Below are positions 1 through 36,629 of a stretch of 36,629 bases of DNA, piece after piece. The translations under genes and the position numbers were made by a program. Position 1 is the stretch's first letter, and the number at the start of each line of letters is the position of its first letter. The stretch is taken from the IMG/VR virus record IMGVR_UViG_3300025154_000261, positions 1 to 36,629 of that record. One strand, written 5' to 3'. This DNA is from a virus. The notes beneath the pieces were generated by a model. That model worked only from the letters and a program-made list of their open reading frames with translations, did not search any database and was not told the DNA's origin.

Positions 1-4
1 ATTT

Positions 5-130
5 CGTACGGAAGCCGTCGGAGGCGAACTTGACGCCGACGAAATGGCCGAGAAGTGGCAGCGGAACTATTATTACAATGACGCCACCCCGCCATTCTGG
101 GCGAACATACCAGGAGCACAAACCGCCGAG
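5..130. repeat. Terminal direct repeat, left copy
   Basis: These 126 bases are identical to 36504-36629 (constant offset 36499). The match begins at position 5; bases 1-4 (ATTT) differ from the GGGA-type context before the right copy. Because the portal reading frame passes through both copies in phase, this is most simply an assembly overlap of a circular or circularly permuted genome of about 36,503 bp rather than a short biological terminal repeat. A true terminal redundancy cannot be excluded from sequence alone. Confidence 0.9.
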
Positions 131-1756
131 CTTGAACGCATGCGCGATACATGGAGCCAGCGCTTGGGCGGCTGGCTCAACACCCGCAAGCCCGCTTTTA
201 CCAACGGCGAAAACGTCCAGATCACAAAGCTCGGCGAGAGCGCCAAGGAGATGGACTTCGTAGAGTCCCGCCGCTACCTGCGCGACGTGTTCCTCCAGCA
301 TTATTCAATCCCGCCGGAACTGTTCGGCATCCTCGAAAACTCGAACCGCTCGACCATTGACGCCGCGTATTATCTCTTTGCAAAGAACGTCATAGCCAAG
401 CGCCTTGGATTCTACGAGCGGGCAATCACAAAGCAGCTTATCGAGTGCGATTACGACAATCGTTTGATTGCAAAGTTTGACTTTGAGATCCCGGAAGATG
501 AAGTATTCAAACTCCAGAAAGTGAACGCCGGGCTAGCCGCCGGAGCCTTGACCCGCGCCGACTGGAAGCGCGCCATGGGCTACAAGGCAGAACCGGGCGA
601 CGACGTATACCTCGTGCCATACTCGATAATGGAAGTTCCCAAGGGTACGCCGTTTCAGGACGCCGCGCCGGAAGAAACCACAATAGACATAGCCGACGAG
701 CCTACGGACGAAACGATACCGATACCAGAGAATGTAGCCGCCACGGCACTAAACGGCGCGCAGGTAGCTAGCCTTGTCCAGATCGCGCAAGCGGTGGCTG
801 ACGAGCTATTGCCTTATGAAACGGCGCTAGAGATAGTGCTATCTGCCTACCCCACGATAACCCGTGGAGAAGCCGAGCGGATGTTAAAGCCGCTAATCAA
901 TTTCGGGCCCAGCACGCCGGTAGAGCTGCCCGATGTTGGCCCGCCAGCTCCTACGAAATCAGCGAAAGCGCCGGATGCACGCAAGGCCGCGCACTGGAAA
1001 GCCTTTGACGCCCGCGCGAAATCCGGCGAAGGGATGTTCCGCTCCCGGACCCGCGCCTTTGCCGACATCCAAAGCGAACGCGTAAAAAAAGCATTGAAGG
1101 CGCACGCCCCGAAAGATTACAAAGCCGCGATAGACGAAGCCTTCGCCGGAGCCGATGACGCCTTGACCCGTGCCTACGCTCCTGCATGGATCGCCTCGAT
1201 GACGGACGGCGCAGAGATCGGACGCGGATATTTGGGACAAAAGATATCGCCCAGCTTTGCCCTGTACAACCGCGCCTTTGACATCTGGGTAAAAAAGAAC
1301 GGCCTCAAGAAGGCCAAAGAGATAAACGAGACAACGAACGAAAAGCTCTTGAAGGCCCTTGACGCTGAACTTGCCGAAGGCATCGCCGCCGGTGAATCGA
1401 TACCGAACCTTGCCGCAAGGATGATAACCGCAACCGAAGGCGTCTATGAAAACATGTCCACGGCACGCGCGGAATTGATAAGTAAGACAGAGGCCATGGC
1501 GTCCGTGAATTTTGGCCAACAGGTCGTTTACCAAAGCGAAGGCATCGAGAAAAAGGAATGGCTTGCCACTTCGGACAGCGACACGCGCGAAGCACACGCG
1601 GCGCTTGATGGAACCGTCATAGGCATCGATGATAGTTTTGACGTTCCCGGCTATGATGACGTGCCGGGCGAAAAGATGATGTACCCCGGCGGCGGAGACG
1701 TGGCAGGCCAGAATTGCAACTGTCGCTGCACCCTGCTCCCAGTGATCGAAAGGTAG
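5..1756 (+). CDS. Portal protein, C-terminal part, fused to Mu gpF-like minor head domain
   Basis: This is the continuation of the portal gene that starts at 35940; the frame is preserved across the terminal repeat, giving a joined protein of about 771 residues. Residues 189 to about 400 of the joined protein complete the portal fold (phage portal family). A linker rich in Pro, Ala and Lys follows, then a C-terminal domain resembling Mu gpF / SPP1 gp7 head morphogenesis proteins: the motif SDTREAHAALDGTV near residue 713 and a Cys cluster CNCRC near residue 760 are typical. The portal forms the dodecameric DNA entry ring; gpF-like proteins are minor head components that may be ejected. The two functions are usually on separate genes, so this is a fusion. 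The stop at 1754-1756 is followed 6 nt later by the next start. Confidence 0.88.
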   Translation, partial: RTEAVGGELDADEMAEKWQRNYYYNDATPPFWANIPGAQTAELERMRDTWSQRLGGWLNTRKPAFTNGENVQITKLGESAKEMDFVESRRYLRDVFLQHYSIPPELFGILENSNRSTIDAAYYLFAKNVIAKRLGFYERAITKQLIECDYDNRLIAKFDFEIPEDEVFKLQKVNAGLAAGALTRADWKRAMGYKAEPGDDVYLVPYSIMEVPKGTPFQDAAPEETTIDIADEPTDETIPIPENVAATALNGAQVASLVQIAQAVADELLPYETALEIVLSAYPTITRGEAERMLKPLINFGPSTPVELPDVGPPAPTKSAKAPDARKAAHWKAFDARAKSGEGMFRSRTRAFADIQSERVKKALKAHAPKDYKAAIDEAFAGADDALTRAYAPAWIASMTDGAEIGRGYLGQKISPSFALYNRAFDIWVKKNGLKKAKEINETTNEKLLKALDAELAEGIAAGESIPNLAARMITATEGVYENMSTARAELISKTEAMASVNFGQQVVYQSEGIEKKEWLATSDSDTREAHAALDGTVIGIDDSFDVPGYDDVPGEKMMYPGGGDVAGQNCNCRCTLLPVIER

Positions 1757-1762
1757 GATGCC

Positions 1763-2089
1763 ATGGCAGATATCGAGCAGGCACCCGGCGAAATAAACAT
1801 AACGAAGATCATACGCGGGGATGATTTCACGTTCACCGCCTCGTTTCTTGGCGATGCTACGGGCGATACGTTTTCGGCCAAAATCGACAACGGTAATCTT
1901 GCGGACGTGACTATCTCCGTCGGAAAGTCGTACTCAGGCGTAACATTAAAAACAACCTTGACGTTTACAATCACGGCGGCGCAATCTGCCACGCTCGAAA
2001 TGTCCACGTTGCCATGGTACTGCACGCAAGTGTCAGGCGGGGCTACCCGAACATTATTTCAGGGGACCATCGGAGTGTATAGCCGATGA
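1763..2089 (+). CDS. Small beta-rich virion protein, BppU N-terminal-like
   Basis: A 108-residue protein with the pattern IIRGDDFTFTASF near residues 16-28, an alternating beta-strand middle and a C-terminal FQGTIGV strand. Small proteins of this layout are common next to phage fibre genes and resemble the N-terminal beta-sandwich of lactococcal baseplate protein BppU; this is recognition of style, not a family proof. The purine-rich AGGTAGGA just upstream serves as the likely ribosome site. The gene overlaps the following fibre gene by ATGA, so the two are probably made together and may interact, for example as adaptor and fibre. Confidence 0.5.
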   Translation: MADIEQAPGEINITKIIRGDDFTFTASFLGDATGDTFSAKIDNGNLADVTISVGKSYSGVTLKTTLTFTITAAQSATLEMSTLPWYCTQVSGGATRTLFQGTIGVYSR

Positions 2090-3858
2090 TCATAGAAGTC
2101 GTCGAACCCGATGTAATTCAAGTAACCGCGCTATCGCCGACGGCCTTTGAAGTCACCATCACGCCGTCGCCTGTTATTCAGGTCGAGGCGACGACAACAG
2201 GGGCAACGGGCCTTTCAGCCTACGAAGTCTGGATCGCCGAAGGCCATACTGGGAGCGAGGACGATTTTTTAGCCTCGCTGGTCGGCGCTCCCGGAGCATC
2301 GCCGGTACTTACATGGGTAGCGGATCAAATTGCCATCGACGGAGAGGTTACGGGCCCGCATTTAACCGGGGAACCTGGAGATCCCGGAGACCCTGGTCCT
2401 GCTGGCGTTGGCGTTCCATCCGGCGGTACTGTCGGGCAAGTCTTGACCAAAACCGGATTGCCAGATTATGAAACCGCCTTCGCTGACGCCGCCATTCCTA
2501 CCCCTACGCAAATCGGCCTTGGCAACGTAGACAACACATCCGACGCAAACAAGCCGGTCTCTATCGCAACGCAAACAATCCTCGACGCGCATGACCGCAT
2601 GTTCGCGTACATGCAGTCGTCGGGCCTTTTATGGGGCGGAGCGCTTACGATAAACGGAGGCGATGCGACGACCTTCGACCTCGCGGCAGGTGCCGCTGTC
2701 GTCGTCGACAACTACACCGACCCCGAGGTTCCGGTCAAAACATTGTTGACATGGGCCGCGCAAGCTGGCTTGACCGATCCGTATCTCGCTACCGCAGACA
2801 CTGTGTATGTCGGGATTCTTTCAACCGGCGTTTTATATTTTGTAGCCGATGATCCATTCACCAACGCCCAGCGCCGGACAGCCGCTTCTTTTGGCTGGCT
2901 CGACCACGTGGGCCGGACGGAAATTGAGTACACCGGGATGGAACCGGCGTTTATAAACTCCGTCGCTGCGCAACTTCAGGATTTTTTCTACGCGTTCGGA
3001 GCATTCAACCTTGAAGGGAACGAGTACACATACTCGGCGCTGCTTGCTATCAGGCGTACCGCCGGGTCGGCATTTTGCCCGAATCAGAATTACATCAACG
3101 CGCAGAATAATCCGCACGTACTGGCGACGAACGCAGAAGACCCCGCCGGGATATGGTACTTTTACCGAGACGTAACCGATTGGGTAAACGACACGCCATT
3201 GGGATCGGAAATCGACCCGGAGCATTACGACGACGGTTCCGGCACGCTCGCCGCTGTCCCCACTGGCAAGTGGCAGATACAACTAATATCCTATTACCCG
3301 CTTTGGGAAGCGAACGATATCCAGTACGGGCAAGCGATATACGATGATCTTGCATCCGCAGAATCCGCGCTACAGGATTCCGTCGAGATTGACCCATACA
3401 ATTCCGTGGACGTATTCCGCGGCTGGTTGATGGTTCAGCAAGGATGTACGGACCTGTCAAATCCAGCGACGGCTAAATTCAAAAGCGCTGGCAAGCTCGG
3501 CATGTTCGACGTGCAATCCGGCGGAGGAACTGGCGGAGAGGTCAATACGGCGTCGAATGTCGGTACGGCAGGAGTCGGAATCTATGACGCCAAGTCTGGC
3601 GTAGACCTTCAATTCCGGAACGTCGGGCCCGGTTCGGCGCTTGTCACGGTGACGCTGGACGTGCCAACAAAGACGGTTGAGATAGACCTTGCAACGACTC
3701 CTGAAGCTTTGTCCAACAAATCGACCGACACCGCGCTAGGCTCGTCGGACACACTCTACCCGTCGCAGAAGGCTGTCAAGGATTATGTGGATTCCCACTC
3801 GGGCGGAATATCTGCAAGTATCGCAATCGCTTACGCGGCAGCCCTTGGAGGCGTCTGA
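2086..3858 (+). CDS. Collagen-like fibre protein
   Basis: A 590-residue structural protein. The N-terminal part holds the fibre motif AYEVWIAEGHTGSEDDF (about residues 45-61), followed by short collagen-like Gly-X-Y repeats (GEPGDPGDPGPAG, about residues 96-108) and the fibre signature IGLGNVDNTSDANKPVS near residue 145, all familiar from phage fibre and receptor-binding proteins. The central 170-480 region is probably a beta-structured adhesin; the C-terminal part again carries a fibre-type repeat (LSNKSTDTALGSSDTLYPS). The start ATG overlaps the previous stop. The gene lies between portal and protease rather than after the tape measure, so it could be a head fibre or a receptor-binding fibre. 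Confidence 0.72.
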   Translation: MIIEVVEPDVIQVTALSPTAFEVTITPSPVIQVEATTTGATGLSAYEVWIAEGHTGSEDDFLASLVGAPGASPVLTWVADQIAIDGEVTGPHLTGEPGDPGDPGPAGVGVPSGGTVGQVLTKTGLPDYETAFADAAIPTPTQIGLGNVDNTSDANKPVSIATQTILDAHDRMFAYMQSSGLLWGGALTINGGDATTFDLAAGAAVVVDNYTDPEVPVKTLLTWAAQAGLTDPYLATADTVYVGILSTGVLYFVADDPFTNAQRRTAASFGWLDHVGRTEIEYTGMEPAFINSVAAQLQDFFYAFGAFNLEGNEYTYSALLAIRRTAGSAFCPNQNYINAQNNPHVLATNAEDPAGIWYFYRDVTDWVNDTPLGSEIDPEHYDDGSGTLAAVPTGKWQIQLISYYPLWEANDIQYGQAIYDDLASAESALQDSVEIDPYNSVDVFRGWLMVQQGCTDLSNPATAKFKSAGKLGMFDVQSGGGTGGEVNTASNVGTAGVGIYDAKSGVDLQFRNVGPGSALVTVTLDVPTKTVEIDLATTPEALSNKSTDTALGSSDTLYPSQKAVKDYVDSHSGGISASIAIAYAAALGGV

Positions 3859-4355
3859 TGAACATCAAGATTGACAATTACACATTCGACAAGACAGCAA
3901 AGACAATCACATTCTCGGATTACACATCGATATCTTTGCCCCGCGTCGTCTTGATAACCAACGTCGAAGGCAACGCGATCATCTACAACTTCGCGGGCTC
4001 TGGCGTTGGCGGATCGGTATCGGGGAACGTGCTTACGCTCGACTATGACACGTCGTCGATGGCGAACACGGACAAGCTACAAATTATTTACGACGACAAG
4101 GACGCCTCGCTTCTTGTTCAGCTTCTCGAATCGATAAAGCTTTTGTTCCGCGTCACGGCAAACCCGCCGTGGGTAGATAAAAGCGCCAACCAGATGCGCG
4201 CGCAGGTGACGGGATCATTGACGACTGCCGGGACAGTATCGACCGTGACGACCGTTACCGGAATAACCAATCTCGGTGGGTATCCCGCACAGCAAGGGAT
4301 CATCGATCAAAACCGTGCGGCATGGGCCGTGCTGACAAGAGGGAGGCTGGCATGA
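3858..4355 (+). CDS. Putative fibre-associated structural protein
   Basis: A 165-residue protein whose N-terminal 90 residues are strongly beta (DNYTFDKTAKTITFSDY at 6-22, LPRVVLITNVEGNAIIYNF at 28-46), a short helix LLVQLLESIKLLF near 83-95, and a Thr/Val-rich repeat tail (VTGSLTTAGTVSTVTTVTG). No family is recognised with certainty. The start overlaps the fibre gene stop (TGATG) and its own stop overlaps the next ATG, so it belongs to the fibre module and is probably a virion component or assembly helper for it. Confidence 0.55.
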   Translation: MNIKIDNYTFDKTAKTITFSDYTSISLPRVVLITNVEGNAIIYNFAGSGVGGSVSGNVLTLDYDTSSMANTDKLQIIYDDKDASLLVQLLESIKLLFRVTANPPWVDKSANQMRAQVTGSLTTAGTVSTVTTVTGITNLGGYPAQQGIIDQNRAAWAVLTRGRLA

Positions 4356-5965
4356 GCAACAACTTCAAGAAAATCATCGACCGCAATATGTGGGTGCAAT
4401 CTTCACCAGCTCCCAACGCGCACGCGGCGGGTGCTTCGCTGGCTTGCGACTTGCGGAATGATATGTCCCGCAATCCATTTATTTACGATGTTGCAAGCGC
4501 GACGGTGCTGAACCGTTACAACGCGATAACAAAGGGCTGGAACTTTGTCGTGTCTCCCGCGCTGGCTGGCACATTCGGAGCCGGGGCGGCTTCGATCTTC
4601 GCCCCGTCGTGCGGACTGATGGGCAATATCGGGGCCGCATGTACGACGACAAAAATAATCACGACAACCACGATCACGGCGGTAGGCGTCAACATGCTCG
4701 CCAATCGTGGCGGCTCTGGTGATTACGGATTCAAGGTCCGCATCAAAGGAAACTCCGCTGGAAGCTCGGGGAAGATTGAAGAGCGGTGGATTGTCGGCAA
4801 CACAGGTGGAACCACTCCGACGCTTTGGCTTGATACCGCGCTGACCTTCACCCCCGCAAGCGGCGACACCTACGAGATAATTGCCGGGCGCTTGTTTATG
4901 CTCGGCGCTGGAGTTACCGCAGCGGGAACATGGCGATCATTCGAGTTGGCCGCCAATCTCCTTGCGTCTCTGTCAACGACGAACTTACCCGCAACCGTGG
5001 CGACGGACTCGTCCCTATGTGCGCTCGACGAGCAATACGTCCCATACGATCACAAGCCGGGAGAAGGCTTTGTCATCGGGGCGGGAACATACGATGCAAG
5101 CAATCTAAAATATTGTTTGATAGCAACCGCAAGCGCGGCGGGAACGTTGACCGGACAAGCAGCGGCCGGGGATTATGCCGTAGTTGCGAACGAGTACCGA
5201 AACTTCCAGATCCGCATTGTCGAAGATACCGCGATCCCGACAGCCGTAGGTCAACGCAGGCAGATAGCCAGTCACACCGCCGGGGCGTCGCCAGTCTACA
5301 CGCTCGGCGCGGCATGGGCGGTCACTCCGAGCGCAACGGCGAAGTTTGTCATCGAATATCCAAACCTTATCTTGGGCCGATCTTCCGCTACGACCTCGGT
5401 TTATACGTACAACTATTCCGGAGCGTCGCTGACCAACGGGACCGGAACGATCGCCGCAGATGCTTGGAGCGTGACGTACTTTGGCGTAGCCGGAGCCGCG
5501 AACGCCGCCGGCGGAATGTGGTTCCCCTCTTTCGGCATGGAGCCGGACGTCGGTAAAAATGCGCGGCATTCATTCTGTTTCTTTTTCAGGGGAGCCTCGG
5601 CCACGGTTGACCTGCTGGACATAGCGGGCGGCACCGCTGGCGCGTGGACATCGGGAGTCGTGATAGACGGCGCGGTATCGGTAACGACGGGATCGTGCGG
5701 AAAGATAGCGCCGGCCGATCAGGAAGGGAAATTCGGCTACATAAACGGATACACCGCGTCGTTGGTCAATCAGCTATTCCGGTTCGACGTCAAGAACCGC
5801 GTGCTCACCCCGTTCACGCCGACCGACTGGATACAGGCAGGTACGGCGGCGGCAGGTGAGCGCGTCGCGGTAATCTGCGCAGTGGACGGGACGGACAAAT
5901 ACTCCGTGATCTGTTTGCTCTCACACTTGAGTACCATTTTCCACGAATGCGTCGTGTTGGAATAA
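4352..5965 (+). CDS. Putative virion structural protein of the fibre module
   Basis: The ATG at 4352 is chosen because GGGAGG lies 5-6 nt upstream and the codon overlaps the previous stop (ATGA); an upstream in-frame ATG at 4322 has no good ribosome site. The product is 537 residues, rich in Ala, Gly and Thr, with beta-strand pattern throughout and no membrane segment. The N-terminus (NNFKKIIDRNMWVQSSPAPN) resembles unnamed structural proteins found in phage genomes; no enzymatic motif is visible. Its size and place suggest a major part of a head or tail fibre assembly. It ends the operon before a strong promoter at 5970. Confidence 0.55.
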   Translation: MSNNFKKIIDRNMWVQSSPAPNAHAAGASLACDLRNDMSRNPFIYDVASATVLNRYNAITKGWNFVVSPALAGTFGAGAASIFAPSCGLMGNIGAACTTTKIITTTTITAVGVNMLANRGGSGDYGFKVRIKGNSAGSSGKIEERWIVGNTGGTTPTLWLDTALTFTPASGDTYEIIAGRLFMLGAGVTAAGTWRSFELAANLLASLSTTNLPATVATDSSLCALDEQYVPYDHKPGEGFVIGAGTYDASNLKYCLIATASAAGTLTGQAAAGDYAVVANEYRNFQIRIVEDTAIPTAVGQRRQIASHTAGASPVYTLGAAWAVTPSATAKFVIEYPNLILGRSSATTSVYTYNYSGASLTNGTGTIAADAWSVTYFGVAGAANAAGGMWFPSFGMEPDVGKNARHSFCFFFRGASATVDLLDIAGGTAGAWTSGVVIDGAVSVTTGSCGKIAPADQEGKFGYINGYTASLVNQLFRFDVKNRVLTPFTPTDWIQAGTAAAGERVAVICAVDGTDKYSVICLLSHLSTIFHECVVLE

Positions 5966-5969
5966 TAAC

Positions 5970-5998
5970 TTGCACATTATGTAAAATAGCGATATAGT
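5970..5998 (+). promoter_or_regulatory. Sigma70-type promoter for protease and capsid genes
   Basis: TTGCAC at 5970-5975 and TATAGT at 5993-5998 are separated by 17 bases, close to the bacterial consensus, in the 70-base gap between the fibre module and the protease gene. It would give the highly needed capsid genes a transcript of their own. Confidence 0.65.
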
Positions 5999-6035
5999 CC
6001 AAAGTATCACCGTCGTGAGACAGGAGATATTCTAC

Positions 6036-6833
6036 ATGGCCGCTACTGTCAAAAGCATAAACCTCTCGATGAAATCCGCTCCGGTTCAAGGTCGGATCAT
6101 TCGATTCATAGGCTCCGACGAATCAATCGACCGCGACGGCGACACCATATCAATAGACGGATGGGACGTGGGGAACTACATGAAAAACCCCGTCGTCCTA
6201 TTCGGACATGACCCGAACTCCCTACCCGTTGCTACCACGATCAGCCTGACAGCCGACAAGCGCACCCGCCAGCTTCTGTTTGATATCAAGTTCCCGACCA
6301 TCGAAGAGCTGGCGACAAACCCCAAAACCCCGAGCGAGCACGCACTCAAGGTTGACGCGATCTACAACATGGCCAAAGCCGGAATCCTCAACACCGTTTC
6401 CGTCGGATTCAGAGGCATCGACTACGACCAGACGGCGACAGGCCGCGCGTACAAGCGGCAGGAGCTTATGGAGATATCAATCGTCCCGATACCCGCGAAC
6501 CCGAACGCCGTTGCCATCCTCCGCGCTGCCGGGGCATCCGATCTTGTAATCAAAGGAGTAACTACCATGCCGGAAGCTGTAACCAAAGGAAACCGGAAGC
6601 TGTCCAAGGAATCCCTCGCGTACTTGAAGGAGCGCGTCGACGCACTGGACAAGGCGTGCACCGACCTCAAAACATTTATTGCAGAAGATCCCGAAGAGGG
6701 AGAGCCGGACGAAAAAGCAGGCGCGCCGGTAGTCGGCGAGGAAGTCGGCACCGACGTTGACAAGCCACAGCCGGAAAAAATGTACGTTATCGATATCGTC
6801 GAGAAGGACTCGGCGGCGTCGAGCGAGAAATAA
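6036..6833 (+). CDS. HK97-type prohead protease (serine peptidase S78 family)
   Basis: A 265-residue protein. The protease domain covers roughly residues 15-165, with the likely catalytic His58 in LFGHDP, Ser122 in NTVSVGF and an acidic residue Glu146 in ELMEISIVPIPANP, the hallmarks of the HK97 gp4 family, which trims the capsid delta domain and itself during head maturation. ATG 6036 is preferred over GTG 6015 because AGGAG sits 9 nt upstream of it. Residues 178-265 form a charged, helical and acidic tail that looks like a scaffold and has its own possible start (see next entry). The capsid gene follows 11 nt later. Confidence 0.9.
   Translation: MAATVKSINLSMKSAPVQGRIIRFIGSDESIDRDGDTISIDGWDVGNYMKNPVVLFGHDPNSLPVATTISLTADKRTRQLLFDIKFPTIEELATNPKTPSEHALKVDAIYNMAKAGILNTVSVGFRGIDYDQTATGRAYKRQELMEISIVPIPANPNAVAILRAAGASDLVIKGVTTMPEAVTKGNRKLSKESLAYLKERVDALDKACTDLKTFIAEDPEEGEPDEKAGAPVVGEEVGTDVDKPQPEKMYVIDIVEKDSAASSEK
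6567..6833 (+). CDS. Putative nested scaffold protein (internal in-frame start in protease gene)
   Basis: Inside the protease gene, AAAGGAG at 6552-6558 is followed after 8 nt by an in-frame ATG at 6567, exactly where the protease domain ends. Translation from it would give an 88-residue helical, acidic protein identical to the protease C-terminus (MPEAVTKGNRKLSKESLAYL start). Lambda makes its scaffold Nu3 in the same way from inside protease gene C. No separate scaffold gene is seen. Seen: the ribosome site and frame; inferred: that it is used. Confidence 0.5.
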   Translation: MPEAVTKGNRKLSKESLAYLKERVDALDKACTDLKTFIAEDPEEGEPDEKAGAPVVGEEVGTDVDKPQPEKMYVIDIVEKDSAASSEK

Positions 6834-6844
6834 GGAGCAACACC

Positions 6845-8041
6845 ATGGCACAGATGACCAAGGAAGAACTGGACGCGCTCATAGACAGCCGAGTCCAGGA
6901 AGGAATCAAGGCGAAATCCGCCGAGATTGAAACCACGCAGAAGAACAACCTCCGCGCCGAAATGCAGGAGGCGTACGAGGCCGCGCACCAGGAGACCGAG
7001 CGCAAGGGCTACAAAGAGGAAGCCCCGATAATCAAAGTCGCCAAGCTCGTCAACCTCTACGGCCAGAGCTTCGGCGACCACGAGCGGATGAAAGCCCTCG
7101 CCGAAAAGATGTACGGCGATGACAAGGAGATCAAAGGCTACGTCGCCAAGGCCCTCGAAGCTGGCGTACCGTCTGCCGGTGGATTCGGTATCCCGCAGGT
7201 ACTTTCCGCCCGCGTGATCGAAGCGCTTTACGCTCAGTCGCTCCTTGAAAAGATGAGCGTGGCGAAACTGCCAATGCCCAACGGCAACCTCCGCATGGCC
7301 CGCATGGACACCAGCTCGACAGTCGGATGGGTAGGCGAACTTCCAGCCGCCGCGCCGACTCAGCCCGTATTCGGCGACGTGAACCTCGCGGCCAAGAAAC
7401 TCTTCGCCATAAGCGAGATTTCAAACAGCCTTATACGGTACAACTCCATTGGAATCGAAGGCTGGCTTGCGCGTGACCTACAGAAGAAGTTCCGCCTTGC
7501 GCTGGACTATGCCGCGTTCTACGGATCCGGCACCAGCTACACCCCGGCGGGCCTTGCCAATCTCGGCATCCAGACTTCCGGCAGCTCGTCCACCGCGATG
7601 ACCCAGCTTATTCCCGACGAGATGATCGCGCTCCTGAAAGCCGCGAACGTCTCGATGACCAACGTCCATTGGGCCATGTCGCCCCAGATGGAAGCGTGGA
7701 TAAAGAATCTCAAGACCACAACCGGCGCGTGGATATTCCGGCAAGAGATGATCGAGCAGGGCAAATTGTGCGGCTACCCGTACCACGTGTCCACCCAGAT
7801 CAGTTATACCGATACCACCACGGACTACGGCGATATCTTCATCGGGGATTTCGACGAGTTCCTTTGGGGAGCCGGGCTTGACATGGAACTGCGCATGTCC
7901 CAGGACGCCGCTTTCGTTTCCGGCGGCACGACCTATTCCAGCTTCCAGCGTGACAGCGCGCTGGTTCGCGTGGTAGGCGAGCACGACTTCAATGTCATGC
8001 ACCCCGTGTCATTCGTCAAGGGCATTTATTCCGTCGCGTAA
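6845..8041 (+). CDS. Major capsid protein, HK97 fold
   Basis: A 398-residue protein with the HK97-family layout: a highly charged helical N-terminal delta domain (about residues 1-100, cut off by the protease), then the start of the mature protein around AGVPSAGGFGIPQ (about residue 108) and the typical sequence of the fold (AISEISNSLIRYNS, LALDYAAFYGSG, IFIGDFDEFLWGAGLDMELR). It forms the icosahedral shell. AAGGAG lies 7 nt upstream of the ATG. It directly follows the protease, and a GC-rich hairpin follows its stop. Confidence 0.93.
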   Translation: MAQMTKEELDALIDSRVQEGIKAKSAEIETTQKNNLRAEMQEAYEAAHQETERKGYKEEAPIIKVAKLVNLYGQSFGDHERMKALAEKMYGDDKEIKGYVAKALEAGVPSAGGFGIPQVLSARVIEALYAQSLLEKMSVAKLPMPNGNLRMARMDTSSTVGWVGELPAAAPTQPVFGDVNLAAKKLFAISEISNSLIRYNSIGIEGWLARDLQKKFRLALDYAAFYGSGTSYTPAGLANLGIQTSGSSSTAMTQLIPDEMIALLKAANVSMTNVHWAMSPQMEAWIKNLKTTTGAWIFRQEMIEQGKLCGYPYHVSTQISYTDTTTDYGDIFIGDFDEFLWGAGLDMELRMSQDAAFVSGGTTYSSFQRDSALVRVVGEHDFNVMHPVSFVKGIYSVA

Positions 8042-8054
8042 ACAAGTAGCTACG

Positions 8055-8080
8055 GGCCGGGTGTACTAAAATGCCCGGCC
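8055..8080 (+). terminator. GC-rich hairpin after the capsid gene
   Basis: GGCCGGG (8055-8061) pairs perfectly with CCCGGCC (8074-8080) around a 12-base loop. There is no U-run, so it is more likely a partial attenuator or a 3' stabilising stem for the abundant capsid mRNA than a full terminator. A similar hairpin follows the tail tube gene. Confidence 0.5.
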
Positions 8081-8102
8081 TATCAAAAGGAGAGTAGCAC
8101 CA

Positions 8103-8543
8103 ATGAGCATTCCGAACACATTTCCCCAGCGTACTACCACGCTCGCACTTACCACCCCTGTGGCCAATACCGGCGCGGCTGTCAACAGCTCCATTGTTGA
8201 TCGTCTTGGCTATCAGTCCGCAAAACTGATCGTCAACTACGCGGTAGTGACCGGCTCGCCGTCCGCCGCCGTCGCTGCGCTGGAAGTCTTTTCCAACAGC
8301 GCGTCAAGCACCTCCAGCCCGACGCCCGTCTCGCTTGTCGCGCTCGAAACGGCGCTTGACATCATGACCGCCGGAATCAAGGAGTACGACATCGACCTGA
8401 GCAACGCCAAGCGGTACATTTTTACCACATGGGACGCCACTTATACCGGCGGCTCAACCCCCGGAAACATCATCAGTGCGGTAATCGTGCTCGGTGACAA
8501 AAACGTACAGCCCGCCAATTCCGGCAGCGTGTACGGTAGGTAA
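8103..8543 (+). CDS. Putative head decoration or cement protein
   Basis: A 146-residue beta-rich protein with no membrane segment or enzymatic motif (SAKLIVNYAVVTGSPSAAV near 39-57, KEYDIDLSNAKRYIFTTWD near 97-115). AAAGGAG precedes the ATG. The place directly after the capsid gene and before the connector is the usual one for capsid decoration proteins; that is the only basis for the call. It could instead be another minor head protein. Confidence 0.5.
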   Translation: MSIPNTFPQRTTTLALTTPVANTGAAVNSSIVDRLGYQSAKLIVNYAVVTGSPSAAVAALEVFSNSASSTSSPTPVSLVALETALDIMTAGIKEYDIDLSNAKRYIFTTWDATYTGGSTPGNIISAVIVLGDKNVQPANSGSVYGR

Positions 8544-8549
8544 GCAATA

Positions 8550-9215
8550 ATGGCAATCGTTGACGGGCTTACAACCCTCGCCGCCGTGAAGCTTGAAGCG
8601 GGAATCTCGGACACCACGCAGGATGCGCTACTCGAAGCCTTGATAAACTCATGCTCCGCAGCGATCAGAATATACCTGGACCGAGAAATCACCAGGACAG
8701 CCCACGTCGATGAATTGTATTCCGTCAACGCTTGCCAGTTGCTTTACCTCCGCCAGTACCCGATTCAATCAGTATCGGCGATCACACTGGGCGGGCGCTC
8801 CCTTGTTGCTTCCCAGGATTATTGGCTCGGGGCTGATGACGCGGCATCCGGGCGTCTGTACAATCCCGGCGGATGGGTAGGCAACTACTACACACGCGGG
8901 ACGTTCCCGGACATCTACGCAGGCGCGCGGGATATCAAAATATCCTACATTGCCGGATGGTACTTGCCAGCCGACCCGCTCTATGTAGCTGGCGCAGCCG
9001 CATCGTTGCCCATGGCGCTTGTGTACGCCTGCAACCGTTCAGTCGTTTCACGGTTACGGACAATCCAGAATCAGGCCGACGGCTTGAAACAATATTCAGA
9101 AGGCGGAATATCAACCACGTGGTTCGGCCCTGAATCATACGGCGCTGGCGGAGGCGGATTCGACGCCGTAGCCGTTTCCATGCTCAACCCGTACAAGAGG
9201 CGTGACATCGTATGA
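8550..9215 (+). CDS. Head-tail connector, HK97 gp6-like
   Basis: A 221-residue protein whose N-terminal half shows the gp6/SPP1 gp15-like connector pattern: helical LTTLAAVKLEAGISD, then ALINSCSAAIRIYLDREI, and the turn LRQYPIQSVSAITLGG. It would form the adaptor ring under the portal. The C-terminal 60 residues, with a glycine-rich stretch (SYGAGGGGFDAVAVS), are longer than in the shortest family members. The next gene starts inside its stop (ATGA). Confidence 0.8.
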   Translation: MAIVDGLTTLAAVKLEAGISDTTQDALLEALINSCSAAIRIYLDREITRTAHVDELYSVNACQLLYLRQYPIQSVSAITLGGRSLVASQDYWLGADDAASGRLYNPGGWVGNYYTRGTFPDIYAGARDIKISYIAGWYLPADPLYVAGAAASLPMALVYACNRSVVSRLRTIQNQADGLKQYSEGGISTTWFGPESYGAGGGGFDAVAVSMLNPYKRRDIV

Positions 9216-9526
9216 TAAAAAGCCACAGTGTCGCCATTCAGAGCCGCGCGACCGTTACCGGCACGGAAGGCGAACAGACCTACACCTACACCGCGCTGAA
9301 ATCGATCAAGGCAGGCGTTCAGGCGAATTCCCTTTCGCCCGTCGAGCTTGCCGCATGGGGCATTACTGACCTTGTGGCTGATTCCATGATAATGTTTTAC
9401 GACAACGACGCTACCATCGTGCGCCTCATGCGCGCGGTGGTGGACGGAGTAACCTACGAAATCAGGGCCACGAACAAATGGCCGACCCATAGCGAGGCGA
9501 TCTTGACGCCGGTGCAGGGCATATAA
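9212..9526 (+). CDS. Head closure (stopper) protein, phage head-tail joining family
   Basis: A 104-residue protein of the size and place of SPP1 gp16 / HK97 gp7-type stoppers: a short beta barrel with VAIQSRATVTGTEGEQ near the start and VDGVTYEIRATNKWPTHSEA near the end, as in the head-tail joining family. It closes the connector after DNA packaging. It overlaps both neighbours by 1-4 nt. Confidence 0.75.
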   Translation: MIKSHSVAIQSRATVTGTEGEQTYTYTALKSIKAGVQANSLSPVELAAWGITDLVADSMIMFYDNDATIVRLMRAVVDGVTYEIRATNKWPTHSEAILTPVQGI

Positions 9527-9930
9527 TGACCGCCGGTGTAAAGGCCGACGTTGCCAGCGCGGTCGAGGCGTTCAGGAAATACAATGTTCGCGTCACAAAT
9601 AATGTTGAAGCGACAGTCAAGGAATACGCTTTAATAGTTGAACGCGCCGCCAAGATATCATTCAAAGGTCGCAATGATGAATCAGTCTACAATGAGCCTC
9701 CGCGCGTTGACACCGGGCGGCTGCGGGCAAGCATAACGCACCGATCGGCAAGAGACGGCAACGGGGTATATTTTGCAGAAATTGGTACAAACGTCGAATA
9801 TGCCAGCGACGTTGAACACGGCACCTCGGAAACAATGCCGCATCCATTTTTAGGATACGCCCTCGGCATGTATGAAAAAGAAATAGAGCGCGAACTAGGC
9901 AAGGCAATCAAAGAGGCCGAAAATGCTTGA
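9526..9930 (+). CDS. Tail completion protein, HK97 gp10-like
   Basis: A 134-residue protein with the gp10 family pattern: an N-terminal helix ending in ALIVERAAKISFKGR, PPRVDTGRLRASI near residues 61-73, and EYASDVEHGTSETMPHPFL near 86-104, the typical histidine-containing turn. Family members help join the tail to the connector. Start TAATG-type overlap with the stopper gene; its 3' end overlaps the next gene by 8 nt. Confidence 0.82.
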   Translation: MTAGVKADVASAVEAFRKYNVRVTNNVEATVKEYALIVERAAKISFKGRNDESVYNEPPRVDTGRLRASITHRSARDGNGVYFAEIGTNVEYASDVEHGTSETMPHPFLGYALGMYEKEIERELGKAIKEAENA

Positions 9931-10303
9931 CACGAAAGTCTACGTTTACAACGCACTAAAAAACGACGCGCCGCTTGTGGCCGCGCTTGGATCATCGACG
10001 CGCATCCAGTACATGTACCCTAATGATTTCAACACGCTTCCGATTGTCACCTATCAAGAAACGAACAACCGCAACGAAACATTCTACGACGACGCGCCGG
10101 TAGCTGATGAGTCGACCATCGAGATTCACGTCTGGACGAACGTCTCAACCTCGGCCATTTCAAAACTGGTTGACACGGTAATGACCGGCATCCTGTACGC
10201 CCGCGACTATGCCGCCGACGTGCCCGACCCGGACGCGAAGATATTCCACAAGGTTCTAAGGTATCGCCGGTCAATCACGGCCGACGACCTCGATTCGATA
10301 TAA
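9923..10303 (+). CDS. Tail terminator-like protein (DUF3168/gp17-like)
   Basis: A 126-residue protein with a helical start (DTKVYVYNALKNDAPLVAAL), the family-like segment YPNDFNTLPIVTYQE, and an alternating beta C-terminus including ESTIEIHVWT. Size and place between the gp10-like protein and the tail tube gene fit the tail terminator that caps the tube and sets its end at neck assembly. Confidence 0.72.
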   Translation: MLDTKVYVYNALKNDAPLVAALGSSTRIQYMYPNDFNTLPIVTYQETNNRNETFYDDAPVADESTIEIHVWTNVSTSAISKLVDTVMTGILYARDYAADVPDPDAKIFHKVLRYRRSITADDLDSI

Positions 10304-10315
10304 GGAGGCCATACC

Positions 10316-11233
10316 ATGGCACTGGCACAGAGACCTAGAATAGGCTTGAAGGACGTGGTATACGCAGTCCTTGACGAAGCCTCGGACGTTGTAGGCGGCA
10401 CCCCGACATACGGCACGGTATACCCGCTGGCAAACTCGCTCGACTTGTCATTCGATCCCGGCAGCTCGTCCGCTTCGCTTTTCGCCGATGACGGCCTTGC
10501 GTTCGCTGCCGAAACCGTCGGCGAGATGAAGATCACGCTTGGCAATGCAGACATCCTGCCAGAGGACATGGCGCGGATACTTGGCCACGCCTACGCGCTC
10601 GGGCAGATCGTAGACAACAGCCTCGACCAAAGCCCCTACATAGCCATTGGCGCAAAGATGCTTAGGAGCGGCAAGGACTCGACCAGCCTCGTATACGATT
10701 ACGTCTGGATGTACAAGTGCAAGCTTCAAAAGCCGAAGTTCGACGCCAAGACGAAAGGCGCAAGCATCGAGTATCAGACTCCGATGCTTGAAGGGCTTGT
10801 CTGCCAGCTCACCAGCTCCGGCAACTTCCGCCTGCGCATGCGCACCGATGACACGAACGCTGTTGCCGGAACCCTGACCAGCTTCTTTACGACCGTGGTA
10901 CTTCCGTCCGCCAGCTTGACCGCCGTCACGGTAGGCACGATCACCGGATCAGCTTCGGCGCACACCATCACGATTCCGTTCGCAAAGTCCGGCGAGACGT
11001 TCACCATGGCGATTCCGAACGTCAAGGATATTACGGTATCGGTTGTTTCGACCGGCGTACTTGTAGCCGGTACGAACGTGATAACCGCATCCGTTGCCGG
11101 AACAGCTCCGACCCTGATTATTACAAACGCGAATATCGCCGGAGTTGCGTACCTCGTATCCGTGACCTCGGACGTGAAAGACACCAACGGCGTATCGATC
11201 ACGCCCAAGAGCCAGCTGGTAACGCCTGCTTAA
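10316..11233 (+). CDS. Major tail (tube) protein with C-terminal Ig-like region
   Basis: A 305-residue protein. Residues 1 to about 200 match the phi13-type major tail protein style (IGLKDVVYAVLDE, a repeated beta pattern, YVWMYKCKLQKPKFDAKTKG). Residues 200-305 are Thr/Val/Ala-rich beta strands of the Ig-like kind often added to tube proteins and displayed on the tail surface. AAGGAGG lies upstream of the ATG. The protein stacks in rings around the tape measure. A strong hairpin follows the stop. Confidence 0.82.
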   Translation: MALAQRPRIGLKDVVYAVLDEASDVVGGTPTYGTVYPLANSLDLSFDPGSSSASLFADDGLAFAAETVGEMKITLGNADILPEDMARILGHAYALGQIVDNSLDQSPYIAIGAKMLRSGKDSTSLVYDYVWMYKCKLQKPKFDAKTKGASIEYQTPMLEGLVCQLTSSGNFRLRMRTDDTNAVAGTLTSFFTTVVLPSASLTAVTVGTITGSASAHTITIPFAKSGETFTMAIPNVKDITVSVVSTGVLVAGTNVITASVAGTAPTLIITNANIAGVAYLVSVTSDVKDTNGVSITPKSQLVTPA

Positions 11234-11254
11234 TCTGACCCCTTTGGATGCCTA

Positions 11255-11276
11255 GCCGGGGAGGCGATACCCCGGC
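11255..11276 (+). terminator. GC-rich hairpin after the tail tube gene
   Basis: GCCGGGG (11255-11261) pairs perfectly with CCCCGGC (11270-11276) around an 8-base loop, followed by AACTTT. With only a short T-run it may terminate partially, lowering expression of the chaperone and tape measure genes relative to the tube, or protect the mRNA 3' end. Confidence 0.55.
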
Positions 11277-11308
11277 AACTTTAGAACCATCTATCCAAGG
11301 GGGATACC

Positions 11309-11674
11309 ATGGCGGCAAGCACGATCATGAAACCGAAAGGCGTCAAGGTAAAAATATGCGGAAAGGAATATAATCTCCGCTTTACGATGGCGAGCCTCGC
11401 ATGGCTTGCGTCAAGGCATGGCAATGTGAACAACGTCATAGCCGCGTTTACAACCATGACGGACGGCACCATGAGCGCTGGCGACCTTCACGCGCTGGCC
11501 GACCTCGTGACCGCATCAATGCAGTACACTGATAAAGAAATCACGCCGGAATATGTAGAGGACAATCTCGACATATCCGAAATCATAGAGATCATGCCCG
11601 AATTGATCGAAGCATTTACAAGCGCCATGGGAACGGGGAATAAAAAGAAAAAGGCAGACCCTCCGAAGGCGTAG
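11309..11674 (+). CDS. Tail assembly chaperone, G-type
   Basis: A 121-residue acidic helical protein between the tube and tape measure genes, the invariable place of the G/gpG chaperone. It begins with a beta part (KPKGVKVKICGKEYNLRFTM) and then helices, and ends in a run of lysines (NKKKK) encoded by an A-rich stretch that also serves as the shift site for the longer G-T product. It should coat the tape measure before tube assembly and is not a virion part. AAGGGGGAT precedes the ATG. Confidence 0.8.
   Translation: MAASTIMKPKGVKVKICGKEYNLRFTMASLAWLASRHGNVNNVIAAFTTMTDGTMSAGDLHALADLVTASMQYTDKEITPEYVEDNLDISEIIEIMPELIEAFTSAMGTGNKKKKADPPKA
11642..11653 (+). promoter_or_regulatory. Probable -1 ribosomal frameshift site
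   Basis: In the G reading frame the codons are AAA AAG AAA AAG. The heptamer G AAA AAG (11647-11653) is the best candidate: the A-site tRNA can re-pair fully on AAA, while the P-site would mismatch at one base. This is a weaker match than A AAA AAG. The -1 frame is only open between 11644 and 11674, so slippage must happen here. Confidence 0.6.
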
Positions 11675-11907
11675 CCGATGACTGGCCATGGGAATATCTG
11701 TACACCGTGGCCCGCTCGTACCTACGCCTGACCGACGACGAGTTCTGGAACATGGCACCAAAGTGCCTTATGGCGATGATTGAAGAATGGCGCGGAATTG
11801 AAGATTACAGGGCGCAACTTGCCGCGTACCTGAATCAAGGCGGGCAACTACCGGGAAAGGATGAAGAGGATGAGGAATACTTCGAGATTCACCCGGACGC
11901 ATTTTAA
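11644..11907 (+). CDS. Tail assembly chaperone T-part, made by -1 frameshift
   Basis: The -1 frame relative to the G gene is open from 11644, crosses the G stop at 11672, and encodes DDWPWEYLYTVARSYL then TDDEFWNMAPKCLMAMIEEW, a typical T-domain sequence. It has no ribosome site of its own (the only in-frame GTG, 11707, lacks one), so it is expected only as a G-T fusion, from 11309 to 11907, by ribosomal slippage in the A-rich stretch near 11647-11653. The product ends 8 nt before the tape measure start. Confidence 0.78.
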   Translation, partial: KEKGRPSEGVADDWPWEYLYTVARSYLRLTDDEFWNMAPKCLMAMIEEWRGIEDYRAQLAAYLNQGGQLPGKDEEDEEYFEIHPDAF

Positions 11908-11915
11908 GGGATACC

Positions 11916-13838
11916 ATGGCCACGATTAGCGAACTGGTTGTAAAGATTATCGCCGATACCGCCGGGCTTGATTCGGGGATAAACAAGGCGACAACCTCAA
12001 TCAAAGGCGTCGGGGAAACGTCGGACAAAGCCGGGGATAAAGTAGGCGGCCTGACAAACCAATTTGCGGCCATAAAAAATACCCTTGTTGCCGCTGGCGT
12101 CATCACTGCCGTTGCCGCCCTTGGCAAGGCTATCTATGATTCGATTCAGACTTACGGAACTGGCGAGCTTGCGCTCAAGCGGCTAAATGCCGTCGCCACG
12201 ATGAACGGATTGTCAGACGGAGAAGAGCGCGTATCGGCGCTTGCCAACGAACTGCAAAACCTTATCGGCGTTGACGGAGATCTCGTCGTGCAGCTTGGCG
12301 CTGAATTGCTTGCCCAAGGAAAGAGCGTAGACCAGACCGAAAAACTGATCAGAGCCGCACAAGATCTTTCATCAGTTACCGGCTCAGACCTGTCAACAGC
12401 CGTGCGCCAGCTCACCACTACTTACTCAGGCATGGCCGGCCAGCTCGGGAAAACAACGCCGGAACTGAAAGACCTGACCGAAGAGCAATTAAAAAGCGGC
12501 GCGGCGATTGACATCATAGCCGAAAAATACAAGGGCATGACAGCGCAGATTGCCGACGGCGTAATCCCGACAACCAACAGGCTGAAAGAAGCCAATAGCG
12601 ATCTCAAGGAAACATTCGGGAAGGCATTCACTCCGCTATATATCGAGCTTGCCAACGGGCTGGCGGCCGCCATGCGTGCCATACTTGCCCCGCTTGACTA
12701 CATGGCCACGCATTCATTCGACCGGATGTTTCAGGAGATTGCGGAGTCTCTATTCAATTTCAAAGGCGAGGCCACCCTCGCCGAAGAAGCGCAACAAGCC
12801 CTAAAAGACGCAACCATCGAAAGCAACCGCGCCGCGATCAGTTATCAAACCGGTGTCAAGAACCTGAAAAGAGAACTTGACACTCTTACCACTTCGACCG
12901 ACAAACTCACCGACGCCGAGCTTGAAAACGCGCGGTCATATTTATTTGCTCAGATGAAAAAATCATCCAGCATGGATGCTCTCACTCAGGCGCAAAAAAA
13001 GCTTGACGTGTTCGATGCCGAAATAAAAGCGCGGGAAAAAGATAGACGCGATAAGGCGCTTACAGACCAAAAAGCCCGTGACGCCGAAGCGCTGAAAGAC
13101 GCTCAGAAAAACGCCGCCGATATTGCCAAGGCACAGCAGGATAAAGAAAAAGAAACCGTCAACTACATGATCGCCGCCGAAGATAAAATATCGCAGGCCA
13201 AAGCCGACGCGGTAGGTGATGCAATCATTCTCTCGGCGAAAGAAAAAGAGCAGCGCATAGCCGACGCTGATGAGATGTCCAGAAAAATGCAGGCGGCTTT
13301 TCAGACCGCCATACTTGCTACCCGTGATTCATTCATCGCGCTTGGGGAAGCCCTTGTCACAGGCGAGGACGCATGGACGGCGTTTTCAAAAGTGGCGATT
13401 CAGTCAATTGCCGGAATTGTCAGGGCGCTCGGCGATGAACTCGCGGCAAAGGCCGCCGTTGCTACGGTCGAGGCATTCGCGGCGCTTGCCGGAATCGTTA
13501 CCGCTCCGCTTGCTCCTGGATTATTCGCAAAAGCCGGGATACTGTCGGCAGGAGCTGGCGCGGCATGGATCGCATCGGGAGCATTAAGCGGCTACGCGAA
13601 TTCATTTGCCCGTGGTACAGATTTCGCCCCTGGTGGAATATCGCAAGTAAACGAGGAAGGCCCGGAGATGATAAACCTCCCGCGCGGTTCCAGCGTAACT
13701 CCCGCGACCCGTACCCCGGCGGGCGGAACAAGCGGGAACACCTTCAACATCTATTCCCCCGTAGCCGTAACCCCTTCCGTTGCGGCGCAAGAATACACTA
13801 GGATGGTTCGCAATCTGGCTTTCGAGGGAGTCCTATGA
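11916..13838 (+). CDS. Tape measure protein
   Basis: A 640-residue protein, long and mainly helical, following the chaperones. The N-terminus (ELVVKIIADTAGLDSGINKA) is the standard tape measure opening; hydrophobic segments near residues 50-65 and 530-560 (AKAGILSAGAGAAWIASGAL) alternate with Ala/Lys/Asp coiled coil (about 280-450). The C-terminus has the common QVNEEGPEMINLPRGSSVTP motif. It sets tail length; with about 0.15 nm per residue it predicts a tail near 95 nm (inference). It lacks any visible peptidoglycan hydrolase domain. Confidence 0.9.
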   Translation: MATISELVVKIIADTAGLDSGINKATTSIKGVGETSDKAGDKVGGLTNQFAAIKNTLVAAGVITAVAALGKAIYDSIQTYGTGELALKRLNAVATMNGLSDGEERVSALANELQNLIGVDGDLVVQLGAELLAQGKSVDQTEKLIRAAQDLSSVTGSDLSTAVRQLTTTYSGMAGQLGKTTPELKDLTEEQLKSGAAIDIIAEKYKGMTAQIADGVIPTTNRLKEANSDLKETFGKAFTPLYIELANGLAAAMRAILAPLDYMATHSFDRMFQEIAESLFNFKGEATLAEEAQQALKDATIESNRAAISYQTGVKNLKRELDTLTTSTDKLTDAELENARSYLFAQMKKSSSMDALTQAQKKLDVFDAEIKAREKDRRDKALTDQKARDAEALKDAQKNAADIAKAQQDKEKETVNYMIAAEDKISQAKADAVGDAIILSAKEKEQRIADADEMSRKMQAAFQTAILATRDSFIALGEALVTGEDAWTAFSKVAIQSIAGIVRALGDELAAKAAVATVEAFAALAGIVTAPLAPGLFAKAGILSAGAGAAWIASGALSGYANSFARGTDFAPGGISQVNEEGPEMINLPRGSSVTPATRTPAGGTSGNTFNIYSPVAVTPSVAAQEYTRMVRNLAFEGVL

Positions 13839-15457
13839 GCCGCAAACTTGTCTACCTGAACGGTCAGAATGAAAGCCTGACCTTTGAAACCGCGCCGTAC
13901 CTCATCGTAAAGATTGAAGGGCTCGGAATACCAAACGTTGACCGCAAGGAACAGAAAGCGCCATATCAGGACGGTACTACTTATATTGATTCGCTCTTGC
14001 AGAATCGTGACATCGTAGTTGAACTGGCAATTACAAAGCCGAACGACTTTACAGACATCGCCTTGTATCGCCGGGAATTGTCACAGCGCCTCACCCCGAA
14101 ATACGGACTTGGCGATTTGAACTACACCGACGAGGACGGCAACGAATACACCATCCGCGCCGTAGTATCCTCAATGGTATTCCCGAACAAAGATTACCGC
14201 GACCCCTACATGCGCGCGATGGTTACGTTCACGGCTTGCGATCCGTATTGGCGGAGCGTTACGGATACGACGATTAGTTTGCCGACGCCAGTGACGGGAA
14301 GCGAAGAAATAGCCAATGCGGCGTATTCTAATACGCCAAGAATGATACGTTTATCTAATGGGAACTTATACGCTGTATACATCAGAGCAGGAGACGGCTT
14401 CGCTGTATCAAGAACATTCACTACTTCTTGGGGCGCAGAGACTGAGATTAGTGATCAACGAGCATGGACGCCAAACATTATTCAGCTCGCGAATGGGGAC
14501 TTGTTAATCACGTATTGCAGAAACTCCGACAATTATTTAGTCTCAAGAACATTCACGACAGCGTGGAGCGCCGAGACCGTTATAAACGCGACGGCTACGA
14601 GCGGTATAGCGAGCATGCTAGAACTCGCGGACGGAAACGTAATAATCGCTTATCGCGACGCGTCTCTCGGATATCTCGTATCAAGAACATTCACTACTTC
14701 TTGGGGAGCAGAAGTAACAATCAATTCAGTTTCAACTTATGAGTCGTCAATGATTCAACGAACTAATGGCAACTTGGTAATAATCTACAGGCGTTCGGCG
14801 GATTCGTATCTAGGCGTTAGGATATATGAAAATAACGCATGGAGCTCAGAGGTGATAGCGAACGGAGAAGCTTCAAACGGCCCTAGTTTGATAGAAAGGT
14901 CCGACGGGACGCTGTTTGTAGCCTATCAACAATATCCTTCTCTAGGCTATACGCACTCCATGGTATACACCACTGAATGGTCTTCCCCGAGCGTTATAAA
15001 CGAAAGCAATACGCAATATCTTTCTGTAATAGAGCTTCCGTCAGGAAGTTTAATAATCGCATATCAGCGATCAGGCGATTCATACTTAGTGTATAAAACA
15101 AGAAGCATAACCCCCGTCCTTGCTAACAACACCGGCGACGTACCCGCGCCTATCCTTGTCACATTCCAAGGCCCGAGCACAAACCCGCGCATCATAAACC
15201 AAGACACGCTGGAATATATCCGACTGAATACCACGCTTGCGGCCTCCGATAGCTTCGAGGTCGATACGAGCTTTGGAAACAAGACGGTAATTCTTACGCA
15301 GGGCGGAATCGTCAAGAACGGCATCGCGTACCTCGATATCGGCTCGACATTCTTCCAGCTTGAACGCGGAAGCAATACGGTTTATTATGAGGATGACGCG
15401 GTACTATCAACCGCAACCGCGAGCCTTGAGTTTACCGAAAGGTATTCGGGATTATGA
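13835..15457 (+). CDS. Distal tail protein (Dit-like) with inserted beta-propeller
   Basis: A 540-residue protein. Residues 1-140 and about 425-540 match the two halves of a siphovirus Dit (phage tail family: LVYLNGQNESLTFETAPYLI at the start; FTACDPYWRS near 130; a galectin-like C-terminal beta domain). Between them, residues about 160-425 hold at least six repeats of roughly 45 residues with the pattern IIQLANGDLLITY...SRTFTTSWGAE, as in BNR/sialidase-type beta-propellers. So-called evolved Dits carry sugar-binding inserts; a propeller here probably binds host surface glycan. No catalytic sialidase residues are evident. DNA of the insert is visibly richer in A and T than its flanks. Start overlaps the tape measure stop. 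Confidence 0.8.
   Translation: MSRKLVYLNGQNESLTFETAPYLIVKIEGLGIPNVDRKEQKAPYQDGTTYIDSLLQNRDIVVELAITKPNDFTDIALYRRELSQRLTPKYGLGDLNYTDEDGNEYTIRAVVSSMVFPNKDYRDPYMRAMVTFTACDPYWRSVTDTTISLPTPVTGSEEIANAAYSNTPRMIRLSNGNLYAVYIRAGDGFAVSRTFTTSWGAETEISDQRAWTPNIIQLANGDLLITYCRNSDNYLVSRTFTTAWSAETVINATATSGIASMLELADGNVIIAYRDASLGYLVSRTFTTSWGAEVTINSVSTYESSMIQRTNGNLVIIYRRSADSYLGVRIYENNAWSSEVIANGEASNGPSLIERSDGTLFVAYQQYPSLGYTHSMVYTTEWSSPSVINESNTQYLSVIELPSGSLIIAYQRSGDSYLVYKTRSITPVLANNTGDVPAPILVTFQGPSTNPRIINQDTLEYIRLNTTLAASDSFEVDTSFGNKTVILTQGGIVKNGIAYLDIGSTFFQLERGSNTVYYEDDAVLSTATASLEFTERYSGL
14405..14706 (+). repeat. Internal DNA repeats of propeller blades
   Basis: A 29-base sequence beginning GTATCAAGAACATTCACTAC occurs exactly at 14405-14433 and 14678-14706, 273 bases apart, that is two blades of about 45 codons; a diverged copy lies near 14540-14570. 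Such DNA-level identity implies recent duplication or gene conversion of blades. Confidence 0.75.
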
Positions 15458-17334
15458 ACAATCCTATCCGCATATTTGACAGTAGCCTGAACCTCGTTAC
15501 GGAACTCGACGATTACGCCAGCGCCTATTTCAATCGTTCGTGGTCAGGCTGCGGGGACTTCTCTATTCAGACGAATTACAATACCGTCCACGCCCCCGAC
15601 CTCGTGCGCGGGCGCATTGTCATGTTTGACAAGAATGTCAAGAAATGCGGGATCATCACGAACGTCAAAAAGGCAATCGGAGAATCCGGCAAGGGCTCTA
15701 TGATTGTTACTGCCTCCGGAATCGAACTCAAGGGCATTCTTAGCTGGCGCATCGTGCCGCCAACATCCGGGAGCGAATACTACACGATCAACAATTCCGC
15801 CGAGACCGTTATGAAAACACTTGTCAGTCAAAACGGCGGGCCGACCGACGCCGACGCCGACCGCATATTCCCGCTTCTTGAAATCGACACGGACGCAGAC
15901 CTTGGCGCTACATATTTACTCAAGACGCGCTATACCTCGACCGTGCTGGCGGAATGTACCGCTTGCTCGCTTGCCACCGAAACCGGATTTTATATCTACC
16001 TCGACCTGTCAAATAAAAAGTACCGCTTCCAGACGGCGCAAGGCGTCGACCGTTCGGCCTCGCAATCTGTAAACCCGCGCGCAATATTCTCCACCGACTA
16101 CGACACACTCAAGAGCGCGGACATCGACGACAACGACTCCAATTATCGTAACTACGCGTTCGTCGGAGGTCAGGGCGAAGGCGTAGAGCGCATCGTCCGG
16201 GAAGTATTCACAGGCGCAACCGAGCCTACCGGCCTTGACCGGCGGGAGATGTTCGTTGACGCGCGCGATGTACCCGCGCTTGCCGACCTCGATACTAGAG
16301 GCGGACAGAAACTGGAAGAACTGGCCACGATCATCACGGTAGACGGTTCCCCGCTTGCGTACAGCCCGCTTGTTTACGGAACGGACTATGACCTCGGCGA
16401 CATTGCCACGCTGGAAGCCTATGACAATACCACGGACGTACGAATCACCAGCGTCAAAGAATCATGGGCACCGCTATCGTACAATATCGACATGACCTTT
16501 GACAGGCTTCCTCAGACCTTGCAGACGCAAGTCCAGAGCGCGGTATCATCGATCAAGAATAGCGTGGCCTCGGTCGGCGTTCAGGTTCCGGTTCCCGTTG
16601 CGGCTACGACCTATACAGTTACGGACGCGGCGCGGGATGTAATGATTTCAATTACCTCCGCCGTGACCGTGACAATATCGGAAGGGCTTCCAATTGGAAC
16701 CGAAACGCGGATATTGCGGACGGTTGACAGTACGAACGCGGTCACGGTAGCGCGGTCAGGTAGCGAGACAATCAACGGCGCGGTTTCTCTTGCGTTTACC
16801 CTCGGGATATCAGAGATAACGTTCAAGAAAGTTTCGGCTACGAATTGGGAGCTTGTTGTCGGCGCGGGGATCGTGGAGATTGACGGCAACACAGGCTTGC
16901 TAGGCGATGGGAATGTGGTGCCGTTTTATGAGGCGGGGACATGGACGCCTACGTATAAATCAACGTCTGGAGCGCTGGGAGCTATCACGTATAACGCCCT
17001 AACTTTCGGAAAGTACGTGCAAATCGGTAATCTGGTGCATGTATGGGGCTATATAATAACCGATGCCCTTGCGGTAGGCACGGCATCTGGTGTAGTTAGA
17101 ATTGCCGGGCTTCCATTCGTCGCCGAATCAACATACGGTGGCGGCAGCGTGTCGTACTCTGCCGCATTTGCTGCGAACAATCCGTGCTCTTGCTTTGTAG
17201 TGCTGTCAACTTCGGAAATATCACTGGGCTATAGGGCGACTGCGAATGGCATAACTTCGCATTTGCCTGTAGCAGCGTTGGCTACAGGCGTAAATTCAAA
17301 CATTCTTATATTCTCTGCCATTTACAGTGTATAG
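15454..17334 (+). CDS. Tail-tip protein, Gp37-like (ReqiPepy6 type)
   Basis: A 626-residue protein immediately after Dit. The N-terminal 370 residues resemble the siphovirus Gp37-like tail family (IRIFDSSLNLVTELDDYAS; FNRSWSGCGDFSIQTNY; YDLGDIATLEAYDN), taking the place of the Tal/baseplate hub. Residues 370-480 form a linker with Val/Thr-rich strands, and the last 150 residues (from AGTWTPTYKSTSGALGAITY) look like a trimeric receptor-binding tip domain. It is probably the hub plus tip. The ATG overlaps the previous stop. Confidence 0.75.
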   Translation: MNNPIRIFDSSLNLVTELDDYASAYFNRSWSGCGDFSIQTNYNTVHAPDLVRGRIVMFDKNVKKCGIITNVKKAIGESGKGSMIVTASGIELKGILSWRIVPPTSGSEYYTINNSAETVMKTLVSQNGGPTDADADRIFPLLEIDTDADLGATYLLKTRYTSTVLAECTACSLATETGFYIYLDLSNKKYRFQTAQGVDRSASQSVNPRAIFSTDYDTLKSADIDDNDSNYRNYAFVGGQGEGVERIVREVFTGATEPTGLDRREMFVDARDVPALADLDTRGGQKLEELATIITVDGSPLAYSPLVYGTDYDLGDIATLEAYDNTTDVRITSVKESWAPLSYNIDMTFDRLPQTLQTQVQSAVSSIKNSVASVGVQVPVPVAATTYTVTDAARDVMISITSAVTVTISEGLPIGTETRILRTVDSTNAVTVARSGSETINGAVSLAFTLGISEITFKKVSATNWELVVGAGIVEIDGNTGLLGDGNVVPFYEAGTWTPTYKSTSGALGAITYNALTFGKYVQIGNLVHVWGYIITDALAVGTASGVVRIAGLPFVAESTYGGGSVSYSAAFAANNPCSCFVVLSTSEISLGYRATANGITSHLPVAALATGVNSNILIFSAIYSV

Positions 17335-17344
17335 GAGCACGCAC

Positions 17345-17668
17345 ATGGACACACTTTTGATCGCGGCATTGACCGCACTGGCAACTTTGATAGTGGCGAG
17401 CCTCTACGGTCTGGTATCGACCGCGATCCGCAAGCGGGTACAGATACGCTCTCCCGAGGCTCGGTCCATTGAGCAGATAGCCCCGGCGGTCAACGCGCTG
17501 CTGGAAGCCAATGGCCCTATGATGGGCGGGATCATCGCGATCCTCGAAGCGCAGAAGGGTATCTGCAACGGCAACGTTGACGCGGCGCTCGACGCCAACC
17601 GTGCCGCAAAGAAAGAGTTTGACAGATACCTGTACTCGCAAGCGCGTATAGACGGGCGGATGATTTGA
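17345..17668 (+). CDS. Small membrane protein of the lysis region
   Basis: ATG 17345 has AGGAG 7 nt upstream and is chosen over an earlier start. The 107-residue product has one N-terminal membrane helix (LLIAALTALATLIVASLYGL, about residues 4-23) and a soluble helical remainder with basic and acidic residues. It begins the lysis cassette, so it may be a pinholin-like or accessory lysis protein; no family is recognised. Its stop overlaps the next start (TTGA). Confidence 0.55.
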   Translation: MDTLLIAALTALATLIVASLYGLVSTAIRKRVQIRSPEARSIEQIAPAVNALLEANGPMMGGIIAILEAQKGICNGNVDAALDANRAAKKEFDRYLYSQARIDGRMI

Positions 17669-18075
17669 GAGCAACCCAAAAAGACTTTGAGCGGATCGGC
17701 GCGACAGGGTGCTATTTCCTGTCCATCGTCTATATCGCTGAAGAAATCAAAGCGGGATCAATCGATATCTATCAGGCGTACCTGCAAGCGATCAAAGACA
17801 AGATCATGGGCGAGAATTGTTTTGTAACCGATCCGGCGGCGTTGCTAAGGATGCTGACCGGCGTCAAGTGGTCGATTGCCAAAGAGGGCGCAGACTATCA
17901 AAAGTCGCTCGGTGAAAAAGTGATACTAAGATTCGAGCGCGACTCGAAGCCGTTGCCGTTTGGCCACTTTGTCGTAGAAGGCGATCATAATAAAGTCGAG
18001 TACGATCCATACGGCGAGAGCTTGACGGTTCGTTCCGGGAAGATCGTATCGAAGCGCGTATTCAGGAGGGCATGA
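17665..18075 (+). CDS. Putative C39-like cysteine peptidase / endolysin, DUF261-like
   Basis: A 136-residue protein starting at TTG 17665, which overlaps the previous stop. Cys16 in ATGCYFLS, His101 in PFGHFVVEG and Asp114 in EYDPYG occur in the order and context of the papain-like C39/NlpC triad. The whole resembles DUF261, a family I know from Borrelia and other spirochetes (memory, not a search). Between a tail gene and holin-like genes, it is the best candidate for the cell-wall degrading endolysin. No signal peptide, so it would need a holin. Another possibility is a DUF261 protein of unknown role. Confidence 0.55.
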   Translation: MRATQKDFERIGATGCYFLSIVYIAEEIKAGSIDIYQAYLQAIKDKIMGENCFVTDPAALLRMLTGVKWSIAKEGADYQKSLGEKVILRFERDSKPLPFGHFVVEGDHNKVEYDPYGESLTVRSGKIVSKRVFRRA

Positions 18076-18260
18076 TGGGCAAGTTCATCAAGGCGATTTT
18101 CAGCGACGGCGAATGGGACGGCGATGCGACAAAGTTTGTCGGGTTCATCATTGTCGGATGCGGGCTCGGCGGATTCTTCGCCTCCGTCCAGGGATTCGAG
18201 TTCGTCATCGCATTCGGTGCCGGGCTTATCGCAACCGGCAAATTCTCGAAGCAGGGCTGA
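18072..18260 (+). CDS. Putative small holin
   Basis: A 62-residue protein with two hydrophobic segments, KFVGFIIVGCGLGGFFASV (about 21-39) and FEFVIAFGAGLIATG (about 42-56), a charged N-terminus and a basic tail KFSKQG. GGAGGG precedes the ATG, which overlaps the peptidase stop. Small size, two helices and place after the peptidase suggest a holin that opens the inner membrane; the family is not recognised. Confidence 0.55.
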   Translation: MMGKFIKAIFSDGEWDGDATKFVGFIIVGCGLGGFFASVQGFEFVIAFGAGLIATGKFSKQG

Positions 18261-18262
18261 CC

Positions 18263-18712
18263 GTGTGCAACCACGACGACTCATCGCACTGGTGGCTATT
18301 GTTCTTGTTTGCCTTGCTGGTATTGTTTTCGGTGCGTACCGTCTCGGGGCAAGAGCCGAGCGCATTATTGCCGACACCGAGCTTGCAGTCGCAAGAGCCG
18401 ATTCCGAGCAGCGGATTGCAGGACTCGAACACAGCCTGGCAGTTATTGATGCAGGACTGGTACGGGTTCATGCCGATCTGGGAAACCTTGACCGAAGCAT
18501 CGCGGGAGTTGGGGATTGGTATAAGCGAGTTACCCGCCGCCTTGAAGAGTACGCGAGAATCGCTGGTCTTGTTGTCGGCATCGTACCAAGCGGATATAGT
18601 CGTCCGCCTCAGGGCCGAACAATCCCGTAATGCGTGGCGCACGGGGGCGCTCGTCTCCGGCGGCCTTGCCTTGATACTTGGCGGTATAGTCGCTGTCGGG
18701 ATAATATTTTAA
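18263..18712 (+). CDS. Overlapping lysis gene A: secreted protein with C-terminal anchor
   Basis: The frame from GTG 18263 encodes 149 residues: a signal sequence (WWLLFLFALLVLFSV, about 11-25, then VSG-QE as a likely cut site), a polar helical middle (LTEASRELGIGISELPAALK) and a C-terminal membrane helix (GALVSGGLALILGGIVAVGI). Signal peptide plus terminal anchor recalls unimolecular spanins, but there is no lipobox cysteine at a cut site. Its third-position GC is high, like neighbouring genes, supporting that it is real. It covers gene B (18265-18630) almost completely in another frame. Confidence 0.55.
   Translation: MCNHDDSSHWWLLFLFALLVLFSVRTVSGQEPSALLPTPSLQSQEPIPSSGLQDSNTAWQLLMQDWYGFMPIWETLTEASRELGIGISELPAALKSTRESLVLLSASYQADIVVRLRAEQSRNAWRTGALVSGGLALILGGIVAVGIIF
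18265..18630 (+). CDS. Overlapping lysis gene B: i-spanin (Rz)-like protein
   Basis: The frame from GTG 18265, two bases after the start of gene A, encodes 121 residues with the Rz layout: a short basic N-terminus (QPRR), one membrane helix (LIALVAIVLVCLAGIVFGAY) and a long charged helix (ARAERIIADTELAVARADSE onward) that would reach into the periplasm. Third-position GC is lower than in typical genes here, so of the two frames it is the less certain by codon use, although its protein pattern is convincing. Rz and Rz1 genes are well known to overlap. Confidence 0.5.
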   Translation: MQPRRLIALVAIVLVCLAGIVFGAYRLGARAERIIADTELAVARADSEQRIAGLEHSLAVIDAGLVRVHADLGNLDRSIAGVGDWYKRVTRRLEEYARIAGLVVGIVPSGYSRPPQGRTIP

Positions 18713-18717
18713 CCCTA

Positions 18718-18783
18718 GCCCCTGCCAGCATCATGCCAGTCAACACGACGCCGGGGCCGCCGGTTCAAATCCGGCAAGGGGCA
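18718..18783 (+). other. Degenerate tRNA-like element (T-arm and acceptor)
   Basis: GCCGG-TTCAAAT-CCGGC (18759-18775) is a perfect tRNA T-arm with a consensus loop, directly followed by AAGGGGC-A, whose six bases AGGGGC pair with GCCCCT at 18718-18723. Only 34 bases lie between acceptor and T-arm and I find no five-base anticodon stem, so it is not a working tRNA. It could be a tRNA remnant, an old attachment site (phages often integrate at tRNA 3' ends) or a structured terminator between the convergent late and recombination operons. It lies inside the 3' end of the exonuclease gene. Confidence 0.4.
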
Positions 18784-19360
18784 AAGCCAAGTATTCCTTG
18801 AACTCCCGTATTCCTTCAACCATCCGCGCCCCTGGTATTTTCTCATACCGATATTTTCCATCGGCTCGAAGGTACAAAACCGCCAGCGCGTCCGGGTTGA
18901 CCGGATCAGCCTGAACCACGCCGTCAATGACAGGCCGCGCCATGGCATAAGCCGCCAGCTGGACCGCGTGCCATTTTGCCCGAGCGCCGGTTTTGATATC
19001 GATCAAAACAGTCTTTCCGCCAATGTCGGCGAGGATATCATAGGTGCCAGCATACGCCTTGCCGTTGATTTTGTGGTACACCCGGCACTCCGTGAACAGG
19101 GTGAACACGCCGTAATCGCTCATCCAGGATGCGAAGGAATTGACGTACTCGTAAGCTGCAAGCGGATTCCCGCGATTGTCAACGCGCACTCCGTCAGCGT
19201 ACCGTTCTGCCAGCTCGTGGACGGCGCTTCCTTTGTCCCGTGCCTCGGCGGTGTACCATCGATCGTCAATAATCCCGGCGGCCTTGATTATCTGAGTAAC
19301 AGACGGAATTGGTGTCCCGTCATCCTCGGTGTATTCATGGCCTGCCGGGTTGAAGATCAC
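18740..19360 (-). CDS. RecB/Cas4-like PD-(D/E)XK exonuclease
   Basis: A 206-residue protein with family landmarks: PIPSVTQIIKAAGI near the N-terminus, GSAVHELAERYADG, then AGTYDILADI and LIDIKTG (the D...(D/E)XK core) and WHAVQLAAYA (the QxxxY motif). It would chew duplex ends to give single strands for RecT, whose gene is upstream in the same strand. GTG 19360 is chosen because it overlaps the previous stop as GTGA; an ATG at 19438 would overlap by about 80 nt. The last dozen residues (GFEPAAPASC) are encoded by the tRNA-like element, suggesting the 3' end was replaced. Confidence 0.78.
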   Translation of the reverse strand: MIFNPAGHEYTEDDGTPIPSVTQIIKAAGIIDDRWYTAEARDKGSAVHELAERYADGVRVDNRGNPLAAYEYVNSFASWMSDYGVFTLFTECRVYHKINGKAYAGTYDILADIGGKTVLIDIKTGARAKWHAVQLAAYAMARPVIDGVVQADPVNPDALAVLYLRADGKYRYEKIPGARMVEGIREFKEYLALPLAGFEPAAPASC

Positions 19361-20037
19361 AATCGCCTTACCTGAATCGGCGTGTTCGTCACCTTGACGC
19401 CAGGGATGGACTCGGTGCCCTTGGACATTCTTGCCCATGACCCGAGATATGATTCATTCGCCTGAATCGCATTCAATGGCGCTTTGCCGGCGGCCACTGC
19501 CTTGACAAGGTCTGAAAGACAAATAACCTCAGCGCCCCATTCGTCTCTGTATGAGGTTCCCTCAGCCTTGTACGGTGCTGCAACTTGCACCTTTGCGATG
19601 ACCACGGGAGCTTCAAGGATAGCCATAGCCGCGTTTTCCATACCCTCGGCCTGTAACGCCTCGGCTGCGGCTATCTGCGCATCCTCAGCGGCCTTCCTTG
19701 CGATTGCGTCAGCTTTCCGTTGCTCCTCGGCGGCGCGGGTTTCCTCTGCTTTTACCCATGCCGCTTGTTTTTTACCAGTAGATTTAATGGTATAATCACA
19801 AGCGTCGTCTATTACCTTGCGGCGAGCGCAAGAAGCTTTCCAAGCCTCAGTTATTGGATTGTGGACCGGATCATCATAAAGATGAAAATTCTTTCTCACC
19901 TCGTAAGCCCGCTTGTTTAGAACATTGGCCGCATCGTAACTTGATTGATCCACCACTTCCAGACTGTCAATCTTTGACCGGATCGACAGCGCCAACTCCT
20001 CGGAATCTTCCTCATCGCGTACTACTACGATATCCAT
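19357..20037 (-). CDS. Coiled-coil protein of the recombination operon (DUF1351-like)
   Basis: A 226-residue protein with a long Ala/Glu/Lys coiled coil (about residues 90-150, AEETRAAEEQRKADAIARKA), and a C-terminal globular part (WGAEVICLSDLVKAVAAGKA). It resembles DUF1351-type phage proteins that often sit next to RecT and exonuclease genes. Its function is unknown; a helper of the recombinase is plausible. ATG overlaps the previous stop (TAATG) and GAGAGGGA is upstream. Confidence 0.6.
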   Translation of the reverse strand: MDIVVVRDEEDSEELALSIRSKIDSLEVVDQSSYDAANVLNKRAYEVRKNFHLYDDPVHNPITEAWKASCARRKVIDDACDYTIKSTGKKQAAWVKAEETRAAEEQRKADAIARKAAEDAQIAAAEALQAEGMENAAMAILEAPVVIAKVQVAAPYKAEGTSYRDEWGAEVICLSDLVKAVAAGKAPLNAIQANESYLGSWARMSKGTESIPGVKVTNTPIQVRRL

Positions 20038-20252
20038 TATTTGTCCCTCTCCGCCAGCATAGCGTTAGCCATGGCGTATGCGTCTTTTACTATGTCGCAT
20101 AAAGGATGTTTTTCAATCCGTATCCGGTTGCTTAGTCCAGATAGCGCTTGCCCTGCAAACCAATCGCGGAGGGTCATACCTTCAAAATGGCACAGATTGT
20201 TAATCGAGTTTTCTTCATCCGTCGGAAACGCCGGGTCGCTGTTATCTTTCAT
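20037..20252 (-). CDS. Small phage protein of GMTLRDWFAGQAL type
   Basis: A 71-residue protein with the signature GMTLRDWFAGQAL and the end DAYAMANAMLAERDK, a pattern repeatedly seen in small early phage proteins of unknown role. AAGGAG lies 5 nt upstream of the ATG and a promoter (20270-20298) just before that, so it begins the transcript that also carries the coiled-coil and exonuclease genes. Confidence 0.7.
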   Translation of the reverse strand: MKDNSDPAFPTDEENSINNLCHFEGMTLRDWFAGQALSGLSNRIRIEKHPLCDIVKDAYAMANAMLAERDK

Positions 20253-20269
20253 ATGTACTCCTTGCCATT

Positions 20270-20298
20270 ATATTACAATACATATTGATATATTGCAA
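20270..20298 (-). promoter_or_regulatory. Promoter of the small protein / exonuclease transcript
   Basis: On the minus strand TTGCAA (20293-20298) and TAATAT (20270-20275) are 17 bases apart, and AAGGAG follows 6 nt after the -10 box. It separates this transcript from recT, whose terminator lies just upstream. Confidence 0.55.
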
Positions 20299-20302
20299 TA
20301 GT

Positions 20303-20321
20303 AAAAAGGGGCCGAGGCCCC
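20303..20321 (-). terminator. Intrinsic terminator of recT
   Basis: GGGGC-CGAG-GCCCC (20308-20321) forms a tight hairpin; in the minus direction it is followed by five T (20307-20303), directly after the recT stop at 20327. On the plus strand there is also a T-run, so it may act both ways. Confidence 0.8.
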
Positions 20322-20326
20322 TGTTT

Positions 20327-21307
20327 TTATTTATCGCAAGCCGCCTTTACCTTGGCCAGCAGTGCCCCCAGAATAACGACATCATCCGGCGTCTCCTTGA
20401 GCGCCTTGTCAATCGCCTTCTTGATCTTTTCCGCCGTCTCGTCGCTGTCCCCGTAGTCGATCAAGGCCAGCTTGACATTCGCCAGCTTCGGCGCTTCGGT
20501 ATCGGCTACCGGCACGGCATCGGCGGCCAGCTTGACGACATCCTCAGGCTCTCGCGGTTCTCCGGTTATCTGGTCAGGCGCGTCGGCGTAGTCAATGGCG
20601 GGATCGGCGTCCATGCTTTCGATGACGGCTTGATCGGTTTTAAGCGCCATCTGCATTGTGGTCGAAAGAATGCCCCACTTTGACAGCGTGTTTTTGAGTA
20701 CAGTCTTTCTTGCCATCGCGTCAAAATTGGTGCGCCAGAGTCCGTACTCATTTTCAAAGCTCTTCGAGTACCGCTTGCCATGTGCCATGACTTCCTCGGT
20801 CGTCCAATAGCGAGTGCACTCGTAGCCGTTCAAGAGCCGGAAATAGCACACGTACCCGACGATTTGCGAATCATCGAATTGCGACCGGAAGCCGCCGGGA
20901 ACCTGCCGGATATCGACATCGCCCGTGATGATGTTGGACCCGTGGTACTCATCCGCATAGACGGGCCCGACATTGATGGCCGCATACTGGCCGGTACGCA
21001 AGGCAAGCTGCACGAAGCCTTTGGTCATAATCTGAAACTGTGCAACCGCACGCCCTTTGTTTCGGTACGGCACGATTGCCGCGAACCCCAGGGAGCCGTC
21101 AATCGGCAAGTCCAGCGTAGCCGCGACCATCGCCGATGAAAGTACCGACTTTGGATCAGCGTCCGCAAGCGCCGGATTCGTCCGCGTCGCGTTCATGATC
21201 GACGCAAGGAAAGCCGCCGACTTCTCGCCCATGACCTCGGCGAAACGCTTCTTTGTGTAGTCCGCGTTCACCAGGTCTTTCAGTTGCAGGTCTTTACTGT
21301 CGCTCAT
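20327..21307 (-). CDS. recT: RecT single-strand annealing recombinase
   Basis: A 326-residue protein of the RecT family: FAEVMGEKSAAFLASIMNAT near the N-terminus, LDLPIDGSLGFAAIVPYRN (about 92-110), FQIMTKGFVQLALRTGQY (about 117-134), YGLWRTNFDAMARKTVLKN and the following WGILS. It anneals complementary single strands made by the PD-(D/E)XK exonuclease. The C-terminal 80 residues are acidic. AAGGGGG is upstream of the ATG, and promoter and terminator flank the gene, so it is a single-gene unit. Confidence 0.92.
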   Translation of the reverse strand: MSDSKDLQLKDLVNADYTKKRFAEVMGEKSAAFLASIMNATRTNPALADADPKSVLSSAMVAATLDLPIDGSLGFAAIVPYRNKGRAVAQFQIMTKGFVQLALRTGQYAAINVGPVYADEYHGSNIITGDVDIRQVPGGFRSQFDDSQIVGYVCYFRLLNGYECTRYWTTEEVMAHGKRYSKSFENEYGLWRTNFDAMARKTVLKNTLSKWGILSTTMQMALKTDQAVIESMDADPAIDYADAPDQITGEPREPEDVVKLAADAVPVADTEAPKLANVKLALIDYGDSDETAEKIKKAIDKALKETPDDVVILGALLAKVKAACDK

Positions 21308-21323
21308 ATATCCCCCTTGTTAT

Positions 21324-21352
21324 ATTGTAACACAATGCGCTATACATTGCAA
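21324..21352 (-). promoter_or_regulatory. recT promoter
   Basis: TTGCAA (21347-21352) and TACAAT (21324-21329) on the minus strand, spacer 17. AAGGGGG begins 5 nt after the -10 box, so the mRNA would start almost at the Shine-Dalgarno. Confidence 0.65.
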
Positions 21353-21362
21353 TGGTTGAAAG

Positions 21363-23930
21363 CTAGAATTGAAATAACGTAGGAGCCGCCTTCTCCGTAT
21401 CAATATCTTTCAGGTAGTACAAACCATCATGGAACGACTCTGAATTAAGCTCAGTACCCACCCCACGGCGCTCCATCTTCACAGCCATGTACGGAACGGT
21501 AAACAAACCGGCGAAAGGATCAAATACAAGATCATCCTTGTTGGAGTATCGCCCGATGATCCGCTCGACGATGTCGAACTGTAGCGGACATATGTGCATG
21601 GCCAGCTCTTTACGCGCTTGATCGCTGTTCAGCGTCCGCATCCTGTTCACGTCGTCCCATACCCATTCGCTCGTTGAACCTGGAGCCACTACCATAAACG
21701 ACGCCGGGAGCTTGCCATCATCGTCGAGGTCGTCGGCAAGTCCGACATGATCATGGTAATCGTAAGGATTCTCACGGGAAAACGTGCGATACTTGGCTTG
21801 CAGCTCTGGCACTTCGGTATTGCGCAGCTCTTCCAGCGCAAGCAGCCGCTCTCCAGATGACTTCCAGTAAGCATGGGCGTCAATCTGCCAATGAGCGCGG
21901 GTATATTCTTCTTTGCTCTTTACAACAGGATCGTCAGCGTATGCCCGCGATAGATCGGTAGGGAGCTTACGGAATAGCAAAACATATTCCGGGCATCCTA
22001 CGCCCATCTTAGTGCCATCCTTGCACTGTTCCGTCCAGCCAAGCCGGTACGTCTGGTTATTTTCACGCACTACGTCCGTTACTACCGTAATGCGGCCCAT
22101 GTATTGGAAACCATGCTTTATAAAGTGGAATACGGTCATATCAGAAAACGGATCGACCGTTGGCATTCCCGTGCCGGTAGCGTTGCCGAACAGGATCCTG
22201 TCTTTGACATGGATAGCGGCGACCCGGCCCGGCTTCAAAACGCGAAGGAGGTGAGGCGTCAAGAAATCCATCTGTTCAAAAAACTTTACATTGTCCTCAT
22301 TGTGCCCGAAATCATTATACGTCGGCGTGTACTCGTAATGGTTGGAAAACGGAATAGACGTATGAATCAGGTCCACCGTGTTATCTTCCCATGCCGGAAG
22401 CTCAAGGCAATTATCGTTCAGTATGGCGCGGAAGTATTGCCCTTTAACCTCTTCACGGTTGAATGAAATGGTACGAGACAGCTTGTCAAGGACCGACGTG
22501 GACGCAAGGCCATTCTCGCGGATAATGCGCGTCATTTGACCGACAAGATAATTATGCTGTTCCCACTTTTTCTTGAGCGTGTCAAGGATGGCCTGCTCGC
22601 TCTCGGCGTAGATGATATGCACCTCGACCGAATGCCCTTGCATGAATCGGTAAATGCGGTGGATGGCTTGTATAAAATCATTGAACTTGTACCCGATGCC
22701 AACGAATATGCACTTATGACAGAAGTATTGCATATTCCCGCCCTGGGCGGACATGTCCGGCTTTGTGGCCAGATACTTTATCTCTCCGCGCTTGAAGGCC
22801 CGCGTTATCTCGGTGTTCTTCTCGTAATCCTGGGAGCCGTATACCTCGGCGGCTTCCCGCAAAGCCGACTTGATAGCGTGGCGCTCGGCTTCAAGATCGT
22901 GCCATAAAATGAAATGATCGTCGGGAGACTCTTCGATTATCTCCATCATCTTAGCCACGCGCGGGCCGATGCTGTCGCGTTTCTCTTTTGAAGCATCGCG
23001 AAGCCCGATGGCCGCATCCCTGAACAGCTTGGCCTGTCCGTCATCTTCGTAGCCTGCCGTCGAATGATCTACGTTTACCATGTGGTAAATGACGTCCAGA
23101 GGCGGGAGATCGTAGCCGGTATCGTCGTATCCAAGGTCGGACGGTTTAGTTATAAAAAGCGCCCATGTCGATACCCAAAACCAGAATTCTTTTTCCTTAT
23201 GCGGGTATAGCGTCAGGTTATTTGCTTGCGTTGAATCGCGGTGGAAGAAGCGCGTCAAAGCCTGCCCGGTGTCCATGATGCCAAGGAAGCCCGCGTAGTG
23301 GATAAGCTCTTTGTACTTATTCGGCGACGGGGTAGCTGTGGCTACGAAGCGATATCGAACCGTTGAAAACTTGGACAGAAACTCTTGATATGTCTTTGAA
23401 CCATACGAGCGAAGGACAGACGCCTCGTCAAGGCTCGTCGCTATAAAGTACGCCGGATCTATGTCGCCATCGCGCACGCGCTCATAATTGGTTATAAGGA
23501 TCCTTGCATTCGACGCTTTCGCTTCAGCCTGAGTACGGATGTATTCAAGGTTTATGCCGTAGGTAGCGCGAAGCCATTCTATGTCTATACCTTTTTCTTT
23601 GCAACCAGCTTCGAACGATGCGCCCTGGAACATCGAATCGTTCTTGAACTCATCCACCACGTTAAGCGGCGCAACGATGAGCGCCTTGCCCGCCACCTCG
23701 CCCATGATAAGGCGAAGCACGTCCAACTGCGTCAATGTCTTTCCAAGTCCAAATGATGAAAAGATGGCGCGTTGGCCGCCTTTTGCAGCCCATAGAACGG
23801 TATCACGCTCATGCGGTTTCAAGATCGGATTGACCTGCTCGGCCTTGAACTCAATGCCGGTATCCGGCGCTATCTTGATTTTAGACTTCAAAAAGTCTAT
23901 GTACGGCGCGGCTCTTTCCTCTGTTGTCAT
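21363..23930 (-). CDS. SNF2-like helicase fused to DNA methyltransferase
   Basis: An 855-residue protein. The N-terminal 480 residues are a superfamily 2 helicase: Walker A SSFGLGKTL (about 58-66), ALIVAPLNVVDEF, DExx box SLDEAS (about 166-171), motif III ATATPSPN (about 197-204) and motif VI QAIHRIYRFMQG. The C-terminal part is an N6-adenine/N4-cytosine methyltransferase of the beta order: motif IV as TSIPFS (about 525) in place of (D/N/S)PPY, and motif I FDPFAG (803-808), then GVGTELN. It may track along DNA and modify it, for example against host restriction; a role in replication is also possible. No nuclease domain is visible. It has its own promoter. Confidence 0.78.
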   Translation of the reverse strand: MTTEERAAPYIDFLKSKIKIAPDTGIEFKAEQVNPILKPHERDTVLWAAKGGQRAIFSSFGLGKTLTQLDVLRLIMGEVAGKALIVAPLNVVDEFKNDSMFQGASFEAGCKEKGIDIEWLRATYGINLEYIRTQAEAKASNARILITNYERVRDGDIDPAYFIATSLDEASVLRSYGSKTYQEFLSKFSTVRYRFVATATPSPNKYKELIHYAGFLGIMDTGQALTRFFHRDSTQANNLTLYPHKEKEFWFWVSTWALFITKPSDLGYDDTGYDLPPLDVIYHMVNVDHSTAGYEDDGQAKLFRDAAIGLRDASKEKRDSIGPRVAKMMEIIEESPDDHFILWHDLEAERHAIKSALREAAEVYGSQDYEKNTEITRAFKRGEIKYLATKPDMSAQGGNMQYFCHKCIFVGIGYKFNDFIQAIHRIYRFMQGHSVEVHIIYAESEQAILDTLKKKWEQHNYLVGQMTRIIRENGLASTSVLDKLSRTISFNREEVKGQYFRAILNDNCLELPAWEDNTVDLIHTSIPFSNHYEYTPTYNDFGHNEDNVKFFEQMDFLTPHLLRVLKPGRVAAIHVKDRILFGNATGTGMPTVDPFSDMTVFHFIKHGFQYMGRITVVTDVVRENNQTYRLGWTEQCKDGTKMGVGCPEYVLLFRKLPTDLSRAYADDPVVKSKEEYTRAHWQIDAHAYWKSSGERLLALEELRNTEVPELQAKYRTFSRENPYDYHDHVGLADDLDDDGKLPASFMVVAPGSTSEWVWDDVNRMRTLNSDQARKELAMHICPLQFDIVERIIGRYSNKDDLVFDPFAGLFTVPYMAVKMERRGVGTELNSESFHDGLYYLKDIDTEKAAPTLFQF

Positions 23931-23953
23931 AATCTCACTTACTCCTTGATTGC

Positions 23954-23982
23954 ATTGTAATACATAACCCGTATTATGTCAA
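23954..23982 (-). promoter_or_regulatory. Promoter of the helicase-methyltransferase gene
   Basis: TTGACA (23977-23982) and TACAAT (23954-23959) on the minus strand, spacer 17: a near-consensus promoter. AAGGAG follows 6 nt after the -10 box. The -35 box overlaps the stop region of the preceding gene. Confidence 0.75.
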
Positions 23983-24171
23983 CGTATCATCCTCATAATG
24001 CGTCGAACTTGTCAGATGCCAGCATCCACAGACCTGACAGGTGTACGCCCGCTTTGGTATCTTTTTAGAGTGCATCCCGTGTTGCCGTTTCTTTGTCAAA
24101 TTAATCTGTTCATGCGCCTCGCGGAAGCTGTAGCAGATTTTACCGTGACACCGGCGGCGATCATCGGGCAT
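23974..24171 (-). CDS. Small zinc-ribbon-like phage protein
   Basis: A 65-residue basic protein with the end YTCQVCGCWHLTSS, a CxxC motif followed by WHLTS, and CYSFREAHEQINLTKKR near the start. This layout recurs in small phage proteins of unknown role. It overlaps the YopX-like gene and ends the long minus-strand operon starting at 26224. Confidence 0.65.
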   Translation of the reverse strand: MPDDRRRCHGKICYSFREAHEQINLTKKRQHGMHSKKIPKRAYTCQVCGCWHLTSSTHYEDDTLT

Positions 24172-24577
24172 TTAGCAATTCCGGGTTTTCGTGTATATTT
24201 CCGACCGCCTCGCAGACATTGTTGTACCTATGCGCATAGGTACAGAGATCAATATCGCTTGTAAAAACAAAGCACCCCTTTACAAAATCAACAACATCAA
24301 CCATTTTTGTATATTCACTTTTATCTTCGTCCCAGTCTTCGAGAATGCCGATATCTGCATCAAAATAAAATACAACTATATCCCCCTCGTAAATCTCCTT
24401 GCCGTTCTTGTCGCTGAGGCCAGTTGACTGTTCTGCTATTATATCCTCACCTTTATAGCCTGCGTATTTTGAACACAGACGCGTAGCCCATTCGCCCTTA
24501 TAAGTGATCCGAAAGTCATCATCTGGCGCGTAGCAATTGCGTTTAACGTCCCAGAATCGATAGCCGCGCATTATCAT
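24161..24577 (-). CDS. YopX-like phage protein
   Basis: A 138-residue protein with the YopX pattern: YRFWDVKRNCYAPDD at the start, then STGLSDKNGKEIYEGDIVVF (about 51-70), and the end GNIHENPELL. These signatures are seen in many phages; function is unknown. Its ATG overlaps the stop of the transglycosylase gene. Confidence 0.85.
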   Translation of the reverse strand: MIMRGYRFWDVKRNCYAPDDDFRITYKGEWATRLCSKYAGYKGEDIIAEQSTGLSDKNGKEIYEGDIVVFYFDADIGILEDWDEDKSEYTKMVDVVDFVKGCFVFTSDIDLCTYAHRYNNVCEAVGNIHENPELLNAR

Positions 24578-25023
24578 CTATTCCCCCTTACCCTCTCGAC
24601 GTACCATAGGGTCGCCCCGTTGCGCTTGACGCCGGTTGCGCCCTGCCTATGTGCTGCTATCGCGTCCGCTTCGTTGCCGAGACGCGCTAGATTGTCCATG
24701 TAGATACGCCCTGCCAATATCGCCGCTTGTCCCGGATCATGCGGATCGTATTCCCCGTAAAGGCGGACACGCTCTTCCCGGAAATCCTCATTGATTTGGA
24801 ACCGGCCACGGGAGCGGCCTTGGTCCCCTATCGCCCCGTCGTCCTCGTTTGATTCGGCACACGCTATCCCGTGAAGGATCTCAGCAGGCGCACCCGTTAC
24901 CGCTTCGGCCACCTCGTATACACTCATCCGGTCATCGAAATGACGGCGCTCGAGCTGGACGGGGGCAAATGGCGTTGACGAGGAAAGGACAAGGGCGACG
25001 ATGGCAACCAAGGCGAGCTTCAT
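24574..25023 (-). CDS. Secreted lytic transglycosylase-like protein
   Basis: A 149-residue protein. ATG 25023 overlaps the previous stop (ATGA) and directly starts a signal peptide (KLALVAIVALVLSSSTPFA); longer starts would bury it. The mature part resembles the SLT/lysozyme-like fold: ILHGIACAESNEDDGAIGDQ with the probable catalytic Glu in AES, GRSRGRFQIN, then IYMDNLA and AAHRQGATGV. It would cut peptidoglycan from the periplasm. It sits in an early operon far from the lysis cassette, so it may help at infection or in envelope remodelling. Confidence 0.72.
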   Translation of the reverse strand: MKLALVAIVALVLSSSTPFAPVQLERRHFDDRMSVYEVAEAVTGAPAEILHGIACAESNEDDGAIGDQGRSRGRFQINEDFREERVRLYGEYDPHDPGQAAILAGRIYMDNLARLGNEADAIAAHRQGATGVKRNGATLWYVERVRGNR

Positions 25024-25232
25024 AGCGGCACGCATCCGCCGCCGACGCTGTACTTTTCCCGTTCCTCGCTTGGCATTTTGTAGAAATCGAGCAATGCCGC
25101 CGTTTGCTTCTTTGTCAGCCTCACGTATATATCGCCATTCGGCTTGACGACGCACGGGCCTCCAATGCCGGGAACCTCGATGGTAACGCCGTGATATAGA
25201 TACTGTCGGGGGCTACAGATAAAGCCGGTCAT
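25020..25232 (-). CDS. Hypothetical small phage protein
   Basis: A 70-residue protein with YHGVTIEVPGIGGPCVVKPN and LTKKQTAALLDFYKMPSEER, beta then helix. No family is recognised. Overlaps by ATGA at both ends, so it is translated as part of the operon. Confidence 0.6.
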   Translation of the reverse strand: MTGFICSPRQYLYHGVTIEVPGIGGPCVVKPNGDIYVRLTKKQTAALLDFYKMPSEEREKYSVGGGCVPL

Positions 25233-25534
25233 GAATTGGCCCTCCCGTATTCAGCTATCATCTTGTCACGGGCGGCTATATATTTGTCCACTCCGGCAGC
25301 TTCAATACGCCGCGTGGCGGTCTCGATTGCCTCTGCTTCCGTGCCGCCATCGCCGCACGCAAAACCGCTTGCGTAGTCGGTCACTTTGCAATAAAAAGTA
25401 AACGGCCTTCCAAGAGCATCGGCGACAAGCCGGGTAAAAAACTTGTGACCGAAAATATCGACCATGTTTAGAATTGGAACTTGGGATAAAATAAACCCGC
25501 CATTATCGTCGCTCGAGGCTATATTGGCGGTCAT
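25229..25534 (-). CDS. Hypothetical phage protein
   Basis: A 101-residue protein: beta-rich first half (DIFGHKFFTRLVADALGRPF) and a C-terminal helix with TEAEAIETATRRIEAAG. No known motif. ATGA overlaps on both sides place it in the same operon. Confidence 0.6.
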   Translation of the reverse strand: MTANIASSDDNGGFILSQVPILNMVDIFGHKFFTRLVADALGRPFTFYCKVTDYASGFACGDGGTEAEAIETATRRIEAAGVDKYIAARDKMIAEYGRANS

Positions 25535-25719
25535 TTTCCATACCTCGTCTGCGCGTGACTCTCGTCATTCTCTGGATGCGGATCGAGGAAACTGCCGACA
25601 ATCCGCCTGCTGATTTTCTGGAATCCGATGTATTTTCGGCACGCCTTGACGAGACAATATCCGCCCCAGAAAATAGCCGTGCAGCCGACGGAAAGGATTA
25701 GAAAAGCTCTCGCTAACAT
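25531..25719 (-). CDS. Small single-helix membrane protein
   Basis: A 62-residue protein with one membrane helix at the N-terminus (ARAFLILSVGCTAIFWGGYC) and a basic then polar tail. AAGGCGG is upstream; the start overlaps the previous gene by 7 nt. No family recognised. Confidence 0.6.
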   Translation of the reverse strand: MLARAFLILSVGCTAIFWGGYCLVKACRKYIGFQKISRRIVGSFLDPHPENDESHAQTRYGK

Positions 25720-26039
25720 AACGCCGCCTTTTTCTCTTGCGCCTTCCTTGCCCTGATATGGGCATCGCGCCGTAGCATTTTCTCGCGAGCCTTCGCCATG
25801 GCTTTCGCATCGCGGTCATGCACGGATTGGTACGCCAGCTTCGACCAGTGCTTCAAGTTTGACTTGTACCAGCGGCCCACGGCGTCAATGTAGCGCTGGC
25901 GCTTCTTTGGAAACAACCAGACCAAAAGACGGCGCGTCCACTTGGCGAATATCTCGGATTCTCCTTGCTTCCATAGGTTGCGCCTTTTGGCTTCTTGGCT
26001 TGCTATTCCCCGTGCGATCTTGGCTTGCCGACCATTCAT
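25713..26039 (-). CDS. Basic hypothetical protein
   Basis: ATG 26039 overlaps the previous stop (TGATG) with AGAGGTGG upstream, so it is preferred over an ATG at 26069. The 108-residue product is very rich in Lys and Arg (KWTRRLLVWLFPKKRQRY; KAREKMLRRDAHIRARKA), with helices that could bind nucleic acid. No family recognised. Confidence 0.6.
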   Translation of the reverse strand: MNGRQAKIARGIASQEAKRRNLWKQGESEIFAKWTRRLLVWLFPKKRQRYIDAVGRWYKSNLKHWSKLAYQSVHDRDAKAMAKAREKMLRRDAHIRARKAQEKKAALC

Positions 26040-26224
26040 CAAAACCACCTCTTTTTCTGATTGTGGCACCGTGGAGCCGACACGCCGTAGAATGCCGAAC
26101 GCCCATTGGATACGCGGTTTGAGCCGCCGAGACCTTTAGACGGAGTTTTGAAATACGCCTTGACGCCGTGCGACATAGCCAAAATAGCTGCCGCCATGAC
26201 TTTGAAAATACCTGTTGCTTTCAT
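26039..26224 (-). CDS. Small possibly exported protein
   Basis: A 61-residue protein with a basic start, a short hydrophobic stretch (IFKVMAAAILAMSHGVKA) that could be a signal peptide, and a basic polar remainder. First gene of the long minus-strand operon, with its promoter at 26246-26273. No family recognised. Confidence 0.55.
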   Translation of the reverse strand: MKATGIFKVMAAAILAMSHGVKAYFKTPSKGLGGSNRVSNGRSAFYGVSAPRCHNQKKRWF

Positions 26225-26245
26225 ACACCCTCACTTTCGCTATGT

Positions 26246-26273
26246 ATTATAATGCAATATTGCAATACGTCAA
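26246..26273 (-). promoter_or_regulatory. Promoter of the eight-gene minus-strand operon
   Basis: TTGACG (26268-26273) and TATAAT (26246-26251) on the minus strand, spacer 16. The spacer holds the palindrome GCAATATTGC, a possible operator. It drives genes from 26224 down to 23974. Confidence 0.7.
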
Positions 26274-26282
26274 GCGATTATT

Positions 26283-26651
26283 TCAAGCGATAATTGCCCA
26301 CGCCTTGAGGATATTCACCGCCTCATCGAAACTATGCGCCACCGCATAATCAGCCCCGGCGCGGATTGCATCAGCCTCAAAAATAAGCTGATTCGCCGAT
26401 TGCTTCCCGAGCCTCCGCTTTAGCTCCAAAAAGTAGACATGGCCATCTTTGACAATGACAAGATCGGCCACGCCGGAGCGCAAGCCCATGCTCTTGAGCT
26501 TGAGCATTCGGGCTATACCGCCACCACCGCGAGCGTTGCCCATGCCCTCGTTCGGCGAGCTGAAAAAAAGGAAGCCCCTCGACGGGGCCGCGAGCGTTAG
26601 GTACTGGACAAGCTGAATTTGAATGTCAAACTCCAGTGGATCGGGGATCAT
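26283..26651 (-). CDS. VRR-NUC domain nuclease
   Basis: A 122-residue protein with the family order: LFFSSPNEGMGNARGGGGIA (28-47), LKSMGLRSGVADLVIV (54-69) and VYFLELKRRLG (72-82), the PD-(D/E)XK-type core D...ExK. The fold is typical of stand-alone phage nucleases thought to act on branched DNA. Its ATG overlaps the stop of the small upstream gene. Confidence 0.88.
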   Translation of the reverse strand: MIPDPLEFDIQIQLVQYLTLAAPSRGFLFFSSPNEGMGNARGGGGIARMLKLKSMGLRSGVADLVIVKDGHVYFLELKRRLGKQSANQLIFEADAIRAGADYAVAHSFDEAVNILKAWAIIA

Positions 26652-26824
26652 TTAAGCCCCGCCAGATACTCTAAGTCTTGCTCCACAAAATCGCGGACGC
26701 GCTCGGACGGAATCTCCCCGTGGCGCTCGCATTCGTTCGCATACCGCTCCTTGACCGATTCCGGCACAAGGGCCACGATCCGGCCTATCATCCGCTCACC
26801 GCTCTTGCTTTTCAACTTTGGCAT
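26648..26824 (-). CDS. Small ribbon-helix-helix-like protein
   Basis: A 58-residue gene with AAGGAG 6 nt upstream of the ATG. The pattern RIVALVPESVKERYANECER then IPSERVRDFVEQDLEYLAG fits a ribbon-helix-helix fold (strand, helix, turn, helix), as in CopG/Arc DNA-binding proteins. It might bind the phage promoters as a repressor, but this is inference. It is coupled to the VRR-NUC gene by ATGA. Confidence 0.6.
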   Translation of the reverse strand: MPKLKSKSGERMIGRIVALVPESVKERYANECERHGEIPSERVRDFVEQDLEYLAGLK

Positions 26825-26839
26825 TGTGTACTCCTTGGC

Positions 26840-26953
26840 TTACACTATAACGCCGATTGTAATACAATGCAAGGCCGCATGGAGCGACGGGTACAAAATC
26901 CAACCGGTTGACGTTTTCGCGTACCATTTGCCGTGATCGCGTTTGATTGCCAT
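26840..26953 (-). CDS. Small hypothetical protein
   Basis: A 37-residue frame (start MAIKRDHGKWYAKTSTGW) with AAGGGGG upstream of its ATG. Its 3' part coincides with the promoter at 26844-26872. The ribosome site is good, but the short length and the overlap leave it uncertain. Confidence 0.4.
   Translation of the reverse strand: MAIKRDHGKWYAKTSTGWILYPSLHAALHCITIGVIV
26844..26872 (-). promoter_or_regulatory. Promoter of the RHH-like / VRR-NUC transcript
   Basis: TTGCAT (26867-26872) and TATAGT (26844-26849) on the minus strand, spacer 17. The spacer contains the odd-centred palindrome TTGTAATACAA. The -10 box is 7 nt before the Shine-Dalgarno. Confidence 0.65.
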
Positions 26954-26994
26954 AAATCCCCCTTGTTTATGCCAGGAGCAATCCGGGTGCGGTA

Positions 26995-27156
26995 TCACGC
27001 CTTTGTTGCCGCTGATTCGACAATCCTTGTTACTTTGTATCCGGCTTCTTTAAGCATCTTTTTTGCAGCGGTAAGGCTGGTGGCTTCAAGTGAAAAACCC
27101 TGCGCTCCGGTCTGCTTGCCAATCGCTTCTACCAAAAACGTCTTTACGATCTTCAT
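26995..27156 (-). CDS. Small hypothetical protein, first gene of leftward transcription
   Basis: A 53-residue protein (start MKIVKTFLVEAIGKQTGAQG; LTAAKKMLKEAGYKVTRIV near the end) with AAGGAG upstream of the ATG and a promoter at 27187-27215. The beta-helix-beta pattern resembles small phage early proteins; no function is known. Confidence 0.6.
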   Translation of the reverse strand: MKIVKTFLVEAIGKQTGAQGFSLEATSLTAAKKMLKEAGYKVTRIVESAATKA

Positions 27157-27186
27157 ATAATCTCCTTATCAACTCTTGATAATAGA

Positions 27187-27215
27187 AGTATATACCCGTA
27201 TTGATTACATTGCAA
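27187..27215 (-). promoter_or_regulatory. Leftward early promoter
   Basis: TTGCAA (27210-27215) and TATACT (27187-27192) on the minus strand, spacer 17. It diverges from the rightward promoter at 27304. Confidence 0.65.
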
Positions 27216-27242
27216 TATATAAAAGATGGTTTTATACGATTC

Positions 27243-27284
27243 TTTGACGATTTTTGACGATTTTTAGGGCTTGTTAGTTAACAA
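27243..27284. promoter_or_regulatory. Candidate operator region between divergent promoters
   Basis: The interval holds two tandem copies of TTTGACGATT (27243-27252 and 27253-27262) and the inverted repeat TTGTTA-GT-TAACAA (27271-27284). The whole 27157-27351 gap has no gene and carries only control elements, so this is the likely site of the early switch. Confidence 0.5.
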
Positions 27285-27303
27285 AATACTTGCATTATAA
27301 CGC

Positions 27304-27332
27304 TTGACGGGATGCCGGTTATACATTACAAT
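27304..27332 (+). promoter_or_regulatory. Rightward early promoter
   Basis: TTGACG (27304-27309) and TACAAT (27327-27332), spacer 17. AAGGAG (27339-27344) begins 6 nt after the -10 box, so the mRNA leader would be only about 13 nt before ATG 27352. Confidence 0.72.
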
Positions 27333-27351
27333 ACAATCAAGGAGAAACAAG

Positions 27352-27492
27352 ATGGACTACAAGGAAAAGCTTGAAGCGGAGATGCTTGAGCAGTCAATGG
27401 GCGCGGCCGATATGTACCTCTATCGCAACAATCCGCCAAGGTACCGGATCGTGGAGCAGCTCGACCCGCCGGAAGGGAAGGAAGAAGAATGA
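27352..27492 (+). CDS. Small early protein
   Basis: ATG 27352 follows AAGGAG by 7 nt. The 46-residue acidic product (start MDYKEKLEAEMLEQSMGAAD) has no known motif. First gene of the rightward early operon; its stop overlaps the next start. Confidence 0.6.
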   Translation: MDYKEKLEAEMLEQSMGAADMYLYRNNPPRYRIVEQLDPPEGKEEE

Positions 27493-27770
27493 GCCGTGAA
27501 ACAATCGTAACGTGTGACCTATGCAAGGCGATAATAAAAGACGACGAGCAACACTGGAACGTGTTGCTCTACGCCACTGCTTCGTATCAGCCACATCCTG
27601 AGAACAGTCCTCACACGCCGTGGTTGCGCCTCGAAATCTGCCGCCCATGCCTTGACCGGCTCGGCATTGCGGTGCGGAACAAGAAGCCGGAAGAACTCCA
27701 CGCCCCGGTCCCGACCATCGAGGACATGATTAGAGAGCTGGTGGCGAATGCCGTGGAGGAGCTGAAATGA
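27489..27770 (+). CDS. Zinc-finger-like early protein
   Basis: A 93-residue protein with CDLCKAIIKDDEQHW near residues 9-23 and LEICRPCLDRLG near 48-59, two CxxC pairs able to bind one zinc ion. It resembles small phage zinc-ribbon proteins of unknown role. ATGA overlaps on both sides. Confidence 0.65.
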   Translation: MSRETIVTCDLCKAIIKDDEQHWNVLLYATASYQPHPENSPHTPWLRLEICRPCLDRLGIAVRNKKPEELHAPVPTIEDMIRELVANAVEELK

Positions 27771-28174
27771 TTGACCCCGAAGCGATCAAGACGATACGGG
27801 ATGCATTGGAAAATCCGTCGTATTATAAAGCGTGCAAAGCCCTCGCCGCCCTCGACCATCTTGCCGTCGCCGACATAAAGATGCCGGAGGATGATCGGGA
27901 GTTTGCAACCAAGATCGGCCACTTGGCTATAGAGTGCGGTTTGAGTGGCGACTACACCTATCGAGATAGAGCCGCCGCCCTCATAACCGCCGACCGGGAG
28001 CGGGGGAGACGGGAACAAAAAGAATTATTCAGGGACGTTCTGAAAGAATGTCTTGAATGCATGACTGAGCGCCGTGGGTATGCGAATGCATGGGAATACA
28101 AGTACGGCGAGCGATGGGACAAGGAAGATGCGATGATGAAAGCCGCCATCATGGGAACGGAGGTAGAGGGATGA
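27767..28174 (+). CDS. Hypothetical early protein
   Basis: A 135-residue acidic, helical protein (IKTIRDALENPSYYKACKAL at the start, EQKELFRDVLKECLECMTER in the C-terminal half). No motif recognised. Overlaps neighbours by ATGA. Confidence 0.6.
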   Translation: MIDPEAIKTIRDALENPSYYKACKALAALDHLAVADIKMPEDDREFATKIGHLAIECGLSGDYTYRDRAAALITADRERGRREQKELFRDVLKECLECMTERRGYANAWEYKYGERWDKEDAMMKAAIMGTEVEG

Positions 28175-28341
28175 AGTTGCCATGGAATAGCAAACGCAAA
28201 GGCTGCCCTACCTGTGGCGGTAATAACCCGAGACTATGCCTGCGGTGTCACGGCACTACACGGCTATGTGACTGGCCGGAAGATGCATATTTTGACAAGG
28301 ATAATCTTGAGCCTAAGGAGGCCAGAGATGACGCCGAATGA
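28171..28341 (+). CDS. Small zinc-ribbon protein
   Basis: ATG 28171 overlaps the previous stop and follows a purine-rich GGAGGTAGAGG. The 56-residue product has KGCPTCGGNNPRLCLRCHG, two CxxC(G) knuckles 9 residues apart, like a DnaJ-type half repeat. Acidic C-terminus. Probably a zinc-binding early protein of unknown target. Confidence 0.65.
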   Translation: MKLPWNSKRKGCPTCGGNNPRLCLRCHGTTRLCDWPEDAYFDKDNLEPKEARDDAE

Positions 28342-29098
28342 ACGGGATTATGAGGTATGGGACAAGATAAATCTATACACCAAGGAACTGCTTTCTTGCG
28401 TAGTCGGTGAAATTGTTTATGAATTGTCAAGAACTCAAGAGCCTGCAAAAACGATGCTCGCAAAAGAGCGCCAGTATGCCGCTGAGCAGATAGCCGCCTA
28501 TCGCGCCTTCATCGAGTCCCCGCTCAAGGACGAGATTGAGAGGCTACGGGAGGGATTGATACAAATATGCAAGCGCGATGATTGGACAGGCGGTGAGTGT
28601 CGGTGTCATGCGCGGCAAGCCCTCCTATTTGGGTTTAAGGTATTTGTGGACGATTCGATAAGTTGCATATTGATGAGTCGAAAAGCTTACAGCCAGATCA
28701 AGCGCTCGTTGTCGATGAAGCCAGCGGAACCGGAGCGCGGGCCGGAGGTGACACAAATATTCGTCGAAATAGCCGAAGAACGGAGGCGACAAGACGCCAG
28801 GTGGGGAGTACAGAATCATCCTGTAAGAAATGACAGTGATGCACAGTGGCTCAAAGAGCAAGCCGAAACGTATCGGAAGATATGCGATCTCAAGGCTAGC
28901 GAGAACCGCCTCACCTGGTACGACATCATCATGGAAGAAATATTCGAGGTATTCGCCGAAGACACCCCGGAGCGCCAGCGCGCCGAACTCGTGCAGATGG
29001 TAACCGTAGGCGTTGCGATGGTCCAGAGCATAGACCGCTGCGCCGCGCTTGAGCGCAGAATCGATCAAGGCGAGAGCCGGGAAGGGATAGAATCATGA
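28328..29098 (+). CDS. Early protein with MazG-like C-terminal domain
   Basis: ATG 28328 follows AAGGAGG; it lies 14 nt inside the previous gene. The 256-residue product has a helical N-terminal part with a small Cys motif (GGECRCHARQALL) and a C-terminal part (about 150-256) with EEIAEERRRQDARWG-type motif, YDIIMEEIFEVFAE and AELVQMVTVGVAMV, which looks like phage MazG-like all-alpha pyrophosphohydrolases (EExxE, then ExxQ). It may hydrolyse nucleotides or alarmones; the two halves could have been joined. Confidence 0.6.
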   Translation: MTPNERDYEVWDKINLYTKELLSCVVGEIVYELSRTQEPAKTMLAKERQYAAEQIAAYRAFIESPLKDEIERLREGLIQICKRDDWTGGECRCHARQALLFGFKVFVDDSISCILMSRKAYSQIKRSLSMKPAEPERGPEVTQIFVEIAEERRRQDARWGVQNHPVRNDSDAQWLKEQAETYRKICDLKASENRLTWYDIIMEEIFEVFAEDTPERQRAELVQMVTVGVAMVQSIDRCAALERRIDQGESREGIES

Positions 29099-29475
29099 CT
29101 TTTGAAATCGGAAACCCGAGCGATAAATGCTTTATTGAAGCCGACGACGAAAAAGTTGCAACGGCTTGCGTCCTGTTTCTTGGGTACGGCCAGTATTTTT
29201 GCAAAAATGTTGAGACTGGCGAATCATATGCCGGATCGTTTTTTGCTTTAGGAGGCGACGTTGAACAAACGTGGAAGCATTTCCATGGGATCGGGTTTGA
29301 GGAATTTATTTCAAAGCCAGAAAATAAAACAAAGATGGCCGAGTGCTATGAAAGTTTTCGTTATGCATACGAGCGAACGAGCATGAATAACATCGGAAGA
29401 AAAGCAGAGATATTGGCAAAACAAATACGAGACAGCGAGAACAAGGAGGGTGTTCATGACCCCCGCCGAACTTGA
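29095..29475 (+). CDS. Hypothetical early protein
   Basis: A 126-residue protein. The first 85 residues are beta/alpha with CVLFLGYGQYFCKN and GSFFALGGDVEQTWKHFHG; the rest is helical. No family recognised. Start overlaps the previous stop by ATGA. Confidence 0.6.
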   Translation: MTFEIGNPSDKCFIEADDEKVATACVLFLGYGQYFCKNVETGESYAGSFFALGGDVEQTWKHFHGIGFEEFISKPENKTKMAECYESFRYAYERTSMNNIGRKAEILAKQIRDSENKEGVHDPRRT

Positions 29476-29626
29476 CGCCCTAATCCTCAAGGCCCAAAAA
29501 GGCGAGATGAACAAATACGAGCAAAACTGCCTGGCCTTCGAGCTTGCCACCTATCGGGCGATGGCCCTACGCCTTGAGCGATGCGTGCATGATCTTGTCA
29601 AGGAGGCGGAATCGTGCCAGCCGTAA
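29456..29626 (+). CDS. Small hypothetical early protein
   Basis: A 56-residue frame starting MTPAELDALILKAQKGEMNK with AAGGAGGG upstream of the ATG. It is helical with no known motif. It overlaps both neighbours, as usual in this operon. Confidence 0.6.
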   Translation: MTPAELDALILKAQKGEMNKYEQNCLAFELATYRAMALRLERCVHDLVKEAESCQP

Positions 29627-30183
29627 GCGTCTGTGGCCGCTTTGACAACGCCCCGGCGCACATCATAATCATCAGTCCCCGCTTTAATCCGCGCGAAGTC
29701 GGTTCGCGGGTTTACCAGGCGCCAAAGCCGACAAAAAAGGCGGCCGATCTCAGGCACATCGATAAAGAGCGTCTGTCCAAGCTCAAGGCCGAAGCCCGCA
29801 AGGAACGCGAAGCAGCCGAGCGCTTGCAGAAAATGGCTATCATGCGCAAAAAGGAGGCCAAGGCAAAGCGGGCAAAGGCCAAAGACTGGAGGCCGGAAGA
29901 AACCCGGGACCAGCGAAGGAACCGTAAGACGCGCGAAAAAACACAGGCGCGGTATGCTGTCTTGATCTCCGCGCTCCCGGCTGGATACGAGCCGCTGCGC
30001 GGAATGAAGCTCAGGGTTAAGTATGACGCCGCCAGGAAAGTGCTATCGAAAGGCCCTGTCCACGGTATCAAGATCGGGAAGGTGTGGTATACTTCGGCGG
30101 CTGTCATATCGGCATACTTCGACCAAAACCACGCGCGGCACATCGAGGCGTTGAGGAAAAGCAGGAAAGGAAGGAAGAAATGA
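29614..30183 (+). CDS. Basic coiled-coil protein with possible C-terminal helix-turn-helix
   Basis: GTG 29614 has GGAGG 7 nt upstream. The 189-residue product has a very basic helical middle (about 45-110, KLKAEARKEREAAERLQKMA; KKEAKAKRAKAKDWRPEETR) and a C-terminal part (DAARKVLSKG then GIKIGKVWYTSAAVISAYF) resembling the excisionase/AlpA-type helix-turn-helix. It probably binds DNA; role unknown. Confidence 0.6.
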   Translation: MPAVSVCGRFDNAPAHIIIISPRFNPREVGSRVYQAPKPTKKAADLRHIDKERLSKLKAEARKEREAAERLQKMAIMRKKEAKAKRAKAKDWRPEETRDQRRNRKTREKTQARYAVLISALPAGYEPLRGMKLRVKYDAARKVLSKGPVHGIKIGKVWYTSAAVISAYFDQNHARHIEALRKSRKGRKK

Positions 30184-30464
30184 GCGATAAGATGAGCAAA
30201 AAAGCTGTTGACAAATTGTATAAAGAAATGCGGGAAAATATAGAAAAGTACGGCAAGTCTTCAGGAGGCCCGGACAAAGAAACCGGGCGAGCCTTTGAGT
30301 TTGAGGATAAGCGAATAACGTGTTTTTTCAACGTTGATAAAACTTGTGTTATACTTTCGTATTTTATTCAGGATCATCAAACCGCTTCGATAACGCTATC
30401 ACTCGAAGCAGCGTATTTTACAATGCGGCTAATTGAAGATAAGCTCAGGGAGGCCACGCCATGA
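30180..30464 (+). CDS. Hypothetical early protein
   Basis: ATG 30180 overlaps the previous stop and is preferred to an earlier in-frame start. The 94-residue product has a basic helical start (MSKKAVDKLYKEMRENIEKY) and a beta C-terminus (ITCFFNVDKTCVILSYFIQD). No family recognised. Confidence 0.6.
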   Translation: MSDKMSKKAVDKLYKEMRENIEKYGKSSGGPDKETGRAFEFEDKRITCFFNVDKTCVILSYFIQDHQTASITLSLEAAYFTMRLIEDKLREATP

Positions 30465-30793
30465 GGGTATACATCTCCGGCCCTATTACCGGCGTTCCGG
30501 ATCACGCCAAGAAGTTCGCGGTGGCATTCGCGGCGCTGGCAAAAGCCGGGCACGATCCGGTAAATCCTGTCGATATCGAGCGGATGCTCAAGTACCTCAT
30601 GGGCCGAGAACCGACATGGGAGGAATACATGCGGGAGGATATCAAGGCGCTGACAGATTGCGATGGCATTTACATGCTGGACGGTTGGGAAGAATCTAGA
30701 GGTGCACAATTTGAAGCCCATGTAGCCAAAAGGCTTGGAATAAAAAGAATCACGCTTGAAAGGAGCAACAATGGCAACAAAGAAAGTCTATGA
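30461..30793 (+). CDS. DUF4406 protein, nucleoside deoxyribosyltransferase-like
   Basis: A 110-residue protein with the family opening RVYISGPITGVPDHAKKF, then HDPVNPVDIERML, MREDIKALTDCDGIYMLDGW and SRGAQFEAHVAKRLG. This matches DUF4406, whose fold is that of nucleoside 2-deoxyribosyltransferases; a role in nucleotide salvage or modification is possible. Overlaps neighbours. Confidence 0.88.
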   Translation: MRVYISGPITGVPDHAKKFAVAFAALAKAGHDPVNPVDIERMLKYLMGREPTWEEYMREDIKALTDCDGIYMLDGWEESRGAQFEAHVAKRLGIKRITLERSNNGNKESL

Positions 30794-31073
30794 CCTATCG
30801 GTTAAAACCGGCACCTACGAAAGCAACGGGGAGACCAAGGGCCGGTATCAGAACATCGGCGTCATGCTGGAAAAGGACGACAGAGGCCGGTTTATAATCA
30901 TGGAACCGTGGTTCAACCCGGCTGGCGTGCCGCATGAAGCGGGGAAAGGCGTCATGGTATCGATGTTCGAGCCGCGCCAAGATGACGGGCATAGTACGCC
31001 GAAAGCAGGCAAGCAAGGCCCGGCAGCGCAACCTGCGAGCGCCGACGGATTCGAGGACGAATGCCCGTTTTAG
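30771..31073 (+). CDS. Putative single-stranded DNA-binding protein
   Basis: ATG 30771 has AAAGGAG just upstream. The 100-residue product has an OB-fold-like first half (YDLSVKTGTYESNGETKGRY; IGVMLEKDDRGRFIIMEPWF), a flexible linker and the acidic end EDECPF, like the terminal tail of SSB (DDxIPF type) that recruits partner proteins. It would coat single strands in replication and RecT recombination. Last gene of the early operon. Confidence 0.7.
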   Translation: MATKKVYDLSVKTGTYESNGETKGRYQNIGVMLEKDDRGRFIIMEPWFNPAGVPHEAGKGVMVSMFEPRQDDGHSTPKAGKQGPAAQPASADGFEDECPF

Positions 31074-31079
31074 AATTGA

Positions 31080-31124
31080 TTGACACGCACCGCTTGACGG
31101 GTATATAATCAACTTGTCAAGCGG
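31080..31124 (+). promoter_or_regulatory. Antirepressor promoter with flanking inverted repeat
   Basis: TTGACA (31080-31085) and TATAAT (31104-31109), spacer 18. A perfect 9-base inverted repeat, CCGCTTGAC (31090-31098) and GTCAAGCGG (31116-31124), brackets the -10 box, which suggests an operator for a dimeric repressor or a hairpin at the mRNA start. Confidence 0.65.
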
Positions 31125-31240
31125 CGGCAATCGCTAGACACTTGCGCCCGTGGGGGAGCATAATCAGAGAGCCGTTTACGATCCTAGGGGTGCCCTCCAC
31201 CACCTCGAAGCCTTGCCGGGCGGGATCGTAGACGGCTCTT
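31116..31240 (+). ncRNA. C4-like structured leader RNA before antirepressor gene
   Basis: Predicted RNA starting near 31116 has two stems: GGCGGCAA (31123-31130) with TTGCGCC (31142-31148), one bulged G; and a 17-base-pair stem of 31168-31184 with 31223-31239 (one G-U) closing a 38-base loop. The loop includes CCTCCAC (31194-31200), which can instead pair with GTGGGGG (31150-31156), so alternative folds exist. In P1, P7 and P22-like phages a small C4 RNA of this position regulates the antirepressor as an antisense. Whether this RNA is processed is inference; a simple leader attenuator is the alternative. Confidence 0.55.
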
Positions 31241-31258
31241 CTTATTGGAGATAACGCC

Positions 31259-31858
31259 ATGAACAAAATGACAAATTACTGGGACAAAAGAATGACGGTA
31301 TCGGAAGTCGCTTCAATACTTGGGGTAACTCCCGAAGCGATAAAGAAGCACGCCCGAGAATTGTTTCCCGAAATACTACAAAACGGACTAACCACATATT
31401 TGAACGAGGCCCAGGTTACTGAAATCAAAAGCATGATGATACCTACAACTCAAGTTGTAGCCGCCACCACAGACACAGAGATGCGCCAGAAAGCCGCCGA
31501 GGTTATGGCATGGCTGCTCCGCGACAACGAAGCGCTCAAGGCCAAGAACGCTGAGCTCGAACCGAAAGCCGCATTTTTTGACCAAGTGGCCGACAGCAAA
31601 ACGGCACTACAAATGCGCGACGTTGCAGCCGCTTTGAACCTGCCCGGATGGGGCCGCAACAAGATTTTTTTATATCTTCGCAACAACGGAATACTTGACG
31701 AAAAAAATATACCGTATCGCGAGTTACAAGACCGTGGATACTTCCGCGTTGTTGAACGGACATGGACGGACGCCAAAGGGGACACGCACATAAGCCTTAC
31801 AACCCTTGTCTACCAACGCGGTATTGATTATATCCGCAAGATGATAGATCGAGGCTGA
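31259..31858 (+). CDS. Phage antirepressor, KilA-C domain
   Basis: A 199-residue protein. The N-terminus has a helix-turn-helix-like segment (MTVSEVASILGVTPEAIKKH), the middle a charged helix (LRDNEALKAKNAELEPKAAF), and the C-terminal 90 residues the KilA-C domain: ALQMRDVAAALNLPGWGRNK, FLYLRNNGILDEKNIPYREL and ISLTTLVYQRGIDYI. Antirepressors of this type inactivate phage repressors. GGAG precedes the ATG by 7-9 nt. It lies behind its own promoter and structured leader. Confidence 0.88.
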   Translation: MNKMTNYWDKRMTVSEVASILGVTPEAIKKHARELFPEILQNGLTTYLNEAQVTEIKSMMIPTTQVVAATTDTEMRQKAAEVMAWLLRDNEALKAKNAELEPKAAFFDQVADSKTALQMRDVAAALNLPGWGRNKIFLYLRNNGILDEKNIPYRELQDRGYFRVVERTWTDAKGDTHISLTTLVYQRGIDYIRKMIDRG

Positions 31859-31862
31859 CCAT

Positions 31863-32696
31863 ATGCCCAGGATCAGGACTATAAAACCAGAGTTCCCACA
31901 GTCTGAAAGCATGGGCAATGTGACACGCGATGCGCGACTTTTATTCATCCAATTATGGACCCTCGCTGATGATTCGGGGAGGCTTCGCGGGGCTTCGCGA
32001 ATGCTCGCGAGCCTTCTTTACCCCTACGACGACGACGCCCCAGAGCTTATTGACGAGTGGCTTGAAGAGCTTGACCGCGAAGAGTGTATTGTTCGATATA
32101 AGCACGAAACGCAGACTTACATACAAATATGTAATTGGTTCTCACATCAGAAAATAGACAAGCCGTCACAATCAAAAGTACCACCATTCGACGAATCCTC
32201 GCGAATCCTCGCGAATCCTCGCGAACGTTCGTCGGGGGATCAAGGACCTAAGGACCTAAGGACCAAGGATCAAGGAAGGGATCAAGGACCGAAGGATAAC
32301 ACTACCGCGCCTTTCGTCGCGGAGGTGCCGGAACCCTCCAAGGCTATTGTTGCCAAGCCGAAACAGAGCGCCCTGTACCACGCCATCCGCCAATGCTTTT
32401 TAGCCAAGACGCCGACATTTGCCAACTACGCAAAAGAGGCGCAGGCGATCAAAAGGATCGAGGCGTTCGCGGGACGGTATTCACCGGATGACAGGGAAGG
32501 CGCAACGCTTGCGCTCATTGAAAAATACTGGGAATTGGTGCAGTCTCAGGACAAGTTCTGGCACAAGCAGCCGTTCACGCCAGCAGGACTTTCCAGCCTC
32601 ATGGACCGCGTAGCCCGTGAGCTTGAAATCAACCGGCCACAGACGCAAGCGGAATACGAGGAATCATACGCCGCTGCCAGGGAGGTGCCATTTTGA
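31863..32696 (+). CDS. Replication initiator / replisome organiser
   Basis: A 277-residue protein. The N-terminal 100 residues match phage replisome organiser proteins (IRTIKPEFPQSESMGNVTRD; LLFIQLWTLADDSGRLRG; ICNWFSHQKIDKPSQS) with a winged-helix pattern. A low-complexity hydrophilic middle (about 110-145) is encoded by the repeats at 32193-32297. The C-terminal part is helical (TLALIEKYWELVQSQDKFW). By analogy with lambda O, the protein should bind repeats within its own gene and load host replication proteins. Confidence 0.78.
   Translation: MPRIRTIKPEFPQSESMGNVTRDARLLFIQLWTLADDSGRLRGASRMLASLLYPYDDDAPELIDEWLEELDREECIVRYKHETQTYIQICNWFSHQKIDKPSQSKVPPFDESSRILANPRERSSGDQGPKDLRTKDQGRDQGPKDNTTAPFVAEVPEPSKAIVAKPKQSALYHAIRQCFLAKTPTFANYAKEAQAIKRIEAFAGRYSPDDREGATLALIEKYWELVQSQDKFWHKQPFTPAGLSSLMDRVARELEINRPQTQAEYEESYAAAREVPF
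32193..32297 (+). repeat. Iteron-like direct repeats, candidate replication origin
   Basis: GAATCCTCGC occurs three times in tandem (32193-32222). About 15 bases downstream, AAGGACCT/AAGGATCA-type units repeat through 32238-32297, with GATCAAGGACC exact at 32238-32248 and 32280-32290. Direct repeats in the middle of an initiator gene are the lambda-type origin layout. They could also only be low-complexity coding sequence. Confidence 0.6.
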
Positions 32697-33025
32697 CAAT
32701 GCAAGACTTTATCACCCGCATCGAAAGCTACTACGGCGCAAAGTATCCGGCTGGCCAGCTGCCCTACGTCAAAACCTACCTTGCCGAAAAAACAGACAGG
32801 GCGCTTGATTTCATCTTTGCCGAAACGCTCAAGGCGTTTTCGTCGCAGTTCGGAAAATGCCCGGACATAGCGATATTCGACAGGTTGCGAAGCGGAACCC
32901 AGGACAGGCTTGAGCTTGAGCAGGATCTCGACCGTCCGGCGATAACAGATACCGCCGGGAATGAAATCGACATTACGGAAACAGTCGGCGAACTCGAAAA
33001 ATGGCTTGAGGAAAAAGGCCGATGA
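32693..33025 (+). CDS. Hypothetical protein after the initiator
   Basis: TTG 32693 has GGAGG 7 nt upstream and overlaps the previous stop; ATG 32699 is a possible alternative two codons later. The 110-residue product (FITRIESYYGAKYPAGQLPY; GKCPDIAIFDRLRSG) resembles small helical proteins that follow phage initiator genes; a helper in helicase loading is possible but not shown. Confidence 0.6.
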   Translation: MTMQDFITRIESYYGAKYPAGQLPYVKTYLAEKTDRALDFIFAETLKAFSSQFGKCPDIAIFDRLRSGTQDRLELEQDLDRPAITDTAGNEIDITETVGELEKWLEEKGR

Positions 33026-33150
33026 AGTACCCGTGGGAACATGACGAAAAAGAAAAGCCGCTATCGGAAAACACGGACGAAGAGCTCGCTGCCGAGCGCG
33101 AAAGAATCAGGGAAAATAAAGAGCTTGATAAATCAGAGGAATGGGAGTAG
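33022..33150 (+). CDS. Small acidic protein
   Basis: A 42-residue very charged frame starting MKYPWEHDEKEKPLSENTDE. The ATG overlaps the previous stop. A TATAAT directly after its stop (33151-33156) may belong to a weak promoter for the terminase genes. Confidence 0.5.
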   Translation: MKYPWEHDEKEKPLSENTDEELAAERERIRENKELDKSEEWE

Positions 33151-33171
33151 TATAATGCAAGAGGTATGAAC

Positions 33172-33663
33172 ATGGCTAAGGCAGAAGGCAAGCATCCTGG
33201 CGGAAGGCCAACAAAGTATAAATCTGAATACTGCCTGACAGCCGAGTACATGGCCCGCGCCGGAATGACCGATGCGCAGATTGCCGGAAGGCTTGGCATA
33301 TCCGAAGCCACGATAACTAATTGGAAAAAAGACTATCCAGAGTTTTTAGCGTCCCTAAAGGTTGGCAAAGAAGGCCCCGACGATCTTGTCGAAAAATCAT
33401 TGTTTGAGCGGGCTACTGGCTACACATTTGATTCAGAAAAAATAGTTGTAGTTTCCATGGGGCAGGGCTTAGGTTCAGAGACAGAGCGCGTCCCGATAAA
33501 AGAGCATTGCCCGCCAGATGTCACCGCACAGATATTTTGGCTAAAGAATCGCAGGCCGGACAGGTGGAGAGACAAGCAAGAAATCCAAATAGACGGCGAA
33601 ATATCAACCCCAGTGAAATTCGTCTTTGTTGACCCGCCCGATGCAGATACCCCGGAAGCTTGA
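33172..33663 (+). CDS. terS: Terminase small subunit
   Basis: ATG 33172 has GAGG 7 nt upstream and is preferred to ATG 33166. The 163-residue product opens with the typical GKHPGGRPTKYKSEY, then a helix-turn-helix (MTDAQIAGRLGISEATITNW, about 34-53), the oligomerisation region (DLVEKSLFERATGYTF) and the end part KNRRPDRWRDKQ. It recognises phage DNA for packaging. Its 3' end overlaps the large subunit gene by 23 nt. Confidence 0.88.
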   Translation: MAKAEGKHPGGRPTKYKSEYCLTAEYMARAGMTDAQIAGRLGISEATITNWKKDYPEFLASLKVGKEGPDDLVEKSLFERATGYTFDSEKIVVVSMGQGLGSETERVPIKEHCPPDVTAQIFWLKNRRPDRWRDKQEIQIDGEISTPVKFVFVDPPDADTPEA

Positions 33664-34888
33664 ACCGTTCTTTACCAGCCCGTTGACGCACAACATATTC
33701 CAGGGTGGACGCGGCGGAGGCAAGACACGCACCATCGCCAGCCTCATCGCCGAAATAATGAACGAAGCGCCGGTCAACATAATCTGCGGACGTGAGATCC
33801 AGAAGAGCCTGAAAGAATCCAGCTTCCTCGTACTCAAGCAAGAAATCTACCGGCTGGGCTACGGGAACCGCTTCAGCATCATCGAGAGCCAGGGCGTCAT
33901 TGAATCGCACACCGGCGGCCGCGCGGTATTCATCGGCTTGCAGCAACACACGGTAGACTCAATCAAAAGCTATGAGAATTTCCATTGGGCGTGGATTGAA
34001 GAAGCCCAGAGCGTGTCAAAGCAATCCCTCGAAACGCTCATACCAACCTTGCGAACAGACGGATGGTTCAAGGCATGCGGCCACCGCTTCCCACTGCGCA
34101 TGTTTTTATACACCCTCAACCCGTACACATGGGACGATCCGATCAACCTTGTTTTGCCGGAATCCCGCAATGATACCCGGCGGATAACGATAAACCATAA
34201 CGACAATCCGTGGTTTCCAGCGGCACTTGAGCTTGAGCGGATCGAAGCCAAGGCCACCATGCAGCCCGAGGAATACTTGCGGATATGGGAGGGCATACCC
34301 TTCGACAACGCCGAAAACGCCGTCATAACCCGGCGGCAGGCGGCGGCGGCCATGGCCCGGAAAGTATCGACCGAGGGCGGGATTGTAGTTGGCGCGGACA
34401 TTGCGCGATTCGGGACAGACGCGACGGTTTTCATAAAGCGCCAGGGTATGCAAGTGATCGCCGTCAAGAAGCTGACGAAAAAAGACACGCAAACCGTAGC
34501 CAGCGAGCTTGCCGCCTTTGCCGAAGGAGGCCGGATCATCATCGACGATACCGGCGTGGGCGGAGGCGTGACGGACCGGCTCCGCGTTTTGGGCGCGAAC
34601 GTGGTCCCGGTAAACTTTGGAAGCCGCGCACGGGAAAAGAAAAAGTACCCTGATATCATCTCCGAGATGTGGTTCAACCTCGCAGGCATGATCGAACAAG
34701 TAGGTTTGCCGGACGATAACGATTTGCTCAACGAGCTTTCGAGCCGACATTACCGCTACACTGCCGACGAGCGCCGCGCCGTGGAATCTAAAGAGGACTA
34801 CAAAAAACGCACTGGCAGGCATAGTCCGGACAGCGCAGACGCATTGATTCTTTGCTATTTTAACAATCCCGGCGTGACAATGGTATGA
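33641..34888 (+). CDS. terL: Terminase large subunit
   Basis: A 415-residue protein starting at ATG 33641 (earlier TTG codons are less likely). The ATPase half has Walker A FQGGRGGGKTRTI (near residue 20), Walker B WAWIEEAQS, and the coupling region TLNPYTWDDP. The nuclease half has the RNase H-like VVGADIARFGTDATVF (near 254) and IIIDDTGVGGGVTDRLR (near 298), ending in HSPDSADALILCYF. It resembles PBSX/XtmB-type terminases, which often go with headful packaging, in agreement with a circularly permuted genome. Confidence 0.92.
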   Translation: MQIPRKLEPFFTSPLTHNIFQGGRGGGKTRTIASLIAEIMNEAPVNIICGREIQKSLKESSFLVLKQEIYRLGYGNRFSIIESQGVIESHTGGRAVFIGLQQHTVDSIKSYENFHWAWIEEAQSVSKQSLETLIPTLRTDGWFKACGHRFPLRMFLYTLNPYTWDDPINLVLPESRNDTRRITINHNDNPWFPAALELERIEAKATMQPEEYLRIWEGIPFDNAENAVITRRQAAAAMARKVSTEGGIVVGADIARFGTDATVFIKRQGMQVIAVKKLTKKDTQTVASELAAFAEGGRIIIDDTGVGGGVTDRLRVLGANVVPVNFGSRAREKKKYPDIISEMWFNLAGMIEQVGLPDDNDLLNELSSRHYRYTADERRAVESKEDYKKRTGRHSPDSADALILCYFNNPGVTMV

Positions 34889-34895
34889 TTGCCGC

Positions 34896-34924
34896 TTGAC
34901 AAATTGGATTTTATTGGCAATAGT
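34896..34924 (+). promoter_or_regulatory. Promoter of the first accessory cassette
   Basis: TTGACA (34896-34901) and AATAGT (34919-34924), spacer 17, placed directly after the terL stop and before the zinc-finger gene. Confidence 0.55.
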
Positions 34925-34962
34925 AAATCACTAAGGCGGGAAGGACTCGCCGGAGGTTGTCC

Positions 34963-35166
34963 ATGATTTCAGGATATTGTGTCAAATGCGGCTTCCCCGC
35001 AGTCCACCGTTGCCAGAAATGCGACGCAAGGCTATGCAATAATTGCGTAGGCTCCCACGAGTGCGCCGCGCAAAAGCCAGAGCTTGAGCTATCCAACACG
35101 CAAAGCCAGAGCGAGACCGTCAAGGCCGCTATCCGCAAGCCGTACGCGCCGAGAGTAAAAAAATGA
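34963..35166 (+). CDS. B-box/HIT-type zinc-finger protein
   Basis: GGAGG lies 6 nt upstream of ATG 34963. The 67-residue product has CVKCGFPAVHRCQKCDARLC then NNCVGSHEC: Cys 6, 9, 17, 20, 25, 28, His 32 and Cys 34, the cross-brace spacing of B-box/HIT-like zinc fingers, which bind two zinc ions. The C-terminal half is polar and basic. Such fingers usually make protein contacts. The role in a phage is unknown; an accessory gene with its own promoter between terminase and portal suggests a moron. Confidence 0.65.
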   Translation: MISGYCVKCGFPAVHRCQKCDARLCNNCVGSHECAAQKPELELSNTQSQSETVKAAIRKPYAPRVKK

Positions 35167-35324
35167 GTGAATTATTTGCAATAGTTTTAATTTTATTGGT
35201 ACTCTCTGCTTTTACAGGGGGGACGTCAGCTAGTTGCGGAGGTTGTGGTAGCAACCCGCCACCACGAACACCAAAGCCGACCCACTTGCGACCGCCACCC
35301 ACGAAACCACAGATAAATAAATAG
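35163..35324 (+). CDS. Small exported proline-rich peptide, possible lipoprotein
   Basis: A 53-residue frame whose ATG overlaps the zinc-finger stop. It starts with a signal-like segment (LFAIVLILLVLSAFTGG), then SASCGGCGS and a proline-rich tail (NPPPRTPKPTHLRPPPTKPQ). Cys25 could be lipidated, though Ser at -3 is not the usual Leu. Short, proline-rich and exported is also the description of Rz1 o-spanins, but the lysis cassette is far away; an envelope-acting moron is as likely. Confidence 0.55.
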   Translation: MSELFAIVLILLVLSAFTGGTSASCGGCGSNPPPRTPKPTHLRPPPTKPQINK

Positions 35325-35328
35325 CACG

Positions 35329-35357
35329 TTGACAATATCCCCGGCGTGCAATATGGT
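35329..35357 (+). promoter_or_regulatory. Ferritin promoter
   Basis: TTGACA (35329-35334) and TATGGT (35352-35357), spacer 17, in the gap after the proline-rich peptide gene. It would give ferritin, and through it the portal gene, a separate transcript. Confidence 0.68.
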
Positions 35358-35372
35358 AGGATTTATTGGAAC

Positions 35373-35389
35373 ATTCGGAAGAACCGAAT
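35373..35389 (+). promoter_or_regulatory. Hairpin in ferritin leader next to ribosome site
   Basis: ATTCGG-AAGAA-CCGAAT is a perfect 6-bp stem with a 5-base loop, and AGGAG starts at the very next base (35390-35394), 6 nt before the ATG. Such a stem can affect ribosome access or protect the mRNA 5' end. Confidence 0.5.
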
Positions 35390-35400
35390 AGGAGCCACGT

Positions 35401-35943
35401 ATGATACTTTCCGCCAATGTTTTAACCCTGCTATGCCGACAATACAGCCACGAGATAGCCAATAGCCTGTTTTACACCTCGCTCCAGTCATGGGCCGACA
35501 TGCGCGGGCTTGACGGCACCGCCGGATTCTTTGGCAGGCAGGCCGACGACGAGCACAGGCACGCCGATATGGTACTTGCGTACATCCACGCCCGGAATGA
35601 GCAACTTGCCAACATGCCGCCGGTAGCGCCGATGGCCGCCGGGGATGACTTTATGAGCCAGTTTGACACGGCGCGGGAGATCGAGAGCCGGACAACCGCC
35701 GCGATATCAGCCATACATGCACAGGCCCTTGCAGAGTCCGACATGATGACATGCGCGTGGCTTGCACAGCCCGGCGGACTGATCCTCGAACAGCTTGAGG
35801 AAGAGAACACCATCCAGAGCATCATTGACCGGATCAATGCCCGGCGCGGGAACGTCCCACTTGACCCCGCCGACGTATCGCAGGCAGAAATGCCCGGCGA
35901 AGTCATCCACGATATCGATTGCTGGCTTAAAGGGCTTGCATGA
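35401..35943 (+). CDS. Ferritin (non-haem, FtnA-like)
   Basis: A 180-residue protein with the four-helix ferritin pattern. Compared with E. coli FtnA from memory: LCRQYSHEIANSLFYTSLQS (11-30) matches helix A with Glu18 and Tyr25; GFFGRQADDEHRHADMVLAY (42-61) matches helix B with Glu51 and His54; TAREIESRTTAAI (90-102) gives Glu93 or Glu95; and LEQLEEENTIQSIIDRI (129-145) matches helix D with Gln131 and Glu134. So all ferroxidase ligands are present, as are residues of the third iron site (Asp50, Glu130, Glu133). A short Pro-Gly-Gly insertion precedes helix D, and a 30-residue C-terminal extension follows. Ferritins form 24-subunit shells that oxidise and store iron. AGGAG and its own promoter precede it; its stop overlaps the portal ATG, so both are coupled. 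Confidence 0.85.
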   Translation: MILSANVLTLLCRQYSHEIANSLFYTSLQSWADMRGLDGTAGFFGRQADDEHRHADMVLAYIHARNEQLANMPPVAPMAAGDDFMSQFDTAREIESRTTAAISAIHAQALAESDMMTCAWLAQPGGLILEQLEEENTIQSIIDRINARRGNVPLDPADVSQAEMPGEVIHDIDCWLKGLA

Positions 35944-36629
35944 GCATCTTTGCCAGGCTCGGGGGCAAGCAGCGCCAGACGCCGGATGATCGCGGCCAAG
36001 GCTTGCAGCGCACATGGAGCCAAGCCCCGCGCTCGGAGACAACCCGCCTACCTGCTCTTTATCATCAGTCGCCCCGACTCGACCCTGTGGAGCTGATAGC
36101 CTCGACCATAGCAGGCGCGCCGCTGGAATTATTCGACCGAGCCAAGTACCGCAAAGACCCGGACAACGCCGAGCATATCGAGAACCACCCGTTCTACGAG
36201 CTTATGGACAGCCCATCCGTAATGTTCCCCGAGCTGGATGGGTACGCGCTCAAGTACCTGACAGTCGTTTTGACCGAGTTGCTCGGGGAGTGCTTCTGGG
36301 TTAAAATCCGCGCCGGAACGAAAGTTGCGGAGCTTCTCCCGTTCCCGCCTGCGTGGTGCATCATGACGCCGACGCAATCAAACCCGCGCTTCATGTTCCA
36401 GCCGTTCGGGACCACCGCCGCGCGCACGATCAACGTGGAACCCGCCGACGTGGTATGGTTCAAACAGCCGGACTTGACTGATCCCTACGGGCGCGGGCGC
36501 GGACGTACGGAAGCCGTCGGAGGCGAACTTGACGCCGACGAAATGGCCGAGAAGTGGCAGCGGAACTATTATTACAATGACGCCACCCCGCCATTCTGGG
36601 CGAACATACCAGGAGCACAAACCGCCGAG
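35940..36629 (+). CDS. Portal protein, N-terminal part (continues at window start)
   Basis: ATG 35940 overlaps the ferritin stop (ATGA). The 230 codons in the window show the portal family pattern: PVELIASTIAGAPLELFDRA (about 51-70), ENHPFYELMDSPS, ELDGYALKYLTVVLTELLGE with CFWVKIRAG, ELLPFPPAWCIMTPT and VEPADVVWFKQPDLTDPYGR. The frame goes on through the terminal repeat into 5-1756, so the split is only where the circle was cut. It forms the ring through which DNA enters and leaves the head. Confidence 0.92.
   Translation, partial: MSIFARLGGKQRQTPDDRGQGLQRTWSQAPRSETTRLPALYHQSPRLDPVELIASTIAGAPLELFDRAKYRKDPDNAEHIENHPFYELMDSPSVMFPELDGYALKYLTVVLTELLGECFWVKIRAGTKVAELLPFPPAWCIMTPTQSNPRFMFQPFGTTAARTINVEPADVVWFKQPDLTDPYGRGRGRTEAVGGELDADEMAEKWQRNYYYNDATPPFWANIPGAQTAE
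36504..36629. repeat. Terminal direct repeat, right copy
   Basis: Identical to 5-130. See the left copy; together they show that the molecule closes on itself. Confidence 0.9.

Follow-up and report, generated by a model that had tools for sequence, protein, structure and literature searches.

A phage ferritin of the FtnA type, inherited with the portal–capsid block

The complete phage genome in IMG/VR record IMGVR_UViG_3300025154_000261 carries, directly ahead of its portal gene, a ferritin of the FtnA type with an intact active centre, which is under selection at the level of its protein and is inherited with the capsid genes. The window, by which we mean the whole stretch of DNA that was analysed, is the full 36,629 nucleotides of that record, and the ferritin gene lies on its plus strand at 35401–35943. 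The usual view has phages leaving the handling of iron to their hosts, and the roles proposed for iron in phage particles have so far come without a defined phage-encoded iron protein. What is new is a phage-specific lineage of ferritin with an insert in helix D, no near host homologue found and a repeated association with the portal. Control of iron by the phage late in infection is probable, and the gene offers a concrete starting point for asking whether iron is under phage control during assembly and whether mineralised iron is carried in virions.

The ferritin and its active centre

That the open reading frame encodes a ferritin is nearly certain. The gene begins with ATG, behind a ribosome-binding site (AGGAG, plus strand, approximately 35390–35394) read from the sequence, and specifies 180 amino acids. 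In Pfam the product matches the Ferritin family, PF00210, at E=1.2e-16 (61.4 bits against a cut-off of 24.5), and the only other family over its own cut-off is the related Rubrerythrin. NCBIfam returns non-heme ferritin at 1.8e-10, which is under the cut-off of that equivalog. Among solved structures the sequence finds about 100 chains, nearly all of them named ferritins (best E=2.7e-10), the nearest being the non-heme ferritins of T. maritima, H. pylori and others. The original prediction of an FtnA-type ferritin, which had proposed a profile search as a check, is borne out by that search, by the structure matches and by the iron ligands; the same evidence rules out a chance four-helix protein. 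Nor is this a bacterioferritin. The residue following E51 is histidine, versus the haem ligand Met52, the best matches in the PDB by both sequence and fold are non-heme ferritins, and the EQxEEE motif of FtnA is present.

An AlphaFold model of the single chain, built from 22 aligned sequences, has a mean pLDDT of 90.4 and a TM-score of 0.84 to the ferritins of H. pylori and V. cholerae over 178–179 alignment columns, E helix included. Its helices (residues 5–34, 38–64, 84–111, 115–122 with 127–149, and 166–179) make up the four-helix bundle that had been read as helices A to D, together with a C-terminal E helix. The phage protein shares with bacterial FtnA (E. coli, H. pylori, V. cholerae, T. 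maritima) the Pfam family, the whole-chain fold with its E helix, the di-iron ligands and the EQxEEE motif in helix D, at about 22–26% identity. It differs in being encoded by a phage, in its coupling to a portal gene, in a third iron site that is not fully conserved, in three to four extra residues in helix D and in a longer loop between helices D and E. The extra residues (QPGG or QADG) are common to the phage copies and absent from the cellular sequences aligned, and the longer loop is likewise a feature of the phage copies of this family. In the window ferritin QPGG occupies residues 123–126 and interrupts helix D in the model, near the classical position of the three-fold channel, so that assembly of the cage could be altered.

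All the iron ligands had been predicted to be present. At seven positions (E18, Y25, E51, H54, E95, Q131 and E134) every full-length FtnA-type relative aligned, phage or cellular, has the same residue, and a set of nine aligned cellular and phage ferritins agrees throughout (9/9) at Q14, E18, Y25, E51, H54, E95, E130, Q131, E133, E134 and E135. Included among these invariant residues are the ferroxidase ligands of FtnA, E17, E50, H53, E94, Q127 and E130 in E. coli numbering. Of the predicted ligands, Glu18, Glu51, His54, Gln131 and Glu134 are invariant; of the pair given as Glu93/95, E95 is conserved and Glu93 is not. An alignment of three diverged phage copies has 65 invariant columns out of 172, and these take in each of the seven ferroxidase residues (hypergeometric P = 9e-4). 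The protein is likely to be catalytically competent. The third iron site of E. coli FtnA comprises Glu49, Glu126, Glu129 and Glu130. In the phage copies E130, E133 and E134 are kept; at the position of Glu49 the window has Asp, and both the L044–L048 group of related contigs and contig L096 have Gly.

A gene that stays with the portal block

The last 126 bases of the record repeat near its start (positions 5–130 equal 36504–36629 exactly, behind a few stray bases), so the record closes into a circle of 36,499 bp. The phage is siphovirus-like, with SPP1_Dit and Gp37-like tail proteins, and its genes run in the order TerS (phrog_309), TerL, a zinc-binding-like protein, a 53-residue reading frame, ferritin, portal–MuF, protease, capsid, connectors and tail. 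The large terminase subunit (Terminase_3; 33626–34888, plus strand) matches PF04466 at E=2.4e-24. The small Cys/His zinc-binding-like protein (34963–35166, plus strand) has a match to Pfam zf-B_box at E=8e-4, under the cut-off, and its gene is overlapped through ATGA by the 53-residue frame (35163–35324, plus strand). Read from the sequence, this frame encodes a hydrophobic N terminus, a CGGCG stretch and a proline-rich tail; it has no Pfam match and is found only in the window, being absent from the relatives. The portal–MuF fusion begins at 35940 and runs on the plus strand to 36629 (PF04860, E=3.3e-14; phrog_2662), then reads through the circular join to its remainder at 2–1756, also plus (PF04860, PF04233; phrog_2662 at E=9.7e-70), for a total of 771 amino acids. 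These flanks, TerL and portal, confirm the predicted location between terminase and portal. The circle closes through the portal gene and the gene order recurs in independent contigs, which disposes of host contamination or a chimeric contig.

Scanning viral contigs with the window ferritin as a single sequence gave no matches; its relatives were reached through a portal search and profile scans. The portal search led to contigs L043–L048 (portal 73%). A complete ferritin, 46–47% identical to that of the window, is present in L044, L045, L047 and L048, and L046 has the end of one. A profile scan added L096, whose ferritin is 54% identical. In these two other phage lineages the ferritin is 44–54% identical and the portal 63–73%; the HK97-type major capsid protein (6845–8041, plus strand; 73–75% identical in L048 and L096) and the connectors are conserved too. 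The order zinc gene, ferritin, portal is common to the window, the L044–L050 group and L096, and zinc-gene homologues, found in L044, L045, L047, L048 and L096, precede the ferritin in all three lineages. The proposed search for homologues in the terL–portal interval was thus rewarded, at the same interval in related phages.

The terminase tells a different story. In the L044–L048 group and L096 it is of another type, 478 amino acids long, and tblastn of the available stretches of the relatives found no relative of the window TerL, TerS or replication genes; tblastn likewise found no TerL homologue in L109 or L110. Phages that share the window TerL and have other portals (G015, G016, G017) show no ferritin-family gene in their records. 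A ferritin tied to the terminase is therefore out. Since replacement of the terminase leaves it with the portal, and the TerL sharers with other portals lack it, we group the ferritin with the virion block, not the packaging motor, and conclude that it travels with that block. The original prediction placed it in the packaging module; the position holds, between terminase and portal, but the gene belongs with the portal–capsid–tail block. Between 34888 and 34963 the window has a module boundary with respect to L048 and L096, TerL differing in type upstream and everything from the zinc gene to the tail genes being shared, which points to a terminase replacement. Contig L002 has a TerL 92% and a zinc gene 80% identical to those of the window, and ends before the ferritin position.

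Ferritin and portal are also joined in translation. In every copy checked, across three lineages, ferritin stop and portal start share an ATGA overlap, and ahead of the portal start in the window and L048 there is only a weak Shine-Dalgarno in place of a good ribosome-binding site. A promoter of its own had been claimed for the ferritin, and a promoter-like site (TTGACA-17-TATGGT; 35329–35357, plus strand), by consensus match only, does lie directly upstream. The TTGACA site recurs at the equivalent place in L044, L045, L047 and L048, again as a consensus match. L048 has a strong terminator (-24.4 kcal/mol, z=-5.5) between the upstream gene and the ferritin, and in L096 the ferritin starts 8 nt past the zinc gene. 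In GC content and GC3 the ferritin matches the other late genes. Among L044–L048 its dN is 0.008–0.020 and its dS 0.16–0.26, and the resulting dN/dS of 0.03–0.12 shows that the protein is under selection.

At least three further phages have a ferritin-family gene adjoining the portal or one gene from it. In L099 (portal phrog_9232) the ferritin lies 14 nt downstream of the portal, with the capsid a few genes later, and in L098 (portal phrog_2739) one small gene separates the two. In L093 a PF00210 protein of another branch (4269–4682, E=7e-21) starts in the stop codon of a distant phrog_2662 portal–MuF, once more through ATGA, and the contig ends just past it. Two others, L051 and L097, have ferritin near replication genes, and the isolated phages Roos and ctLpZ231, which have a related portal, have no annotated ferritin there. 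The set suggests a link between ferritin and portal across phages, in a sample that is small and was gathered partly through the portal itself.

Origin and precedents

The ferritins of the window family form one supported clade (95/92), whose place relative to other phage and cellular ferritins is not fixed by the tree (89/66). A short-pattern scan of 84,980 species genomes, which could miss some matches, found no close cellular donor homologue; the best cellular matches were FtnA proteins about 30% identical, not what would be seen in an auxiliary metabolic gene recently acquired from a host. Prophages and hosts were sought with a portal profile in 395 genomes from the phylum of G009 and 296 from that of G010; none was found in this search, which was run without a positive control.

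The claim that no phage ferritin of this kind has been characterised survives in part: in the literature searched we found no experimentally characterised phage FtnA, but virus-encoded ferritins have been reported. Giant viruses encode ferritin (PMC7136201), and BFVD already has entries named phage ferritin. A sediment virus of Bathyarchaeia from Vrana Lake encodes a bacterioferritin under purifying selection, discussed by its authors as a host-derived auxiliary metabolic gene (PMC10904782). Like ours, its gene codes for a ferroxidase of the ferritin superfamily, is carried by a virus and evolves under purifying selection; unlike ours, it encodes a bacterioferritin, and in the portion of that paper used here, a link to the virion block is not among the features reported. 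Dps occurs in phages (PMC8008677, PMC6669764), and with manganese catalase (Gratiaviridae and Lactobacillus phages) shares the ferritin-like fold and a proposed defence against iron and peroxide. Phage Dps belongs to another branch of the superfamily, and in the Lactobacillus case its neighbourhood is that of DNA metabolism genes and not of the portal. A proposed 'ferrojan horse' ferritin, gp217 of a Vi01-like phage, has been detected in virions by mass spectrometry (PMC10892097). It has 117 amino acids and matches DUF5856, with no match to the Pfam ferritin family, and so sets no precedent for a phage ferritin of the FtnA type. Five INPHARED records labelled as phage (MT839617, MT836766, MT838998, MT838721 and OR845001) were rejected as precedents because their ferritins neighbour bacterial chromosomal genes; they are likely contamination.

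What the ferritin may do

As a whole explanation we lean, modestly, towards a working ferroxidase cage that is made with the virion proteins and sequesters iron late in infection. The subunit, a four-helix bundle with an E helix, would probably assemble into a 24-mer that oxidises Fe2+ at its di-iron centre and stores the ferric mineral. As the first gene of the virion-morphogenesis operon, translated in step with the portal, the ferritin would be synthesised once infection is past its midpoint. The level of free ferrous iron in the cell would then fall, with less Fenton damage to the DNA awaiting packaging and to assembling virions; the protein may also withhold or buffer iron. Relief of iron or oxidative stress in the host, loading of iron for virions and capture of host iron, the roles originally proposed, may each apply. 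The account is favoured by the family, structure and fold matches, by ferroxidase residues that are invariant in a family only 44–54% identical, with the chance probability given above, by the selection on the protein, by the shared gene order, by the ATGA overlap with the portal and the promoter-like site, and by a base composition like that of the other late genes. Against it stand the QPGG break in helix D, with its possible effect on cage assembly, the Gly at the Glu49 position in two of the three lineages, and the fact that FtnA-type ferritins elsewhere can serve iron supply, not stress defence.

Late sequestration is the simplest reading; more striking would be a role in the virion. The ferritin might work in or on the particle, as a head component, a cargo or a partner in portal or prohead assembly, and carry or supply iron to it, to be compared with encapsulins, HK97-fold shells that load ferritin-like cargo; we consider this unlikely. 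Movement with the portal–capsid block and not the terminase, ATGA coupling in three lineages and the portal neighbours in L099, L098 and L093 all speak for it. Encapsulin cargo belongs to another ferritin-like family and bears a targeting peptide; in the window the candidate pair would be a true phage capsid and an FtnA-type protein, and by eye we recognised no such peptide in it. Adjacency to the portal may also reflect only strong late expression, and Roos and ctLpZ231, together with the replication-side ferritins of L051 and L097, weaken the association. That several unrelated phages independently placed a working ferritin by the portal, because iron-loaded ferritin aids head assembly or rides in the virion, seems to us more doubtful still; if true, it would make this the first virion-associated ferritin.

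It is also improbable that the gene is an ordinary accessory gene (a moron) taken from a bacterium into a permissive slot between terminase and portal, where it benefits the host cell. Accessory genes of phages that have a promoter to themselves often sit between modules, as the promoter-like site here would allow, and ferritin-family genes are near universal in bacteria (14 of 14 control genomes). But morons typically bring their own terminator and are patchy in presence, whereas this gene overlaps the portal, keeps its place in three diverged lineages, belongs to a single phage clade and has no close cellular relative in the scan. Least probable by far is that the protein no longer acts as a ferritin and persists in a structural role, as a four-helix protein, or as the portal's translational leader: the ATGA coupling, the weak Shine-Dalgarno before the portal, the broken helix D and the incompletely kept third iron site would fit, but a leader would not need the ferroxidase ligands, all of which are kept under strong amino-acid constraint.

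Elsewhere in the genome, the minus strand at 21363–23930 encodes an 855-residue protein that combines an SNF2-type helicase region with an N6/N4 DNA methylase domain. The middle of the distal tail (Dit-like) protein at 13835–15457 weakly matches a BNR repeat and may be an insertion that binds carbohydrate.
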